Assembly (NCBI GenBank): GCA_003712055.1
Contig: RHLJ01000002.1
Span: 1 to 64,000 of the forward strand
From: Balneola sp.
GTDB lineage: Bacteria > Bacteroidota > Rhodothermia > Balneolales > Balneolaceae
Direction: 5' to 3'
Length of the DNA stretch: 64,000 nt
Positions within the stretch are counted from its first letter, which is position 1; every line of letters begins with the position of its first letter. Below are positions 1-64,000 of this stretch, piece after piece. The notes under the pieces were generated by a model. The model was not told the DNA's origin, made no database searches, and was given only the letters and a program-made list of their open reading frames with translations. Made by a program: the position numbers and the translations under genes.

Positions 1-115
1 AAATTTAAACTGGTACAACGAGCTTTCGCCGTGATAAACCGTCAAAGCCCATATGTAGTAAGCCATCAATTTGCCGCTTAATACCGTCCTATATTTTACT
101 TGATTTTGTCATAGA

Positions 116-340
116 ATGCGCAAGCATGTAATTAAAAACTGGTTCCAGCGTCTCGCTGGGCTCTTTTTGATCTGTATCGCACCTATAGTTTCTTGGTTTT
201 TTTTGCGAACAGAAAAAAATATCACGGCAATTGACCATATTGCGATCTTATCTCCTTTCATAATTTTAATTATAATTCCAGCTATAGTGGTGCATTTGAA
301 TCAGAGAAGAGAAGTTCAATTTGGTCAGGTAAACCAATAG
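116..340 (+). CDS. Small two-helix membrane protein, function unknown
   Basis: A 74-residue protein with a basic start (MRKHVIKNW) and two hydrophobic stretches at about residues 13-30 and 42-60, joined by a short charged loop and ending in a polar tail. This fits a small inner-membrane protein with two transmembrane helices. I do not recognise the family. The gene lies 43 bases before the next plus-strand gene, and no clear Shine-Dalgarno site precedes the ATG. It could be a chance open frame, but the hydrophobic pattern argues for a real gene. Confidence 0.45.
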   Translation: MRKHVIKNWFQRLAGLFLICIAPIVSWFFLRTEKNITAIDHIAILSPFIILIIIPAIVVHLNQRREVQFGQVNQ

Positions 341-383
341 GTTTCTCAGCAGAGTTACGGAACAAGATTAATAAAGCAAAAAG

Positions 384-1046
384 ATGAAGATTTATTTTAC
401 AATATTGAAAGTTGTGTTCTTCTTGTTTCTATTTTTAGAAGCTTGTTTCGGGCAGGAAAAAAAAGAAAGCGCATCAATTTATTTGGAGTACCCAAAAGAG
501 ATACTTGATTTTGCAACCGAAATTGATGTAAAACCTATAAGCAATGAACTATTCCAAAATCCAAGTATATATGGTGGGCAGGGCACCCCTTATTTATTCG
601 ATATTATAACAAGATCTTATAATACAACAACGGACTATTTTGATAACACTCCGAGACCAGCGAGTTTCCTTTTTTGGGGAATAAAAGAAGAACAGAAATA
701 TCTAATATTTGTAGTCGACTCAAAAAAAGATCCTTACGATGTAGAATATGAAATAAGGAGTATGATAAGCATTACTGATTATCTTGGTATAGACTTTGAA
801 TCTCTAGGAATAGATCCTGATTATAGTGGAAGTTTTGGAATGATTGCTTACGATGGGATTTTTGGGTTTAATAAAGATTTATCCGAGTTTAGGTATTTGA
901 CTGACAGAACCAGAAAAGGTCCAGAAGGCATCTTCCCTACTATTTTAAATGGTTCAGTACCAGTTATTATTTATGGAGAAGCGGCCATAACAGTACTTTA
1001 CTATTATAAGAATGAGTGGTTAATATATGAGGAAATAGATATTTAG
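384..1046 (+). CDS. Exported protein of unknown function
   Basis: A 220-residue protein beginning with an export signal: basic MKIYFTILK, a hydrophobic core, then EACFGQ. The Cys at residue 21 sits in a poor lipobox because Glu is at -2, so Sec signal peptidase cleavage near the Gln and lipoprotein processing are both possible. The mature part is rich in Tyr, Asp and Phe and looks folded, but I recognise no domain. It follows the small membrane protein in the same direction. Its G+C content is lower than that of the arginine genes nearby. Confidence 0.6.
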   Translation: MKIYFTILKVVFFLFLFLEACFGQEKKESASIYLEYPKEILDFATEIDVKPISNELFQNPSIYGGQGTPYLFDIITRSYNTTTDYFDNTPRPASFLFWGIKEEQKYLIFVVDSKKDPYDVEYEIRSMISITDYLGIDFESLGIDPDYSGSFGMIAYDGIFGFNKDLSEFRYLTDRTRKGPEGIFPTILNGSVPVIIYGEAAITVLYYYKNEWLIYEEIDI

Positions 1047-1135
1047 ATTGCCGATCCTCTCCTAACTAGCCAAGCTACCTTTACTGAATTTATGCTGGAG
1101 GTGGATATTAAAATGAAAGTTATAACACTTCATCT

Positions 1136-1161
1136 CATTCCGAAGATCCACCTTCGGAATG
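1136..1161. repeat. Intergenic hairpin with perfect 10-base arms
   Basis: CATTCCGAAG (1136-1145) and CTTCGGAATG (1152-1161) are exact reverse complements around a 6-base loop. The following bases (GCGGGGTGAG) resemble wording found in other intergenic spacers of this window, so this is probably a dispersed intergenic repeat rather than a gene-specific site. Confidence 0.6.
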
Positions 1162-1201
1162 CGGGGTGAGAAGCTCCAGCTTCAAAAGACAAGTAAGTAC
1201 A

Positions 1202-1227
1202 TATTCCCAAGTAGGGATTTGGGAATA
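1202..1227. terminator. Possible terminator hairpin between convergent genes
   Basis: TATTCCCAA (1202-1210) pairs perfectly with TTGGGAATA (1219-1227) around an 8-base loop. It lies 47 bases beyond the stop of the minus-strand secreted protein and 155 bases beyond the stop of the plus-strand one. There is no clean T-tract, so termination is an inference from position. Confidence 0.35.
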
Positions 1228-1273
1228 CGTTTAAGTTGGGATGGATCAGATAGAAAGAAGTATGTGTTCTAAG

Positions 1274-2842
1274 CTACTTCACCAATACCATTCTTCTTAC
1301 ATCAGCAAATTCACCAGCAGATATACGATATAGATACACCCCGCTTGGTAGCGCAGAAGCATCAAATGAGACGGAATGACTCCCACGAGTTTTAAACCCA
1401 TTTTCGAGGACAGTTACCGATTGTCCCAGCAAGGTAAATACCTCAAGTTTTACTTCGGTTGCTTTAGGAAGTACATAGCCAATAGTAGTAGTAGGATTAA
1501 ATGGGTTAGGATAGTTTTGCATTAACTCAAAAGTCGCTGGTATATCAGCAGCCTCTTCACTCGAAGTGAGCAGTACCTCTACCGATTCTGAGATCAGGAC
1601 TCCAATCAATTCCATAGCTTCATCCACAAGCACCATTCGAACGGAATCAACGCCTTCAAGTGGACTAAAAGGTTCATCATAAACAAAAGTTTCCAGCGGA
1701 CTAACCTCTATAGGATTCGTGCTTGTAATAACCCCACCGGAGCTATCAAGGTATTCAAGTTGAGCGTAGGCTTCATGAAACACTCCAAATGCACCTGTCA
1801 ATCGTCCAATAGAAGGAGAATATTCAAAGCGGGTTGCGGCTCCTGCATTCGTAACCGACAAAACAGGTCCACCTTCGATTTTAGCGGCCCACCAGTCTTC
1901 GGTAAAGGTATAGTTGCCTCCATTGGCAGAAAGAGATACAATGGGGCTTAGTACTTCCACTTCCAGGTAATAAGGATTGTTATTAATCCACACCTCTACC
2001 CGCGCACCATCGTCCGGATATTCTGCTTCTTCATCAATCTGAAAAGTTTTCGCATATACATAATTCTCTCGTTCATCTACATAAGCAATCCAACCTATAT
2101 GTGAGTCAGCAAAAATTTTCTTGGCCTCGGGCTTAAACTGAACTCCGTAAATGCCATCAGCTACTTCTCCAACCCAGGCTGAGGAATTGGCACTGATTTT
2201 AACTCCGTCATCTCCAAACAGACTATTGGGATTGATTGGGAAATACACCCAGAAATTTTCAAAATCAGTTTCTCCGGGATGATTAGTTATGTTTTGAGTT
2301 ACATCCCACACGCTCCATTCTTGTGAGGAACTTCCTTCGTTTATGATTATTTGCTCAACCTTAACACGGCTAGTATTTCTATACATAGTTGTCCGGCGCT
2401 GGAAGCGTAAATCGGCTGCCCGCCATTGTTCTACAGGACTTGTTACTGTGATACTTATAGAATCTGAAGTAGCAGAAGTATCTGCTTCATAAACTCCAAA
2501 ATCCAAGGTAGGAGGGGGAGGCCAGTTCCATCGGCTTTGAGGGGCTGGCCAGTTCTTGAAGCCGCCGAAATTAGGCCACTCAGAATTGGATTCCGGAGTG
2601 TAAGTATTGCCCAGCTCATCCGGATTTACAAAGATAGAAGAGTGGTTGCCAAGGTCATATTCCATAATTCGAGCACCAATAGCTGGAACGGTAGAAATAG
2701 AGATTAGACCATTATCCATTACCCATGCCTCCCACCCCCAATTATTATGGTTTTCCACCAGGTTGATATGTAGGCTATCCTGAGCTATGATAGGCATAGC
2801 AAGGAGAACCGCTAAAAGTAGAGTGAGAAGATGTTTGAGCAT
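1274..2842 (-). CDS. Secreted protein with T9SS type A sorting domain
   Basis: A 522-residue protein with a cleavable signal peptide (MLKHLLTLLLAVLLAMPIIAQ). A beta-rich, Trp-rich body of about residues 25-330 resembles the galactose-mutarotase-like beta-sandwich proteins (DUF4380 type), including a WNWPPPP stretch. The last 80 residues begin with the hallmark YPNPFNPTTTI and end in GVYLYRISAG...MVLVK, the type A sorting domain that sends proteins through the type IX system to the surface or medium. The mutarotase-like assignment is an inference from composition and a few motifs; the sorting domain is clear. It is monocistronic. Confidence 0.85.
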   Translation of the reverse strand: MLKHLLTLLLAVLLAMPIIAQDSLHINLVENHNNWGWEAWVMDNGLISISTVPAIGARIMEYDLGNHSSIFVNPDELGNTYTPESNSEWPNFGGFKNWPAPQSRWNWPPPPTLDFGVYEADTSATSDSISITVTSPVEQWRAADLRFQRRTTMYRNTSRVKVEQIIINEGSSSQEWSVWDVTQNITNHPGETDFENFWVYFPINPNSLFGDDGVKISANSSAWVGEVADGIYGVQFKPEAKKIFADSHIGWIAYVDERENYVYAKTFQIDEEAEYPDDGARVEVWINNNPYYLEVEVLSPIVSLSANGGNYTFTEDWWAAKIEGGPVLSVTNAGAATRFEYSPSIGRLTGAFGVFHEAYAQLEYLDSSGGVITSTNPIEVSPLETFVYDEPFSPLEGVDSVRMVLVDEAMELIGVLISESVEVLLTSSEEAADIPATFELMQNYPNPFNPTTTIGYVLPKATEVKLEVFTLLGQSVTVLENGFKTRGSHSVSFDASALPSGVYLYRISAGEFADVRRMVLVK

Positions 2843-2872
2843 GGAGAAGACTATAATGATTTATTTTTTCTT

Positions 2873-2983
2873 TGTCATTTCTAGTCACTCAGATCCCGAC
2901 TGGAGTCGGGAGAAGAGTCCTCATGATTAAACAATGGCTAGTTTCAGTTTGTGTGTATCCATCGCTTTGCTCTGGATGACAAC
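2873..2983. repeat. Dispersed intergenic repeat ending in GTCAT/ATGAC
   Basis: The element opens with TTGTCATTTC and closes with CTCTGGATGACAA, giving inverted ends. Inside is a perfect hairpin, TCCCGACT-GG-AGTCGGGA at 2894-2911. The closing phrase (TCGCTTTGCTCTGGATGACA) is a variant of ones at 11321-11347 and 39460-39485. It fills much of the 395-base spacer before the arginine operon, which otherwise holds a long-range inverted repeat and no gene that I can support. Confidence 0.6.
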
Positions 2984-3093
2984 TTTTCTTTTTCAAAATG
3001 GGCAATAAACCCACTCTAAAAACTTTTATACAGGGTTATTGGATTTAAAAAATCAATTCCGTTTCTTTGACGCATGCAATTCACTCTTGCACA

Positions 3094-3197
3094 TAACATT
3101 GTTCGAATCCCGACTCCTCGGTTTCCGCGGCGGCGGTAATAGTTTACATAAGTCATATCCAGATATGGCGCCCATCCATCTCGAACGAACAATGTTA
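3094..3197. repeat. Inverted repeat upstream of the arginine operon
   Basis: TAACATTGTTCG (3094-3105) is the exact reverse complement of CGAACAATGTTA (3186-3197), 80 bases apart and 40 bases before the first codon of the operon. It could be the footprint of a dimeric regulator bound at two half-sites, the base of a structured leader RNA, or the ends of an old insertion. Confidence 0.5.
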
Positions 3198-3237
3198 ACT
3201 GCTGTGTATCATACAGCCCATTCACTCATTCACAATC

Positions 3238-3891
3238 ATGTCCTTTATAAATATTCAATACGCAAATTCATCTCATTTTGGCTACGCCCAAGCCATTTGT
3301 GATCTGATTGAGGTAGCTGCTAAACAACGGGGAACAGGAATAGCGAAAAGGGAACCGGAGTACATCAAAACAAAGATGGAAAACGGGAATGCTGTTATTG
3401 CCCTGGATGGGGAAAATCTCGCAGGGTTTTGCTATATCGAAATTTGGGAAAACAAAAAATACGTGGCCAATTCAGGACTAATTGTACACTGGGATTATCG
3501 TGGGCAAGGGCTAGCAAAAAAGATAAAGGCTAAAGCCTTCGAGTTATCAAGGAAGAAATATCCTAATTCTAAATTATTTGGCATAACTACCAGCCTTCCT
3601 GTGATGAAGATCAATTCCGATTTGGGTTATCGCCCTGTTACCTTTTCAGAGTTAACTCAAGATGAGACCTTTTGGAAGGGATGCCAAAGCTGCCCGAATT
3701 ATGATATCCTCACCCGCAATGAGAGGAAGAATTGCCTGTGTACCGGGATGCTTTTTGATCCGTCTCAACCCAACAAAAATCCAAAGCCAGTAAGAGAACA
3801 AAACATCAAGAAGTTCTATCGCTGGGTTAAACTTAAGAAACAGGCTTTTGGAAAAGCCTTCTCTAATGCAAAAACATTATTACTACCATGA
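3238..3891 (+). CDS. GNAT acyltransferase heading the arginine operon (ArgA-like role)
   Basis: A 217-residue GNAT-fold protein. The acyl-CoA pyrophosphate loop is visible as YRGQGLAKK at about residues 83-91. The arginine cluster that follows has no ornithine acetyltransferase (argJ) and no classical argA, so this protein is the natural candidate for N-acylating glutamate in the first committed step. That role is inferred from position. The C-terminal third carries four cysteines as C-x2-C-x13-C-x-C, which would suit a metal site or redox switch. Its stop overlaps the argG start by 4 bases, so the two are translationally coupled. No Shine-Dalgarno site precedes the ATG. Confidence 0.8.
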   Translation: MSFINIQYANSSHFGYAQAICDLIEVAAKQRGTGIAKREPEYIKTKMENGNAVIALDGENLAGFCYIEIWENKKYVANSGLIVHWDYRGQGLAKKIKAKAFELSRKKYPNSKLFGITTSLPVMKINSDLGYRPVTFSELTQDETFWKGCQSCPNYDILTRNERKNCLCTGMLFDPSQPNKNPKPVREQNIKKFYRWVKLKKQAFGKAFSNAKTLLLP

Positions 3892-5075
3892 AGAAAGTTG
3901 TACTCGCCTTTAGTGGCGGACTCGATACCAGTTATTGTGCCATCCACCTTGCAAAAGACTTAGGCTACGAGGTATATACCGCAGCTGTAAATACCGGGGG
4001 ATTTGATGCAGAAGAGCAGAAAGAATTGGCAAAAAAAGCCAACGATCTTGGGATCAAAAACCACATCTGTATTGATGTAGAAGAGGAATTCTACCAAAAG
4101 GGAATTAAGTATCTAATAGCAGGAAATGTGCTTAAGAATCATACTTATCCTCTATCTGTAAGTGCTGAGCGAGTATTTCAGGCAATTGCTATTGCTGAAT
4201 ATGCCAAAGAGATTGGAGCAGAAGCTATTGCACATGGAAGCACCGGCGCCGGAAATGATCAGGTTCGTTTTGACCTGGTATTCAATGTGCTTGCACCTGA
4301 AATGGAGATTATTACTCCTATACGTGATCAAAAACTGAGTCGCGAAGAAGAAGTAGCTTACCTGGAAAAGCATGGTATCAGCAAGGAATGGACGAAAGCC
4401 AAGTACTCCATAAACCAGGGACTTTGGGGGACTTCAGTTGGAGGGGCTGAAACCCTTACCTCTCACAAATATTTACCAGAAGACGCATGGCCAACTTCTA
4501 TAGTTAATGGTCAAGAGTTAATAGTTGAGATTGGTTTCCATAAAGGAGAACCAATAACCATTAACGGAGAATCATTAACTCCTGTTGAGGTTATAAAGAA
4601 ACTAAATAACCTGGCTGCTCCCTATGGTATTGGTCGAGATATCCATGTGGGTGATACCATAATTGGTATTAAAGGAAGAGTAGGCTTTGAAGCGGCAGCT
4701 CCATTGATTCTCATTAAAGCACATCAGTTGTTGGAAAAGCATGTGCTGGGCAAATGGCAGCTTTACTGGAAAGATCAGTTAGGAGAATGGTATGGAATGC
4801 TAATGCACGAAGGCCAATTTCTGGACCCGGTCATGAGAGATATCGAAGCTTTTTTGGATCATACACAGAACAAAGTAACCGGTAAGGTATTTGTAAAACT
4901 GGAAGCCAAAAAGTTTGAGCTTCAGGGAATTGAATCAAATTTTGATTTAATGGCTTCTGAGTTTGGTCAATATGGAGAAATGAACCAGGGTTGGAGTGGA
5001 GAAGACGTAAAGGGCTTCACTAAAATCCTGAGTAATGCCACCCTCATACAACAAGGAGTGCAGGATAATGATTAA
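3888..5075 (+). CDS. argG: Argininosuccinate synthase
   Basis: Joins citrulline and aspartate using ATP to give argininosuccinate, the next-to-last step of arginine synthesis, in the cytoplasm. The 395-residue length is normal. The N-terminal ATP-pyrophosphatase loop AFSGGLDTS lies at residues 7-15, and the conserved AHGSTGAGNDQVRF stretch is at about residues 115-128. The start overlaps the preceding acyltransferase stop (ATGA), and the end overlaps argC by 8 bases. Placing argG early in the operon, far from argH, is common in Bacteroidota. Confidence 0.97.
   Translation: MKKVVLAFSGGLDTSYCAIHLAKDLGYEVYTAAVNTGGFDAEEQKELAKKANDLGIKNHICIDVEEEFYQKGIKYLIAGNVLKNHTYPLSVSAERVFQAIAIAEYAKEIGAEAIAHGSTGAGNDQVRFDLVFNVLAPEMEIITPIRDQKLSREEEVAYLEKHGISKEWTKAKYSINQGLWGTSVGGAETLTSHKYLPEDAWPTSIVNGQELIVEIGFHKGEPITINGESLTPVEVIKKLNNLAAPYGIGRDIHVGDTIIGIKGRVGFEAAAPLILIKAHQLLEKHVLGKWQLYWKDQLGEWYGMLMHEGQFLDPVMRDIEAFLDHTQNKVTGKVFVKLEAKKFELQGIESNFDLMASEFGQYGEMNQGWSGEDVKGFTKILSNATLIQQGVQDND
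5053..5058 (+). promoter_or_regulatory. Ribosome-binding site fixing the argC start
   Basis: AAGGAG ends 9 bases before the ATG at 5068, inside the last codons of argG. It supports starting argC at 5068 rather than at an in-frame upstream codon at 5035, which would add residues with no counterpart in ArgC proteins. Confidence 0.7.
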
Positions 5076-6030
5076 AGTAGGAATCATAGGAGGAGCCGGA
5101 TATACTGCAGGAGAATTATTGAGATTGCTGGTTCATCATCCAGAAGTAGAATTGGTTTCGGTTGTGAGTGGGAGTCATGCCGGAGAAGCTGTTTCCAAAG
5201 CTCATCCGGATTTAGAAGGTGAAATTGAACTCATTTTTTCAGATACGCTCGATCAAAATGTGGAGGTTGTTTTCCTGTGTTCAGGACATGGGAAATCAAA
5301 AGGGATTGTGGAAGAAGGAATCATTCCCTCTTTAGCTAAAATTATTGATCTAAGTTCGGATTTCAGATTAAAAGGAGATCACAACTTTATATATGGATTA
5401 CCTGAACTCAACCATGAAGAGATAAAATCAGCTAGATATGTAGCAAATCCGGGCTGTTTTGCTACATGCATTCAATTGTCTGTTCTGCCTCTCGCATCGG
5501 CCGGGCTTATTCAAGATTCAGTGCATATTTCAGCGATCACGGGAAGCACCGGCGCTGGTCAAAATCCAACTTCAACCACGCATTTTAGCTGGAGAAGTAA
5601 TAATGCTTCGGTATATAAGGCATTCACACACCAACACTTGGGAGAAATCAAACAGAGTTTAGAACAACTTCAGCAGGATTTTGATCAGAAAGTTCTTTTT
5701 ATTCCGATGCGCGGAGCTTTTACGCGTGGGATTTTGGCTGTTTGTTATACGGTAACTGATGCTTCTGAGCAAGAATTAAAAGCACTCTATCAGGATTTTT
5801 ATGGTATCCATCCATTTGTGCAGGTTTCTGATTCAGAACCTGACGTGAAAAGAGTAGTGAATACCAATAAAGCCATGGTTCATGTGAGAAAGGAAGGAAA
5901 CCAGGCTTTTATAATTGGAGTAATTGACAATCTATTAAAAGGAGCTTCAGGTCAGGCGGTTCAGAATATGAACCTCATGTTCGGTTTGGATGAAACCACC
6001 GGACTAAAACTTAAATCATCGGCTTTTTAA
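5068..6030 (+). CDS. argC: N-acetyl-gamma-glutamyl-phosphate reductase
   Basis: NADPH-dependent reduction of acylglutamyl phosphate to the semialdehyde, third step of the acylated arginine branch. The 320-residue protein starts MIKVGIIGGAGYTAGELLRLL, the Rossmann loop typical of ArgC. The catalytic Cys lies in NPGCFAT at about residue 130, and the HQHLGEI stretch is also typical. Start chosen by the Shine-Dalgarno site and family alignment. It is coupled to argG by an 8-base overlap and followed by proC after 2 bases. Confidence 0.95.
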   Translation: MIKVGIIGGAGYTAGELLRLLVHHPEVELVSVVSGSHAGEAVSKAHPDLEGEIELIFSDTLDQNVEVVFLCSGHGKSKGIVEEGIIPSLAKIIDLSSDFRLKGDHNFIYGLPELNHEEIKSARYVANPGCFATCIQLSVLPLASAGLIQDSVHISAITGSTGAGQNPTSTTHFSWRSNNASVYKAFTHQHLGEIKQSLEQLQQDFDQKVLFIPMRGAFTRGILAVCYTVTDASEQELKALYQDFYGIHPFVQVSDSEPDVKRVVNTNKAMVHVRKEGNQAFIIGVIDNLLKGASGQAVQNMNLMFGLDETTGLKLKSSAF

Positions 6031-6032
6031 CT

Positions 6033-6836
6033 ATGTGTACCAATAATCATATTGCCATTTTGGGAGCGGGCAACTTAGGTGTTGCGGTGGCCAGAGGGCT
6101 CGCCAAAGAGCATGGTGAAGGCTGCATTATCCTTACCCGCCGACATACCTCAAAGCTTAACGAGTTAAAAGAGCAAGGTTTTGAGGTTACTTCAGATAAT
6201 ATACAGGCTGTAAAAAGTTCGAAGTATCTCATCCTATGCGTCCAGCCCAAACAGTTGGAGGGATTATTAAAGGAAATTGAGAGTGCTTTGGATCCGGCTC
6301 ATCATGTGTTGGTATCAACGATTACCGGAGTTTCGCTTGAGCTTATCCAATCCTATGTTGAAAATGAATTCCCTATCATCAGAACGATGCCTAATACCGC
6401 AGCAGCCATTGCGGAGTCGATGACATGTATTTGTGCGAATGAACCTGGTGATGAACACCTTGAGGTTATTGAATCCATGTTTAAGTCATTAGGTGAAACG
6501 CTTATTATTGAAGAACGATTGATGAAAGCTGCTACGGTATTGGCAGCCAGTGGAATTGCTTTCTTTTTGAGATATATCCGAGCTGCAACTCAGGGAGGAA
6601 TAGAATTGGGTTTTGAAGCTGAAGAGGCTCAAAAACTGGCAATGCAAACAGCACGAGGAGCAGCTTCATTACTAGTAGAGGGAAGCGCTCACCCTGAGAG
6701 AGAAATCGATAAAGTTACAACTCCACAAGGGTGCACCATTGCGGGGTTAAATGAAATGGAACACCAGGGACTAAGCTCAGCCCTTATTAAAGGTATCGTG
6801 GCTTCTTTCGAAAAAATAAATAGAATTACAGAATGA
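6033..6836 (+). CDS. proC: Pyrroline-5-carboxylate reductase
   Basis: Reduces pyrroline-5-carboxylate to proline with NAD(P)H. The 267-residue protein has the N-terminal dinucleotide loop AILGAGNLGVAVARGL and the ProC C-terminal helical region with VTTPQGCTIAGLNEME, a variant of the PROSITE P5CR signature. It sits 2 bases after argC. A proline gene in an arginine operon fits shared glutamate-derived semialdehyde chemistry; an alternative would be a reductase acting on an arginine intermediate, but the family match is plain. Its operon neighbour downstream is interrupted by the DUF559 unit. Confidence 0.93.
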   Translation: MCTNNHIAILGAGNLGVAVARGLAKEHGEGCIILTRRHTSKLNELKEQGFEVTSDNIQAVKSSKYLILCVQPKQLEGLLKEIESALDPAHHVLVSTITGVSLELIQSYVENEFPIIRTMPNTAAAIAESMTCICANEPGDEHLEVIESMFKSLGETLIIEERLMKAATVLAASGIAFFLRYIRAATQGGIELGFEAEEAQKLAMQTARGAASLLVEGSAHPEREIDKVTTPQGCTIAGLNEMEHQGLSSALIKGIVASFEKINRITE

Positions 6837-6894
6837 AATATCAGCAACTCAAAATTTTGATACATACACAGTTATACATATTTGAGCAAGATAA

Positions 6895-6928
6895 ATTCCT
6901 CTCCTGGGAGGGGATTAAGGGGTGGGTC
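6895..6928 (+). repeat. Left inverted repeat of the DUF559 unit
   Basis: A 34-base element with its own short hairpin (CCTCTCC-TG-GGAGGGG) followed by ATTAAGGGGTGGGTC. A matching copy lies inverted at 7298-7331 on the other side of the DUF559 gene, and a solo copy in the same orientation lies at 11284-11316. The G-rich right half sits just before the DUF559 ATG and can act as its ribosome-binding site. Confidence 0.8.
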
Positions 6929-6933
6929 AAAAA

Positions 6934-7368
6934 ATGACCAGGAAACCAGACATAATTCCATATAAAAAAGGGTTGGTCAAAAAGGCGCGACATCTAAGAA
7001 AGAACTCGACTCCCGGAGAAATAGAATTGTGGGTGGGCTTAAAAGGAAAACAAATTCTTGGGTTTGATTTTGACAGGCAAAAACCTATTCACACCTACAT
7101 TGTTGATTTTTTTTGTAAGGAATTAAGACTTGCAATCGAAATTGATGGAGACAGTCATAGCTTTAAAATTGAGTATGATAACAAACGCGAACAAGTCTTA
7201 AATGACCTTGGAGTCAATATTCTGAGATTTTCAGAAACAGATGCTAAGAATAGTACAGATCATTGTTTGCTTGAGATCCAAAATTGGATTAAAAGAAACC
7301 CACCCCTGTCCCCTCCCATGGAGGGGAACTCTTATACTATAAAAGGGACAACGAAAAGATTCTATTGA
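6934..7368 (+). CDS. DUF559 (Vsr-like) endonuclease-fold protein
   Basis: A 144-residue protein of the DUF559 family, related to Vsr and other PD-(D/E)XK nucleases. The core shows IVDFF (Asp58), then AIEIDGDSH with Glu69 and Asp71 as the second acidic pair, and a late NILRFSETD strand. I start it at the ATG at 6934, which gives the usual family opening MTRKPDIIPY; a GTG at 6922 lies inside the repeat. AAGGGG at 6917-6922 supplies a possible ribosome-binding site. The reading frame runs through the right-hand inverted repeat, so the C-terminal residues NPPLSPPMEGN are repeat-encoded. It sits between proC and argD, 9 bases before argD, with no known role in arginine synthesis. Confidence 0.85.
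   Translation: MTRKPDIIPYKKGLVKKARHLRKNSTPGEIELWVGLKGKQILGFDFDRQKPIHTYIVDFFCKELRLAIEIDGDSHSFKIEYDNKREQVLNDLGVNILRFSETDAKNSTDHCLLEIQNWIKRNPPLSPPMEGNSYTIKGTTKRFY
7298..7331 (-). repeat. Right inverted repeat of the DUF559 unit
   Basis: Read on the minus strand, this matches the left copy nearly base for base (the core CCATGGGAGGGGA, then CAGGGGTGGGT), with a 2-base deletion and a 1-base insertion. It lies inside the 3' end of the DUF559 gene and contributes about 11 codons. Confidence 0.8.
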
Positions 7369-7377
7369 AATAAACGA

Positions 7378-8505
7378 ATGAAATTATTTGATGTTTATCC
7401 TCTATTTGATGTAGAACCGGTTGAGGCAGATGGCTGCCTGGTATTTGATCGCCAACACAATGCATACCTGGATTTTTATGGTGGTCATGCTGTGATTTCA
7501 ATTGGCCACGGGCACCCTCATTATGTAGAAAGGATCTCCAAACAACTGGGAAAGCTTGGGTTTTATTCAAATTCTGTTCCTATTGCAGTACAAAAGGAAC
7601 TCGCTTACAAACTTGGGCAAGCATCAGGTTATGCAAACTGGAATTTGTTCCTGGTAAACTCAGGGGCTGAGGCGATAGAAAATGCTTTTAAAGTAGCTTC
7701 GGCTTTTAACCAACGTAAGAAAATTCTTGCTTTCGATGGAGCCTTTCATGGAAGAACATCATTGGCTGTTGCTGCTACCGATAACCCGAACATTCTATTC
7801 CCGGTTAATGAAGGAGCAGAAGTTACCAGGTTATCTTTCGAAGATTTTGAAGCAACAGAAACGGCACTAACTCAGGGAGATTATTGCTGTGTGATTATTG
7901 AAGGCATCCAGGGAGTAGGTGGCATTGTTGAGCCCAGCGCTGAATTTCTGAAGCATCTCCGAACTATTTGCGACAACACAAATACAGTACTTATCCTCGA
8001 CGAAGTACAATCAGGGTTTGGTAGAACAGGTAGGTTCTTTGCTCATCAACATGCTTTTGTTCAGCCTGATGTAATTACCATGGCGAAAGGAATGGGTAAT
8101 GGGTTTCCGGTAGGGGGGATATTAATCGACCCAAAATTTGAATCTAAATACGGTATGTTGGGGACTACTTTTGGAGGTAACCATTTGGCATGCGCGGCTA
8201 CTATTGCAGTTCTTGAAGTGTTAGAAAATGAGAAACTGATTCAGAATGCTCGTGAAGTTGGAGAGTATCTTATTCAGCAATTGTCGCATATCACACAAAT
8301 TAAAGAAATTAGAGGACGTGGATTAATGATTGGGATTGAATTTGATGCTCCTGTTGCAGAAATGAGGAAGAGGCTTTTGTATGAGCAAAGAATATTTACA
8401 GGATCATCTTCTAATAAAAATACCATCCGTTTGCTTCCCCCATTAAACATCTCTACTAAAGAAGCGGACACCTTTATTGAAAGCCTGAAGGAGGTACTGA
8501 AGTGA
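7378..8505 (+). CDS. argD: Acylornithine aminotransferase
   Basis: PLP-dependent transfer of an amino group from glutamate to the acylglutamate semialdehyde, giving N-acylornithine. The 375-residue class III aminotransferase shows NSGAEAIENAFKVA, the cofactor-binding FHGRTS, ILDEVQSGFGRTG and the PLP lysine in TMAKGMGNGFPVGG near residue 240. The end overlaps argF' by 4 bases (GTGA). The insertion of the DUF559 gene is directly upstream, so argD may depend on read-through across that unit. Confidence 0.94.
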   Translation: MKLFDVYPLFDVEPVEADGCLVFDRQHNAYLDFYGGHAVISIGHGHPHYVERISKQLGKLGFYSNSVPIAVQKELAYKLGQASGYANWNLFLVNSGAEAIENAFKVASAFNQRKKILAFDGAFHGRTSLAVAATDNPNILFPVNEGAEVTRLSFEDFEATETALTQGDYCCVIIEGIQGVGGIVEPSAEFLKHLRTICDNTNTVLILDEVQSGFGRTGRFFAHQHAFVQPDVITMAKGMGNGFPVGGILIDPKFESKYGMLGTTFGGNHLACAATIAVLEVLENEKLIQNAREVGEYLIQQLSHITQIKEIRGRGLMIGIEFDAPVAEMRKRLLYEQRIFTGSSSNKNTIRLLPPLNISTKEADTFIESLKEVLK

Positions 8506-9449
8506 ATCACTTTTTGAGTAGCAAAGATCTCCCAAATCTTTCGGATGCTTTGTTGGAGGTAAAAGAAGTAAAAGCGAATCCCTTTGCTTGGAGGGAGCTT
8601 GGGAAGAATAAATCAATCTGTTTGTTATTTCTGAATCCAAGTTTAAGAACGAGGTTGAGTTCTCAGCGGGCTGCACAAAATCTTGGGCTGGATACGGTAG
8701 TGCTGGATATCAACTCGGGAGGTTGGAAGCTTGAGTTTGAAGATGGTACTGTGATGGACGGTGATAGTGCAGAGCATATTAAAGAAGCTGCTTCTGTAAT
8801 TGGTTCTTATTTCGATATTGTTGCTATTCGGGCCTTTGCCAGCTTGAAGGATAAGCAAGCCGATTATGCCGAGCAGACGCTAAACGCATTTGTAAGCTAC
8901 TGCGGGGTGCCTGTAGTAAATATGGAATCATCAACAGGGCATCCACTTCAGGCCTTTGCCGATTTGATCACCATCGATCAATACAAAGAAACGGATCGAC
9001 CAAAGGTAGTATTAACATGGGCTCCACACCCCAGGGCTCTTCCCCAAGCTGTGGCAAATTCCTTTGTTGAATGGATGAGCATAGCCAACGTAGACCTCAC
9101 AGTTACACATCCTGAAGGGTATGAACTAGCTCCTGAATATATGCACGGATTAACACCAGAGTATGATCAAAACAAAGCATTTGAAGGAGCTGATTTTATT
9201 TACGCCAAGAACTGGAGCAGTTTTTCAGAATATGGTCAGGTTTTAACAAAAGATTCTTCCTGGATGGTAAGTTCGGATAAAATGAATCTTACAAATAATG
9301 CTAAATTCATGCATTGTCTTCCTGTCCGTAGAAATGTAGTTGTACAAGATTCCGTATTGGATAGTACACAAAGTATAGTTATCGAGGAGGCGGCAAATAG
9401 GATTGTATCTATGCAAACAGTACTAAAAAAGATTTTGGAGGCTTTTTAA
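8502..9449 (+). CDS. argF': N-acylornithine carbamoyltransferase (acetyl or succinyl type)
   Basis: Moves a carbamoyl group from carbamoyl phosphate to N-acylornithine, replacing ordinary ornithine carbamoyltransferase. The 315-residue protein has the carbamoyl-phosphate loop NPSLRTR (residues 45-51) and the HCLPVRRN motif near residue 275, and from memory is close to the Bacteroides fragilis N-succinylornithine enzyme over its whole length. The residue that decides between succinyl (Pro90) and acetyl (Glu92) substrates in the characterised enzymes is Ala90 here (MDGDSAEHIKEA). GTG start, overlapping argD by 4 bases; followed by argB after 2 bases. Confidence 0.93.
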   Translation: MNHFLSSKDLPNLSDALLEVKEVKANPFAWRELGKNKSICLLFLNPSLRTRLSSQRAAQNLGLDTVVLDINSGGWKLEFEDGTVMDGDSAEHIKEAASVIGSYFDIVAIRAFASLKDKQADYAEQTLNAFVSYCGVPVVNMESSTGHPLQAFADLITIDQYKETDRPKVVLTWAPHPRALPQAVANSFVEWMSIANVDLTVTHPEGYELAPEYMHGLTPEYDQNKAFEGADFIYAKNWSSFSEYGQVLTKDSSWMVSSDKMNLTNNAKFMHCLPVRRNVVVQDSVLDSTQSIVIEEAANRIVSMQTVLKKILEAF

Positions 9450-9451
9450 GA

Positions 9452-10213
9452 ATGCATTCAGTAAAAGTGATAAAGATTGGAGGTAAGATCGCAGAAGATG
9501 ATGCAAGTCTGGAGCGATTCCTTTACCAAATCTCACTTATGAGAGGGAAGAAAGTATTAGTGCATGGAGGCGGAGTAACTGCAACCAGAATAGCCGAAAA
9601 GCTTGGTATCGAATCGGAAATGATAGAGGGTAGGAGAATTACAAGTGCGAAAATGTTGGAAGTAGCTACGATGGTGTATGGAGGGCTTATTAATAAAAAG
9701 ATTGTAGCAAAACTTCAGCAAAAGCATGTGTATGCTGTTGGGCTTACTGGCGCGGATTTAAATATTGTTCAGTCCATTAAAAGAAGTCCTGAACCTATTG
9801 ATTTTGGATGGGTGGGTGATATTTCATCGGTAAATCATCGCGTTCTTACTAATATGTTGGAGTTGGATTGGGTTCCAGTACTGGCTCCACTTACTCACGA
9901 TGGTAACGGGAATATGCTGAATACCAATGCCGATTCCATTGCTTCTTATGTAGCCAGGGCGCTATCTGAAAACTTTCATGTAGAACTTATTCTCTGTTTT
10001 GATAAGCCAGGTGTTATGAATGGAGATAAGGTTGTAACAGAAATGAATTTATACCTCTATCGTCATTTAAAAGGCCTTGATATTATCAATAATGGAATGA
10101 TTCCTAAACTGGATCTTGGATTTAAGGCACTGAAAGCCGGGGTGAATAGAGTGACCATCAAGCATGCCGATGATATCAAGGATAGTACAAAAGGAACAAG
10201 GCTGGTGAAATGA
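9452..10213 (+). CDS. argB: N-acylglutamate kinase
   Basis: Phosphorylates the gamma-carboxyl of acylglutamate with ATP, second step of the branch. The 253-residue amino-acid-kinase fold shows KIGGKIAEDD at the start, LVHGGGVTATRIAEKLG around residues 36-52, and NTNADSIASYVA near residue 158. The short length, without an N-terminal extension helix, matches the E. coli-type kinase, which is not inhibited by arginine; feedback control may therefore act on the first-step acyltransferase (inference). Overlaps argE by 4 bases. Confidence 0.93.
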   Translation: MHSVKVIKIGGKIAEDDASLERFLYQISLMRGKKVLVHGGGVTATRIAEKLGIESEMIEGRRITSAKMLEVATMVYGGLINKKIVAKLQQKHVYAVGLTGADLNIVQSIKRSPEPIDFGWVGDISSVNHRVLTNMLELDWVPVLAPLTHDGNGNMLNTNADSIASYVARALSENFHVELILCFDKPGVMNGDKVVTEMNLYLYRHLKGLDIINNGMIPKLDLGFKALKAGVNRVTIKHADDIKDSTKGTRLVK

Positions 10214-11274
10214 GAGAGTCTATGAGTTCTAAATTAGCGATAGAGTTTTTAAAAAAGCTGATTGGGATTCAATCTTACAGCGGAGAAGAGCATGAAACGG
10301 CTTCTCTTATTGAAGAATATTTAAACTCTAACGGTTTTAAATCCCAACGAAGAAAGAACAATGTATGGGTATGGGCGGGAGAAAAAGAATCATCTAAACC
10401 AACGGTGCTTCTCAATTCTCATCATGATACCGTAAAAGCCACTTCTAAGTGGAGCTATGATCCTTTTTCACCAACTATAAAAGATGGGAAATTGATTGGC
10501 TTAGGAAGTAATGATGCTGGTGGCCCGTTGACAAGTTTGCTTCATGTGTTTCTCGAACTAGCCAAAAAGGAGCAATCTTATAACCTGGTGTTTTTGGCTT
10601 CTGCGGAAGAAGAATCTTCAGGGAAAAATGGAGTCCCTATTGTATTGGAAGAATTAGGACTAATTGATGTTGGAGTAGTTGGTGAGCCTACTTCTATGGA
10701 TATGGCTATTGCAGAACGGGGACTGGTAGTGTTAGATGGAGTAGCTCATGGCAAAAGCGGACATGCAGCAAGAGGAGAAGGTGAAAACGCGATCTACAAA
10801 GCTATGAAGGATATCGAGTGGTTTAAGAGCTTTGAGTTTGATAAGAAGTCGGATGTACTGGGGAAAATTAATATGACCGTTACCCAGATTGAGGCCGGAA
10901 CCCAGCATAATGTAGTTCCGGATGAGTGCCGTTTTGTGGTTGATGTCCGCCCTAATGAGCATTATTCAAATGAAGAAGTAGTTCAAATCATCAGAAAGTA
11001 TATTAAAAGTGAAATAACTCCGAGATCATTGAATTTGAATGCCTCCGGAATTGATCCAAATCACCCCATTGTGCAGAAGGGAAAGGAGCTGAGTATTCGC
11101 AGCTATGGTTCTCAAACAATGTCGGATCAAGTGCATATGCCTTTTCCATGTATCAAAATAGGGCCGGGTGATACTCGTCGCTCGCATACTGCTGATGAAT
11201 TTATTTATTTGAATGAAATCGAAGACGGGATAGAAATTTACCTTGAACTTTTGGACGGGTTGGAAATTAAATAG
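10210..11274 (+). CDS. argE: M20 family deacylase of the arginine pathway
   Basis: Removes the acyl group from N-acylcitrulline (or N-acylornithine), releasing the free amino acid. The 354-residue M20 zinc peptidase shows the first metal site LNSHHDTV (His72, Asp73 region), bridging Asp102 in GSNDAGG, the catalytic and metal acidic residues ASAEEES (134-136), GEPT, and a lid domain containing GKSGHAARGEGENAI. In this pathway the natural substrate would be N-acylcitrulline, because the carbamoyltransferase acts on the acylated form. The ATG overlaps the argB stop; a second ATG at 10222 is possible. Confidence 0.9.
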   Translation: MRESMSSKLAIEFLKKLIGIQSYSGEEHETASLIEEYLNSNGFKSQRRKNNVWVWAGEKESSKPTVLLNSHHDTVKATSKWSYDPFSPTIKDGKLIGLGSNDAGGPLTSLLHVFLELAKKEQSYNLVFLASAEEESSGKNGVPIVLEELGLIDVGVVGEPTSMDMAIAERGLVVLDGVAHGKSGHAARGEGENAIYKAMKDIEWFKSFEFDKKSDVLGKINMTVTQIEAGTQHNVVPDECRFVVDVRPNEHYSNEEVVQIIRKYIKSEITPRSLNLNASGIDPNHPIVQKGKELSIRSYGSQTMSDQVHMPFPCIKIGPGDTRRSHTADEFIYLNEIEDGIEIYLELLDGLEIK

Positions 11275-11283
11275 AATTGGAAA

Positions 11284-11316
11284 GTCCCCTCTTGGGAGGG
11301 GATTTAGGGGTGGGTC
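11284..11316 (+). repeat. Solo copy of the DUF559-associated repeat
   Basis: Same orientation and nearly the same sequence as 6895-6928: CCCCTCTTGGGAGGGGATTT, then AGGGGTGGGTC. It lies between argE and argH without an accompanying nuclease gene. Confidence 0.8.
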
Positions 11317-11319
11317 TTG

Positions 11320-11350
11320 TAGATTCTTCGCTCCGCTCAGAATGACAATT
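11320..11350 (+). repeat. Half-copy of the dispersed AATGACA repeat
   Basis: AGATTCTTCGCTCCGCTCAG followed by AATGACAATT abuts the solo DUF559-type repeat and ends 8 bases before argH. It matches the closing half of the element at 39395-39485. The whole argE-argH gap is therefore made of repeats. Confidence 0.65.
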
Positions 11351-11357
11351 AAGAGTT

Positions 11358-12668
11358 ATGAGTAGTAAAAAACTGTGGGAAAAAGGAATTAAAACAGACG
11401 CTCTTATCGAGCGCTTTACTGTAGGTATGGATCGTGAATTGGATCTAGAACTGGCTAAATATGACGTTCAGGGTACCATCGCACATATCACTATGCTTGA
11501 ATCTGTAGGATTGCTTGAGAAGGAGGAATTAGAAGTCTTGGTAGCAGAGTTGACAAGAATTCAGGAAGAAGTTATTAAAACAGGACACTTTGAGATAGAA
11601 GAAGGAGTGGAAGATGTCCATTCTCAGATTGAGTTAATGCTTGTAAAGGTATTGGGAGATGTTGGGAAAAAGGTGCATTCAGGGAGATCCAGGAATGATC
11701 AGGTACTACTCGATATAAAACTTTTTTTGCGTGCAGAGCTTATTCAGATTGCATCTTTAACAAAAAAATTGTTTATAGCAATGTTGAAACAGAGTGAGGC
11801 TACCAAAGAAACCTTACTTCCTGGATACACCCATACCCAAGCCGCGATGCCGTCCAGTTTCGGATTGTGGTTCGGAGCGTTCGCCGAAAACTTGGTAGAT
11901 GACCTCGTATTAGTTCAGGCTACGCATACCATTGTAAATCAAAATCCTTTAGGGTCAGCGGCAGGGTATGGTTCTTCCTTTCCCCTCGACCGATCCTTGA
12001 CTACCCGCCTCCTTGGTTTTGATAGAATGAACGTAAACGTTGTGTACGCACAAATGGGGCGTGGCAAAGTAGAGCAAACTATGGCATTCGCTATGGCTTC
12101 ACTAGCAGGTACACTCAATAAATTTGCCTCGGATGTATGTTTATATAACAGTCAAAACTTTGCGTTTCTTAAACTACCTGATGACCTGACTACAGGATCT
12201 AGTATCATGCCTCATAAGAAAAATCCGGATGTATTCGAGCTAATCCGTGCCAAAACAAATCTTATAAAGGCGCTTCCAGGCACTATTAATTCCGTACTTG
12301 CAAACCTTACTTCAGGATATCATCGAGATTTCCAGGTCTTAAAGGAAGTTCTTTTCCCGGCGATTAAAGAACTAAAAGACTGTCTTTATATCTCCGAATA
12401 TGCTATCGATAAGATTATGGTTAACGAGGAGATCCTTGACGATCCAAAGTACAGGCTTATTTTTTCTGTTGAGGCCGTAAATGAATTAGTTCTTCAGGGT
12501 ATTCCATTTAGAGAGGCCTATCAACAGGTTGCAAAAGAGATAGAAGAAGGAACGTTTGAACCTCCAAAGGAAGTCAAGCATACTCATGAAGGTAGTATTG
12601 GGAATCTTGGTAATGAATTAATCAAAGAAAGAATGGAGAAGGTGTATTCCGGATTTATCTCCATTTAG
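11358..12668 (+). CDS. argH: Argininosuccinate lyase
   Basis: Splits argininosuccinate into arginine and fumarate, last step of the pathway. The 436-residue member of the fumarase/aspartase superfamily shows HSGRSRNDQV near residues 108-117, LPGYTHTQAAMP near 155, and the superfamily signature GSSIMPHKKNP near 280. It closes the arginine cluster. The 83-base gap from argE, filled by two dispersed repeats, is the longest in the operon apart from the DUF559 unit, so argH may have its own promoter or depend on read-through. Confidence 0.96.
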   Translation: MSSKKLWEKGIKTDALIERFTVGMDRELDLELAKYDVQGTIAHITMLESVGLLEKEELEVLVAELTRIQEEVIKTGHFEIEEGVEDVHSQIELMLVKVLGDVGKKVHSGRSRNDQVLLDIKLFLRAELIQIASLTKKLFIAMLKQSEATKETLLPGYTHTQAAMPSSFGLWFGAFAENLVDDLVLVQATHTIVNQNPLGSAAGYGSSFPLDRSLTTRLLGFDRMNVNVVYAQMGRGKVEQTMAFAMASLAGTLNKFASDVCLYNSQNFAFLKLPDDLTTGSSIMPHKKNPDVFELIRAKTNLIKALPGTINSVLANLTSGYHRDFQVLKEVLFPAIKELKDCLYISEYAIDKIMVNEEILDDPKYRLIFSVEAVNELVLQGIPFREAYQQVAKEIEEGTFEPPKEVKHTHEGSIGNLGNELIKERMEKVYSGFISI

Positions 12669-12726
12669 TTATGCTTGTAGAAGTCAGGTAATTCGATGAA
12701 CATTTTATTTAATTCCAAGGAATTTT

Positions 12727-12847
12727 TGCGAGGAGTTCGAAAGCAGTATACTCATTGAGTAATCGTATCGACGAAGCAATCTCCACGAATACGACTCTAT
12801 CACAAGATTGCTTCAGGACTAGCTATCGCTTCGCCCTTCGCAAAGAC
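12727..12847. repeat. Dispersed intergenic palindromic repeat
   Basis: The 354-base gap after argH holds no gene that I can support. It contains GAAGCAATCT (12773-12782) and its exact reverse complement AGATTGCTTC (12805-12814), bracketed by TGCGAGGAGTTCG on the left and CGCTTCGCCCTTCGCA on the right, which are also roughly complementary. This is the wording of interspersed repeats common in Bacteroidota genomes. Confidence 0.55.
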
Positions 12848-13022
12848 TTTTTTCTTTGTGAGACCTGTCTAAGCTCGAGATCGGTAGCTTGTATGGTTTT
12901 TCAGTCATAGATTCTAACATCTATAGGGATGTCTTAAGAAGTAAAATTAATTAAAGAGAGAATCTTCTCATTTTCTTTTAAGACTCAATTCTACACTTTA
13001 TAGGCTCAATTATTATAACACT

Positions 13023-13529
13023 ATGCCTATGAAGTACTTAAACCATTTTATCATAGCAATTTCATCGCTAGCTATTCTTTTATCAGCATATTCTGTGTAT
13101 GAACCTTCCGATAAAGAGGAAAAAAGTTATGAGTACCTGAATCAAGAACTTGAAAATGCAAAAAGCTTTACGCTCGAGGTAATGGAGGCGATGCCGGAAG
13201 AAAACTATGGGTATAAGCCCGGAGAAGAGATGAGAACTTTCAGAGCTCAGGGTTTTCATATCGCCTACAGCCTGGAATGGTTTACCGCTCAGATAAAAAG
13301 AGAGCCTATTCCCTGGGAACCAGGTGATGAGGATAGACTAAGTAAGGAAGAGCTAATTGAATACACAGCAGCTCAGTTTGATGATTTCATAAGCTTTATT
13401 CAGGGAGCAGAAGAAAATGGACAACTAACGGCAGCAGTACTTAGAACACTACGTCATAATTCTCATCATAGAGGACAGATGGTAGCATATTTCCGGGCAA
13501 ATGGTATGGCTCCTCCAGCATACCGATAA
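13023..13529 (+). CDS. Membrane-anchored or exported DinB-like protein
   Basis: A 168-residue protein. A hydrophobic segment at residues 8-25 is followed by a helical bundle resembling the DinB/YfiT superfamily. Likely metal ligands are the His in FHIAYSLEWF (about residue 79) and HNSHHRGQMVAYFRANG near the C-terminus, the usual third-helix signature. Related proteins are thiol-dependent transferases or stress proteins; the substrate here is unknown. An N-terminal export signal is less usual in this superfamily and implies action outside the cytoplasm. The ATG at 13029 (MKYLNHF) is an equally good start. Confidence 0.75.
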   Translation: MPMKYLNHFIIAISSLAILLSAYSVYEPSDKEEKSYEYLNQELENAKSFTLEVMEAMPEENYGYKPGEEMRTFRAQGFHIAYSLEWFTAQIKREPIPWEPGDEDRLSKEELIEYTAAQFDDFISFIQGAEENGQLTAAVLRTLRHNSHHRGQMVAYFRANGMAPPAYR

Positions 13530-13545
13530 GCTAACGGAACTTATA

Positions 13546-14280
13546 TTACAAGAAAGAACGCCAGGTGTTTAATCCTTCAAAAGCCGGGATCATACGGCTT
13601 CCATACCAACTGAACCACTCCCCATCAGTAAGCATTATTTTGCTGTTGGGTAAGTATGACTGGAGCTCCCGGATATGTTTTTCCCTAAATGGGAAGGGTT
13701 CACTACTCAATAGCACTAATTCAGGTGATAACCCAATTAACTCATCCATGGAAGTAGTTGGGTATCTTTTCTGCTCTTCAAACACATTTCTAAGGGCATA
13801 ATGAGCCATTACATCATGGATGTAAGTGTCGTTTCCAATAGTCATCCAGGGATCTTTCCAGATAAAATAAGCTGTATTTATTGTGCTAGTGGCTCTTTCA
13901 TGGTCCAGGAGCCCTTCAATCTTGGCTACCATTGCATTTGAAGAATCAGGCACGCCCAGTTTTTCTCCTATAAACCGAATGAATTTTAACCCTTCATCAA
14001 TAGTACCAATATCAGAAAGTACTACTTCAACCTCCCTTTCCAGTATTTCAATATCAGACTTCCGGTTTTCTTCTTTATTAGCAATGATCAAATCGGGGTT
14101 AAGAGAGAGAATCTTCTCGATATTTGGGTTTTTAGTACCCCCGCAAATTGAAATAGTATTTACTCTATCTTCAGGATGTATACAAAACCGGGTTCGGCCA
14201 ATAATCTGTCGATCCAGTCCGAGATCAAAGAGTAATTCGGTAAGGCTAGGAACCAGGCTGATAATTCTTTTGTATGCCAT
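13546..14280 (-). CDS. BtuF-like substrate-binding protein lacking a signal peptide
   Basis: A 244-residue protein of the helical-backbone metal receptor fold used for cobalamin and siderophore capture. It begins MAYKRIISLVPSLTELLFDLG, the usual first strand, and carries GRTRFCIHP, GGTKNPNIEKI and LNPDLIIANKEEN. I chose the ATG at 14280 because the family starts there. An upstream in-frame ATG at 14313 adds only MVFMLCIVSSV, too short and uncharged for a good signal peptide. No ABC permease or ATPase lies nearby. It may be a cytoplasmic cobalamin- or metal-binding protein. Divergent from the flavin monooxygenase, with 36 bases between starts. Confidence 0.75.
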   Translation of the reverse strand: MAYKRIISLVPSLTELLFDLGLDRQIIGRTRFCIHPEDRVNTISICGGTKNPNIEKILSLNPDLIIANKEENRKSDIEILEREVEVVLSDIGTIDEGLKFIRFIGEKLGVPDSSNAMVAKIEGLLDHERATSTINTAYFIWKDPWMTIGNDTYIHDVMAHYALRNVFEEQKRYPTTSMDELIGLSPELVLLSSEPFPFREKHIRELQSYLPNSKIMLTDGEWFSWYGSRMIPAFEGLNTWRSFL

Positions 14281-14316
14281 AACTGAAGATACAATACATA
14301 GCATAAATACCATCGA

Positions 14317-15351
14317 ATGGAGCTTGGAATCTATACATTTGTTGAAAATACTCCCGATCTGTTAACGGGCAATACACTACATCCAGCTGAACGCCTTGCA
14401 AATCTGATGGAAGAAATAGAAGTAGCAGATCAGGCAGGTTTAGATGTTTATGCCATTGGAGAGCATCACAGGGAAGAATTTGTGGCATCCTCACCAACTA
14501 CCTTACTGGCTGCTGCTGCTATTAAAACCACGAGTATCAAATTAAGCAGTTCGGTCACAGTGTTGGGTTCAGAAGATCCAGTTCGGGTATTTCAGCAGTT
14601 TTCTACTATTGACCTGCTTTCTAAAGGGAGAGCAGAGATCATCGTTGGAAGGGGCTCCTTTATTGAATCTTTTCCTTTGTTCGGTTATGATCTAAACGAC
14701 TATGAAGAGCTATTTGAAGAAAAGCTTCAGCTCTTACTGGAATTAAGAGAAAAGGAAAAGATAACCTGGAGCGGAAAGTTTAGAGCCTCTATTGACGATC
14801 GTGGTATCTATCCACAACCATATCAAGAAAGGATCCCAATCTGGAGGGCAGTAGGAGGTACACCAAAATCAGCGTACATAACCGGCGCTCTGGGCTTACC
14901 TATGGCTCTTGCTATTATTGGGGGTTATCCGGCACAATTCAAACAGATTGCTGATTTACACCAGAGAGGGGCTTCAGAAAATGATCAGCCAAAGCAGAGG
15001 CTTAGCATCAACTCACATGGTTTTATTGCAGAATCTTCACAAGAAGCTTCAGACATTTCATTCCCATCTTTTAAACAGGTAATGGATAAAATTGGAAGAG
15101 AACGAGGGTGGTCTCCAATGAGTAGAGCTCAGTTTGATGCTTCCACAACTTTAGAAGGGGCAAATTTTGTGGGAAGTCCTCAGCAGGTAATTGATAAAAT
15201 CATGTACCAGCATGAAATATTTGGGCACGACCGTTTTTTGATGCAAATGACAGTCGGCTCGATAGAGCACTCAAAGGTCTTAAAATCGATTGAGCTTTTT
15301 GCTACAGAAGTAGCTCCGGTAATACGGAAGGAACTGGCAGTTAAAAGCTAG
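14317..15351 (+). CDS. LLM-class flavin-dependent oxidoreductase
   Basis: A 344-residue luciferase-like TIM-barrel protein, expected to use reduced FMN. It shows the family N-terminus (MELGIYTFVENTPD), AGLDVYAIGEHHREEF near residue 45, SSVTVLGSEDPVRVFQQFSTIDLLSKGRAEIIVGRGSF near 90-124, and IPIWRAVGGTPKSA near 172. The substrate cannot be told. It is divergent from the BtuF-like gene and overlaps the 3' end of the opposing kinase gene by 4 bases. Confidence 0.87.
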   Translation: MELGIYTFVENTPDLLTGNTLHPAERLANLMEEIEVADQAGLDVYAIGEHHREEFVASSPTTLLAAAAIKTTSIKLSSSVTVLGSEDPVRVFQQFSTIDLLSKGRAEIIVGRGSFIESFPLFGYDLNDYEELFEEKLQLLLELREKEKITWSGKFRASIDDRGIYPQPYQERIPIWRAVGGTPKSAYITGALGLPMALAIIGGYPAQFKQIADLHQRGASENDQPKQRLSINSHGFIAESSQEASDISFPSFKQVMDKIGRERGWSPMSRAQFDASTTLEGANFVGSPQQVIDKIMYQHEIFGHDRFLMQMTVGSIEHSKVLKSIELFATEVAPVIRKELAVKS

Positions 15352-16196
15352 AAGAACTGCTTGAGCAGAGCCTCAGCCTTGCCGATATATCCACCTCCAA
15401 AAAGGTTTACATGAACCAGAACAGGATAAAGATTGCACAGTTTGAGTCGCTCTTCATAACCTTTTTTCAAAGGGTATTCTTCATTGTATCCATTATAGAA
15501 ATCCTGAGAAAAACCTCCGAATAATTTAGTCATAGCAATGTCCATCTCACGATGACCAAAATAGACTGCTGGATCATAAATACTGATCCTTCCATCAACT
15601 GTGAACATATAGTTACCAGCCCAGAGATCACCATGAAGTAGGGCGGGAGGTTCATCCGGGAAAACCACATAGGTATAATTCATTACACGATCGAAAATGG
15701 ATAAAAACCTTTTAGGAAGTTTTCCGGAATCAAAGGCCATTTTGACCTGGGGTTCGAGGCGTTCCCTCATGAAGAATTCTAACCAATCAGCATGATACTT
15801 ATTGGATTGAGGAAGCTTACCAATGTAGTTTGGTTCATCAAGCCCAAATAGTTCGTTCGATTTACAATGCAGTCTGGCCAACTGAACCCCGAACTCAAAA
15901 GAATTGCCCGTGTTTGATTCCTCAATAAATTCAAGGAGTAGAAAGGTATCCCCAAAGCCAATTACTTCGGGGATGTGAAGCTCTGAATTCGCTGAAACCA
16001 GGAGTTCTAGTCCAAGAGCTTCTTTTTCGAACATGTCAGCCGGAGTGTATGTATTCCACTTTAAGAAATACCGATCTCCTGAATCCATTTCAATCTTAAC
16101 CGCCTGGTTTATATCCCCACCATGGAGAGCCTCCTGTTCAGCTACTCTTGAACCGGTTGCCTCTTCTATGGAAAACTGGATGGATTCAGGAATCAC
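15348..16196 (-). CDS. Fructosamine kinase family protein
   Basis: A 282-residue protein-kinase-like enzyme of the fructosamine-3-kinase family, which phosphorylates sugars attached to amines so that they fall off, a repair of glycated proteins. It shows ATP-site strands (NQAVKIE...YFLKWN near residues 30-46), the catalytic loop LLHGDLWAGNYMF near 188-200, and metal-binding SIYDPAVYFGHREMDIAM near 207-224. It begins 10 bases after fabF ends, so the two are probably cotranscribed. The reason for that pairing is not evident. Confidence 0.87.
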   Translation of the reverse strand: MIPESIQFSIEEATGSRVAEQEALHGGDINQAVKIEMDSGDRYFLKWNTYTPADMFEKEALGLELLVSANSELHIPEVIGFGDTFLLLEFIEESNTGNSFEFGVQLARLHCKSNELFGLDEPNYIGKLPQSNKYHADWLEFFMRERLEPQVKMAFDSGKLPKRFLSIFDRVMNYTYVVFPDEPPALLHGDLWAGNYMFTVDGRISIYDPAVYFGHREMDIAMTKLFGGFSQDFYNGYNEEYPLKKGYEERLKLCNLYPVLVHVNLFGGGYIGKAEALLKQFF

Positions 16197-16206
16197 TTAC
16201 CCGTAC

Positions 16207-17445
16207 TTACACTTTTCCAAATACTACAATGGCATTATGTCCACCAAAACCGAAAGTATTGCTCATGGCGTAATTTACTTCCGCTTCTACTGGTTCTCCA
16301 GTAACGATATCAAGCCCTTCTGTTTCAGGATCCATATTATCCACATTAATGGTAGGAGGGATAATACTATGCTGAATGGCTTTTATACTGGCAATAGCTT
16401 CGGCTGCACCAGCAGCACCGAGAAGGTGACCAGTCATAGACTTGGTAGAACTAATTTTTGGTTTTGCTCCACTATCTCCAATTACAGCCTTAATCGCTTT
16501 CAGTTCACTAACATCTCCAACCGGGGTTGAGGTAGCATGAGCATTTATATAGCCTACATCAGAAATCGAAATACCCGCCTCTTCAAGGGCAAGTTTCATC
16601 GCTGTTTTTGCACCTAATCCTTCAGGGTGAGTGGCAGAGAGATGATAGGCATCGGCTGTACTTGCAGCACCTAGTACCTCAGCAATAATTGGTGCTCCTC
16701 TTTTCACTGCATGATCGTAATCTTCAAGAATTAATGCACCGGCTCCTTCACCCATTACAAATCCATCGCGATCTACATCAAATGGTCTGGATGCAGCTTG
16801 TGGATCATCATTTCTGGAAGAAAGTGCACGCATTATAGAAAATCCGCCCATCGCAGCCTGGGTAATAGCGGCTTCAGAACCACCGGATACAATTACGTCT
16901 GCTTTTCCTAAACGGATGTAATTAAAAGCATCCATCATTGCTGAATTCGAAGTAGCACAAGCAGAAATAACCGTTTGATTGATCCCCATCAAGCCATGCT
17001 TGATAGAAATAATCCCAGAGGCCATGTTAGGGATGGTCTTAACAATGAAATAAGGATTAAAGCGAGGCTCTCCACTTCCCCGGGCATAATCTATGACTTC
17101 ATTTTCAAAAGAATCGAAGCCCCCAACACCGGTTCCCCAAATAACTCCCAAACGGGTGCGATCCATTTCTTCGAAATTAAGTCCGGATTCATTAATAGCT
17201 TGCTGTGCAGCAGTTAGTGCGTAAACTACATAAGGGTCATTTTTTCGGACTTCATTTCTATGCAGGAATTCCTGCGGGTCAAAATCCTTTAACTCGCAGG
17301 CGAACCGGGTTTTAAATTTTGAGGCATCCCATTTTGTAATAGGTCCGGCACCACTTTTCCCGCTTTTTAACGCTTCCCAGTAATCGTTTACATTATTTCC
17401 GATCGGAGTAACAGCTCCGAGACCTGTGATAACAACTCGTTTCAT
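16207..17445 (-). CDS. fabF: Beta-ketoacyl-ACP synthase II
   Basis: Extends acyl-ACP with malonyl-ACP in fatty acid synthesis. The 412-residue thiolase-fold enzyme has the catalytic Cys163 in SACATSNSAM and the two histidines in NAHATSTPVGD (near 303) and KSMTGHLLGAAG (near 338), giving the full Cys-His-His triad. It lies downstream of a TetR gene with a 22-base gap that holds one of three matching operator-like sites, so its transcription is probably controlled by that regulator. No acpP or fabD is adjacent, so this may be an additional FabF paralogue. Confidence 0.93.
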   Translation of the reverse strand: MKRVVITGLGAVTPIGNNVNDYWEALKSGKSGAGPITKWDASKFKTRFACELKDFDPQEFLHRNEVRKNDPYVVYALTAAQQAINESGLNFEEMDRTRLGVIWGTGVGGFDSFENEVIDYARGSGEPRFNPYFIVKTIPNMASGIISIKHGLMGINQTVISACATSNSAMMDAFNYIRLGKADVIVSGGSEAAITQAAMGGFSIMRALSSRNDDPQAASRPFDVDRDGFVMGEGAGALILEDYDHAVKRGAPIIAEVLGAASTADAYHLSATHPEGLGAKTAMKLALEEAGISISDVGYINAHATSTPVGDVSELKAIKAVIGDSGAKPKISSTKSMTGHLLGAAGAAEAIASIKAIQHSIIPPTINVDNMDPETEGLDIVTGEPVEAEVNYAMSNTFGFGGHNAIVVFGKV

Positions 17446-17448
17446 AAA

Positions 17449-17466
17449 TACTTATTAGTAGGTAAG
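17449..17466. promoter_or_regulatory. Operator-like site upstream of fabF
   Basis: TACTTATTAGTAGGTAAG, lying between the tetR stop and the fabF start. It differs from the site at 18026-18043 at only two positions and shares the left arm TACTTATTA with the palindrome at 18048-18067. Probable binding site for the neighbouring TetR protein. Confidence 0.7.
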
Positions 17467-17467
17467 T

Positions 17468-18022
17468 TTAATTGATTATTTCTTTCAGGATAGAATTTTT
17501 TATCGCAGTGAAATCATTGCTTCCAGTTACTCTGGCAAGCTGAGTTCCTGCACACATGTTGGTTAGGATTTTTAGCGCTTCAATTTTTGCTGGAGCATTG
17601 AAGGAAAGTGACCCTTCCTCTCTGCCTGTATCAAGGGTATTTGTAATCCATTCGAGTACTCCATTTGTGAAGTTAGTGACTCGTTGCTGTATTTGCTCAT
17701 CCATGGAGTTCCAATCGGTGGCAAAAGTCCCAATTACACATAGTTTTCCACTAACCTGTATAGAAGCGTAGAAGTTCAAAAACATTTTAATTTGATCAGA
17801 AGCACCTCGTGGGGCTGCTTTTTCAGTGAACCGTTGGAAGCTGTCTTCATGCCATTCTACAACAGCCTCAGCCAAATCCGTTTTAGCAGGGAAGTGATAG
17901 TGGATGGCTGCATTCTTCACATTTAATTGTTTGGAAATATCTGCATAGCTAAAGGCATTGTATCCTTTACTTCGTATTAATTCATCTCCAAGCTGAACGA
18001 TGGTTTCCTTTGTTGAGCGCAT
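17468..18022 (-). CDS. TetR/AcrR family transcriptional regulator
   Basis: A 184-residue repressor-type protein. Residues 5-55 form the TetR helix-turn-helix (GDELIRSKGYNAFSYADISKQLNVKNAAIHYHFPAKTDL). The C-terminal two-thirds is an all-helical ligand-binding region. It sits immediately upstream of fabF in the same direction. Two copies of a palindromic site lie in its own promoter region and one before fabF, suggesting self-repression and control of fabF, perhaps by an acyl ligand as in FabR- or FadR-type TetR proteins. The ligand is a guess; the site arrangement is seen directly. Confidence 0.9.
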   Translation of the reverse strand: MRSTKETIVQLGDELIRSKGYNAFSYADISKQLNVKNAAIHYHFPAKTDLAEAVVEWHEDSFQRFTEKAAPRGASDQIKMFLNFYASIQVSGKLCVIGTFATDWNSMDEQIQQRVTNFTNGVLEWITNTLDTGREEGSLSFNAPAKIEALKILTNMCAGTQLARVTGSNDFTAIKNSILKEIIN

Positions 18023-18025
18023 ATC

Positions 18026-18043
18026 TACTTATTAATCGGTAAG
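18026..18043. promoter_or_regulatory. Operator-like site 1 upstream of tetR
   Basis: TACTTATTAATCGGTAAG, starting 3 bases before the tetR start codon on the minus strand. It matches the fabF-proximal site at 16 of 18 positions. Confidence 0.7.
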
Positions 18044-18047
18044 AAGA

Positions 18048-18067
18048 TACTTATTAACTAATAAGTA
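18048..18067. promoter_or_regulatory. Operator-like site 2, near-perfect palindrome
   Basis: TACTTATTAACTAATAAGTA has two exact 9-base arms around a 2-base centre. It is the most symmetrical of the three sites and lies 4 bases downstream of site 1, ending 1 base before the stop codon of the phosphatase gene. Confidence 0.75.
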
Positions 18068-18068
18068 T

Positions 18069-18581
18069 TCAATCCTTGATTTCTGCTTTCAATTCATTAA
18101 GCAGAGCGATACTACTTCGTTCTAAAATTTGAAACACATTTTCGAATCCCTGTGAGCCTCCATAATAAGGATCGGGTACTTCCTTATTTCCTGGTTCAGG
18201 ATCAAAATCTCTCATTAGAAACACTTTTTCGGTGAACCGATTCCTTCTATCCAACTCTTTAATGTTTCTGAGATTAGAAGAGTCCATAGCCAGGATTAAA
18301 TCAAATTCTTCGAGGTCTGTGTATTCAAACCTTCTGGCAATAGAAGGAAGGTTTACTCCATGGTCTGCTGCAGTAGCCCTGCTTCTTGAATCGGCTCTTT
18401 CTCCGGTATGGTAGGCTGCAGTACCAGCAGAGTCGATATAAAAATAGAGCTCAAGTCCTGCTTCTTTAACTTTGTGGATGAAAATACCTTCCGCAGTAGG
18501 GCTTCGGCATATATTTCCAAGGCATACAAAACAAATTTTGTAGGGGTTTTCTTTAGTAATTGGTCGCAGGTATGAACTCAT
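18069..18581 (-). CDS. Low-molecular-weight protein tyrosine phosphatase
   Basis: A 170-residue phosphatase with the P-loop VCLGNICRSPTAEG (nucleophile Cys20, C-x5-R-S form) and the general-acid loop EVPDPYYGG near residue 136. It removes phosphate from protein tyrosines or small phosphoesters in the cytoplasm; in other bacteria relatives act on tyrosine kinases of polysaccharide export, none of which is nearby. It is upstream of tetR in the same direction, with the two palindromic sites in the 46-base gap. Confidence 0.92.
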   Translation of the reverse strand: MSSYLRPITKENPYKICFVCLGNICRSPTAEGIFIHKVKEAGLELYFYIDSAGTAAYHTGERADSRSRATAADHGVNLPSIARRFEYTDLEEFDLILAMDSSNLRNIKELDRRNRFTEKVFLMRDFDPEPGNKEVPDPYYGGSQGFENVFQILERSSIALLNELKAEIKD

Positions 18582-18718
18582 AAATTGTAATTCTAAAAGA
18601 GAATTTGAACTGTGGGGCCTAAGGTAACAAGCATTTTTTTAAAATTTGAGAGCACAAGCTTTTCTTGAAGTTTTCCTATATTTGGGGCTTACAATGATTC
18701 GCTTGAAAAAAGCACTCT

Positions 18719-21700
18719 ATGACCAAAAAATTTAAGGAAATAAAACAACTGAATTATTCTCAAGCTGAGGTTGAGATTCAGAAGTGGTGGAGCGAGCACC
18801 TGATTTTTAGAAAAAGTCTGGAGAGCCGGGAGGATGGAATTCCTTTTACTTTTTTTGAAGGCCCACCTACTGCAAATGGTAAGCCAGGTATTCACCATGT
18901 AATGGGAAGAACGGTTAAAGATCTTTTTTGCAGGTACAAGACGCTTAAGGGATTTAAAGTTGAGCGAAAAGCTGGTTGGGATACTCATGGACTCCCCGTT
19001 GAAATTGAGGTAGAGAAAGAGCTTGGTTTGGAAGGTCGTTCTCAGGTAGAGGAATACGGAATTGCGGAATACAATGCCAAATGCCGAGAAAGTGTATTGA
19101 AGTACAAAGATCTTTGGGATGATCTTACTTCAAGAATGGGGTATTGGGTGGATCAGGAGAATCCATATATCACTTTCGAAAATGAATATATCGAATCGGT
19201 TTGGTGGGCATTATCTAAATTATTTGATAAAGGTCTGATTTATAAAGGCTACAAGATCCAGTGGTATTCTCCTGGGAGTGGTACGGTACTTTCATCTCAC
19301 GAAGTTAGCTTAGGATACAAAGAAGCTCAGGATCCATCTATTTATGTGAAGTTTAAGGCAAGCGGGGAAGATAATACCTACTTCCTCGCGTGGACTACTA
19401 CGCCCTGGACGACGATTTCTAATATGGCACTCACTATCAATCCAAATTTGGAGTATGCAAAAGTGGGCCATAATGGTGAGAACTACATTGTAGCAAAAGG
19501 GTGTGTTGAAAGAGTATTCGGGGAAGAATTTATACACATTGAAGATATAAGTGGTTTTAATTTATTAGGTCGCACCTATGACCCTATTTTTGATTATGCG
19601 CAAAAAGATATTGACCCTTCTGAAGCCTGGAAAGTAATTCCCGCTGATTATGTTACGATTGACGACGGGACCGGAGTAGTACATACTGCACCTGCTTATG
19701 GTGCTGATGATTACGATTCATGCCAAAAGGCAGGAATTCCTATGTTCAATCCCATTGACAGGGAGGGAAGGTTTACCGAGTTAGTACCGGATTTTGAAGG
19801 TCAATGGTTCAAAGATGCTGATAAGGAAATTGCAAGAGCCATCAAAGAAAAAGGGTTGATGTTCCGTCACGAAACGTATCTCCACAACTACCCATTCGAT
19901 TGGAGAAAGGGTACACCGTTGATGAGTTATCCAGTTGAATCTTGGTTCATCAAAACCACAGATGTGAAGAAAAGGATGGTGGAACTAAATAAGACCATAA
20001 ACTGGAAGCCTGAAAACACAGGTACAGGACGTTTTGGTACCTGGTTGGAAAATAACGTGGACTGGGCAATTTCCCGACAGCGCTACTGGGGAACTCCTAT
20101 CCCTATTTGGCAAAGTGACAAAAATCCTGAGTATGTGGAATGTATCTCCAATATGAGGATGCTGCGAGAAAAAGCAGGTATTCCGGAAGACAAGGAACTG
20201 GATTTACATCGCCCGTACATCGATGAAATTACATGGCCAGCCCCTGATGGAGGTACCATGCGGAGAGTTCCGGACCTTTTGGATGTGTGGTTCGATTCTG
20301 GCTCAATGCCTTTTGCCCAGTGGCATTATCCTTATGATAATGACCATGAATTCAGCTATAACTACCCTGCAGATTTTATTGCTGAGGGTGTCGATCAAAC
20401 GCGTGGATGGTTTTATACCTTGCATGCACTAGGAACTATGCTATTTAATGAGGTCGCCTTTAAAAATGTAGTTTCCAACGGTCTTGTGCTTGATGAAAAA
20501 GGCGAGAAAATGAGTAAATCGAAAGGGAATACGGTAGATCCTTTCGAAGTGATTGAAAAGTATGGGGCTGATTCTGTTCGATGGTATATGATGAGTAATT
20601 CATCTCCCTGGGACAATTTGAAATTCAGTATCTCCGGCTTGGAAGAGGTTCAGCGAAAATTTTTTGGTACACTAGTGAATACCTATTCATTCTTTGCTTT
20701 GTATGCCAATATTGATGGATTTAATTACTCGGGCAATCAAATTCCTATTCCGGATCGGCCTGAAATTGATCAGTGGGTGATCTCTCGCCTGAACACTGTT
20801 ATTAAAAAGGTAGAAGAGTTCTTTGAAGATTATGAGCCTACCAAGGCTGCCCGTGAAATGGAAACCTTTGTGGAAGAGCTGAGTAACTGGTATGTGCGAA
20901 GAAATCGAAGGCGGTTCTGGAAGTCCGGAACTACGCTGGATAAAACAGCTGCGTATCAAACCTTATATGAATGTTTAAAAACAATCAGCCAATTAATTAG
21001 TCCTATTGCTCCGTTCATGGGTGAGTGGTTGTATCAAAGGCTGAATGAGGTTTCGAAACTGGATGAAGAATCGGTTCATTTGTCATTTTTTCCCACAGTG
21101 GAAGAAACAGCCATTTTCAAAAACCTCGAACATAAAATGGATATGGCTCGGTTGATTTCTTCTATTGTACTAAGAATTAGAAATCAAATTGAGGTGAATG
21201 TAAGACAGCCTTTAGCAAGAATTATTCTTCCAATTAAAGATGAGGTGGAGCGTCATGCAATACTTTCAGTGAAGGATATTATTCTCGAAGAGGTTAATGT
21301 AAAAGACATTCAGTTTGTTGATGATGATTCTGGCATCGTTCATAAAAGTGCGAAGCCTAATTACCCTGTCTTGGGTAAGCGTCTTGGGCCAAAAATGAAA
21401 GCAGTGGCATCGAGGGTGTCACAGCTATCAACCGAGGAAATCACCCTATTTGAAAAAGAAGGGTTTATTGATATTGACTTGGAGAATGAAACAATTCGTA
21501 TTGACGGAGAAGGTCTTGATATTATTCGGACAGGTCTTGAAGGATGGAAGGTGGAAACCGAGCGGGGTTTAAGTGTGGCCGTGGATACGGAAATGACGGT
21601 TGAACTCGTTCAGGAAGGCATTGCACGTGAATTTGTGAATCGTGTTCAAAATATGCGCAAGGAAGCTGACTTTGAAGTAACGGATCGAATTGCAGTTGGA

Positions 21701-21877
21701 ATTGATGCTAAAGATGAGCTAAAAGAGGCAGTAGTTTCGATGAGCGAATACATTAAGCAGGAAATTTTAGCTGAAGAGCTACAACTTGAAGACCTAAAAG
21801 TGGCAGACTTCACAAAAATTTGGGAAATTGGTGACAGTGATTGCACCATTTCGATTAGAAGAACGGTTAATTCTTAA
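18719..21877 (+). CDS. ileS: Isoleucine-tRNA ligase, eukaryote-like type
   Basis: Charges tRNA-Ile. The 1052-residue class I synthetase has PPTANGKPGIHH (HIGH box variant) near residue 50, an editing domain with LAWTTTPWTTISN near 225 and VIPADYVTIDDGTGVVHTAPAYG near 310, and the KMSKS loop near 597. The N-terminal wording (TFFEGPPTANGKPGIHH) and the absence of a C-terminal zinc cluster match the eukaryote-like group (IleS2), whose members are typically less sensitive to mupirocin. It leads a run with the DksA-like gene and lspA, with a gap of 11 bases. Confidence 0.96.
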   Translation: MTKKFKEIKQLNYSQAEVEIQKWWSEHLIFRKSLESREDGIPFTFFEGPPTANGKPGIHHVMGRTVKDLFCRYKTLKGFKVERKAGWDTHGLPVEIEVEKELGLEGRSQVEEYGIAEYNAKCRESVLKYKDLWDDLTSRMGYWVDQENPYITFENEYIESVWWALSKLFDKGLIYKGYKIQWYSPGSGTVLSSHEVSLGYKEAQDPSIYVKFKASGEDNTYFLAWTTTPWTTISNMALTINPNLEYAKVGHNGENYIVAKGCVERVFGEEFIHIEDISGFNLLGRTYDPIFDYAQKDIDPSEAWKVIPADYVTIDDGTGVVHTAPAYGADDYDSCQKAGIPMFNPIDREGRFTELVPDFEGQWFKDADKEIARAIKEKGLMFRHETYLHNYPFDWRKGTPLMSYPVESWFIKTTDVKKRMVELNKTINWKPENTGTGRFGTWLENNVDWAISRQRYWGTPIPIWQSDKNPEYVECISNMRMLREKAGIPEDKELDLHRPYIDEITWPAPDGGTMRRVPDLLDVWFDSGSMPFAQWHYPYDNDHEFSYNYPADFIAEGVDQTRGWFYTLHALGTMLFNEVAFKNVVSNGLVLDEKGEKMSKSKGNTVDPFEVIEKYGADSVRWYMMSNSSPWDNLKFSISGLEEVQRKFFGTLVNTYSFFALYANIDGFNYSGNQIPIPDRPEIDQWVISRLNTVIKKVEEFFEDYEPTKAAREMETFVEELSNWYVRRNRRRFWKSGTTLDKTAAYQTLYECLKTISQLISPIAPFMGEWLYQRLNEVSKLDEESVHLSFFPTVEETAIFKNLEHKMDMARLISSIVLRIRNQIEVNVRQPLARIILPIKDEVERHAILSVKDIILEEVNVKDIQFVDDDSGIVHKSAKPNYPVLGKRLGPKMKAVASRVSQLSTEEITLFEKEGFIDIDLENETIRIDGEGLDIIRTGLEGWKVETERGLSVAVDTEMTVELVQEGIAREFVNRVQNMRKEADFEVTDRIAVGIDAKDELKEAVVSMSEYIKQEILAEELQLEDLKVADFTKIWEIGDSDCTISIRRTVNS

Positions 21878-21888
21878 TAGATAACGAC

Positions 21889-22287
21889 ATGGCTAATAAA
21901 GCGGAACAAACTGAAAGAATATCCCCCTATAACGATAAAGAACTTGAATACTTCAAGCAGATCATCTTGAAGAAGAGAGCAGACGCTGATGAAGAGCTGC
22001 AAACATTGCAGCGTACTTTGAGAGAAAGTATGGAAAACTCTTCTGATGAATCCGCTTATTCATTTCATATGGCTGATGCCGGTACTGATGCTCAGGAGCG
22101 GGAAAAGACATACATGCTATTCAATCGAACCAAAAAGTTTGTAAAGTATCTGGACGACGCTCTAAAAAGGATCGATAATAAAACCTATGGGGTTTGTAAA
22201 GTGACTGGTAAGAAAATCTCTAAAGGGAGACTTGAAGCTGTACCTCATACCCAGTTAAGTATCGAAGCGAAATTAAAACGCCGCTAA
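21889..22287 (+). CDS. TraR/DksA family protein with a degenerate zinc finger
   Basis: A 132-residue relative of DksA, which binds RNA polymerase and works with ppGpp. Residues 15-95 give the coiled-coil hairpin, including a DAGTDAQEREKTYMLFNR stretch at its tip. The C-terminal finger reads YGVCKVTGKKISKGRLEAVPHTQLSIEAKLKRR: one cysteine remains and the other three zinc ligands are missing, as in many Bacteroidota members. The place between ileS and lspA is common in the group. A role in transcription is inferred from the family. Confidence 0.88.
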   Translation: MANKAEQTERISPYNDKELEYFKQIILKKRADADEELQTLQRTLRESMENSSDESAYSFHMADAGTDAQEREKTYMLFNRTKKFVKYLDDALKRIDNKTYGVCKVTGKKISKGRLEAVPHTQLSIEAKLKRR

Positions 22288-22297
22288 CCCCCAGAAT

Positions 22298-22909
22298 TTG
22301 ACACCCAAAAAACTTGCTGCTTTATTTGTTCCGGCAGTTTTAGTAATAGCGATTGATCAGCTTACAAAGTGGATCATACGCACTACTCCGGAGTTGCACC
22401 GCTATGATGTAATCGATGGCTGGCTGGCTTTTTACTATACCCAAAACGATGGTATGGCAATGGGCATTGATATTTTTTCGACACCAGTTGTAAGCTCTAT
22501 TTCCATTCTGGCAACAATTGGAATCCTATCATACCTATTGTATACCATGGACAAATCGCCTGTAAAATACCTGATTTTTATGGGACTGGTTATTGGAGGC
22601 GCATTAGGGAATATAACAGACCGATTAACGATGGGTTTTATTGAGGGGTACGGGGGCTTGCTTGATGGACACGTGGTAGATTTCATCCACTTTAACCTCG
22701 AAATCAATGATTGGCCAGTATTCCCTTACATCTTTAATATGGCTGACGTAGCCATCTCTGTTTCCATTATCACGCTTCTGGTCTTCAATAAGCAGCTAAT
22801 GCCGCATCATGAAGAAGAGGTTTTGGAAGAACCTGTTTCAGAAGAAGAATCTACTGTTGAAGAAACTCAGGCTCCAGTGGTAGAAGAGAAGCCACTAGAA
22901 GAGAAATAG
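22298..22909 (+). CDS. lspA: Lipoprotein signal peptidase (signal peptidase II)
   Basis: Cuts the signal peptide from prolipoproteins in the inner membrane; this window encodes several probable substrates. The 203-residue protein has four membrane helices, the first motif VLVIAIDQLTKWI, and the two catalytic aspartates in GGALGNITDR (near residue 108) and FNMADVAIS (near 149). TTG start, MTPKKLAALF. The tail after residue 170 is acidic, with many Glu, and longer than usual. It lies 10 bases after the DksA-like gene. Confidence 0.94.
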   Translation: MTPKKLAALFVPAVLVIAIDQLTKWIIRTTPELHRYDVIDGWLAFYYTQNDGMAMGIDIFSTPVVSSISILATIGILSYLLYTMDKSPVKYLIFMGLVIGGALGNITDRLTMGFIEGYGGLLDGHVVDFIHFNLEINDWPVFPYIFNMADVAISVSIITLLVFNKQLMPHHEEEVLEEPVSEEESTVEETQAPVVEEKPLEEK

Positions 22910-22911
22910 CT

Positions 22912-24099
22912 TTATTTTTCCAAAGAAGTCTTATTAGGACTAAAAATATCCAGATCATCTTCAAAAGTGATCTGGTCCACAATTTCCAGACCGAAGCTTT
23001 TTATACCAATCCGTTTTACAGGATTATTCGTGAGCAGCTGTAATTTGCGAACCCCTAATGAACGTAGTATCTGGGCACCTACTCCGTAGTCTTTGGAGTC
23101 TCCCTTTTTGGGATTATTGTTAATTTCCTCTTGTTGACGAGGAAGTTTCCCATCCTGCATAGCCTTCAGAGTTCTAAGTTGATTAACCAACACAGAACCT
23201 CGCTGGTTACGGTTCATATAGAGCACAATACCCGTTCCCATTCGCTCAACTTGCAGCATTGCCTGATGTAGGAGTTCACTAGTATCAGCATTTCTGGCTC
23301 CAAAAATATCACCAATCAAATCGGAGGAGTGAACACGGGTTAGTACAGGCTCGTCTTTTGTCCAGCTTCCTTTTGTTAAAGCAAGATGGATATCTCCAGT
23401 AAGTGTTTCTTCAAAAGCGTGAAGGGTGAAGTCGCCATACATGGTAGGCATATTTACCTCCATCACTTCTTTTACCAGGCTCTCATTTTCATTCCGATAG
23501 GCAATCAAATCTTTGATGGTGACGAACTTCATATCAAATTCTTTCGCCATCTTTGCTAGATCAGGAACCCGGGCCATTTCCCCATTTTCAAGCATAATCT
23601 CACAAATTACGCCTACGGGTTGAAGTCCGGCTAACCTGGCCAAATCCAAAGCTGCTTCGGTATGACCAGCTCTTCGCAGTACACCGCCCTCTGCTCCTAT
23701 AAGAGGGAAAATATGTCCTGGCCTTCGAAAATCTCCGGGTTTAGAATCTTCTTTTGTTAGTTCCAGTATGGTATTGGCGCGATCAGCGGCAGAAATTCCG
23801 GTGGTAGTAAGTCGTTTATGATCGATAGAAATTGTGAAATTCGCTTCATCAGGATCAGCCCCTTCAACAACCATATTATTAAGGCGGAACTTCTCTGCTA
23901 CTTTTTTAGTGACGGGGACACAAACCAGGCCTCGACCATGAGTAACCATAAAGTTTATGGCTTGGGTAGTAGCCATCTCTCCAGCCATTAAAAAATCACC
24001 TTCATTTTCCCTGTCCTCATCGTCAACAACGATGATCATTTTGCCAGCCTTGATATCCTCAATGGCTTCGGGAATGGTATGGAAGCGAATATTGTCCAA
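22912..24099 (-). CDS. ribBA: RibBA-type protein with intact DHBP synthase and degenerate GTP cyclohydrolase II domain
   Basis: 395 residues. Residues 1-205 are 3,4-dihydroxy-2-butanone-4-phosphate synthase (VVDDEDRENEGDFLMAGE at 24-41, HTEAALDLARLAG at 146-158), which turns ribulose 5-phosphate into the four-carbon unit of riboflavin. Residues 206-395 align with GTP cyclohydrolase II, but the three zinc cysteines are replaced (RVHSSDLIGD has Asp260; ARNADTSELL has Ala271 and Thr273) and the active-site Arg is Lys337 (SKDYGVGAQIL). The second domain is therefore unlikely to open GTP. Similar fusions are known in other Bacteroidota and as RibBX elsewhere. Convergent with lspA, with a 2-base gap. 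Confidence 0.92.
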   Translation of the reverse strand: MDNIRFHTIPEAIEDIKAGKMIIVVDDEDRENEGDFLMAGEMATTQAINFMVTHGRGLVCVPVTKKVAEKFRLNNMVVEGADPDEANFTISIDHKRLTTTGISAADRANTILELTKEDSKPGDFRRPGHIFPLIGAEGGVLRRAGHTEAALDLARLAGLQPVGVICEIMLENGEMARVPDLAKMAKEFDMKFVTIKDLIAYRNENESLVKEVMEVNMPTMYGDFTLHAFEETLTGDIHLALTKGSWTKDEPVLTRVHSSDLIGDIFGARNADTSELLHQAMLQVERMGTGIVLYMNRNQRGSVLVNQLRTLKAMQDGKLPRQQEEINNNPKKGDSKDYGVGAQILRSLGVRKLQLLTNNPVKRIGIKSFGLEIVDQITFEDDLDIFSPNKTSLEK

Positions 24100-24100
24100 T

Positions 24101-24436
24101 TTACTTGCTACCCTTTTCTTTCTTTTCCGGTTTATTTGGATTTACATCAGTAATCGCATTTTTCAGGAAGCGGATTTTGACGTTACTTCCTACTTCTACT
24201 AATACAGAATCGTCTTCGATTGCATTTAGCACACCAATGATACCGGAAGATGTAACCACTTTATCTCCCTTTTTCATTTCAGAAACTTTACGTTGAATTT
24301 CTTTCTGACGCTGACTTTGTGGGCGAATGATGAAGAAATAGAATACCAGGAAAATACCCCCAAGAAAAACCAGGTTGATGAATCCACTATTTGGATCGTT
24401 AGGGTTTCCCATGAATAGAAATGCTAGTGTATGCAT
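24101..24436 (-). CDS. yajC: Preprotein translocase subunit YajC
   Basis: A 111-residue single-pass membrane protein that accompanies SecDF. The helix INLVFLGGIFLVFYFFIIRPQ (about residues 20-40) ends in the family's RPQ turn. After it come a basic stretch, KGDKVVTSSGIIGVLNAIEDDSVLVEVG, and a charged tail. It ends 1 base before ribBA, so the two are probably cotranscribed. secDF is not in the window. Confidence 0.92.
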   Translation of the reverse strand: MHTLAFLFMGNPNDPNSGFINLVFLGGIFLVFYFFIIRPQSQRQKEIQRKVSEMKKGDKVVTSSGIIGVLNAIEDDSVLVEVGSNVKIRFLKNAITDVNPNKPEKKEKGSK

Positions 24437-24604
24437 ATGTAGCCGTAATTATGTGGTGTTTATTTAGCCTCGGAAGATAGGGAATAATTCAATGATCAAT
24501 TAAGAATTGTTGAATTAAGACTCCCCTTCTAGTTCCTCATTATTAGCTAAGACATTTTTTATGCTCCTGAAAGTGTCTGATAGAAGCAATGCCTCTAACC
24601 CAGT

Positions 24605-26725
24605 TCAGGAATGATGAAATCTCTTTCCATTCTTGATATAATCTTCTAAAATCGGAGCAGGTTTGAATCTTGGTCCGAATTTCTCCGCGAAACCATTCAA
24701 GTGGTCAACAACCTGTTGTGCTCCCAATTGATCGATATATCTGAAAGGTCCACCAGTGAAAGGAGGGAAGCCCAATCCAAGGATGGCGCCTAAATCGCCA
24801 TCGGTAGGAGATTTGAGAATTTCTTCTTGTAAACAATAAGCAGCTTCATTCACCATCATTAAAGCCATACGGAGTTGAGCTGTTTCAGCATCTATATTAT
24901 TTCTCGAGCTTCCTCCAAAAAAGGAATAGATATCGGAATTGGGAGATTTCTTCTTTCCGTCATAGTTGTACAAGCCCTTTTTATTTTTGCGGCCAAGGAA
25001 CCCGGCATCCATAAGCTCTTTGGCTTTTGTGGATGATTTTCCTCCCCGCGCATTAAAAACCGGGGACATGGTTTCACCTACGTGGGCACCTACATCAAAC
25101 CCTACCTCGTCGAGTAAAGCCATTGGTCCTACCGGGTAGCCAAATTTCTTCATTACTTTATCCAGGAATTCAATAGAAGCTCCTTCTTCAAGCAAGAGCA
25201 AGGCCTCGTTCATATAAGGTGCCAAAATTCTGGTGGTGTAAAATCCGGGTCCGTCATTGACTACAATAACTGTTTTACCCTGCTTAACTCCAACCTCATA
25301 GGCAGTAGCAGTTACCCAGTCTGCGGTTTGGGGAGTAATAATGATCTCAAGCAAAGGCATTTTCTGAACCGGTGAGAAGTAATGCATTCCAATAATATTC
25401 TCGGGTCGTTTTGCTCCTTCTGCAATATCCACAATAGGCAGTGAGGAGGTATTGGTAGCAAAGATGCATCTGTCAGAAGTGATTGCCTCTACTTCAGCAA
25501 CAATTCTTCTTTTGAGATCTAGATCTTCGAATACTGCTTCAATAACCAGATCAGCTTTTCCAAATACGTTATAAGAATCGGTTCCGGTTACTCGGCTTGC
25601 AATTTGATCTCGTTCAAAACGAGTAATGATTCTCTTTGAAGCTTTTTTATTTAGGCCATCCCAAATCACTTTTTCTCCTTTAGCAGCAGCTTCAGGAGTT
25701 TGATCTTTCAATAAGACGGAATAGCCACCTTTATTCACACTTACATCTGCAACCCCGGAGCCCATAAGTCCGGCTCCTAATACACCAATCGTTTTAATGG
25801 GCACCTGTTTTCCTTCCAGTGGATTCTTTTTTGCATCAGTCATTGCAAAGAAAAGATTGACTAAAGCTTTGGACTCGAAGGTTGCTCCAGCTTCGCCAAA
25901 TAATCGGGCTTCATTTTCTAATCCCTTTTCCAGTCCTTTTTGGTAGCCATATTTGACAGAATCAATAATGAGTAAAGGAGCAGGGTAATTACCCTTTGTT
26001 TGTGCCAGGGTTTTCTTCCTTGCTTGAGAGAAGATGATGTTCCGGCCAATGGGATTGCTCTCCAATACTTTCTCTACAAACGATCTCCGATCTTTTCGGT
26101 TAACAGCGCCTCCTGCTTCAGAAATTTTATGAACAGCTTTGATTGCAGCTTCTTCAAGAGCATCTTTATGGGTGAGCTCATCTACCAGGCCAATTCTTTT
26201 GGCCGTTCTGGCATAGATATTCCCCCCTGTTAGCATATACCCAAGAGCTTTTTGAATACCGATGGTTCTAGGTAGTCGTTGTGTTCCTCCGGTACCTGGA
26301 ATAACTCCAAGTTTAACTTCCGGGAGAGCCAGTACAGTTTTGGGATGGTTGGTAGCAATTCGGTAATGGCAGGCTAGAGATAGCTCAAGTCCACCTCCCA
26401 TACAGCTTCCATGAATAGCGACAACGAAAGGTTTTTTAGAAGCAGTAATCTTATTTAAAATAGCATTTCCATCCGTGCTGAGTTGCTGCATGGCTTCTGC
26501 GGTATCTCGGACTTTAAACATCTCAATGTCTGCTCCAGCAATGAAATTGTTCTCTTTACCACTTATGAGGACAGCGCCATTTAATTCGTCATTTTGATGA
26601 AGCTCATCCAAAAAAACATCGAATTGCTCCATCATGGATTCGTCAAGCGTATTGACCTTTTCCCCTGGTTTGTCCAGGCTAAGAACAGCGACGGAGTTTT
26701 TATGAGTAATCGTTAAATAGCTCAT
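24605..26725 (-). CDS. fadJ: Fatty acid oxidation complex alpha subunit (enoyl-CoA hydratase/3-hydroxyacyl-CoA dehydrogenase)
   Basis: A 706-residue bifunctional enzyme for the middle steps of beta-oxidation. Residues 1-190 are the crotonase fold (FIAGADIEMFK near 61-71, HGSCMGGGLELSLACHYR near 104-121). Residues 310-490 are the NAD-binding dehydrogenase (GVLGAGLMGSGVADVSVNKG), with catalytic IGMHYFSPVQKMPLLEII. A C-terminal helical pair of domains follows. Its start overlaps the end of fadI by 4 bases, so the two subunits are made together. Confidence 0.94.
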   Translation of the reverse strand: MSYLTITHKNSVAVLSLDKPGEKVNTLDESMMEQFDVFLDELHQNDELNGAVLISGKENNFIAGADIEMFKVRDTAEAMQQLSTDGNAILNKITASKKPFVVAIHGSCMGGGLELSLACHYRIATNHPKTVLALPEVKLGVIPGTGGTQRLPRTIGIQKALGYMLTGGNIYARTAKRIGLVDELTHKDALEEAAIKAVHKISEAGGAVNRKDRRSFVEKVLESNPIGRNIIFSQARKKTLAQTKGNYPAPLLIIDSVKYGYQKGLEKGLENEARLFGEAGATFESKALVNLFFAMTDAKKNPLEGKQVPIKTIGVLGAGLMGSGVADVSVNKGGYSVLLKDQTPEAAAKGEKVIWDGLNKKASKRIITRFERDQIASRVTGTDSYNVFGKADLVIEAVFEDLDLKRRIVAEVEAITSDRCIFATNTSSLPIVDIAEGAKRPENIIGMHYFSPVQKMPLLEIIITPQTADWVTATAYEVGVKQGKTVIVVNDGPGFYTTRILAPYMNEALLLLEEGASIEFLDKVMKKFGYPVGPMALLDEVGFDVGAHVGETMSPVFNARGGKSSTKAKELMDAGFLGRKNKKGLYNYDGKKKSPNSDIYSFFGGSSRNNIDAETAQLRMALMMVNEAAYCLQEEILKSPTDGDLGAILGLGFPPFTGGPFRYIDQLGAQQVVDHLNGFAEKFGPRFKPAPILEDYIKNGKRFHHS

Positions 26726-28032
26726 TGGCCAGCCTCATACTTCTCAATGATCATAGCATGACCCTGTCCACCAGCGGCGCAAGCAGAAACCATGGCGTAT
26801 TTACCATCTTCCCTATGCAAACGATTCACAGCAGTAGTAACCAGACGAGCCCCAGTGGCTCCAAATGGATGCCCTAAAGAAAGTGAGCCTCCCATAGTGT
26901 TGAGTTTATCCATAGGGATTCGCCCGATTGTGTTGTCCCTTCTTAGAGAAGACTCGTTAAAATTTTTAGATTCAAGTGCATTCAGCACCGATAAAACCTG
27001 TCCGGCAAAAGCTTCATGGATTTCGAATACATCAATATCATCCAGGCTCATTTCCATAGCGTCTAAAGCTTTTGGAATGGCATAGGCTGGCCCCAACAAT
27101 AACTCCTCACCCGGGTCTTGAGACACAAAATTGTATTCTCTTAAATAGGCTTTTGGAGTAATTCCCATTGAAAGTGCGGTTTGTTCCTCCATAATAAAAC
27201 ATGCCGATGCTCCATCGGTAAGGAAAGAAGCATTGCCTGCTGTAATAGTGCCATGCGGTTTAATAAATGCAGGTCTGAGTTTAGCAAGTTTCTCCATCGA
27301 TGTATCCCCTCTGAAACCATTGTCATGAGATACCACATTAAACTTTGGAGATATTTTAGCAGGGATAAGTTCATCATCTAGAAATCCTGTTTCAGTAGCT
27401 TTGGCTGCCAGGTGATGGGAGCGCATCGCATATTCGTCCTGATCATTTCTACTTACTCCAAATCGTGCAGCCATTCGGTCAGCACTTTGCCCCATCGTTT
27501 CTCCTGTCGAAAATTCAGCGATAGCAGGGAGTTCAGGCATTAAATCTTTGAACCTTAACCCTTTTAAGAATTTCAGGAACTCTACAGGAGATTTATACTT
27601 TCTGGCTTCCAATACTTTTTGCCGGAATTTCTTTTTAAATCGAACTGGAATATCCGACATGGTTTCAGTTCCGGAAGCTAATACAATCTTTGCCTGTCCT
27701 GATCGGATTAAATCAACACCGCTGGTAATTGCCTGGTTAGAGGAGATACATGCCATTGAAGCAGTAAATGCTGGGACGGTATTAGGAATCCCGGCTCCTA
27801 ACGCACTTTCCCTAGCTACATTACTCGTTTTTACTTCCTGGATCACAGTGCCCATAATGACCCTGTCGATGGAAGCTGGATCAATAGGGTTTCTTGCTAA
27901 TAATCCGGTTATAGCCATTCTTCCCAGGTCGTAAGCTAATAGGTCATTATAGTCTGTACTAGACTTTAAAAAAGGGATTCGGGCTCCATCAACAAAAACA
28001 GGAGTAAATGGATATTGATTTGTTTTGACCAT
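26722..28032 (-). CDS. fadI: Acetyl-CoA C-acyltransferase (3-ketoacyl-CoA thiolase)
   Basis: Last step of beta-oxidation, cutting 3-ketoacyl-CoA with CoA to release acetyl-CoA. The 436-residue thiolase has the acyl-carrying Cys95 in ASMACISSNQA, HEAFAGQVL near residue 345, GGSLSLGHPFGATGAR near 388, and the second Cys in VSACAAGGQGHAM near 416. The length with a loop of about 40 extra residues fits the FadI branch. It is the first gene of the fadI-fadJ operon. Confidence 0.94.
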   Translation of the reverse strand: MVKTNQYPFTPVFVDGARIPFLKSSTDYNDLLAYDLGRMAITGLLARNPIDPASIDRVIMGTVIQEVKTSNVARESALGAGIPNTVPAFTASMACISSNQAITSGVDLIRSGQAKIVLASGTETMSDIPVRFKKKFRQKVLEARKYKSPVEFLKFLKGLRFKDLMPELPAIAEFSTGETMGQSADRMAARFGVSRNDQDEYAMRSHHLAAKATETGFLDDELIPAKISPKFNVVSHDNGFRGDTSMEKLAKLRPAFIKPHGTITAGNASFLTDGASACFIMEEQTALSMGITPKAYLREYNFVSQDPGEELLLGPAYAIPKALDAMEMSLDDIDVFEIHEAFAGQVLSVLNALESKNFNESSLRRDNTIGRIPMDKLNTMGGSLSLGHPFGATGARLVTTAVNRLHREDGKYAMVSACAAGGQGHAMIIEKYEAGQ

Positions 28033-28146
28033 GGTGTTCAGGGTATAGTTCAGGGGAAGTTAACAGTGTTAACTAAATAATCAACAATTGAATGTAAATT
28101 TCTTTGTCTCAAGTTGAAATAGTGGTATATTTGTCGCCCTTCTTAA

Positions 28147-28221
28147 GGGCGATTAGCTCAGTTGGTTTAGAGCACCTCGTTTACACCGAGGGGGTCGGGG
28201 GTTCGAGTCCCTCATCGCCCA
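28147..28221 (+). tRNA. tRNA-Val (anticodon UAC)
   Basis: A complete cloverleaf: acceptor GGGCGAT pairs with ATCGCCC, D-arm GCTC...GAGC, anticodon stem CCTCG/CGAGG around loop TTTACAC with anticodon TAC (28182-28184), T-arm GGGGG-TTCGAGT-CCCTC, discriminator A. The CCA end is not encoded. A terminator hairpin follows 5 bases later, so this is a single-tRNA transcript. Confidence 0.97.
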
Positions 28222-28225
28222 CATT

Positions 28226-28264
28226 AACAAAGGCTTCTTAAATGTTTTTTGAGAAGCCTTTGTT
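28226..28264 (+). terminator. Terminator of the tRNA-Val gene
   Basis: AACAAAGGCTTCT (28226-28238) pairs perfectly with AGAAGCCTTTGTT (28252-28264), with a T-rich 13-base loop and a short T-run after. It also faces the minus-strand GNAT gene that ends at 28282, so it may serve both directions. Confidence 0.8.
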
Positions 28265-28281
28265 GTTTAGGAAAACCCAAA

Positions 28282-28782
28282 TCATCTTCTCAACATCAAC
28301 TGCATTTGATCTTCATCAAAGTAGCGGCTCTTCCACTTAATAGCCTTTTTTTCTGATCCATAGGTAACAAAACCAAACTTCTCATAAAGTTTCTTTGCAT
28401 GAGCATTAGTAGGGATAACCGTAAGATTTATTTGTTCAATATCCTCAAGGAGCTTTACTCGATCAATGATTTCCTGGATCATCTGGCCAGCCAACCCTTG
28501 CTTGCGGTAATTGGGATCAACATAAATTCGAAAGAGGAGACCCTTATGCCTTAGTTTTCTTCGATTTTCTCCTTCTCTCCTAAAACTGGCTACACCAATA
28601 AGCTGGTCTCCATCGTAAGCTCCAATCGTAAAACTATCCTTAGTATTTTTGGTGGGAAACCCTTCAGGTTTGTCGTCCTCCGGGGTAATTCTGAAACTGT
28701 CTTCTGCCTCCACAAATCCTTTTCGAACAAGGATTTTATAGGCTTTTAATTCGCTAGAGAGCACTTCTTTGATTTCGGGCAT
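28282..28782 (-). CDS. GNAT family N-acetyltransferase
   Basis: A 166-residue GNAT protein. Motif A is IYVDPNYRKQGLAGQMIQEIIDRV, with the acetyl-CoA loop at YRKQGLAGQ near residue 92, followed by INLTVIPTNAHAKKLYEKFGFVTYG, the usual motif B pattern. Substrate unknown. It stands as one of two unrelated GNAT genes in a row on the minus strand, separated by 105 bases that hold part of a dispersed repeat. Confidence 0.87.
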   Translation of the reverse strand: MPEIKEVLSSELKAYKILVRKGFVEAEDSFRITPEDDKPEGFPTKNTKDSFTIGAYDGDQLIGVASFRREGENRRKLRHKGLLFRIYVDPNYRKQGLAGQMIQEIIDRVKLLEDIEQINLTVIPTNAHAKKLYEKFGFVTYGSEKKAIKWKSRYFDEDQMQLMLRR

Positions 28783-28838
28783 AGTTGGATCAATTTTTAA
28801 TCAAAGTATGAAGCCTCAGGAAAAGTTGAATCTCTTTT

Positions 28839-28866
28839 GTCATCCCGCATCGGAATACGGAATAAC
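28839..28866. repeat. Fragment of a dispersed intergenic repeat
   Basis: GTCATCCCGCATCGGAATACGGAATAAC-type wording at 28839-28866 resembles the reverse complement of the element at 1136-1169 and the TCCCG-type hairpins elsewhere. It is short and lacks a clean partner arm. Confidence 0.35.
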
Positions 28867-28887
28867 TAGAAAAGAATGGATTAGAAC

Positions 28888-29418
28888 TTACACCATAAAT
28901 TCTTTTGGATATACAACGGTTCCGCTTACTCCTTTCAATCCGTTCTCAGTAAGGGGAATAGCCATACAATTTTCTTTGGGAGCTTCGAACGGGAGTACAA
29001 TTCCAAAAGTGTGAGCTTGCTGGTATCCAAACCTTGGATAATAATTTTCATGGCCCAGCAGAATGACAGATTGATAGCCTAATTCTTTGGCTCCAGAATG
29101 TGCATACTGTATAAGAGATCCTCCAATTCCCTTTCTCTGGTATTCAGGTAATACTGAAACAGGAGCCAGAGCTAATGATTTATAGGTTCGTTGAGTACTT
29201 TTTATAAATATCCTGGTTAATAAGATATGTCCAACTATGGTTGAGCCAATTTCTGCGACCAATGAAAGTTCAGGAATAAAAGCCGCTGAATGCCTTAATC
29301 GCTCAACAAGGAATTGCTCCTGGTGATCGCTTAACTCCTCTGTTGCAAATGCCTGTTCTATAAGCTCAAAAACTGCCGTATAGTCCGCAGGTTCTTCCTG
29401 TCGTATGATTAAATCCAT
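28888..29418 (-). CDS. GNAT family N-acetyltransferase, YhbS-like
   Basis: A 176-residue GNAT protein resembling the YhbS group. Features: MDLIIRQEEPADYTAVFELIEQAF at the start, LAPVSVLPEYQRKGIGGSLIQYA with the acetyl-CoA loop near residues 92-100, then the group's VILLGHENYYPRFGYQQA and FMV ending. The substrate is unknown. No close neighbour suggests a pathway. Confidence 0.86.
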   Translation of the reverse strand: MDLIIRQEEPADYTAVFELIEQAFATEELSDHQEQFLVERLRHSAAFIPELSLVAEIGSTIVGHILLTRIFIKSTQRTYKSLALAPVSVLPEYQRKGIGGSLIQYAHSGAKELGYQSVILLGHENYYPRFGYQQAHTFGIVLPFEAPKENCMAIPLTENGLKGVSGTVVYPKEFMV

Positions 29419-29523
29419 GTACCGTAGCCCTTTCGTATTCTGCTGATGTTATTGATCAAGGAGAACCCAGAAAGAGATTTGTGACAATTAAATTGAATGT
29501 TAGTATGCCCAGAAGTTCTACAC

Positions 29524-29780
29524 CTATCTGTATTGTTCGAAAATCTCAGTACTCACCCAATAAAGTTCTTTATTACTAGTGTATATAAAGTACTTGCTGT
29601 CTGGAGTAACATATGGGCATAACTCATATCGATCAGAAAGGGAAATGAAATCCGGAGCAAAGACAGTTGGTTCTAGGCTCGGCTTAGTTTCACTAAGAAG
29701 TAATATCGGATTAATTTGCTCATTGCTTTCAGAGCATGCCATGAAAAGAAAAAGAAACAGAGAAATAGTGAATATTTCAT
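29524..29780 (-). pseudogene. Decayed PD40 (TolB-like) repeat lipoprotein
   Basis: The open part (29524-29742) codes for 72 residues: MACSESNEQ, then KPSLEPTVFAPDFIS, which resembles the N-terminal blade of PD40 lipoproteins, directly followed by CPYVTPDSKYFIYTSNKELYWVS, which resembles their C-terminal blade. The middle blades appear deleted. Upstream, an ATG at 29780 opens MKYSLFLCFFFF, a lipoprotein signal, but it is out of frame with MACSES by one base; the shift falls in a pyrimidine run. Restoring the frame would give a signal ending FFMAC. The gene looks broken twice, by frameshift and internal deletion. Family identification is from remembered motifs. Confidence 0.6.
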
Positions 29781-29789
29781 AGAGACAAA

Positions 29790-29950
29790 GTCTCAGAATT
29801 ATAAAGAAAAATACTGTTCAAAAATGAATATAAAACTATTGCTTTTGATAAATATTAATATCATTAAATAAAAACACTATTTATTATTTAAAATAATATG
29901 TTATTATTTATATATAATTATTGTAGTAATATTTAAGAGTAGATATATAA
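29790..29950. promoter_or_regulatory. Very A+T-rich upstream region
   Basis: Roughly 160 bases made almost only of A and T, with runs such as TATTTATTATTTAAAATAAT, between the decayed PD40 gene and the small basic protein. It stands out from all other spacers here. It probably holds the promoter of the small gene, and could be a bent or nucleoid-protein-binding segment. Confidence 0.4.
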
Positions 29951-30202
29951 ATGGAAATAAAATTTGTTAAGCGCTCAGTTGTAAAATCCTCCAAAAAAAG
30001 ATCATCAAAATTTCGTCCCTTATTTGAGGCTATAGAAAAATTAAAGCCCGGAGGTCAGGCAGTTGAGGTATCCTTCACTTCTGATAAAGATCTTAATTCG
30101 ATGAGAACAGCCGTGTATCAGTTTTGCAGGCAAAAAAATTACAGTGTTAGAAGTAAGAAGGACGCGGTAAATAAAAAGATTTATTACTATCGCGATAAAT
30201 AA
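29951..30202 (+). CDS. Small basic protein of unknown function
   Basis: An 83-residue, strongly basic protein (about a quarter Lys or Arg): KSSKKRSSKFRPLFEAIEKLKPGGQAVEVSFTS, then DLNSMRTAVYQFCRQKNYSVRSKKDAVNKKIYYYRDK. The pattern of a basic arm, helix, beta strand, an arginine-containing helix and a final YYYR strand suggests a compact nucleic-acid-binding fold, but I do not recognise a named family. It follows about 150 bases of extremely A+T-rich DNA and has its own spacing from egtB. Context gives no function. Confidence 0.6.
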   Translation: MEIKFVKRSVVKSSKKRSSKFRPLFEAIEKLKPGGQAVEVSFTSDKDLNSMRTAVYQFCRQKNYSVRSKKDAVNKKIYYYRDK

Positions 30203-30291
30203 ACTGGAATAGGTGCAAGAGGGATTAATTTGTTGTAAATAGGATTTCCCCTTTCCAAGTCATTCGGTACATTCAAAAAAAATAATCGAAC

Positions 30292-31569
30292 ATGAGTGTT
30301 ACCGAAATAGACCTTCCCCAACGATTAGTTAAAGAGCACGTACTTGAGCAATTCAAAGCAATTAGGGCTTTTTCTCATTTCATCACAGACCCGCTTGAGC
30401 CGGAAGATTTTGTTATTCAATCGATGGAAAATGCAAGTCCTACAAAATGGCACCTTGCTCATACCAGTTGGTTTTATGAAACCTTTGTTTTGGGTAAGTA
30501 TAAAGCCGGTTTTGAAAGCCTTCATCCTCAGTACGCTTATTTCTTTAACTCATATTATTTACAAACCGGAGTTCCCTTTACAAGAGCCAACCGTGGTTTA
30601 CTTTCCCGGCCAACGGTAAAAGAGGTATTTGAATACCGAGCTTATGTAAATGAACAAATGGAATCTTTCATTGATCAGTGTGATGAAGAAACCTGGTCAC
30701 TGGTAGCACCAATCATTGAAATCGGGAATCATCATGAGCAGCAGCATCAGGAGCTTATTCTTACAGATTTGAAATACTTGCTTGCTCAAAACCCATTGTT
30801 ACCAATTTATAGAGAAAGAGAAGTTCCGGAAGCTACACTGGTTGGCGAATTAACATGGACGGAATTTGAAGAGGGGTTGGTAGAAATCGGTAATAAAGGA
30901 AATGAGTTCACTTATGATAATGAGCACCCGCATCACAGAACTTTTGTTCAGGATTTTGAACTGGCGAACCGGTTGATTACCAATGGAGAATTTCTCGAAT
31001 TTATGGAAGATGGTGGATATGAAAAGTCACCATTTTGGCTAGACGAAGGATGGTCTTCATTAAAAAAAGAAAACTGGGAAGCCCCTCTATATTGGTTTAA
31101 AAGAGACGGGGAATGGATGCAATTCACTCTTTCAGGAGCAAGGAAGGTTAGCATGAGTGAGCCGGTAACTCATATCAGCTATTTTGAAGCCGATGCTTTT
31201 GCTAGATGGAAAGGAGTACGTTTGCCAACCGAGCAAGAGTGGGAGCATGCCTGCAATGGATTAGAAGTTGCCGGTAATTTTGTTGATGAAAAAGCTTTTC
31301 ACCCGATGCCAAATGAAGGTTCTGGTACCGGTTTAAATCAGATGTATGGAGATGTTTGGGAATGGACTATGAGTAGTTATTCACCCTACCCAAATTATAA
31401 ACCTCTCCCAGGAGCTTTGGGTGAGTATAATGGCAAATTCATGGCTAATCAGTATGTACTCAGAGGAGGCTCATGTGCTACATCTAAATCACACATCCGA
31501 AAAACCTATAGAAATTTTTTCCATACCAATGCCCGATGGCAATTCAGTGGGATAAGATTAGCACGTTAA
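30292..31569 (+). CDS. egtB: Ergothioneine biosynthesis sulfoxide synthase EgtB
   Basis: An iron enzyme that joins a thiol substrate to trimethylhistidine using oxygen, the central step of ergothioneine synthesis. 425 residues: an N-terminal DinB-like helical domain with the likely iron ligands His57 (WHLAHTSW) and His148/His152 (NHHEQQHQE), then a C-terminal formylglycine-generating-enzyme-like domain ending in GDVWEWTMSSY...LRGGSCATSKSHIRKTYRNFF...GIRLAR. No egtA or egtC is adjacent, so the thiol donor may be cysteine itself rather than gamma-glutamylcysteine. egtD follows 17 bases later. Confidence 0.93.
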   Translation: MSVTEIDLPQRLVKEHVLEQFKAIRAFSHFITDPLEPEDFVIQSMENASPTKWHLAHTSWFYETFVLGKYKAGFESLHPQYAYFFNSYYLQTGVPFTRANRGLLSRPTVKEVFEYRAYVNEQMESFIDQCDEETWSLVAPIIEIGNHHEQQHQELILTDLKYLLAQNPLLPIYREREVPEATLVGELTWTEFEEGLVEIGNKGNEFTYDNEHPHHRTFVQDFELANRLITNGEFLEFMEDGGYEKSPFWLDEGWSSLKKENWEAPLYWFKRDGEWMQFTLSGARKVSMSEPVTHISYFEADAFARWKGVRLPTEQEWEHACNGLEVAGNFVDEKAFHPMPNEGSGTGLNQMYGDVWEWTMSSYSPYPNYKPLPGALGEYNGKFMANQYVLRGGSCATSKSHIRKTYRNFFHTNARWQFSGIRLAR

Positions 31570-31586
31570 GGAGTATTAAAAGGAAT

Positions 31587-32516
31587 ATGGCGACCAATAA
31601 AGAAACCATGCTCAAAGAAGTTATGCATGGAATGAATCAAACACCTAAAGCCCTGCCCAGCAAGTATTTTTATGATGAGAAGGGATCACGATTGTTTGAT
31701 GAGATTACAGAACTGGAAGAATACTATCCAACAAGAACAGAGCGGTTAATCCTGGAAGAAAACGTAGATAGTATTTCTGCGGAGCTGGGAGATAAAGTGC
31801 TGTTGATTGAACCAGGAAGTGGTAGCAGTGAAAAAACTAAAATTCTGCTCTCCAAAATGGATTCGATTTGTTGCTATATCCCTATAGATATTTCAGGAGA
31901 TTATTTAGGTCAGGTTGCTGAAGGGTTGAGGGAAGAATTTCCAGGGATTGATATTCAACCCCTTGCTGTCGATTATACCCATCCTTTTGAGGTACCTGAT
32001 ATTTATAATTCATCCAGGCGGGTAGTATTTTTTCCAGGGTCAACAATCGGAAATTTCAAAAAGGGTACTGTAGTACGTTTCTTTGAGGTAATAGCTGATA
32101 TTCTTGGAAAGGACGGAGCGATGCTGATTGGTGTTGATCTCAAGAAAGATGTTAAAGTACTGGAAGATGCATACAACGACGCAAGAGAAGTAACAGCGGC
32201 GTTCAATAAAAATATGCTCAAACATCTGAACAGAGAAATAGGAACTGATTTTGATCTGGATGCTTATGATCACAAAGCGGTTTGGAATCAGGAGGCTGGG
32301 CGGATTGAGATGAGGTTATATGCCAACAAACAGCATAGTGTAAAGGTAAATGGAAATAGCTTTGTTCTCGAGGAAGGAGAATTCATCCATACTGAAAACT
32401 CTCATAAGTACTCGCTATCGGAGTTTGAGGAATTAGTTTCCCCTTGGTTTAAGGTAGTTAAGGTTTGGAGTGATCAGAATAATCTATTTAGTGTTCAGTA
32501 TCTCGAACCTGTCTAG
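31587..32516 (+). CDS. egtD: L-histidine N-alpha-methyltransferase EgtD
   Basis: Trimethylates histidine with S-adenosylmethionine to give hercynine, the EgtB substrate. 309 residues with ALPSKYFYDEKGSRLFDEITELEEYYPTRTER near the start, LIEPGSGSSEKTKILL (methyl-donor loop) near 72-87, and FFPGSTIGNF near 148. I start at the ATG at 31587, preceded by AAAAGGA, because the in-frame ATG at 31536 lies inside egtB and adds residues the family lacks. Together with egtB it makes a minimal ergothioneine operon. Confidence 0.93.
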   Translation: MATNKETMLKEVMHGMNQTPKALPSKYFYDEKGSRLFDEITELEEYYPTRTERLILEENVDSISAELGDKVLLIEPGSGSSEKTKILLSKMDSICCYIPIDISGDYLGQVAEGLREEFPGIDIQPLAVDYTHPFEVPDIYNSSRRVVFFPGSTIGNFKKGTVVRFFEVIADILGKDGAMLIGVDLKKDVKVLEDAYNDAREVTAAFNKNMLKHLNREIGTDFDLDAYDHKAVWNQEAGRIEMRLYANKQHSVKVNGNSFVLEEGEFIHTENSHKYSLSEFEELVSPWFKVVKVWSDQNNLFSVQYLEPV

Positions 32517-32518
32517 TA

Positions 32519-32581
32519 TTTAGTTAATGGTTATTAGTTATAAGGAAATAACCAATAACCATTAACCATTAACTAATAACC
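32519..32581. repeat. Palindromic TTAGTTAATGGTTATTAG repeat
   Basis: GTTAATGGTTATT (32523-32535) is the exact reverse complement of AATAACCATTAAC (32554-32566), and a second partial copy of the right arm (CATTAACTAATAAC) follows. It fills the gap between convergent egtD and plsC and may act as a two-way terminator. A sister copy lies at 63203-63257. Confidence 0.75.
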
Positions 32582-32586
32582 TTAAC

Positions 32587-33366
32587 CTACCCCTCAACTC
32601 CAGCCCATTTTAGATAGAGATCCCTCACTTCTTCTATATGCTCATCAAGCGTTTCAATACTCCAATTAGAGGTATCAATAGATGGATGAAAGTGTGTCGT
32701 TAAGGTTCCACTTTTAGACATGATGGACCCTCCAATACTTAACTCGTTATTCCCCTCAAAATAGATAGGTACAATTGGGTACCCCAGGTCGATGGCCATT
32801 CTGAATGCTCCTTTTTTAAAAGGCCCAATTATTCCTTCATGTTTTCGGGATCCTTCCGGAGCAATCATCACGGAGCGATTATTCCTTTTTAGATGATTGT
32901 ATGTCTTTTGAAGCGTAGAAACTGCCTTTTCACTATTCTGGCGTTTGATGAAAACCTGACCTGTTAATTTCCCCATTATGAAGAATATTGGAAAATATTG
33001 AAGTTCCCATTTAGCAACATATCGTAGTTTTGGGATTCCAAGTGCCATTAATGTAAGTATATCTAGTGTTGAGCTGTGATTGATGATATACATGGCAGGC
33101 TGGGTAAATCTGGGTCCATGATACTTTCTCTTGTAGTGTATCCCAATTACTTTCATTACAGGAATTGCAATAGCTGGAGCGAAACGCTGTACAGCTAGAT
33201 CTCCAAGTCTTCCTCCCATAAATAAAACAAGAATGAATGAGATTGGAATGACAAGAATAAAAAGTAACGTAAAGAAAATTATTCCGACTATACTCCTTAC
33301 GTATTCAATAAGCCTAATAGATCTACCCATTAAAAGGAAGGTGGAGATATCAGGAACAAAAGCCAA
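32587..33366 (-). CDS. plsC: 1-acyl-sn-glycerol-3-phosphate acyltransferase family protein
   Basis: Adds the second acyl chain in phosphatidic acid synthesis at the inner membrane, or a related acylation. 259 residues with an N-terminal hydrophobic stretch (about 20-55), the catalytic NHSSTLD (H-x4-D) near residue 96, and substrate-binding APEGSRKHEG near 169-178. GPFKKGAFRMAIDLGYPIVPIYFEG is the usual fourth block. It ends a three-gene minus-strand run, 6 bases after yraN. Confidence 0.87.
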   Translation of the reverse strand: MAFVPDISTFLLMGRSIRLIEYVRSIVGIIFFTLLFILVIPISFILVLFMGGRLGDLAVQRFAPAIAIPVMKVIGIHYKRKYHGPRFTQPAMYIINHSSTLDILTLMALGIPKLRYVAKWELQYFPIFFIMGKLTGQVFIKRQNSEKAVSTLQKTYNHLKRNNRSVMIAPEGSRKHEGIIGPFKKGAFRMAIDLGYPIVPIYFEGNNELSIGGSIMSKSGTLTTHFHPSIDTSNWSIETLDEHIEEVRDLYLKWAGVEG

Positions 33367-33372
33367 GTTTTT

Positions 33373-33735
33373 TTAGCGAAAGGCATCCGGAATATGCTCA
33401 ATTAAAGGAGGGAGATTTTCTTCTTTAAGAATACTGATCACATCAAAACGAAGAGGGGAGTCGTGGGCATTATTTTCTATTACCCATGTTTCTGCCGCTT
33501 TGAAAACGTGGGCTACTTTTGCTTCCGTTACGTGTTCCAAAGGAGACCCAAACTTTGTGGATGAGCGCATTTTTACTTCCAGAAATACAATAAAGGAATC
33601 ATCTTTAGCAATGATGTCAACTTCAGAATGCCCGGAGTAATAATTCCGGTCCAAAATTTCCCATCCCTTAGTTAATAAAAACTCACAAGCCAGGTCTTCT
33701 GCTTTATTTCCGATATGGCGATGAGTTTCAGTCAC
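33373..33735 (-). CDS. yraN: YraN (UPF0102) family protein, nuclease-like fold
   Basis: A 120-residue protein with the small PD-(D/E)XK-like fold of the YraN family: an N-terminal helix with GNKAEDLACEFLLTKGW, then the acidic site NYYSGHSEVDIIAKDD and FLEVKMRSS. The enzymatic role of the family is not settled; a DNA-processing function is suggested by the fold. Its start overlaps the end of the regulator gene upstream by 8 bases. Confidence 0.9.
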   Translation of the reverse strand: MTETHRHIGNKAEDLACEFLLTKGWEILDRNYYSGHSEVDIIAKDDSFIVFLEVKMRSSTKFGSPLEHVTEAKVAHVFKAAETWVIENNAHDSPLRFDVISILKEENLPPLIEHIPDAFR

Positions 33736-34306
33736 TGGGAGTTATTTTCTCTTTTATCGACTCCTTAACCTCCACCAATTTGACAAGCTGCTTCAAAAAG
33801 CCAAGGTTTTTCTTGTTGATATATGGAAGAAGTGCACTTGTGAAGCGCTCAAACATTTCGAGGAAGTCGTTATAGTTTTCGATTCGTTGTTTGAATTCCT
33901 GGCTTTCCTGGTCTTCGAGTCCCCCTGCTTCAAGGGTTTTAATGCATTCCTTAAGCTCTGCTCTAATGGGTGCTATTTCTTGTTGCTGCCGTTCTCTGAT
34001 TATGGTTGAAACAATTTTCCAAACATCTGTTTCGGCTGAGTAATAGTCTTTTCGATCTCCTTCAACTTTAACTTTGTGAATGAGCTCCCAATCAAGAAGA
34101 CGGCGCAGGTTCATATTTGCATTACCACGGCTGATGTCCAGTATCTCCATGATAGTGTCAGTATCCAGCGGATTTGATTCGGCATATAGAAGAGCATGGA
34201 TTTGAGACATCGTCTTGTTGATCCCCCATGCAGAGGCCATGTCTCCCCAAAGCTTAACAAATTGATCAAGCGCTTTCTGGTAAGATTGCGAATGAGCCGG
34301 ATTCAT
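33728..34306 (-). CDS. GbsR/MarR-type transcriptional regulator
   Basis: A 192-residue protein with a winged-helix domain in the first half (MSQIHALLYAESNPLDTDTIMEILDISRGNANMNLRRLLDWELIHKVKVEGDRKDYYSAE) and a long helical C-terminal half, as in GbsR-like MarR relatives. Known relatives control osmoprotectant or transport genes; the target here is unknown. It overlaps yraN by 8 bases and begins 12 bases after the GH5 lipoprotein gene ends, so the three may share transcripts. Confidence 0.87.
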   Translation of the reverse strand: MNPAHSQSYQKALDQFVKLWGDMASAWGINKTMSQIHALLYAESNPLDTDTIMEILDISRGNANMNLRRLLDWELIHKVKVEGDRKDYYSAETDVWKIVSTIIRERQQQEIAPIRAELKECIKTLEAGGLEDQESQEFKQRIENYNDFLEMFERFTSALLPYINKKNLGFLKQLVKLVEVKESIKEKITPSD

Positions 34307-34318
34307 CTGGTTTAATTG

Positions 34319-36055
34319 TTAATTGATGGTAAGCAAGCTGATATTAAAACCTCCTGAAGTAACTTCAAACCGTAAGGTATGTGTCCCTTCCTCAAATTCA
34401 TAAGAACCTACCTGAAGCTGCTGCCACGACTGATTTCCTCCTGTATTTTGAACAGATACTTCACTGCCAATTATTTGATTATTCAATTTCAGGCGGAAGC
34501 GGCCGGTATTTCCCGGAGAAGAAACTCTGGCGACAATATCGTACGTGCCGGTTGCAGTTACATTCACTGTATACTCCATCCACTCTCCGGTATCTATCCA
34601 TCCAATATTATAATCTGTGGCCAGGTCGTCACTAGATTGAATATCTACACCATCGTTTCGGTATTCCCATCCCTGATTTCCGGTACTTTGAATCTCATCT
34701 CCGCTTACTCTTTTGTACGCGTTATCGAAATAGGAAATTCCATTCATACCGATATCATAGTTTACCATTTCAATGTTACCAGGGATATTTAACTCAGTGT
34801 AGGGAACACCTTCCGTGCCAAATGATGGTGAAAACAAAGAGGCGATCACATCCGGGCGAAAGGTGTTGTTTTCAATCTTTAAACCTTCTGCCATTTCAAA
34901 GAGACCATCTCGTGCTTCTGCTTCGGTTGGCCTTGGCCCCTCATCTTTCCAGTAAGCAACTACTTTATCGTAATTATCATTAGTTGGTGAAGAAAGAGGG
35001 GAGGTAATAGTTTCGAGTTTCTTATGTGTCCACCAATTCCAGCCAATGTTCAGGCCTTCCACTAATTGCACGGTTTCATAAAACCATCCATTTGAGTTCT
35101 CACCCGTTTCGCCGAGCCAGAGTGGTACATCGTACTGCTCTCTGATATTAAGCAGGTATTGGATGGTTCCCTGATCGGTTTCATTCCAATACTTATGGAA
35201 TGCATAAACCATATTATCATCAAATGGGGGATAGAGGTAATCGAAAGTGGTAGCAAAGTAATTGCCTTCAATAAACAAGATGTGGTTTTGATCGATTGCT
35301 CTAATCGCAGTAACAGCCTGGCCGTAGAATCGAGCTAAATCGCGACCATCGTAAGGAGCAGGAGTTACTGGTTCGTTTATAATATCATAGCCTATAATGA
35401 TATTTTCATCTTTATATCGTCGGGCGATTTTTTCCCAAATCTCGATGGCTATTGGCCAGTAAGTTTCACTTTCAGTCCAGAACCGGGCTTCACCATCGCT
35501 ATCAGCAATTGCTCCATCGCTTTGAGCTCCGGGAGCAGCATGCATATCTAAAATTACGTCCACTCGATGACGCTTACACCAAACAAGTAATTCGTCAATA
35601 CGCTCAAAACCTTCATCGATAAAACCACCTGCTTCAATGTCATAAAAAAGGTTGTAGTGAAAGGGGATTCGAACATGATCAACTCCCCATGCTTTCATTT
35701 CTTCTATATCCTGTTCGGTTACATAGTTGTCACGAAATAACTGCGTCCACTCCTCTGCACCACTTTCACCTATCAAGTCAGCAACCTGGTTGAATATTTC
35801 AGTAGCTCCTTCGCCAGCGGGATGAGTAATCCTGAACATATATCCTTCAGGAAGTAACCACCCTCCAAGACCAAAACCTTTAATTACTACTGGTTCGCCC
35901 TGACGGTTCAGGATTTGTTGTCCATCTGTTTTAAAAAAACCGGTTTCATTAAACCCATTTACATCATCGTCACCAGACGATCCGGTACTGGATTTACAGC
36001 TGCTAATGCTTAGTATTATTAGTACTAAAAAGAATGAATAGTGTAGTGCTCTCAT
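34319..36055 (-). CDS. GH5-family glycoside hydrolase lipoprotein with C-terminal CBM6-like domain
   Basis: A 578-residue lipoprotein: signal MRALHYSFFLVLIILSISSC with lipid-carrying Cys20, then a Ser/Gly/Asp linker. Residues 45-400 form a cellulase-type TIM barrel with the acid/base Glu228 in YDIINEPV and nucleophile Glu316 in PLWLGETGEN. Residues 430-578 form a carbohydrate-binding beta sandwich (NIGWIDTGEWMEYTVNVTATGTYDIVARVSS...GGNQSWQQ), like CBM6. It probably trims a beta-glucan or related polysaccharide at the cell surface; no SusC/SusD pair adjoins it. Confidence 0.92.
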   Translation of the reverse strand: MRALHYSFFLVLIILSISSCKSSTGSSGDDDVNGFNETGFFKTDGQQILNRQGEPVVIKGFGLGGWLLPEGYMFRITHPAGEGATEIFNQVADLIGESGAEEWTQLFRDNYVTEQDIEEMKAWGVDHVRIPFHYNLFYDIEAGGFIDEGFERIDELLVWCKRHRVDVILDMHAAPGAQSDGAIADSDGEARFWTESETYWPIAIEIWEKIARRYKDENIIIGYDIINEPVTPAPYDGRDLARFYGQAVTAIRAIDQNHILFIEGNYFATTFDYLYPPFDDNMVYAFHKYWNETDQGTIQYLLNIREQYDVPLWLGETGENSNGWFYETVQLVEGLNIGWNWWTHKKLETITSPLSSPTNDNYDKVVAYWKDEGPRPTEAEARDGLFEMAEGLKIENNTFRPDVIASLFSPSFGTEGVPYTELNIPGNIEMVNYDIGMNGISYFDNAYKRVSGDEIQSTGNQGWEYRNDGVDIQSSDDLATDYNIGWIDTGEWMEYTVNVTATGTYDIVARVSSPGNTGRFRLKLNNQIIGSEVSVQNTGGNQSWQQLQVGSYEFEEGTHTLRFEVTSGGFNISLLTIN

Positions 36056-36110
36056 AACAAATAAATTTCCTTCAAAATAACAAAGAAGGGATTAAATACC
36101 ATCAAACGGC

Positions 36111-36401
36111 TTATTCTGAGGAATCGTTTTTGGAAGATTTTTCGGTAGAAGTTGAAGAGTTTTTTTCGGATGAGTCAGAAGCTTTTTCAGTGGTTGTTTT
36201 TTCTGAGGCTTCTTTTTTTCCTCCATTTTTATAATCAGTCACATACCATCCTTCGCCCTTGTAAACCACACCGCCTCCACCTGATACAACACGCCGAACT
36301 TTTTGCCCTGTTGTGGGGCAAGTGGTTAAAGGATCGTCACTCATTTTTTGAATGATGTCAAAAGTAGTACCGTCTTCTCGTTTGTACTCGTAAGTGGGCA
36401 T
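36111..36401 (-). CDS. FmdB-like small protein lacking zinc-ribbon cysteines
   Basis: A 96-residue protein starting MPTYEYKREDGTTFDIIQKMSDDPLTTCPTTGQKVRRVVSGGGG, which matches FmdB-type zinc-ribbon proteins except that YEYRCxxCG has become YEYKREDG and the second pair has one Cys left. The second half is a low-complexity Ser/Lys/Glu/Thr tail. Metal binding is therefore doubtful. It stands alone between the GH5 gene and pdxH on the same strand. Confidence 0.82.
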   Translation of the reverse strand: MPTYEYKREDGTTFDIIQKMSDDPLTTCPTTGQKVRRVVSGGGGVVYKGEGWYVTDYKNGGKKEASEKTTTEKASDSSEKNSSTSTEKSSKNDSSE

Positions 36402-36472
36402 GCTGATTTGCTGGTTTGAATAGTCAAAGTTTGCTAAATCTAACTAAAGGTTAGAATCGAGTACAACTTTTA

Positions 36473-37048
36473 CTAAGGTTGAAGTTTTTTTATCACCCAG
36501 TTTTGACTATCCATCGTAAACAAGGTTCGATCATGAAATCTGGATTCACTAAATTCAAGGAACTCAATTTTAAGGGGATTAATTTTAAAACCACCCCAAT
36601 GTTCCGGTACTGGAACTTCAGTGCCTTTTAGCTCTTCTCTTTTAGAATTGAATTGTTCAATAAGTTGATTAGTATCCGAAACAGGAGAACTTTGCTCCGA
36701 TACAACACTAACTACTTTGGAGTCAAAATTTCGCTCTTCAAAAAAGCGTCCCGCTATATCAGCTTCCAATGGTTCAACGTCTCCTTGTATTCGGACCTGC
36801 CGTTCAGTTTCAGTCCACCAAAATGTAAGAGAGGCTTTTGGTATAGCTTTCAGTTCTAGCCCTTTTGAAGAATTAGTAGGTCCGGTTATAATGAAATTAC
36901 CCTCATAAACAGCTTTTAGAGATACAAAGCGAGCATTTGGGTATCCATCCAATCCTATTGTTGAAAGGCAGCAAGCCGATGGGATTTGTACCGAGCTTTT
37001 GAAGAGTTCCTCTTTATACCACTCCTCAAATTTTGAAATAGGGTTCAT
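36473..37048 (-). CDS. pdxH: Pyridoxamine 5'-phosphate oxidase
   Basis: Oxidises pyridoxamine or pyridoxine phosphate to pyridoxal phosphate with FMN. 191 residues with NARFVSLKAVYEGNFIITGPTNSSKGLEL, LTFWWTETERQVRIQGDVEPLEADIAGRFFEER, PVPEHWGGFKINPLKIEFLEFSESRFHDR and the C-terminal WVIKKLQP, all in family order. Its start shares one base with the stop of the PLP-dependent aminotransferase (TAATG), so cofactor maker and cofactor user are translationally coupled. Confidence 0.94.
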   Translation of the reverse strand: MNPISKFEEWYKEELFKSSVQIPSACCLSTIGLDGYPNARFVSLKAVYEGNFIITGPTNSSKGLELKAIPKASLTFWWTETERQVRIQGDVEPLEADIAGRFFEERNFDSKVVSVVSEQSSPVSDTNQLIEQFNSKREELKGTEVPVPEHWGGFKINPLKIEFLEFSESRFHDRTLFTMDSQNWVIKKLQP

Positions 37049-38241
37049 TACTTAAGAGTAGCCAATCCTTGTTTAAATCTTTTCATTGCTTCCTCAAGTT
37101 CTTCCATAGAGGCAGCATAGCTCATTCTGAGTCCATTTGGTTCGCCGAATGCATCTCCGGGTACACAAGCCAATCCATACTCATCTAGCAGGTACATACA
37201 TAACTCGGTTGAAGTAGAAATTTGTTCTCCACCAGGTGTAGCTGTGCCTAGGTATGCTGAGATATCCGGGAATACATAAAAGGCACCACCAGGAGTGAAG
37301 CAACTTACACCATCAATAGCATTTAAAGAACTTACCATAAAATCCCTGCGCTTTTTGAATTCATTCCGCATTGCAAACACTTCAGATAGGTCATTGGTAT
37401 ATGCAGCAAGTCCTGCTGCCTGAGAAATAGAAGATGGAGCGGAAGTTTCCTGGCTTTGAATTTTGGATACTGCTTTTACTATATCAGTATGTGCAGCTAA
37501 ATAGCCAAGCCTCCATCCTGTCATTGCAAAACCTTTAGAGAATCCATTCACTACGATTACCCGATCCTTCAAATCCGGGGCAACATTCAGAATGCTTACA
37601 TGCTCACCTTCAAATACGATGTATTCATAAATCTCGTCAGAGAGAACCTGAACGTCAGGGTATTTTCTTAATACAGCTGCCAAGCCTTCTAAATCCTCTT
37701 TGCTATAACAGGAGCCTGTAGGGTTTGAGGGCGAGCAAAGAATTAGTAACCGGGTTTTATCAGTTATTGCTTGCTCTAATTGCGTTGGAGTAAGTCTGAA
37801 ATCGTTCTCAAAAGAGGTACGAACAGTTATTGCAGTACCTTCTGCCAGCCGAACCATTTCGGGGTATGAAACCCAGTAAGGAGCAGGTATTATTACTTCA
37901 TCTCCTTTGTTTATGGTTGCAAGTATTGCAAATCCTACTGATTGCTTGGCCCCGTTAGAGCAGATTATTTGAGAAGGATCATAATCAAACTCATTATCTC
38001 GTTTAAGTTTAGCAGAAATTGCCTCCCTAAGCTCAGGAGTACCGGGATTCATGGTATAACCATGCTGGCCTTCATTAATAGCTTTTATAGCTGCTTCGCA
38101 AATGTAAGCAGGGGTTTTAAAATCCGGTTCACCAGCGCTAAGAGATACAATTGATTTTCCTTCTCTGCGGAGTTCTTTAGCTCGTCCTGTTACTTTTAGA
38201 GTAGCTGACGGCTGAACATTTTGTGCTCTTTGTGAGATCAT
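37048..38241 (-). CDS. PLP-dependent class I aminotransferase (aspartate aminotransferase-like)
   Basis: A 397-residue fold-type I aminotransferase. It shows SLSAGEPDFKTP near residue 34-45, SNGAKQSV near 94, PAPYWVSYPEM near 123, LCSPSNPTGSCYS near 167, the PLP lysine in VVNGFSKGFAMTGWRLGY near 232, and the substrate arginine in LRMSYAASMEELEEAMKR at the end. This is the aspartate/prephenate aminotransferase subgroup. First gene of a pair with pdxH. Confidence 0.92.
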   Translation of the reverse strand: MISQRAQNVQPSATLKVTGRAKELRREGKSIVSLSAGEPDFKTPAYICEAAIKAINEGQHGYTMNPGTPELREAISAKLKRDNEFDYDPSQIICSNGAKQSVGFAILATINKGDEVIIPAPYWVSYPEMVRLAEGTAITVRTSFENDFRLTPTQLEQAITDKTRLLILCSPSNPTGSCYSKEDLEGLAAVLRKYPDVQVLSDEIYEYIVFEGEHVSILNVAPDLKDRVIVVNGFSKGFAMTGWRLGYLAAHTDIVKAVSKIQSQETSAPSSISQAAGLAAYTNDLSEVFAMRNEFKKRRDFMVSSLNAIDGVSCFTPGGAFYVFPDISAYLGTATPGGEQISTSTELCMYLLDEYGLACVPGDAFGEPNGLRMSYAASMEELEEAMKRFKQGLATLK

Positions 38242-38311
38242 TTAATGAAGACTTGTATTGAAATGAATGAGAGGAGGAAAATAGATAAAAAGGAAATAAG
38301 TGAATAGGAGC

Positions 38312-38806
38312 TTATTTATTTCCGAATTTATTTTTAAGTGCTTCGGACACATTTTCGGGGACAAACGATGATAGATCTCCACCCCAGTAAGCAACCTCTT
38401 TCACAAGGGAAGCGGAGATGAAAGTGAAATGCTCATCCGGCATTAAAAAAACAGTATCAACTGTGGGAGCGAGGCGCTTGTTCGTGAGCGCCATTCTAAA
38501 TTCATATTCGAAATCCGAAATCTGTCGCACACCTCTGATCAGAGTATTTGCATTCAATTTTTGAGCATGGTTTACAAGGAGTCCGGTAAACTTGCCTACT
38601 TCAATATTTTGTGCCCATTCCTTATCAGCCAGGCACTCGTGTATTAATGCCAATCGTTCGTCTCCAGAAAAGACAGCATTTTTTTCCTTATTTACTGCTA
38701 CAGTAACAATGACCTTGTCAAAAAGGTTAGTTGCACGCTCCAGGATATCGAGGTGACCAAAAGTAATTGGATCGAATGAGCCAGGGTATAACGCGATGTG
38801 TTTCAT
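38312..38806 (-). CDS. coaD: Pantetheine-phosphate adenylyltransferase
   Basis: Makes dephospho-CoA from 4'-phosphopantetheine and ATP. 164 residues with YPGSFDPITFGHLDILERA (the TxGH nucleotide motif), NANTLIRGVRQISDFEYE near 90-107, and the C-terminal FTFISASLVKEVAYWGGDLSSFVP. The start overlaps the stop of rsmD by 4 bases, the usual rsmD-coaD arrangement. Confidence 0.96.
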   Translation of the reverse strand: MKHIALYPGSFDPITFGHLDILERATNLFDKVIVTVAVNKEKNAVFSGDERLALIHECLADKEWAQNIEVGKFTGLLVNHAQKLNANTLIRGVRQISDFEYEFRMALTNKRLAPTVDTVFLMPDEHFTFISASLVKEVAYWGGDLSSFVPENVSEALKNKFGNK

Positions 38807-39369
38807 AGCTGATTTTTTTCTGAATCTACCGGATGCTTTTCAAAAATACTAACGGTAGTACGTCCATAGGCCTTACTAAAAAAACAATGTGGGTGATCTT
38901 TATAATTATGGTACTTGTCGTGTTCCAGAATAAACCAGCCTTCCTCACCTAGCCAGCTATTATCAAGAATCTGATTAATCATTTCATCCATCCAGGGATA
39001 GTTGTAGGGAGGATCGCAAAAGATGAAATCGTAAGGAATAGGATTCCCATTTAAAAACCGTTGTACATCTGATATTGTAGTTCTTACCTGAGCTTCTATA
39101 CCAAATTCGAGAGCAGTCTTCTCTATGAGCTGGATATTTCTTGCTTCAATATCTACATAACTAACACTTTTCGCTCCTCTTGAAATAGCTTCAAAGCCAA
39201 GGCTCCCTGAACCTCCAAATAAATCCAGAACTACCGAACCATCAATGTATTTATAAGCTTCAATCTTATTAAAGATACTTTCTCTTGTTCGGTCAGTAGT
39301 AGGTCTTACGTCCATTCCTTTCGGAATTTCGAATCGCCTCCCTTTAAGTTTACCTGTTATGATCCTCAT
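38803..39369 (-). CDS. rsmD: 16S rRNA (guanine966-N2)-methyltransferase
   Basis: Methylates G966 of 16S rRNA during small-subunit assembly. The 188-residue protein begins MRIITGKLKGRRFEIPKG and carries VRPTTDRTRESIFNKI, the methyl-donor site VLDLFGGSGSLGFEAISRGA, and the catalytic FCDPPYNYP. I use the ATG at 39369 rather than a TTG at 39390, because the family starts at MRIITG. The leader upstream is a dispersed repeat. Confidence 0.95.
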   Translation of the reverse strand: MRIITGKLKGRRFEIPKGMDVRPTTDRTRESIFNKIEAYKYIDGSVVLDLFGGSGSLGFEAISRGAKSVSYVDIEARNIQLIEKTALEFGIEAQVRTTISDVQRFLNGNPIPYDFIFCDPPYNYPWMDEMINQILDNSWLGEEGWFILEHDKYHNYKDHPHCFFSKAYGRTTVSIFEKHPVDSEKNQL

Positions 39370-39394
39370 AAGTAATAAGTAAGGTTTCAATTTC

Positions 39395-39485
39395 TGTCAT
39401 TTTGACCAGAGGGAGAAATCTAAAATTCCTTTTGCATCTTCAAAACCTTTAGATTTTTCAATCGCTTCGCTTCTTCGAAATGACA
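39395..39485. repeat. Dispersed GTCATT...AATGACA repeat
   Basis: The element starts TGTCATTTTGACC and ends CTTCGAAATGACA, so its ends are inverted. Inside, AAATCTAAA (39416-39424) pairs with TTTAGATTT (39448-39456). It separates rsmD from DUF3822. It is the most complete copy of this family in the window; half-copies are at 11320-11350 and 2873-2983. Confidence 0.7.
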
Positions 39486-39493
39486 ACACATTT

Positions 39494-40354
39494 TTAAAAG
39501 TCTAGAGAGAGTAATATGGCTGGAAACGCTGCAGCAAGGTCAAAACCATAAGTTTCTTCTTCTGCAACAACTCCGATTTCGTTGAGCGTATTCAGGTTAA
39601 TTATTACTGAACTCTTATCCCAAAGACCGTGTAGAGTTTGTTCTACTTCATAGGTTTCATGGCCGAAAAGATAGATGTTCTCATGTAACCCTTTCATCCA
39701 GTTATTATGAAGAGTATGCTGAAGCCAGTGATAAGCTAAGTCAGCAATTTGATCAAATTTTATAAATGTCGAAGCTCTGAATTTTCCCAGAAGGTAAGAA
39801 GTGATTGAGATCACATCCTTATGGCATCCAATCATTAAGAAAGAGCCACCAGGTTTATTAAATGATGACCACTTGGTAGCTAGCTCAAAATCACTGGCGA
39901 ACTCAGTGGTTCCAACTTTCTCGGTAAGTTGATCAAACCCTTGCATCACATTTCTGCGCCGGATACTTAAAAACTTGTATTCCGGTTTACTAACTGCATG
40001 CCAGGTGGGTTCAATATCTTTGCGATCAATTCCTTTCATAATGATGGCAAGATGATCTTCTCGCTCATCGGCATTATCATACACTACTTTTGGAAGAGAA
40101 GTCCAGCATTCGTAGCCTGGATACGTTGCCGAACGAACAGATTGCAGGTTATAATCTACACGCAGTTTTTCGAATGTGGCTTTAATATGCGGGAATTGTT
40201 CGGAATGCTGATTACTTATCGCATCAGCCACATCAAAATTGAAATCAAAACAACCTATACGCGATAGGTGTTTATCATTAGTCGGATCATTTATGGCATA
40301 AAAAAGCCGATCGGAAAAAAAACAAACACCTAAATTTGCAGATGCTTCATCCAT
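39494..40354 (-). CDS. DUF3822 family protein
   Basis: A 286-residue protein of a family that is, as I recall, nearly confined to Bacteroidota and often placed next to rsmD and coaD, as here. It reads as two similar lobes: LGVCFFSDRLFYAIND near the start, GGSFLMIGCHKDVISITSYLLGKFRASTFIKFDQIADLAYHWL in the second half, and ENIYLFGHETYEVEQTLHGLWDKSSVIINLN near the end. This lobed pattern recalls actin-like (PilM-type) proteins, though I cannot prove the fold. Its start shares one base with the stop of the pseudopilin-like gene (TAATG). Confidence 0.82.
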   Translation of the reverse strand: MDEASANLGVCFFSDRLFYAINDPTNDKHLSRIGCFDFNFDVADAISNQHSEQFPHIKATFEKLRVDYNLQSVRSATYPGYECWTSLPKVVYDNADEREDHLAIIMKGIDRKDIEPTWHAVSKPEYKFLSIRRRNVMQGFDQLTEKVGTTEFASDFELATKWSSFNKPGGSFLMIGCHKDVISITSYLLGKFRASTFIKFDQIADLAYHWLQHTLHNNWMKGLHENIYLFGHETYEVEQTLHGLWDKSSVIINLNTLNEIGVVAEEETYGFDLAAAFPAILLSLDF

Positions 40355-40827
40355 TAATTCCAGTTAGGAGCGTTTCGCATCGTTGTTCTGGAAAGGCTGC
40401 CTATTAAATCGTCAGAATCAGGATCCTCTAACAAATAAAGAGGCGGGCGCAGGGTATCGTTTAAAGTATATGAAAAACGTTCACCAGAGCGCGGTGCCAG
40501 AATGATTGATTCCGGAGAATATGTTAATGGGGGAATTTGTTGGAACAGTGTATCTCCCATCGCTACCATTAAAGAATCGGTTTGTAAATAAGTAACAATA
40601 CTATCTAAACCGCCATCAGTGGGAGGGAAGTGACCGAATTTAGCTTCGTACTGAACAAGAGCATCCTTAAGGGAAAGCATACGAGCTCGAACTCGTTCAG
40701 TCTCAGCCTGGCGTTCTTCAACAATCTTGTATGGAGTTACTATAGAATCATATAACCACCATGATAGAGCAAGTATAACAACCCCAAGTACTACACTTAA
40801 AATTTTGTTTCGAGTATCAATATTCAT
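40354..40827 (-). CDS. Single-pass membrane protein with pseudopilin-like traits
   Basis: A 157-residue protein with one N-terminal hydrophobic helix (KILSVVLGVVILALSWWLYDSI, about residues 8-29), a helical stalk (VEERQAETERVRARMLSLKDALVQYEAKFGHFPPTDGGLDSIVTYL) and a small C-terminal domain. The stalk wording is close to that of type II secretion pseudopilins (a helix ending in YxxxxGxxPxxxxGLxxL). A prepilin peptidase site (Gly-Phe-Thr) is not evident, so this would be an anchored, not processed, relative. It is translationally coupled to DUF3822. Function unknown. Confidence 0.65.
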   Translation of the reverse strand: MNIDTRNKILSVVLGVVILALSWWLYDSIVTPYKIVEERQAETERVRARMLSLKDALVQYEAKFGHFPPTDGGLDSIVTYLQTDSLMVAMGDTLFQQIPPLTYSPESIILAPRSGERFSYTLNDTLRPPLYLLEDPDSDDLIGSLSRTTMRNAPNWN

Positions 40828-40996
40828 CTGAAAAGAAAGATAATTAGTTAGTGTATTCTGTGAAAAACGAATGAAGAAAATACACGCACCCCTTTATAGA
40901 TGCAACCTAGATGAATAAACCAAAAAATAACACAACAATAATTTAACTTATACACATTCTTTACGCCCGAATAATAAAATCTAAAAAACTGTTGGA

Positions 40997-42319
40997 TTGA
41001 ATAAGCAGATTTTAAGACTGGCTGTACCAAACGTCATCAGCAATCTGTCTGTCCCTCTTTTGGGGGTTATCGATACCGCAGTAGTTGGCCATTTAGAACA
41101 CATTTACTATTTGGGAGCTATCGCAGTTGGTAGTATCATATTTGATTTTATTTTTTGGGGCTTTGGATTTCTTAGAATGGGGACCACTGGTTTGGTAGCT
41201 CAGGCATTTGGTGCTGGTGACGAACGGGAAACTCGTATTTTGTTAATAAGGGTGTTGTCAGTCGCGGCTATAGCCAGTGTATTAATCCTCTTATTACAAT
41301 ATCCCCTAATAGAAATTTCGCTTTTAATAGTGAATGCAAGTCCGGAAGTAGAAGCTTATACCCGCTTGTATTACCACATCAGGATTTTTGCAGCGCCTGC
41401 TACGCTAGCCTTATTCAGTATCAATGGCTGGTTCCTGGGTATGCAAAACTCAACGTATCCAATGATAATCACCATAGTGCTTAACATCTGCAATATTGGG
41501 CTAAACCTGTTGTTCGTATTCCAGTTTGGGATGAATGTGGATGGGGTGGCATGGGGAAGTTTAGTTGCCAGTTATATAGGATTATTACTGGCCATTCTAC
41601 TGTACAAGAAAAAATATTCAACCCTTAGTTTGAGCGTGAACATTTTAGAAATATTTAAAACGAATGAACTGTATAAGTTCTTCTCAGTTAACAGGGATAT
41701 TTTTATCCGGACTTTATGTCTCATTTTCTCTTATGCGTTCTTCACAGCTAAGTCCGCAGAGTCAGGTGATATTGTCCTGGCAGCCAATACTATCCTCCTT
41801 CAGTTATGGTATATTAGTGCTTATGGAATAGATGGATTCGCTTTTGCAGCGGAAAGTCTGGTTGGAAGATTTACAGGGGCAGGGGATACTAAAAAACTAA
41901 ATCAGTCTATTAAATACAGTATCCTTTGGGGGCTTGGAATAGGAATTGCTTCTACATTGGTTTATGCACTTTTTGGAAAAGGTATTATTACCCTGTTTAC
42001 GGACAAATCAGAGGTGATTCAAGCCGCAACGATTGTATTAACATGGACAATTATAGCTCCATTAATCAATAGTATCTGTTTCATATGGGATGGAGTTTAT
42101 ATTGGAGCTACCGAAACAGTTATTATGCGTAATTCAATGTTGATTGCAACAATACTTTGTTTCCTTCCGGCATATTATATAGCTGAGCCACTTATAGGAG
42201 GGCATGCACTTTGGTTTGCTATGACTTTTTTCATGTTAGTGAGAGGAGTTACGCTTACTGCTTGGGCTCCTAAACGAATTTTCTTACCATCTATAACAAA
42301 TCCATATCTGAAGCAATGA
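40997..42319 (+). CDS. MATE family efflux transporter
   Basis: A 440-residue inner-membrane exporter with about 12 hydrophobic helices in two halves. It opens NKQILRLAVPNVISNLSVPLLGVIDTAVVGHL, the hallmark MATE N-terminus, and shows GLVAQAFGAGDERE near residue 70. The DinF-like branch, which uses Na+ or H+ to expel drugs or toxic compounds, is the likeliest match. TTG start. The stop overlaps the SixA-like gene by 4 bases. Confidence 0.92.
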   Translation: MNKQILRLAVPNVISNLSVPLLGVIDTAVVGHLEHIYYLGAIAVGSIIFDFIFWGFGFLRMGTTGLVAQAFGAGDERETRILLIRVLSVAAIASVLILLLQYPLIEISLLIVNASPEVEAYTRLYYHIRIFAAPATLALFSINGWFLGMQNSTYPMIITIVLNICNIGLNLLFVFQFGMNVDGVAWGSLVASYIGLLLAILLYKKKYSTLSLSVNILEIFKTNELYKFFSVNRDIFIRTLCLIFSYAFFTAKSAESGDIVLAANTILLQLWYISAYGIDGFAFAAESLVGRFTGAGDTKKLNQSIKYSILWGLGIGIASTLVYALFGKGIITLFTDKSEVIQAATIVLTWTIIAPLINSICFIWDGVYIGATETVIMRNSMLIATILCFLPAYYIAEPLIGGHALWFAMTFFMLVRGVTLTAWAPKRIFLPSITNPYLKQ

Positions 42320-42831
42320 AATTTATCTTATTACTCAGACATGCAAAATCGAGTTGGAGTGACCCGAGCCTGGATGATTTTGATCGACCTCTAGCAGGAA
42401 GGGGAATTAAGGATGCACCACGAATGGGGAAATACTTAAAAAAATCTGGTTATAAACCAGATTATATAGTCTCTTCTCCGGCTGCAAGGGCAGTACAAAC
42501 AACCCGGCTATGTACCGAAGCAATGAAGCTTGATGAAAGTATTATTCGATGGGATGAAGATCTCTACTTCGAATCCGTATTAAATTACATTGAAGCCGTT
42601 CAGAGTGCACCAGAAAATGCAGATACTATGATGGTTGTTGGTCATAATCCGTTAATGGAAGCTACAGCAACTGCTTTAAGTGGGGGGCGTGATACTACTG
42701 CATTTCGAATTCCAACGGCAGGTCTTGTTTGCCTTGAAAGTTATGCGGTTCGCTGGCAGGATATTAAACCTGGGACATGCCAGGTGAAATGGATGATGAT
42801 CCCAAAAGTATTAAGAGAAATTATTGACTAG
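42316..42831 (+). CDS. SixA-like histidine phosphatase family protein
   Basis: A 171-residue phosphatase of the histidine-phosphatase superfamily. It starts KFILLLRHAKSSW (catalytic His in RHA), then DFDRPLAGRGIKDAPRMGKYLKKSGYKPDYIVSSPAARAVQTTRL, and VVGHNPLMEATATALSGG carries the second histidine. SixA removes phosphate from histidine phosphotransfer proteins; this relative may act on proteins or small metabolites. Translationally coupled to the MATE exporter, and its 3' end overlaps the convergent S46-like gene by 11 bases. Confidence 0.9.
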   Translation: MKFILLLRHAKSSWSDPSLDDFDRPLAGRGIKDAPRMGKYLKKSGYKPDYIVSSPAARAVQTTRLCTEAMKLDESIIRWDEDLYFESVLNYIEAVQSAPENADTMMVVGHNPLMEATATALSGGRDTTAFRIPTAGLVCLESYAVRWQDIKPGTCQVKWMMIPKVLREIID

Positions 42832-44794
42832 AAACTAAGTCAACACCAAGCTCAAGCTCAGATGAGAGAGACGAATTCTGCACAGTTTCAGATAATTTTT
42901 GGATGATGTAGGAGCTTTTTAACGTTGGTAAATAAGAAGCTTCCTGTGAATAAATATAATGGCCAATTACTGATTCCGAAATTTCTTCTGTAACCAGGCC
43001 AATAACCTTTCCTTCAGAATCTAAAATAGCTGCCCCTGGAGCTTTACCAGAAAAATCGTTTGTGGAATAAAATAGATTCTTATTTCTACTCCTTTTGTTT
43101 CCATTAAAGCTTCCAACATTATAAGATAATGTAGTATTTGCATCTGGCTTTAATGTTCCTCCGCTTCTTTCCATTTGAGCTTTGATAAATATCTGTTGAG
43201 CAGGAAACAGGTAGGCATAATGCCGGATGAAATTTTGCTGAGCAGTTTCATTAGAGAATGTGATCTCTTCCAAAAGCATGTACAATGGATCAGAAACAAA
43301 CTGATAATTCCTTATTAAAGAGGATGCTTTTTCGATATTAAATAGAAAGGAAGATGAAAGCACATTATCAACATATTCATCAATTAACGTGGACAACTGA
43401 TCTGATTCCGCATCATTGAAAAGATCGAAGATTATAAGTGGTTGCTGATCTTCTGGGAGATTCTTCATTTGAACCAAGAACTTTTTAAGCATTTCTAGTT
43501 CAGCATTTACATCAATTTGGTCAAGTACCTGCTGGTGATTCTGAAGTACAGCAGATTCGGTAATTCTTGAATTTTCAGTTCTGGTCAAAAACTGTTGATA
43601 CCCTATTATGAGATTATCTAGTAAACTAAAATTGCTGAAATACCTGGTTATGTATAACAAATCACCTGTTTGTTGAGCAATATCATAAGCCTGGTTTATA
43701 TAAGTAAAAACTGCTTGATAAGAAGTAGGCAGGCTCGTGTCAGCATTAACCCAATCCATGTAAGCTTGATCCTGGGTATTAATAATTTGAAGTAAATCAT
43801 TTTCCTCAATCTGTGACTGAGCCTGGTTATAAAATTTCAGATTCTGAGCCACAGAATATCGGTTTGCTACAGAAGCAAGGGATCTGTTGGTATTAAGTTC
43901 GGAGAGTGAATCCTCTTTTTCTAAATAGATTTCAAGAGAAGAAACGATGTATGGGTTTACATTTCGATTATAGAACTGGATTGCTCGTGCTGTTTCCAGA
44001 CGATAAGTGGCATTAGGGAATCCAAGAGCTGTTAAAGATTCAGTAGACTCAGGTGATTTCTCTGATAGCTCGAAGTGATAAGTAGGTTGATAAGGAACAT
44101 TATCATTTCGATAGCCAATTAAAGAACCATCTTGGGCAGAATATGCACGAAGCAATGCGAACTCATTTTCTATTGTCGAAATAAGATGTTCACTATCAGA
44201 AGCAATTGAAGCATTAATTGAAATAGGGGGTACATGTACAAGTCGGACATCTCTGATAATTGTGTAAACGGTCATAATTTGACGGTTCCCAGAAAAGGAA
44301 TCTTTAATTTCTACAAGGATATCTGTCCTGTTTCCTCTTTTCTCATTAATTAACCGCGTTTTTTCATCCCTTATAGATGCATAAATTTCAGTATTGGAAC
44401 TTAATTCGGTTATGTTTTTTTGGATTTGATCTGTTACATCAATTTGCTCTATCTCAATCAGTAGGGCTATACCTTCCATTGGTATTTCGGTTGATTTCGA
44501 ATCAGCAGTAAAACCTTCTTCAAAAAGAGCTTCATTCTCCGTACTGCTTTTTGTAGATAGGTACTCTAGAGCAGTAGAATAATTCGTTAAGAAAAGCCCC
44601 TCTTCCGAAATAAAGAATCCATTATTAGTGTGCGAGTTTCCTTTATATACTTTTGCTAAGGCTGTATAAGATCCTTGATCATGAGGAAACTCATTTTGAT
44701 AGATAGGGATAATCCCCTCATTATAAGTTTCTGGAACTCTGCTACAGTTAGCTAAAAAGAGGCAAATTGATGCTATGAGGATTAATAATCGCAT
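42821..44794 (-). CDS. S46-family peptidase relative without catalytic residues (lipoprotein)
   Basis: A 657-residue lipoprotein (signal ending LFLANC, Cys17) aligning over its length with S46 dipeptidyl peptidases (DPP7/DPP11). The catalytic His of the TNHHC motif is lost: GLFLTNYSTALEYL at about residues 67-80. The catalytic Ser of GNSGSPVLN is also lost: DFSGKAPGAAILDSEGKVIGL at about 580-600. The middle region DTDNWMWPRHTGDF is also changed (SDSEHLISTIENEF). It is probably a folded pseudo-peptidase that binds rather than cuts peptides, or a decayed copy still under constraint. Family membership is clear from the APPxS and NVPYQP blocks. Confidence 0.85.
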   Translation of the reverse strand: MRLLILIASICLFLANCSRVPETYNEGIIPIYQNEFPHDQGSYTALAKVYKGNSHTNNGFFISEEGLFLTNYSTALEYLSTKSSTENEALFEEGFTADSKSTEIPMEGIALLIEIEQIDVTDQIQKNITELSSNTEIYASIRDEKTRLINEKRGNRTDILVEIKDSFSGNRQIMTVYTIIRDVRLVHVPPISINASIASDSEHLISTIENEFALLRAYSAQDGSLIGYRNDNVPYQPTYHFELSEKSPESTESLTALGFPNATYRLETARAIQFYNRNVNPYIVSSLEIYLEKEDSLSELNTNRSLASVANRYSVAQNLKFYNQAQSQIEENDLLQIINTQDQAYMDWVNADTSLPTSYQAVFTYINQAYDIAQQTGDLLYITRYFSNFSLLDNLIIGYQQFLTRTENSRITESAVLQNHQQVLDQIDVNAELEMLKKFLVQMKNLPEDQQPLIIFDLFNDAESDQLSTLIDEYVDNVLSSSFLFNIEKASSLIRNYQFVSDPLYMLLEEITFSNETAQQNFIRHYAYLFPAQQIFIKAQMERSGGTLKPDANTTLSYNVGSFNGNKRSRNKNLFYSTNDFSGKAPGAAILDSEGKVIGLVTEEISESVIGHYIYSQEASYLPTLKSSYIIQKLSETVQNSSLSSELELGVDLVSSQ

Positions 44795-44878
44795 AGAAAG
44801 ATGTTACTCAAAAGTAGTGTGGGATTCACTATATTTAAAATATTCTAAGTTAAGCACTAAATCACACTGTTAATAAAT

Positions 44879-45229
44879 ATGAATTACACGCAAAATTTTT
44901 TCTACCTCTGTAAAACACCACTAAGTGCAGAAGGACCGTCGGATGTTGAAATTATTACTAAGGCAGAGAAGAATGAGGATTTTCCTCGTGTTTTTAAAGA
45001 GTTTGAAAAACTTAGATCTCATGCATTCAATAAAGATAATATTTATAGTGTAGTTAGGGCTGACGATATTTTTGAGCTTATAAGAACGTCGAGCGACAAA
45101 CTTGCTAAAGAAGAGGCCTATGAAAAAGCACAACCAGAGATTATTACTAATCTCCAACACAGGGTTATGCAAGGCAAAGATGCTAATGCGAAAGCTATAC
45201 TCAAAGAGGTTTATGATATAGAGGCCTAG
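44879..45229 (+). CDS. Hypothetical protein, predicted helical
   Basis: A 116-residue soluble protein with mixed charges (AEGPSDVEIITKAEKNEDFPRVFKEFEKLRSHAF...) and a C-terminal helix ending NAKAILKEVYDIEA. No recognised motif and no signal peptide. A strong terminator follows 49 bases after the stop. The balanced composition supports a real gene over the overlapping minus-strand open frame, which is rich in Phe, Ile and Cys and has no signal or domain. Confidence 0.55.
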   Translation: MNYTQNFFYLCKTPLSAEGPSDVEIITKAEKNEDFPRVFKEFEKLRSHAFNKDNIYSVVRADDIFELIRTSSDKLAKEEAYEKAQPEIITNLQHRVMQGKDANAKAILKEVYDIEA

Positions 45230-45277
45230 TAGGTAAGTCATAAATTTAGCTCAATTCTCGAATGAGATTAATTTAAT

Positions 45278-45299
45278 AAACCGCCTTAAAGGGCGGTTT
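45278..45299 (+). terminator. Rho-independent terminator
   Basis: AAACCGCC (45278-45285) pairs with GGCGGTTT (45292-45299), followed by further T residues (TTTTTA). It ends the transcript of the 116-residue protein. Confidence 0.85.
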
Positions 45300-45355
45300 T
45301 TTTATGACATTATCTTATAATTGGAAAACAATGTTAATTAACTAATTAAGGAGAT

Positions 45356-46174
45356 ATGGAAGAATTTGATTTCGATATGGAAAACATACTCGGTCTGGTT
45401 ACAGAGTATGGGATAGCATTGATTAAGTCGATAGTAGTTCTCGTCATTGGTTTATGGATAGTAAATATGATCACCAAATTGGTGAAGAGAATATTGTCCA
45501 AAAGCAAAGTTGACGAATCGCTCAGTTCTTTTTTAAGTAGCTTGGTTTCGATCTTGCTGAAAGTAATGGTTTACATTACAGCAATTGGCTTGCTTGGTGT
45601 ACCAATGACTTCTTTTGTTGCGATTCTTGGTGCTGCCGGTTTAGCGGTAGGTTTGGCACTATCTGGGACGCTTCAGAATTTTGCAGGGGGAGTAATGATT
45701 CTTCTGTTTAAACCTTTCAAAGTGGGCGACTTTATAGATGCCCAAGGGTACACCGGAGCAGTAAATGCTATACAAATATTTGTGACTGTTCTTACTACCC
45801 CTGATAATAAAACTATTATTATTCCAAACGGCCCATTGGCTACTGGGTCATTGACAAATTTTTCTACTCAAGAGACAAGAAGAGTAGATTGGACATTTGG
45901 TATTGGATATGGTGATGATGTAGACAAAGCATACGAAGTCTTAAAGCGCCTTATCTCTCAGGATGAACGCATTCAGTCAGATCCCGAACCATTTATGGCG
46001 GTTTCTGAACTGGCTGATAGTTCTGTAAACATCGTTGTTCGGGTTTGGGTAAATGCAGAAGATTATTGGGGAGTTTACTTCAAAATGAATGAGGAAGTTT
46101 ATAAAACCTTTGATAAAGAAGGACTTAACATTCCTTTCCCACAAACCGATGTACATTTGCATAAGGTTGACTAA
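45356..46174 (+). CDS. MscS-family mechanosensitive channel
   Basis: A 272-residue small-conductance channel that opens when the membrane is stretched, releasing solutes after osmotic downshift. It has three N-terminal helices, the pore helix VAILGAAGLAVGLALSGTLQNFAGGVMILLFKPFKVGDFIDAQGYTG near residues 85-130, then the beta domain with NKTIIIPNGPLATGSLTNFSTQETRR and a cytoplasmic alpha/beta end. The length equals E. coli MscS. Own terminator downstream. Confidence 0.93.
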   Translation: MEEFDFDMENILGLVTEYGIALIKSIVVLVIGLWIVNMITKLVKRILSKSKVDESLSSFLSSLVSILLKVMVYITAIGLLGVPMTSFVAILGAAGLAVGLALSGTLQNFAGGVMILLFKPFKVGDFIDAQGYTGAVNAIQIFVTVLTTPDNKTIIIPNGPLATGSLTNFSTQETRRVDWTFGIGYGDDVDKAYEVLKRLISQDERIQSDPEPFMAVSELADSSVNIVVRVWVNAEDYWGVYFKMNEEVYKTFDKEGLNIPFPQTDVHLHKVD

Positions 46175-46183
46175 TTCTTAAAT

Positions 46184-46212
46184 AAAAAAGCCGGTTCAAA
46201 ACCGGCTTTTTT
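46184..46212 (+). terminator. Rho-independent terminator
   Basis: AAAAAAGCCGGTT (46184-46196) pairs perfectly with AACCGGCTTTTTT (46200-46212) around a 3-base loop. The flanking A-run and T-run make it effective in both directions. Confidence 0.9.
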
Positions 46213-46328
46213 ATTTTTAGGAAATAGCGCAATTGTTGCTTAAGCAGTAATAGTTATGTTATCTTGAATTCTTTCAAAAAAAGTAGTCGTACGTAGCAAA
46301 TTAAGAACAATTGGAAAGGAAGGTAGTC

Positions 46329-48308
46329 GTGACTAACCTGGAGCAAGAAAACCCGGAAAAAGAAAATTTAAAAGAGGATGCGGTTGATCCTACCGCCGAA
46401 AACGAGCAAATATCGGAAGAGCCTGTTGAGAGTTCTGATACAATAGCTGAAGAAGATTCTGAAGATAGTACAGAAGAGAAGCAGGTAGAAGCGGAGACAA
46501 ATACCGAAGAACAGGTTGCGACTAGAACAGAAGATTCCAGTGAAGAGGTACTTGAAAATCAATCCAAAGAAGAAGCTACTTCTGAAATAGAAAGTTCAGA
46601 AGAAAATGAATCAGAAACTCCAGTAGAAGAAGGTGCATCTGAATTTTATACTGACATTCTAAAAAAAGCAGAAGAATTCATAAGTCAGGATGACTGGGCA
46701 TTTGTTTCAAATGAGTTGGCAAATCTTGCACTTCATATTGAAGAAGGGCCTGATCCAAATATGGACGATGCCAAAGAAGCCGTAAAGAAGTTCACTTCTC
46801 TACGCGAAGAATTCGAAACCAGAAAAAAAGCTCACTATGAGGAGCTCAATAAAAAGAAGGCAGAAAATCTTGAGAAGAAAAAAGCCCTTATAAAGGAGTT
46901 TTCTGACATCATCAATGGAGAGAAGTGGACGGCTACCAAAGAGGTAGGGCAGATTAGAAATAAATGGGAGTCTATAAAAGTTCTCCCTCAAGGAGAAGTT
47001 GAAGCACTAAATGAACGCTTTGATTCGCTTTTGGAAGAATTTGAAAGCCACAAAGTAGACCGCTTGGTTAAAAAGCTTCAAAAAGAGGAAGAGAATCTGA
47101 CATTGAAGCTTGTGATACTTGAAAAGATGGATGCACTCAATGCAAAAATTGATGATAGTGCTGACTTCGATTCTTTAAATAAGGAGTTTCATGATTTGCT
47201 TCTCCAATGGAGGAAAGTAGGTCGAGTGCCAGTTGAAAAAAACCAGCATATCTGGGATCATTTTAATGAGGCTCAGGACGCCTTTAGTCAACTAAGATTA
47301 AAGCACGATAGCGAGTATCGAAAAGCAGTAGAAAAGTCTTTAGAGAAAAAGCAGAAGCTCATAAAAGAAGCAGAAGCTTTAATCGATGAGAAAGACCTGG
47401 CCATTGCTGCACGAAAAGTAAACAAGCTCCATAACCAATGGAAGAAAACCGGCAATCTCCCCCAGAAAGAGGAGAATGAGCTTTGGGATAAATTCAAACA
47501 TGCTACCGATGCTTTTAATGAGAAGAAATCAGATAACATTGAGGTTTTAAGAGGTCAGGAACAAGAGAACCTTGACAAGAAACTTAGTCTGATTGAAAAA
47601 GCAATATCGATTCAGGATATGGAAAGTTTTGAAGAAGGCCATCAAGCTATGCAGCAATTAATGGATCAGTGGAAGGCTATAGGTCCTGTGCCGCGCAAAA
47701 AATCATCCAAGATCTGGAAACAGTTTAAAAGTGCTATGGATGGTTTTTATGATAAAAGAAGAGAGTACTTCAAAGACGTGAGGAAAGATCAAAAGGAAAA
47801 CTTAACTCTAAAGAACGAGCTACTAGCTAAGCTCAAAGAGTTGTCGGAAAGTGATGATGCAGCCTTAGCTGTAGAAGAAGCGAAGAAAATTCAGGTCGAG
47901 TTTAAAAAAGTGGGGCATGTTCCACTGAAATTCAAAAATAAAATCTGGAAACAATATCGGGAGGTTTGTGATATCATTTATGAGCGATACCGATCATCGG
48001 GCGCAGATTTAGGAATGGAGCGAAAACTGGCATCACAAGGAATTGATCCCGCAAACAGAAAAGAGATTATTAAGTATCAGAAACAATTGGATCCTCTTTT
48101 AAAAGAAATTTCCAGACTTGAAGCCGAACTTATTCAATATCAGGAGGCTACTACTTATTTCAAGCCGTCTAATAAAAGCAATAAGTTATTGGATGACCTT
48201 CACCTGAAGATCAATAAGACCGAAACTGAAATATCTGAAAAGAAAACACAGGCAAGTCAGTTGAGGACGAAAATAGGTGCGCTAAAGTCTTCTGGTACTG
48301 AGGAATAA
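46329..48308 (+). CDS. DUF349 repeat protein with long acidic N-terminus
   Basis: 659 residues. The first 100 are low-complexity and strongly acidic (Glu, Ser, Asp, Thr), likely disordered. After that come four to five helical DUF349 repeats, each centred on W[KR]xxGxxPxxxxxxIWxxF (WRKVGRVPVEKNQHIWDHF, WKKTGNLPQKEENELWDKF, WKAIGPVPRKKSSKIWKQF, FKKVGHVPLKFKNKIWKQY), and a C-terminal coiled coil. Function unproven. I start at GTG 46329, 5 bases after AAAGGAAGG; a TTG at 46311 would add six residues. Confidence 0.85.
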   Translation: MTNLEQENPEKENLKEDAVDPTAENEQISEEPVESSDTIAEEDSEDSTEEKQVEAETNTEEQVATRTEDSSEEVLENQSKEEATSEIESSEENESETPVEEGASEFYTDILKKAEEFISQDDWAFVSNELANLALHIEEGPDPNMDDAKEAVKKFTSLREEFETRKKAHYEELNKKKAENLEKKKALIKEFSDIINGEKWTATKEVGQIRNKWESIKVLPQGEVEALNERFDSLLEEFESHKVDRLVKKLQKEEENLTLKLVILEKMDALNAKIDDSADFDSLNKEFHDLLLQWRKVGRVPVEKNQHIWDHFNEAQDAFSQLRLKHDSEYRKAVEKSLEKKQKLIKEAEALIDEKDLAIAARKVNKLHNQWKKTGNLPQKEENELWDKFKHATDAFNEKKSDNIEVLRGQEQENLDKKLSLIEKAISIQDMESFEEGHQAMQQLMDQWKAIGPVPRKKSSKIWKQFKSAMDGFYDKRREYFKDVRKDQKENLTLKNELLAKLKELSESDDAALAVEEAKKIQVEFKKVGHVPLKFKNKIWKQYREVCDIIYERYRSSGADLGMERKLASQGIDPANRKEIIKYQKQLDPLLKEISRLEAELIQYQEATTYFKPSNKSNKLLDDLHLKINKTETEISEKKTQASQLRTKIGALKSSGTEE

Positions 48309-48417
48309 CAGACCTAAGGTTTTAAGTGTGCTTTTTTTTTTCAATCTTAATGCAAATAGGTGAGCTATTTAATAGGCTAAGTAAAAACTTCTACAGAGCG
48401 TAATTAACTGTGATTTT

Positions 48418-49281
48418 TTGAGCGCAAGTATAAACATAAAGTTTTGGGGTGTGCGAGGGTCGACCCCGTGTGCTAACGCCGAGAATATGAAATATGGTGG
48501 TAATACTACCTGTCTTCAAATTGAAGCTGATAGTATACCTGATCTTTTGATTGTTGATTGCGGAACTGGTTTGAGAAATCTCGGTAATAAATTAACCGAA
48601 AGTGGTAATGGCAGTAAAGGCAGGATATTCATCACACATCCACATTGGGATCACCTGCAAGGCTTTCCTTTTTTTAAACCTTTCTATGAACTAGATAATT
48701 GGTTCAGGGTTTACTTACCTCCACAAGATGAAGTTGGCTGTAAAGAAATTTTACAGGGTCATATGTCCAATACTTTTTTCCCTGTCACTATCGATATGTT
48801 AGAGGCAGATATGGATTGCGAAACTTTTTATCCTGGAAAGCTAGAGTTTGAGGGTTATTCAGTTGATTACATCTGGGCTAAGCATACAGTAAGTGCAGCA
48901 ATGTTTAAGTTTGAAATTGGGGGTAAGGTCATTGTATTTGCTCCTGATAATGAATTGCCAATCGATACTTCTTCAGAGTCACTTTCTTTTATAGAGACGT
49001 TTAAAGAATTTGTGAAAGGGGTGGATGTACTAATACATGACGCACAATTTAATTTAGAGCAGCATAAGGAAAGAAAAGGGTGGGGGCATTCCTGTTGGGA
49101 AAATGTGCTTGAGATAACAAAAGGATTGGATATCGGTAAGTTAATTCTAACTCATCACGACCCTGATAGTACTGATGACTATTTATCTGAGCTTGAGGAC
49201 AAATTAAAGAAAGAGTACAAATCAAATTATCAGGAAATCAGTCTCGCAAAAGAAGGTCAAATAATACAATTACCCTTATAG
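48418..49281 (+). CDS. MBL-fold metallo-hydrolase
   Basis: A 287-residue metallo-beta-lactamase-fold enzyme. It begins MSASINIKFWGVRGSTPC and has the first metal motif ITHPHWDHLQGFPFF near residue 77, with later metal ligands DAQF (His/Asp pair HDAQF near 205), WGHSCWENVL and LTHHDPD. The opening resembles phosphodiesterase or arylsulfatase-like MBL proteins linked to signalling; the substrate is not known. TTG start. It is followed by a glycosyltransferase pair in the same direction. Confidence 0.85.
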   Translation: MSASINIKFWGVRGSTPCANAENMKYGGNTTCLQIEADSIPDLLIVDCGTGLRNLGNKLTESGNGSKGRIFITHPHWDHLQGFPFFKPFYELDNWFRVYLPPQDEVGCKEILQGHMSNTFFPVTIDMLEADMDCETFYPGKLEFEGYSVDYIWAKHTVSAAMFKFEIGGKVIVFAPDNELPIDTSSESLSFIETFKEFVKGVDVLIHDAQFNLEQHKERKGWGHSCWENVLEITKGLDIGKLILTHHDPDSTDDYLSELEDKLKKEYKSNYQEISLAKEGQIIQLPL

Positions 49282-49359
49282 GTTATTTCACTCATTTGTG
49301 ACACTTCTTGTTTTAAGTACCAATATTTTTGGGTTCAAATTTTCTCATAGATAATACAA

Positions 49360-49956
49360 GTGGAAAGGAAGCTTATTCTTTTTGTTAAGAACCCTGAATT
49401 CGGAAAAGTAAAAACCAGACTAGCCAAGACTATTGGAAAAGAAAAAGCTCTTGATGTCTACCAATCACTAATTCGGTATACCAAAAAAATTGCGGAACCC
49501 TTATCTGTAGAAAAAGAAGTTTGGTATTCCAACTTTATCGAGAATAAGGATATATGGGATGAGGCAGGATTTCAAAAAAGATTACAAAGAGGAAATGACC
49601 TGGGAAACAGGATGAGTTTTGCGTTAAGTCAAAGTGTTACCAATGGCGGCTCAAAAAGGGTGGTTATAATTGGGAGTGATTGCGCTGAACTTGATACTGA
49701 TACGATTGAAAGTGCTTTCGATCTGCTAGAAAAGTACTCACTCGTAGTCGGTCCTGCGAAAGATGGAGGTTATTATCTGATTGGCATGAATCAATTTTAT
49801 CCTGAATTATTTGAAGAGATCGAATGGAGTACTGAAAACGTGTTGGAGCAAACGTTGTCAAAAGCAAAGACTGCCGAAATCAGTTACTTTTTGTTAAAAG
49901 AATTGAACGATGTAGATACAAAAGAAGATTGGGTGTTAGTGAAAGATAAATTATAG
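49360..49956 (+). CDS. TIGR04282-type glycosyltransferase (arsenosugar-associated)
   Basis: A 198-residue DUF2064/TIGR04282 protein with a nucleotide-sugar transferase-like fold: LILFVKNPEFGKVKTRLAKTIGKEKALDVYQ near the start, RGNDLGNRMSFAL, VVIIGSDCAELDTDTI near 102-118 and VVGPAKDGGYYLIGM near 130-144. The family name comes from gene clusters that make arsenosugars, but the group is broader and its exact reaction here is not known. GTG start with GGAAAGGAAG nearby. Paired with the TIGR04283 gene 11 bases downstream. Confidence 0.88.
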   Translation: MERKLILFVKNPEFGKVKTRLAKTIGKEKALDVYQSLIRYTKKIAEPLSVEKEVWYSNFIENKDIWDEAGFQKRLQRGNDLGNRMSFALSQSVTNGGSKRVVIIGSDCAELDTDTIESAFDLLEKYSLVVGPAKDGGYYLIGMNQFYPELFEEIEWSTENVLEQTLSKAKTAEISYFLLKELNDVDTKEDWVLVKDKL

Positions 49957-49967
49957 GTATTAGATTT

Positions 49968-50657
49968 ATGCTCAGTATTATTATCCCTGCGTATAACGAA
50001 GAAGAATCGCTGCCCCAATTACTAAGCTACCTAACGAGTTGTTGTAAGAAAACCGGGGTAAAATTTGAAATACTTGTAGTAGATGGAGGGAGTACTGATC
50101 AAACGAATAAAAAGGCGTTAAAAGAAGGAGCGTTAGTAATTTTTAGCTCAAAACGAGGGAGAGCCAAACAAATGAATCTTGGCTCAAAACAGGCCAAGGG
50201 AGAAATTCTATATTTTTTACACGCTGATTCCTATCCGCCGGAAACCTTTGCTCAGGATATTACAAAAGCAACAAAAGAGGGTTCGGCAGCGGGGTGTTTT
50301 CGTTTAGCTTTTGATGATCAGAATCCATTATTGGCTTTTTATGCCTGGTTCACCCGTTTTGATATCAACATCTTTCGGTTTGGCGATCAGAGTCTTTTTG
50401 TAGAAAAAAAAGCTTTTGAAGAAGCAGGAGGATTTGATGAGCAACTTGTAGTGATGGAAGATCAGGAGATTGTGTCTCGCCTTAAATCGAAATATAAATT
50501 CAGTATTCTCCCAAAAAATGTAAAAACTTCAGCTCGAAAGTATCGGCAAGTTGGAGTTATTAAGCTTCAACTGATTTTTACTGCAATCTTAACTGGTTAT
50601 TACTTAGGCCTTTCGCAGGATAAATTAGTGAACTTTTATAAGCGTATGGTTGAATAG
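49968..50657 (+). CDS. TIGR04283-type family 2 glycosyltransferase
   Basis: A 229-residue GT2 enzyme: MLSIIIPAYNEEESLPQLLSYL, FEILVVDGGSTDQTN, GRAKQMNLGSKQAKGEILYFLHADSYPP (DxD-like metal site HAD), and FGDQSLFVEKKAFEEAGGFDE. A hydrophobic C-terminal stretch (LQLIFTAILTGYYLGLSQDKL) may anchor it to the membrane. It is the usual partner of the preceding protein. No arsenic methylase or radical SAM partner is in the window. Confidence 0.88.
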   Translation: MLSIIIPAYNEEESLPQLLSYLTSCCKKTGVKFEILVVDGGSTDQTNKKALKEGALVIFSSKRGRAKQMNLGSKQAKGEILYFLHADSYPPETFAQDITKATKEGSAAGCFRLAFDDQNPLLAFYAWFTRFDINIFRFGDQSLFVEKKAFEEAGGFDEQLVVMEDQEIVSRLKSKYKFSILPKNVKTSARKYRQVGVIKLQLIFTAILTGYYLGLSQDKLVNFYKRMVE

Positions 50658-50748
50658 AGAGTAATGTTATGGAAGTGTAAATATTGAGTTGGGAACTAGG
50701 CGGTTTTTTTGCAAGTTGCCTATCTTAGTGAAAATTAATGTTTGATAT

Positions 50749-52869
50749 TTGAAGTACATCCTGACTCTTATAACGACGCTTTTGTTAGCAACGTCGTTAT
50801 CTGCACAAGCATCTTTTGAAAGGGCAGAAGCTAATATAGGTACGCTGAGCTTGTCTCTTACCAATTATGGTACAATTGGTAAGCCGGACGTTAGAAATAA
50901 CCCTGAAGGTGGGGCAAGTATGCGTTTCCCAAATGATACCGGAACAGAGCACCTCTTTGAGGCAGGGATATGGATAGGCGCAGATTATAATAACTCGGGG
51001 ATTCGGGTATCTACTGCTTCGGTAACAACTAGTGGTGGATACTCCAGAGGTGCTGCAGGGTTTGAGTTTACTGGGGATCTCCCCTTATCTCGTAGAAGTA
51101 CAAATCCTAATGATGAATTTTTCTCTCCGTTCTCAGTAGGTGAGCAGGATATCATTGCACAATTCACTGATCAGAGAAGAACCATTAATGGGACTCCTAT
51201 TAATGGGCACGATACGCCACTTTATGCTGATGTTGTACTTGAAAGTTATAACTGGGCATTTCCTTTTACTGAGAACTTCAGCATCCTACGTTATGATATA
51301 ACCAACAATAGTGGTCTGTACGCCTCTGCTGTACCCTGGGATAGCGTATTTGTGGGTATGTACGCCGATTTAGTGGTTAGAAATGTAAATACTGCTACTG
51401 AAACGGGCGGGGCTTTCTTCAACAAGAATGGGATTGGTTATATCGATTCACTTTATACCGCATATGCTTTTGATGCTGGTTCGCCAGACAACCCTTCAAT
51501 CAATACATATGGTGCCATGTCGATTATAGGAGCTGAGTACAGGGGAGATTATTACCATCCATCAAATCGAGAATACCTACAGTCGGAAGGGAAAAGAGTG
51601 CCTTTTGTCGATCCTAGTTATTGGTTATTCAGTGCTGGTACCGGGATTTATGATAGCCCAAATGATGACCTCCAAAGATACGAAAGGATGTCTACCGTCT
51701 TTCCTATGGATTCAACAATTGGTGGGACAACTGTAAGAGAGCAATTAAGAACCGATGGGCAAACCGCAAATGGTAACTATATCTCCTTCATGTCTATTGG
51801 ACCATTTCCTGAAGTGTTACCTGGTGAAACTATTACTGTTTACTTTGTTTTTTCTGCAGCCTTAAAACCGGATGAGTTCCAGGGGCAGGCATTTAAGAAG
51901 ACTGACAACGAAGAATCCAGAGCAGAATTGGTACAAACTATTAATTCGGCAAACAGGGTGTTTCAGGGAGAGGATAAAAATAACAATGGGATTTTGGATC
52001 CAGGAGAAGATACTGATGGAAATGGGGCGCTTACTCGTTATCTATTTCCTACCCCACCTGATAACCCAAAAGTTAGGGTAGAACTTGAAGCGGGTAAGGT
52101 TACGCTTTATTGGGACAAGACTTCAGAGCGCTCAGTCGATAGGGTTTCCGGAGAAGTAGACTTTGAAGGATATAAAATTTATAGCTCAGATTTGGGGGAA
52201 GACATTAATCCAAATGCCCGCCCGATCAGAGAGTTTGATATTCCTGGAAATGAGAATGGCTTTAATACAGGTTTTGATGAAATTCTTTTAGAAGAGCCTA
52301 TTAATTTCAATGATGGAGATACTACCACCTATTATTATGCCTATGAAATAGACGGGCTTTTGAGTGGTTGGCAATATGAACTATCTGTTACCGCATTTGA
52401 CAGGGGAAGTGAAGTATTTGAAGTAGAAAGTCTTGAAAGCAGTCCAAATGTAAATGCTGTGCGAGTCTTTCCGGGAACTCCTGTAAATACAAATTTCGGG
52501 AGAGATGGAGTTGAATACGAAGTAGGTGTGTATCCGAATCCATACCGGGTTAATGCGGCCTGGGACGGTACATTAGAAGGGGAAAGAAAACTATACTTCT
52601 ACAATTTACCAGCCAAAGCAGAGGTAAGAATTTATACCGTAGCTGGTGATATTATTTCAGAATTTACTCACGATTCAGAAACCTACACAGGTGATATTGG
52701 CTGGTTTTCCAGTTTTAGTGATGATCCAAGGGTATTAGCTGGAGGAGAGCACGCCTGGGACATACAGTCAAATGCGAATCAAATCTTAACCACGGGTTTA
52801 TACCTGTATACCGTGAAAGATGTAGCATCAGGAGAGATACAAACAGGTAAAATAGTAATCATTAAATAA
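50749..52869 (+). CDS. Secreted T9SS cargo protein with calcium-type repeat
   Basis: 706 residues with a Sec signal (MKYILTLITTLLLATSLSAQA). A beta-rich body of about 500 residues follows, then a DKNNNGILDPGEDTDGNG segment near residue 405 of the calcium-binding type 3 style, a fibronectin-like part (VTLYWDKTSERSVDRV...GYKIYSS) and a C-terminal sorting domain beginning VGVYPNPYRVNAAWDG and ending GLYLYTVKDVASGEIQTGKIVIIK. TTG start. First gene of a surface-module operon, 11 bases before the next cargo gene. Confidence 0.85.
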   Translation: MKYILTLITTLLLATSLSAQASFERAEANIGTLSLSLTNYGTIGKPDVRNNPEGGASMRFPNDTGTEHLFEAGIWIGADYNNSGIRVSTASVTTSGGYSRGAAGFEFTGDLPLSRRSTNPNDEFFSPFSVGEQDIIAQFTDQRRTINGTPINGHDTPLYADVVLESYNWAFPFTENFSILRYDITNNSGLYASAVPWDSVFVGMYADLVVRNVNTATETGGAFFNKNGIGYIDSLYTAYAFDAGSPDNPSINTYGAMSIIGAEYRGDYYHPSNREYLQSEGKRVPFVDPSYWLFSAGTGIYDSPNDDLQRYERMSTVFPMDSTIGGTTVREQLRTDGQTANGNYISFMSIGPFPEVLPGETITVYFVFSAALKPDEFQGQAFKKTDNEESRAELVQTINSANRVFQGEDKNNNGILDPGEDTDGNGALTRYLFPTPPDNPKVRVELEAGKVTLYWDKTSERSVDRVSGEVDFEGYKIYSSDLGEDINPNARPIREFDIPGNENGFNTGFDEILLEEPINFNDGDTTTYYYAYEIDGLLSGWQYELSVTAFDRGSEVFEVESLESSPNVNAVRVFPGTPVNTNFGRDGVEYEVGVYPNPYRVNAAWDGTLEGERKLYFYNLPAKAEVRIYTVAGDIISEFTHDSETYTGDIGWFSSFSDDPRVLAGGEHAWDIQSNANQILTTGLYLYTVKDVASGEIQTGKIVIIK

Positions 52870-52880
52870 ACTACTAAACT

Positions 52881-55550
52881 ATGAAAAGACTGATACAAAG
52901 TATCTTAATTTTAACCGTCCTTTTGGTTCCTGCGTTAGCACAGGCTCAGCAGGATATTACAATCAGCGAGTTAAATACTTATGATGATTTGACCGAGTTC
53001 TCTGTAGCAGGAATTGAAGGTCACCCTCTTGCAGGTGTTGATGTTCGATTTACTGCTGTTGTTGTTTCTTATCCAAAAAGTAGTGGACTTTCAAATCCAC
53101 AGGATAACGACAGTGATGGAGAAATTGATGGTATTAGCCGAATTCACATTTTCATAACCGATACCTCTGCAACTGCAATGGGTCGTGCTGGAATGTCAAT
53201 TCAAATTGTAGAAACTAACTATACATCGGTTGACTTTTTGACTAGAGGTGATGTGGTAACACTCACTGGTTCTCTAGGTTATTTTAACGGTACAGCTCAA
53301 TTTGATGTTGAGACTGTAGATTTGTTAGGTAGCGTAAATTCAGAGTTTCCTCAACATGCTGATCTTCTGGACCCATGGGAAATCAGCGTAGCTGATATTA
53401 ATAACTTTGAAAATAGTGCGCTTTCCATGGACATAGCAGCTTATCAGGTATATAACGGTTCCTATGTTAAGTTCTCAAGCGCTACTGTAAGTAACGTTAC
53501 TGTAGGCGATAGAAATAGTGGAGGTCGTTCTGATTGGGCATTAAACGAAGGTGGTTCAAGAATCTACATTTATGACACATCACTTCGCTTGAGAAATGAT
53601 CACGCTATTGGTAGCGAGGGATATTTAATTGACTACAATGCACGAAGATTAGATAGCCTTGATGGAGAATTTGTTCCTCCTGTAGCTGGTGCTAATGTAG
53701 ATGTTAGTGGATTCATTACTTACAACGGCGACGATCCGGATGGATTAGTTCCTAGTGGTAATGGTGCCCTTGGTGTTAACCCTTTCGAAGATGGAGTAGT
53801 TTGGTTAAATAACTCCCGATTCGTGGATGGTGATGACCTTGGTGGTGGTACTATTTTCAGCTGGCCTAATGACATTATCTTAAACGGTCTTCCTCCGGTG
53901 TTCTCAAATGTATTCCTATCTGATTCTACCGTTACTTCTGAAGATGCAGTTACAGTTACTGCTACTATTGTAGGAGTAGACGATAAAACGGTTACAGGAG
54001 TAGAATTAATTTATACCGCAGGCGGAGAAACAGATACACTTGCTATGACTACTAGTGGTAGCGATGTATACACAGCTACTCTACCAACTTTTGATGGTGG
54101 TACTGCTGTAAACTTTGTTATTGAAGCTACTGATAGCGATGGGCTTGTTGGTGTTTCCCCACTTTCCGGAACATACTCATTCTTTGTTGAAGGCGATGCT
54201 GTTACTTCAATCGCTGCCATTCAGGAAACTGCAGATGGCCTTGCAGGAGATAGCCCGCTAGCAGGAGTAGGAACAGTATCTGCAGAAATCACAGCAACTG
54301 TTACAACAAGTGCAATTGAGGATGGATACATTACTATTCAGGATCGTGCGGCTGCCTGGTCTGGAGTATTTGTTGAAGAAGAAAACGGAATGGAAGGTCT
54401 TGAAGCCGGAGATGTGGTTTCTATCACTTCTATGTCTGTATCTGAATCATTTGGTGTAACTACAGTTACAGTAGAAGAGTTTACTACTCTTTCTCCAAAC
54501 ACCATGATGGATACTTTAGCTATTACGGGCCTTCTTACTCAGGATGTACTTGCTAACTTTGAAGCTTACGAAGGTGTGCTTATTACCTTTGATGATGTAA
54601 AAGTTACAACTAACCAGGCTGACGGTGGTGCTGACTTTGGCGAGTGGGAATTTGGATCTCGACAAGGTGGCGGAGCTGCTGATACTCTTGAAGCCGGAGA
54701 TGGACTACGATTTGATGATCGTTCTTCAAGATTCAGCTCAACTATAAATGAGAATATCAAAACCGGTGCTGTTCTAGAATCATTAACTGGTACACTTTAC
54801 TTCTCATTCGGAAACCCAAAAATGGTTGGTGGAAACCCTGATTGGTTTGTAAGTGATGATTTCACATTCCCATTCAGAACATTTGCACTTGAAGCTCCAT
54901 CTGATGGCGCTACTGTAGTTGTGGATAGTGATATCGCTCCTGTATGGGAACCTACTTCTGACTTTGACGGAAACGATGTGAGTTACGAGTGGGTACTTTA
55001 CTCTGCTGATACTACTACTGTACTTGCAGCACTTCCTTCTGACAACAATGGTGCTGATACCACAGTCACGCTTCCATTTGCTACCGTTGATGGATTATTA
55101 GCAAGCCTTGGAGTAGAAGTTGGACAAACTGCAGATGTAGTTTGGAATGTGCGAGTAACAGACGGTACTGTTGACACTGTTGAAGTTTCAACGTTCAGCA
55201 ACGGTGAATTCACTCCTGTTTATTATGCGTTAACTCTTGAGCGTGCTCTTCAAACTTCTAACGAAGATGAATTCGGTACTCCAAAAGAGTTTAGCCTCGA
55301 ACAAAACTATCCTAACCCATTCAACCCAAGCACAAATATCAACTTCAGCTTACCACAATCAGCAAAAGTAAGCCTAGTAGTATATGATATGCTTGGAAGA
55401 AAAATTGCCACACTTATTGATGGAGAGCAGCTAAATGCGGCTAACCATTCTGTAAGATTTGATGCCTCTGCGTTAGCAAGTGGTATGTATATTTATCGAA
55501 TCGAAGCAGGTTCGTTTGTAAGCACCAGAAAAATGATGCTTATTAAATAA
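52881..55550 (+). CDS. Large T9SS cargo protein with repeated beta domains
   Basis: 889 residues: signal peptide (MKRLIQSILILTVLLVPALAQA), beta-rich modules with OB-fold-like passages (SEITATVTTSAIEDGYITIQD-type wording near residue 470), immunoglobulin-like segments with alternating Thr/Val, and a clear type A sorting domain (YPNPFNPSTNINFSLPQSAKVSL near 805 to RKMMLIK). Codons favour GCT, ACT and GGT more than in neighbours, suggesting strong expression. A terminator hairpin directly follows. The function of the middle modules is unknown. Confidence 0.83.
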   Translation: MKRLIQSILILTVLLVPALAQAQQDITISELNTYDDLTEFSVAGIEGHPLAGVDVRFTAVVVSYPKSSGLSNPQDNDSDGEIDGISRIHIFITDTSATAMGRAGMSIQIVETNYTSVDFLTRGDVVTLTGSLGYFNGTAQFDVETVDLLGSVNSEFPQHADLLDPWEISVADINNFENSALSMDIAAYQVYNGSYVKFSSATVSNVTVGDRNSGGRSDWALNEGGSRIYIYDTSLRLRNDHAIGSEGYLIDYNARRLDSLDGEFVPPVAGANVDVSGFITYNGDDPDGLVPSGNGALGVNPFEDGVVWLNNSRFVDGDDLGGGTIFSWPNDIILNGLPPVFSNVFLSDSTVTSEDAVTVTATIVGVDDKTVTGVELIYTAGGETDTLAMTTSGSDVYTATLPTFDGGTAVNFVIEATDSDGLVGVSPLSGTYSFFVEGDAVTSIAAIQETADGLAGDSPLAGVGTVSAEITATVTTSAIEDGYITIQDRAAAWSGVFVEEENGMEGLEAGDVVSITSMSVSESFGVTTVTVEEFTTLSPNTMMDTLAITGLLTQDVLANFEAYEGVLITFDDVKVTTNQADGGADFGEWEFGSRQGGGAADTLEAGDGLRFDDRSSRFSSTINENIKTGAVLESLTGTLYFSFGNPKMVGGNPDWFVSDDFTFPFRTFALEAPSDGATVVVDSDIAPVWEPTSDFDGNDVSYEWVLYSADTTTVLAALPSDNNGADTTVTLPFATVDGLLASLGVEVGQTADVVWNVRVTDGTVDTVEVSTFSNGEFTPVYYALTLERALQTSNEDEFGTPKEFSLEQNYPNPFNPSTNINFSLPQSAKVSLVVYDMLGRKIATLIDGEQLNAANHSVRFDASALASGMYIYRIEAGSFVSTRKMMLIK

Positions 55551-55558
55551 TTCAACAC

Positions 55559-55591
55559 AATCACCAGCTGTTGTAAAAGCAGCTGGTGATT
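55559..55591 (+). terminator. Intra-operon terminator or attenuator hairpin
   Basis: AATCACCAGCTG (55559-55570) pairs perfectly with CAGCTGGTGATT (55580-55591), then CATTTTTTA. It lies between the 889-residue cargo gene and the lipoprotein gene whose likely TTG start is only 12 bases further on. Confidence 0.8.
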
Positions 55592-55603
55592 CATTTTTTA
55601 CTT

Positions 55604-57127
55604 TTGAAAAATTACACCTACATATTTCTCTTATTCATCCTGAGTTTGACTTTCAACTCATGCGAAGATTCTATCTCAGGTGATTTTAATGAGAACCAGG
55701 CTCCTTCAACTTTTTTGACCATTGAACAAATAAACCGCGAAGGTGACTTCAGGCTTTCCAGCCAAATTGAAATAACTTGGTGGGGAGTTGATAGCGACGG
55801 TTTTATTACTGGCTATGAATACGCGATTAATGATACATCAGAAAATAGTTGGACATTCACCACTCGAACTGACAGCACTTTCATACTTCCGATAACTGAA
55901 GGATTAGCTGAAGATGATGTATTATTCAAAGTTAGAGCCATTGATAATGATAATGAGAGAGACCCCGTTGGAGCACGATTAGTTTTTCCAATTGTTAATA
56001 CTTCACCTCGGGTTTCACTGAATTTGACAGAAACACCACCGGATAGCTTGTTTTCGATAGCAAGTTTTGGCTGGTCAGTTAGTGATTTAGACGGTTTAGG
56101 AAATATATCAAGAACAGAAATTGCAGTTAATGACACAACAAGTGGGTGGGTAGACGTTCCTTTCTCACAAGCAGACGATGGACGTTTGTTTATATCTCTC
56201 GAATTTGACAACAGAACACCCGGTACAAAAGAAGCCGATTTATATATAGGAAGGAGCTACTCAAGAGGAGTGGATGAAAATAATGTACCTATTACTGTTC
56301 CTAATATAGAAATTGATACTGAAAACACGTTTTATGTTCGAGCTATTGATGCTGCAGGAGCCAGAAGTAATGTGGAGTCAATCTCCTGGTATGTAAAGCC
56401 TCAGAATTCAAATGTATTGTTTATTAATGATGATGGGTCTTCTAATTCACTTACCAAGCAAGCAGCACATTTGGTATTTCTTGATGAGATTGGTATTACT
56501 CCTGACCTATGGCTTATAAATACGGGTGAGGTTACACAAGATAAAATTGCATTATCGGATCAATTTCCCACTGTAGTTGATCCTACGTTAAAAAATACCT
56601 TGGCAAAATGGGATCATATATACTGGATCTCTGAAGATATTGACAGAAATATCACATACGCATTAGATATTACTTCCGAATTTTTTGCAGAAGGAGGAAG
56701 CATGTTTGTAAACATTCCGATGAAAGGTATAAGCCAACGTGATGAGATATTTAATTTCCTTCCGGTAGATTCTATCGGCTATTTTGATGAAGGTAGTATA
56801 CAAACTGGTTTTGTGATCAATACAAATTCTGATATAGTTCCCGAAGATGGGGTCTCAGATGTTGTGGCCAGAACTCAAAGTAGGCAAGTGGGCGTATTTC
56901 CAATAAAGCCTATTGCCGGAAGTACTCCACTTTACACGACTGATTTCCGAACAACTACTCTTATTGGTACTACTCTTGATTACACACGATTTGAAAACAT
57001 CGCTGTAGAGAATCAGGAAGGAAATCTGATTTACTTAAGTATGGATTTAACATTGATAAATCAGAATGGAAATGTACCGGAATTACTCCAGGATTTGTTA
57101 ATCGGCAGGCTGAACTTTAATCAATGA
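55604..57127 (+). CDS. Surface lipoprotein of unknown function
   Basis: 507 residues from a TTG at 55604: MKNYTYIFLLFILSLTFNSCEDS, lipid Cys20. An in-frame GTG at 55586 lies in the terminator hairpin and is a poor start. The body has two fibronectin-like modules: ITWWGVDSDGFITGYEYAINDTSENSWTFTTRTDS near residue 60 and, later, the similar FGWSVSDLDGLGNISRTEIAVNDTTSGW. After about residue 270 there is an alpha/beta region (NVLFINDDGSSNSLTKQAAHLVFLDEIGITPDLWLINTG). I cannot name the family. It overlaps the TonB-dependent receptor gene by 4 bases (ATGA). Confidence 0.7.
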   Translation: MKNYTYIFLLFILSLTFNSCEDSISGDFNENQAPSTFLTIEQINREGDFRLSSQIEITWWGVDSDGFITGYEYAINDTSENSWTFTTRTDSTFILPITEGLAEDDVLFKVRAIDNDNERDPVGARLVFPIVNTSPRVSLNLTETPPDSLFSIASFGWSVSDLDGLGNISRTEIAVNDTTSGWVDVPFSQADDGRLFISLEFDNRTPGTKEADLYIGRSYSRGVDENNVPITVPNIEIDTENTFYVRAIDAAGARSNVESISWYVKPQNSNVLFINDDGSSNSLTKQAAHLVFLDEIGITPDLWLINTGEVTQDKIALSDQFPTVVDPTLKNTLAKWDHIYWISEDIDRNITYALDITSEFFAEGGSMFVNIPMKGISQRDEIFNFLPVDSIGYFDEGSIQTGFVINTNSDIVPEDGVSDVVARTQSRQVGVFPIKPIAGSTPLYTTDFRTTTLIGTTLDYTRFENIAVENQEGNLIYLSMDLTLINQNGNVPELLQDLLIGRLNFNQ

Positions 57128-60090
57128 TGGGTATGAAGAACACAAAATTGCTTTTCGCCCTACTTTTGGGTCTGATAACTGTAACTCCTTCTTTTGCTCA
57201 AAATACCGGGAATATTTCCGGGGTTGTAACAGAAGATGGAACCAATGAGACATTACCAGGGGTAAACGTCAGAATTGTTGGTTCAAATTTTGGAGATGCC
57301 ACAAATGTAGATGGCCAGTTCAATATTAGGAATATTAGGCCCGGTGAATATACGGTTGAGTTTACATTTATTGGGTTTCAGGTTGTTCAGGTTACGGGAG
57401 TAAGAGTAGTAGCTGGTGAAACAACAGAGTTAAACCAGGCAATGAAAGAGCAGGTCCTGGAATCTGATGAAGAGATTTTAGTAATTGGTGAAAAACCGAT
57501 ATTTGATGTAGAGAAATCAAATACTTCTATTACCATTTCAAAGGCTGATTTAGAGGCAGCACCCATTCAGCGTGTTGAAGATGCTGTTTCACTTCAATCT
57601 GGCGTAGTAAAAGATCCAACGGGTCTGTACATCAAGGGTGGTAGAGCCTACGAAACAGGGTTTGTGGTTGATGGGGTATCAGCGCAAGACCCATTAGCAG
57701 GGACTGGTTTTGGATTGGATTTGGGATCCAACTCATTCAGCAATGTCGAAGTAATTACTGGTGGGGTTGGAGCTGAATATGGCGATGTGACTTCCGGAGT
57801 TGTAGCAGTACAAACTCAAAATGGTGGCGAGAGATTCGAAGGTAACTTCACTCATAAAAGAGATAATACGGGCTCAAATAACCTCGACAACCAGGCCAAT
57901 TTCTTTTCTGATGTGTATGAATTCAATTTGGGAGGCCCTGGGATTATTACTGAAAAATTACTTCCTGCTCTAGGGATTGATTTGCCAGGTACCTTCACAT
58001 TTTTTGCTACTGGTCAGATAAGCTTAACAGATGGCTATACAAAGCTTTCTGCAAACCAGATTTCATCCTCTATTACCAATAGTGATTTTTGGTCTCCAAG
58101 ACAGGGTAATCGTTGGAATGGAATGTTTAAGCTAACCTACAATATTAAGCCTGGTATGAGAATGCAGGCTGCCTATCAGCGTTCTCTAACAATTAACCAG
58201 AATACCCGAATGCTTCAGATTACCGGAGCAGATACGCAAATCAGACCAGGTTTCCAGTTTGCGTTTTCTGATGGATTCCTGGATAACGCAAATACCTATA
58301 CCCACGATAGTAACCTTTCTTACATAAAGTGGACACAGACCTTATCTCAAACTGCTTTTTATGAAGTTCAGTTTAGCCGTTTATTTACCCGGCTCAGAGC
58401 GGATGCAAACGGAAGAGACTGGAGGCCTTTAAATGTAGACAGTGAATTTGATCCGGAAAGTATTGTAACTACACCTGCACAGGAATTTGAAGGAACCGAT
58501 GACTTTACCTATGTGTTGGCAGGGCCTGGATATTTCAATAATGGTGGTATCGCAACACTATGGCACGATCATTTTGCGGAAGAACTAACACTTAAAACTT
58601 CTATAACCAAATTTTTTGCAGACAGGAAAAATCAAATTGTAGCGGGTTTCGAATTTAAGTTTAACGACTACCAGTGGATTGATATCACCCGTCCTTGGAT
58701 TGGTGCTCCAATAGAGATTAGCGAAGGAGTAGTATCCGAAACATTCAGAGTAGGAGAGACCTTTGATGCCTGGAGGGTTAAACCAAAGCGAGGCGCGTTC
58801 TTTATTACGGATAAGGTTCGATATAATGGTTTAATTGCTAATATTGGCGCTCGAATCGAGTACTGGGCTCCCGGAAAATATGTAGATGATGCAGTAAATG
58901 ACGCTCTCGATGAAAATATAATTTCTACCATTCCTGATTTTGTAGCTCAGGACTATATTGATAGCAGTGTTGAGATTTTTGGGCTAAGATATAAGTTCAG
59001 GTTCCTTCCTAAAGTAAACGTTTCTTTCCCTGTACGGGAGAACCAGGTACTGTTTTTCAATTATGGTCATTCAACCCGACTTCCGCATCCTAGTTTTGTG
59101 TATGCCGGATTGGATCCTTTTTTACAAGACCAGTCAGATTTGCCTGATCTTGGAAACCCCAACCTGGATCCTGAAGTTGATATCTCCTATGAAATTGGTT
59201 TGAGAAACCAGCTTACTGCAGACGATGCATTTAATGTTTCTGCTTTCTGGAGAGATAAATATGACTTTGTAACTTCACAAACGATTCGTGTTGCGGATGT
59301 GGATGGCCGAGATGTTACTAAAGCTTTTCGGGTTAATGGAGACTATGCAAGATCTCGTGGTATTGAGATGTCATACATCAAAAGATATCGGGATCTGTTA
59401 CGTGGTCAGCTTTCATTCACTTACTCAAGAGCAGAAGGCTTGAGCTCTACGAACGACGAGAATTTTGAATCCATTAATGCAAGCCAGAATATTGGTGCTA
59501 ACGTTGAGACCCCACTTGCCTGGGATCGCCCATTCGATATCAAAGGGAATGTAACCTTCACCTATGATAGATCTCAGCCTTTATTTGATTTGCCTGCATT
59601 TAATCAGTTTCAAATGTTCTTATCCGCTGTTTGGAGAAGTGGTACCCGCTACACTCCAACTGAGCTTGTAGGTTTTGAGAGGAACCCCGTTACCGGAGAG
59701 CAGAATTGGAGACCTATATATGAGCGTGTTGATGACCCTGCACAAAGGTTTAGCAGGGTAGGTCCTGCCTGGTTCTATATGGATTTTAATTTCCGCAAAT
59801 GGTTTGAAGTGAACGGAACCAGGGTTGCTGCATTCGTTGAAATTACGAACTTACTTAACAACAGAAGTTCTGTGATTGTAAATCCGGTTACAGGCGAAGG
59901 TTACAAAGAATATCCAACCAGTCAGGCTGAACTTGTTGCTTTGCGGAATGATCGCAGTTACGACGTTCCTAGCAATGTTAGGGATCCAAGATATATTGAT
60001 CCTACCGACAACAATCTACCGGCTTACGACAATCCGGCAAACTATATTGAACAACGACACATAATGGTGGGCTTCTCGGTTCAATTCTAG
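57124..60090 (+). CDS. TonB-dependent receptor with carboxypeptidase-like N-domain
   Basis: A 988-residue outer-membrane receptor. After the signal peptide (LLFALLLGLITVTPSFAQ) comes a carboxypeptidase-regulatory-like beta sandwich (NISGVVTEDGTNETLPGVNVRIVGSNFGDATNVDGQFNI), the plug (ISKADLEAAPIQRVEDAVSLQSGVVKDPTGLYIKGGRAYETGFVVDGVSAQDPL near residue 140), and a 22-strand-type barrel ending IMVGFSVQF. Such receptors import large substrates with TonB energy, or act in surface secretion. No SusD partner is next to it, only the lipoprotein upstream and the PorV-like barrel 1 base downstream. Confidence 0.91.
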   Translation: MMGMKNTKLLFALLLGLITVTPSFAQNTGNISGVVTEDGTNETLPGVNVRIVGSNFGDATNVDGQFNIRNIRPGEYTVEFTFIGFQVVQVTGVRVVAGETTELNQAMKEQVLESDEEILVIGEKPIFDVEKSNTSITISKADLEAAPIQRVEDAVSLQSGVVKDPTGLYIKGGRAYETGFVVDGVSAQDPLAGTGFGLDLGSNSFSNVEVITGGVGAEYGDVTSGVVAVQTQNGGERFEGNFTHKRDNTGSNNLDNQANFFSDVYEFNLGGPGIITEKLLPALGIDLPGTFTFFATGQISLTDGYTKLSANQISSSITNSDFWSPRQGNRWNGMFKLTYNIKPGMRMQAAYQRSLTINQNTRMLQITGADTQIRPGFQFAFSDGFLDNANTYTHDSNLSYIKWTQTLSQTAFYEVQFSRLFTRLRADANGRDWRPLNVDSEFDPESIVTTPAQEFEGTDDFTYVLAGPGYFNNGGIATLWHDHFAEELTLKTSITKFFADRKNQIVAGFEFKFNDYQWIDITRPWIGAPIEISEGVVSETFRVGETFDAWRVKPKRGAFFITDKVRYNGLIANIGARIEYWAPGKYVDDAVNDALDENIISTIPDFVAQDYIDSSVEIFGLRYKFRFLPKVNVSFPVRENQVLFFNYGHSTRLPHPSFVYAGLDPFLQDQSDLPDLGNPNLDPEVDISYEIGLRNQLTADDAFNVSAFWRDKYDFVTSQTIRVADVDGRDVTKAFRVNGDYARSRGIEMSYIKRYRDLLRGQLSFTYSRAEGLSSTNDENFESINASQNIGANVETPLAWDRPFDIKGNVTFTYDRSQPLFDLPAFNQFQMFLSAVWRSGTRYTPTELVGFERNPVTGEQNWRPIYERVDDPAQRFSRVGPAWFYMDFNFRKWFEVNGTRVAAFVEITNLLNNRSSVIVNPVTGEGYKEYPTSQAELVALRNDRSYDVPSNVRDPRYIDPTDNNLPAYDNPANYIEQRHIMVGFSVQF

Positions 60091-60091
60091 A

Positions 60092-61087
60092 ATGAGATTA
60101 ATGAATAAACATATCAATATTTGCCTGCTCCTAATCTGTGTGTTGCTATCCGGTAAAGCAAAGGCACAGAGTTTTGGCGAGGATAGGGCAGGAACAGAAA
60201 GTTTTCAGTTCACAAAAATTGCCGTTGATCCCAGAAGTGCAGCAATGGGGAATTCTAATATGGCTGATGCTACGGATGCCTCTAGTTTGTATTGGAATCC
60301 GGCGCTTTCAACTAAGCTTGATGGCTCTAGTTTGATGGTGAATCACACTGCCTATTTTGCGGGAATCAATGTAGATTATATCAGTTACGTACATCGGCTC
60401 GGAAATTTTGCAATTGGTGGAGCGCTGCAATATTTAGGTTCTGGAGAAATTCGGGAAACTACCGAATTCCAACCCTTTGGTACCGGAAGATTTTTTAGTA
60501 CTCAACATATCTCATTAGGCGTGTCTGGTGCACATCAGGTAACGGAACTATTTAGCTATGGAATTACACTAAAGCTTCTTACTGAGAGAATAGAAGAAGT
60601 TAGCTATAGCACCGGAGCAATCGATTTTGGTTTTCACTATCTGGTAGGTACAACCGGACTTAGATTTGCAGTCGGAATAAATAACTTTGGTCTCGACGCT
60701 GACCCAACAGGTTCAACAACCCGTGAGAACCTAAACGGTGTAGAAGAAGTTGAACCAGATGAAAGTTCATCGCTTCCTACCCGTTTCCATATAGGTGCTG
60801 CTTATGATCTATATGAAAGTGAAAGTTCGAAGCTTGTTGTAACCGGTCAGATTACAAACCCAAGTGATAATTCAGAGCGATTTAATATCGGAACGGAATA
60901 TGCATTTATGGATCAATTCTTTGTACGTACTGGGTATGAGTTTGGAATTGAAGAACGAAAAATCCCGAGTGTAGGCGGGGGAATAAAATTAGACTTTATG
61001 AGCCGTATACTAAGGGCAGATTACGGATATACTCTATATGAGCGTCTTGGCCCCATTCACCGAATAGGAGTAAGCTTCGAACTATGA
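60092..61087 (+). CDS. PorV/PorQ-family outer-membrane protein
   Basis: 331 residues: signal MRLMNKHINICLLLICVLLSGKAKAQS, then the family start FTKIAVDPRSAAMGNSNMADATDASSLYWNPALST and a barrel ending LGPIHRIGVSFEL. PorV shuttles T9SS substrates at the outer membrane, and PorQ is a related barrel protein; which of the two this is cannot be told here, and it could be a cargo-specific paralogue since it sits in an operon with T9SS cargo. It overlaps the next gene by 4 bases. Confidence 0.85.
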   Translation: MRLMNKHINICLLLICVLLSGKAKAQSFGEDRAGTESFQFTKIAVDPRSAAMGNSNMADATDASSLYWNPALSTKLDGSSLMVNHTAYFAGINVDYISYVHRLGNFAIGGALQYLGSGEIRETTEFQPFGTGRFFSTQHISLGVSGAHQVTELFSYGITLKLLTERIEEVSYSTGAIDFGFHYLVGTTGLRFAVGINNFGLDADPTGSTTRENLNGVEEVEPDESSSLPTRFHIGAAYDLYESESSKLVVTGQITNPSDNSERFNIGTEYAFMDQFFVRTGYEFGIEERKIPSVGGGIKLDFMSRILRADYGYTLYERLGPIHRIGVSFEL

Positions 61088-62376
61088 GAACTTCTGCTAT
61101 AACATATCTACTATTATTACTGTTGGCATTAACTTCAGCTTCGGCATGTGATGCTATTTTTAGTTCAAAATCAGATTCTGAAACCGATGAGATTTTTGAA
61201 GAAGGTCGTATCGATCCTACCCTTGAAAATGTAGACGGGTATGCGCCAGTACTACCATTTTGGGGAGGCTTTGATGCACCTACCGATGTTCATGTAGGTT
61301 TTGACGAATTTGTATATGTAACCGATGCCGTTGGGGTACATCTGCTTGATCGGGCTGATTTATCACCAAGGGTAACGATCCCTTTAAGGGGAGCGGTAGC
61401 AGTTACCCAGGATCGATTGCTGAATATATATGTAGCGGCAAGAATTGATACTGTGGTGGAATCAATTGATCCCGGGATAACATGGGATTTACCAGCTGTT
61501 TATAAAATCAAGAATTTGAACGGTGTGGGCCCAATTCAGTATGTCGATACCCTGATTTTTCCTTTTGATGATGCCAGTTTAAGTACCACCGCTGCACAAA
61601 ACTCTAGGCTGAACAGGAGCCTTTCTGTCAATTATGAAAATGTTGAAATAACGGGTATCTCTGTATTAGGTGATAATTCGATATATGTGACCAGAAGAGG
61701 TCCTTTTTTAGAGTCTGATCAGGTAGCTGCTCCGGACAATACGGTACTTGAGTTTCAGCGTATTGTAGACGGGGGTGTGCGCACCGATAAGATGAGAAAC
61801 GTTCGTCAAATTCGAGCATTAAGCCCTAGCATTCCTTCACTAAGAAGTGGAATAGGTATCAGCTCCATTTCAAGTTTCGTTTCTCCTCCACAGCGAGATA
61901 GCTTCACAGAGGATAGAAGCTTTATGATTACCCAGGCAGACCAGAGCAGGGATATCCCATTTAGGGTGCTTTGGATTAATGCTGTTGAAACGGTAGATGG
62001 ATTGATCTTCGAGCAAAACTCAGAACTATTGGCTCAGGATACATCACAGGCTGATGGGTTTATGTACGACCCGAATAAGTTCATGCTTCCTGAAGACATT
62101 ACTTTCGGGGGAGATGACGACAGCTATATTTTTGTGGTAGATGCATTAACCGATTCGTTATACCAATTCCAGTTAAATGGTCAGGAAGGAGTTCCCCCAC
62201 CCGCTGGTGCTGAAGATCAAACACGTCAAGTTCTGGTTTCTTTTGGCGGGAATGGTTCTGGGCCTAAGCAGTTTAATATGCCTAGCGGGGTAGCCTATTT
62301 TAATCGAGTTATTTACGTAGCCGATAAAGGAAATAATCGTATTTCCCGATTTAAGCTTACTTCAGACTTTGAATAA
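61084..62376 (+). CDS. NHL-like repeat lipoprotein
   Basis: 430 residues with a lipoprotein signal (lipobox SASAC, Cys22) and an acidic linker (SKSDSETDEIFEEG). The fold appears to be a beta propeller: GGFDAPTDVHVGFDEFVYVTDAVGVHLLD near residue 60, LPEDITFGGDDDSYIFVVDALTDSLYQF near 335 and a last blade MPSGVAYFNRVIYVADKGNNRISRFK, the NHL pattern. It is the last gene of the surface operon, and a strong hairpin follows immediately. Confidence 0.83.
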   Translation: MRTSAITYLLLLLLALTSASACDAIFSSKSDSETDEIFEEGRIDPTLENVDGYAPVLPFWGGFDAPTDVHVGFDEFVYVTDAVGVHLLDRADLSPRVTIPLRGAVAVTQDRLLNIYVAARIDTVVESIDPGITWDLPAVYKIKNLNGVGPIQYVDTLIFPFDDASLSTTAAQNSRLNRSLSVNYENVEITGISVLGDNSIYVTRRGPFLESDQVAAPDNTVLEFQRIVDGGVRTDKMRNVRQIRALSPSIPSLRSGIGISSISSFVSPPQRDSFTEDRSFMITQADQSRDIPFRVLWINAVETVDGLIFEQNSELLAQDTSQADGFMYDPNKFMLPEDITFGGDDDSYIFVVDALTDSLYQFQLNGQEGVPPPAGAEDQTRQVLVSFGGNGSGPKQFNMPSGVAYFNRVIYVADKGNNRISRFKLTSDFE

Positions 62377-62409
62377 TTTACAAGGATGAAAAAAGTCATC
62401 CTTGTAAAT
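62376..62409 (+). terminator. Hairpin at the end of the surface-module operon
   Basis: ATTTACAAGGATGA (62376-62389) pairs perfectly with TCATCCTTGTAAAT (62396-62409) around a 6-base A-rich loop. There is no T-tract after it, so it may end RNA by processing or work with Rho. Confidence 0.7.
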
Positions 62410-62478
62410 GTTAGAGAATTCAGTGATAATTCCCAGTACTTGGGATGTGATGAACCCAATCAAACTTCCTGTCTCTAG

Positions 62479-62706
62479 GTCATCCTGAACTTGGTTCAGG
62501 ATCTTTGCAAGGAGTCGTTTTATGAAACGTCTTATATAATAGGAACAAGGATGCCTGTATTGTCAAAGATCCTCAGAGTGATGAAGAGGTGCAGATAACA
62601 GGAGTAGGATTATGGAGAAAGACTATAATACTAACAGGAAAGAGTATTAGCAGGCAATATGAGGTTAGCCTTTTCTTAAGATCCCGAATCAAGTTCGGGA
62701 TGACTA
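62479..62706. repeat. Cluster of dispersed palindromic repeats
   Basis: The 488-base gap before fdxA holds no gene that I can support. It contains CCTGAAC-TTG-GTTCAGG (62484-62500), a perfect long-range pair AGGATCTTTG (62498-62507) with CAAAGATCCT (62564-62573), and the hairpin TCCCGAA-TCAAG-TTCGGGA (62682-62700) followed by ATGACTAA. All three belong to the dispersed families seen in other spacers. Confidence 0.6.
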
Positions 62707-62864
62707 ATAGGTGGAATAGAGTGGGTTGAATGCTACCAAAACTACCATCGAATTATCTACCATCTATGGTCCTGAATCTTTTCTATTTTAATTTGGATTG
62801 CATCTAATGTGAGAGCACTAGATATTCTCAAAAATCTCAGACGAAAAAACTCACTCAAAGAATT

Positions 62865-63200
62865 ATGGCATACGTTGTTACCGAGCCCTGTATCCAATGT
62901 AAATACACAAACTGTGCTTCAGTTTGTCCTGTTGACGCTTTCCGTGAAGGCCCGAACTTTTTAACTATTGATCCCAATGAATGTATCGATTGTGATGCAT
63001 GCGTTTCAGAATGCCCGGTAGAGGCTATCTTCCCTGATGATGAAGTGCCTGATAAGTGGGAGCATTACATTGAGCTTAACGAGCGTTTAGCCGAAGCCTG
63101 GGAAGACAATATCATCAATGAAACGAAAGATGCTCTTCCTGATGCCGATGAATGGGCAGAAAAAGAAGACAAGCTTGGTGACCTTATTGAAGAGTGGTAG
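62865..63200 (+). CDS. fdxA: Seven-iron ferredoxin (FdxA type)
   Basis: A 111-residue electron carrier. Eight cysteines are in two groups: C9-x2-C12-x4-C17-x3-C21-P and C40-x2-C43-x2-C46-x3-C50-P, giving a [3Fe-4S]/[4Fe-4S] pair in the usual FdxA layout. The C-terminal DUF3470-type extension ([41 protein letters not shown]) is strongly acidic. It is monocistronic, between a repeat-rich spacer and the palindromic repeat before folP. Confidence 0.95.
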
Positions 63201-63202
63201 TT

Positions 63203-63257
63203 AGTTAATCGTTATTAGTTAATAGTTACGGACACCAATAACTAATAACGATTAACT
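63203..63257. repeat. Palindromic TTAGTTAATCGTTATTAG repeat, second copy
   Basis: AGTTAATCGTTATTAGTTA (63203-63221) and TAACTAATAACGATTAACT (63239-63257) are exact reverse complements over 19 bases. It matches the copy at 32519-32581 apart from one base, and lies between fdxA and folP. Confidence 0.8.
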
Positions 63258-63284
63258 CTTCCCATACTGAGAGAATTTTCTTAC

Positions 63285-64000
63285 ATGACCTCTTCCCTAA
63301 AAATAATGGGCATACTTAATGCCACCCCTGATTCTTTTAGTGATGGAGGAAAGTTTGATAAGGTGGATTCTGCAAAGCAGCGCATATCAATGATGATACA
63401 GGAAGGAGCAGATATCATAGATATAGGAGGAGAATCTACCCGACCCGGATCTGACCCGGTTTCTGAAGAGGAAGAGCTTAATCGGGTGATTCCCATTCTT
63501 AAAGCAACAGTTCCAGAATTCAAGAATGCTACTTTTTCTATTGATACCACAAAATATGAGGTGGCGAGCCAGGCATTGGATCTGGGAGCTTCTATTATAA
63601 ATGATGTGAGTGGTTTGGAAAGAGAACCTCGGTTTGCTGACCTTGCGGTGGAGTATGATGCCGCTTATGTACTTATGCATGCCCAAGGTGATCCTAAAAC
63701 CATGCAGGAAAATCCAACCTATGTGGATGTGGTTGATCAGGTGATGGAGTTTTTTGATAAAAAGATTAAGGAGCTTACTGCAAAAGGAGTAGCAAAGATT
63801 ATCCTGGATCCCGGAATTGGTTTCGGAAAAAAGCTCCATCACAATCTTTCTTTGATTGCACACCTTGACAAATTCAAAAAATTTGGCTTCCCTGTATTAG
63901 TTGGAGCTTCCAGGAAATCAATGATCGGACAGATTCTCGATAACAGACCGACTGATGATCGCTTAACCGGAACTATTGCTGTTCACTACCATTCATTAAT
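63285..64000 (+). CDS. folP: Dihydropteroate synthase, 3' end outside the window
   Basis: The first 238 codons of the folate enzyme that joins p-aminobenzoate to the pterin diphosphate. Visible: MTSSLKIMGILNATPDSFSDGG (pterin site), GADIIDIGGESTRPGSD near residue 44, NDVSGLE near 107, LDPGIGFGKKLHHN near 170 and LVGASRKSMIG near 205, in the normal order. The full family length is about 270-280 residues. The reading frame is open to the window end. Opposite-strand open frames here lack any motif. Confidence 0.96.
   Translation, partial: MTSSLKIMGILNATPDSFSDGGKFDKVDSAKQRISMMIQEGADIIDIGGESTRPGSDPVSEEEELNRVIPILKATVPEFKNATFSIDTTKYEVASQALDLGASIINDVSGLEREPRFADLAVEYDAAYVLMHAQGDPKTMQENPTYVDVVDQVMEFFDKKIKELTAKGVAKIILDPGIGFGKKLHHNLSLIAHLDKFKKFGFPVLVGASRKSMIGQILDNRPTDDRLTGTIAVHYHSL

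Follow-up and report, generated by a model that had tools for sequence, protein, structure and literature searches.

Background

RAYT-REP systems are the described arrangement that comes closest to the locus analysed here. In these systems the gene of a nuclease, the RAYT, is flanked by inverted copies of its own repeat family, other members of which are dispersed over the genome as solo palindromes and divergent doublets. The palindromes carry a tail on one side only, repeat and nuclease vary together, and there are signs of insertion without an IS-like body. The system described in this study has each of these features, but its enzyme is a nuclease of the DUF559 Vsr/EDxHD type and not a Y1 (HUH) tyrosine enzyme such as RAYT. 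DUF559 is a widespread protein family whose role is largely obscure.

Three further systems are relevant for comparison. MITEs are, like the repeats described below, short non-autonomous elements with inverted arms. Among the EDxHD homing endonucleases, I-Bth0305I forms a dimer on a very long target site (PMC3943268), and PMC9403480 already places a DUF559 gene of Thermosynechococcus in this family. Caulobacter VsrA has the Vsr fold and is itself a DUF559 protein; it has been linked to cytosine methylation and mismatch repair and triggers DNA damage once a cytosine methylase is lost (PMC12907096). A pairing of DUF559 with REP-like repeats was not found described in the open-access literature that our search covered.

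Results and discussion

A DUF559 gene between inverted repeats in an arginine operon

The window, a stretch of 64,000 nucleotides from Balneola sp. (contig RHLJ01000002.1), contains an arginine operon in which proC (6033-6836) is followed by a DUF559 gene and then by argD (7378-8505). The DUF559 gene (6934-7368, forward strand) starts with an ATG at 6934, has its stop codon at 7368, and encodes a Vsr/EDxHD-type nuclease of 144 amino acids that matches the Pfam DUF559 profile (PF04480) with an E-value of 1.7e-28. It is bracketed by two REP-like arms. The left arm, of the alpha type (6896-6927, forward strand; TTCCTCTCC-TGGGAGGGGATTAAGGGGTGGGT), consists of the hairpin CCTCTCC/GGAGGGG, the linker ATTAA and the tail GGGGTGGGT, which faces the gene. 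The right arm, of the beta type (7298-7333, reverse strand; reverse complement AAGAGTTCCCCTCCATGGGAGGGGACAGGGGTGGGT), is inverted, so that its tail also faces the gene, and overlaps the coding sequence.

A previous reading of the window from its sequence only had described a DUF559 nuclease gene between inverted hairpin repeats in the arginine operon, and this observation is confirmed by the open reading frame, the Pfam match and the copies of the arms. It had also regarded the arms as two inverted copies of a 34-base repeat that form the bounds of the element. They are indeed inverted copies over about 32 bases, two short indels apart, but they belong to different types, alpha (GGAGGGGATTAAGGGGTGGGT) and beta (GGAGGGGACAGGGGTGGGT), and the inserted unit extends beyond them. 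That the right copy encodes the C-terminal residues NPPLSPPMEGN is borne out by the reading frame, which passes through the arm and continues for about 12 codons beyond it; the last 23 or so residues of the protein have low confidence in the structure model. The proposal that the left copy provides a G-rich site before the ATG holds for the close subclade, in which a few bases separate the tail from the start codon and the tail may represent a putative ribosome-binding site, but in several other clades the tail is located 30-60 bases away. As isolated DNA the left hairpin is weak (-2.9 kcal/mol, z 0 versus shuffles); since it folds no better than shuffled sequence, none of our claims is based on the fold of an isolated window arm.

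No cytosine methylase adjoins the DUF559 gene, its neighbours being proC and argD, and its reading frame is free-standing. Rfam gave no match at 6800-7450, and no intron was found around the gene. PADLOC returned weak domain-level matches only and no defence system, and the only NCBIfam match was PRK09767, below the cut-off.

A family of solo arms and divergent doublets

The arm pattern GGAGGGGN{1,6}GGGGTGGGT is matched exactly at 37 places in the genome, compared with none for the reversed pattern used as a control, and the window arms are thus not a product of chance. Hairpins near gene ends are common, and one might take the arms for GC-rich hairpins of the terminator type that border a gene by chance; this explanation is refuted by 37 near-identical copies versus 0 in the control and by the controls with mismatched flanks and ordinary genes given below, and has virtually nothing left to recommend it. 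Most of the matches are halves of REPIN-like divergent doublets of about 115 bp, which combine one beta and one alpha arm with their tails pointing outward and a spacer of about 30 bases. The predicted fold of a complete doublet is strong (z -4.7) and has paired tails and two inner hairpins. Only one convergent pair of the pattern exists in the genome, and this is the pair that brackets the window DUF559 gene.

Single arms characterize a separate group (L013, L017, L024, L025, L032, L034), and the window itself contains one solo arm of this related type (11281-11315, forward strand; AAAGTCCCCTCTTGGGAGGGGATTTAGGGGTGGGT). Directly after this solo arm (window positions 11314-11355, approximately) lies TTGTAGATTCTTCGCTCCGCTCAGAATGAC, another dispersed repeat, which is found again elsewhere in G040. 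The repeat of the gene L002 has exact copies in this genome only at L002 itself, which counts against the repeat-and-nuclease system favoured below.

The unit as an insertion

Most relatives in which proC was located upstream of argD show a four-base overlap (ATGA) of these genes; in the present genome about 540 bp lie between them. The additional DNA is a unit of 545 bp, with the DUF559 gene as its sole long open reading frame, and it reaches beyond the arms by about 56 bp on the left (6840-6895, forward strand; absent from relatives) and about 42 bp on the right (7334-7375, forward strand). The edges of the insertion are two copies of the 9-bp direct repeat GAATGAAAT on the forward strand, the left one (6831-6839) overlapping the proC stop and the right one (7376-7384) overlapping the argD start, and relatives have one copy at the junction. 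Coding of proC and argD forces 4-7 bases of GAATGAAAT per edge; because about 5 bases are free, we estimate the chance identity of the two copies at approximately 1 in 1000. The repeat is likely a target duplication. The left outer segment could perhaps be a decayed doublet spacer, and the right outer segment, which, joined to the final bases of the beta arm, reads AACTCTT...ACAACGAA, seems to resemble the spacer of complete doublets.

Empty-site counterparts, which the sequence-only reading had suggested looking for in the case of solo copies, exist for gene units and for one solo doublet. In addition to the proC-argD junction, G006 and G033 carry a related unit (L153, L158) at the junction of deoC with an aldehyde dehydrogenase gene, a junction that has short gaps in this genome, G039, G040 and G036. 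A solo doublet located at the bioD-bioA junction is missing from all 16 relatives in which this junction was readable. No clean empty site was found among relatives for the solo arm near 11295, as they differ in the gap and some contain other repeats there. Homing endonucleases cut a gene-free allele, which then acquires the gene through repair; gene-free sites exist here at the proC-argD and deoC-aldehyde dehydrogenase junctions. The 9-bp direct repeat at the edges of the window insertion is a difference from RAYT-REP systems. MITEs and DDE insertion sequences differ in other ways: no DDE parent was found within the 545-bp unit, the linked nuclease has another fold, and the window arms are internal to the unit and do not form terminal inverted repeats.

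Flanks of DUF559 genes in the Balneolales and other phyla

DUF559 is present in 74 of 129 genomes of the order Balneolales. Our survey comprised 103 small DUF559 genes with flanks, the best by E-value, of which 101 were usable; they are not independent, as they include 53 syntenic pairs. Inverted flanks with a score of at least 20 were found for 58% of the 101 genes and for 6% of mismatched flanks (53.5% versus 5% in an earlier run, with 0.2% for shuffles), and direct flanks with a score of at least 40 for 50% versus 1%. One or the other type was present at a score of 20 in 81% of the surveyed genes. Among ordinary genes of the window, 1 of 36 had inverted and 0 of 36 had long direct flanks, and inverted flanks were absent from all 30 argD orthologues. 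Matched flanking repeats were thus found at DUF559 copies in relatives, and an equal frequency beside unrelated genes, which the sequence-only reading had named as an outcome that would speak against it, did not appear. The other such outcome, DUF559 genes of relatives without these flanks, is not general, but about 19% of the surveyed genes have neither type clearly. Starting from the repeats, all 15 of 15 convergent pairs with a distance of about 390-480 bp contain DUF559 among the matches listed; in a few genomes arms are present and no DUF559 was detected.

The direct flanking repeats often extend over 150-300 bp and have complete doublets inside, and many genes thus show the organization doublet-gene-doublet. 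About half of the DUF559 genes are located between long direct repeats, compared with 26% of the RAYT genes analysed here. Long direct repeats and DUF559 remnants, which adjoin repeats at several loci, together with repeat-rich intergenic sites such as that near 11295, would fit an origin of the flanks by nothing but homologous recombination and tandem duplication around a GC-rich hotspot, in which the nuclease plays no part. Such a process gives no reason to expect that unrelated sites carry clade-specific repeats, and long direct flanks were found in 0 of 36 ordinary window genes; we thus consider it quite improbable.

Among 78 loci from many phyla, 55% were positive in the inverted test versus 13% of mismatched flanks, a higher background that is probably due to a shared GC-rich consensus, and the architecture was found in more than a dozen phyla. 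The DUF559 copy on the cyanobacterial plasmid pAQ6 has a direct flank. For an E. coli DUF559 gene (L359, NZ_OL790696.1) no convincing flanks were found (inverted score 21 in a gappy alignment, direct score 12), and the association between DUF559 and repeats is therefore not universal. The protein encoded by this gene ends in RRSPSP; the gene is perhaps a unit that lost its repeats.

Two arrangements with more than one DUF559 gene were also observed. At L358, paralogues at 315-752 and 2053-2511 are located on either side of an ABC-permease-like gene, each between convergent arms, and the pair is possibly a composite unit. In G017:C1, a distance of about 3.2 kb separates two DUF559 genes (L102, L103) whose domain sequences are identical. 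A close relative is also present in Gracilimonas amylolytica (L238).

Repeat sequence and nuclease phylogeny

Related DUF559 proteins at different genomic sites share repeats, and distant ones do not. Among non-syntenic pairs with a distance below 0.5 on the DUF559 tree, 83% had a repeat similarity of at least 25; among those with a distance above 1.5 this was the case for about 1%, and the observed agreement between repeats and tree was not reached in any of 300 permutations. By eye, stems change on both sides between clades (for example CCCCTCC/GGAGGGG, CCCCGC/GCGGGG, CCTCTCC/GGAGAGG), and the tails include GGGGTGGG, GGGGTGTG, GAGGTC, GGGGGATG and similar sequences. One clade (L088, L098, L120, L130, L137, L150) has a longer repeat that consists of a hairpin, a variable second hairpin and a AGGGAGAGGAC-like tail. 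Joint insertion and clade-matched repeats at differing sites support the proposal of the sequence-only reading that nuclease and repeats form one unit.

The agreement between repeat sequence and DUF559 tree also bears on the role of RAYT. The repeats could be ordinary REPs moved by a RAYT, with DUF559 as a passenger: RAYT genes are common in the same genomes, and the counts of three repeat patterns, which co-occur with DUF559 at the genome level (Fisher 2e-8, 7e-8 and 4e-4), do so about as strongly with RAYT. Because RAYT and DUF559 occur together, counts at the genome level cannot separate the two systems, and as co-occurrence is about equally significant for RAYT we do not use it as proof. 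However, each of the three RAYT-like genes in this genome is located between its own palindromes, which are unrelated to the DUF559 arms, and G050 contains DUF559 and 8 GGGGTGTG arms with no RAYT match. In the positive control of 40 RAYT loci (39 usable), inverted flanks with a score of at least 20 were found in 69% (null 5%) and direct flanks with a score of at least 40 in 26%, and their sequences differ from those of the DUF559 repeats; across the order, many RAYT flanks are GTCCCGTAGGGAC with GGTAG-like tails. The DUF559 tails are GGGGTGGG-like and, in contrast to REPs, have no GTAG/CGTC-type tag. Since the repeat sequence tracks the DUF559 tree, DUF559 is quite unlikely to be a mere passenger. 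The likeness to REP and RAYT with a PD-(D/E)XK-type nuclease as the enzyme, as the sequence-only reading had put it, is supported by this control, which shows the same architecture with other repeats.

The enzyme

A profile built from 47 DUF559 sequences matched the Neisseria DUF559 structure 3hrl (E 1e-32), I-Bth0305I (3r3p; E 2.3e-7) and PvuRts1I (E 2e-4). A structure model of the window protein (pLDDT 86) aligned with 3hrl (Z 15.2), I-Bth0305I (Z 11.9) and Vsr (Z 8.8). Residues R22, T26, E29, W33, Q49, D58, F59, E69, G72, H75, D82 and R98 are invariant in the 47 sequences, and the restriction-like core typical of the EDxHD/Vsr-like fold, with conserved histidine and acidic residues, is present. 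Profile matches and the predicted fold identify the product of the window gene as a nuclease of the EDxHD/Vsr type. It is related to I-Bth0305I, a homing endonuclease whose catalytic domain is homologous both in sequence and in fold. In contrast to I-Bth0305I, the window gene is found with no intron and no separate DNA-binding domain, and its flanks are many-copy repeats. NG86 dN/dS values of about 0.03-0.19 for orthologue pairs with usable synonymous distances, together with the invariant active site, demonstrate purifying selection on the nuclease.

The Vsr-type fold, purifying selection and the DNA damage triggered by Caulobacter VsrA on loss of a cytosine methylase (PMC12907096) would also fit a Vsr-like repair or regulatory nuclease that acts at the repeats for the host, the repeats spreading passively by recombination and the gene being kept for another function. 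We regard this explanation as unlikely, as gene units carrying their own repeats occur at differing sites with empty counterparts. The window gene further differs from Vsr and VsrA in its linkage to repeats and in having no linked cytosine methylase. By comparison, the Vsr-like gene L004 of this genome (G000:C2:491762-494890) adjoins a cytosine-5 methylase gene, has no REP-like flanks, and is probably a real restriction-modification Vsr.

A putative mechanism of mobility

The interpretation that we favour, and hold to be rather probable on the basis of sequence and comparative analysis, is that of a repeat-and-nuclease system working like REP and RAYT, in which the DUF559 Vsr/EDxHD nuclease would recognise and cut its own arm and repair would copy the doublet or the gene; the idea of such a system put forward in the sequence-only reading is supported, and the doublets, long direct repeats and possible target duplication go beyond what that reading contained. 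We infer that the arm, perhaps presented as a folded doublet, is recognised by its cognate nuclease and then nicked or cleaved. Repair might then copy the doublet alone, giving rise to solo elements, or alternatively the gene with its flanks, either into new places or into resident doublets. The organization doublet-gene-doublet could result from offset cuts on two inverted arms, or from recombination of a gene-doublet circle with a resident doublet by one crossover. The 9-bp repeat in the window would be the target duplication left by staggered cutting of a site that had no doublet.

Conclusions

Whether this extends to the family as a whole is evenly balanced in our view: DUF559 proteins may be the mobilising nucleases of a second, independent REP-like class in more than a dozen phyla, which in a homing-like manner would cut the cognate repeat and thereby spread non-autonomous hairpin doublets as well as their own gene. 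If this is true, an enzyme could be assigned to a large number of so far unexplained repeats in different phyla, and mobility of the REP type would have at least two evolutionary origins, based on unrelated nucleases. The PP-rich C-terminal tails of many DUF559 proteins would then be translated repeats.
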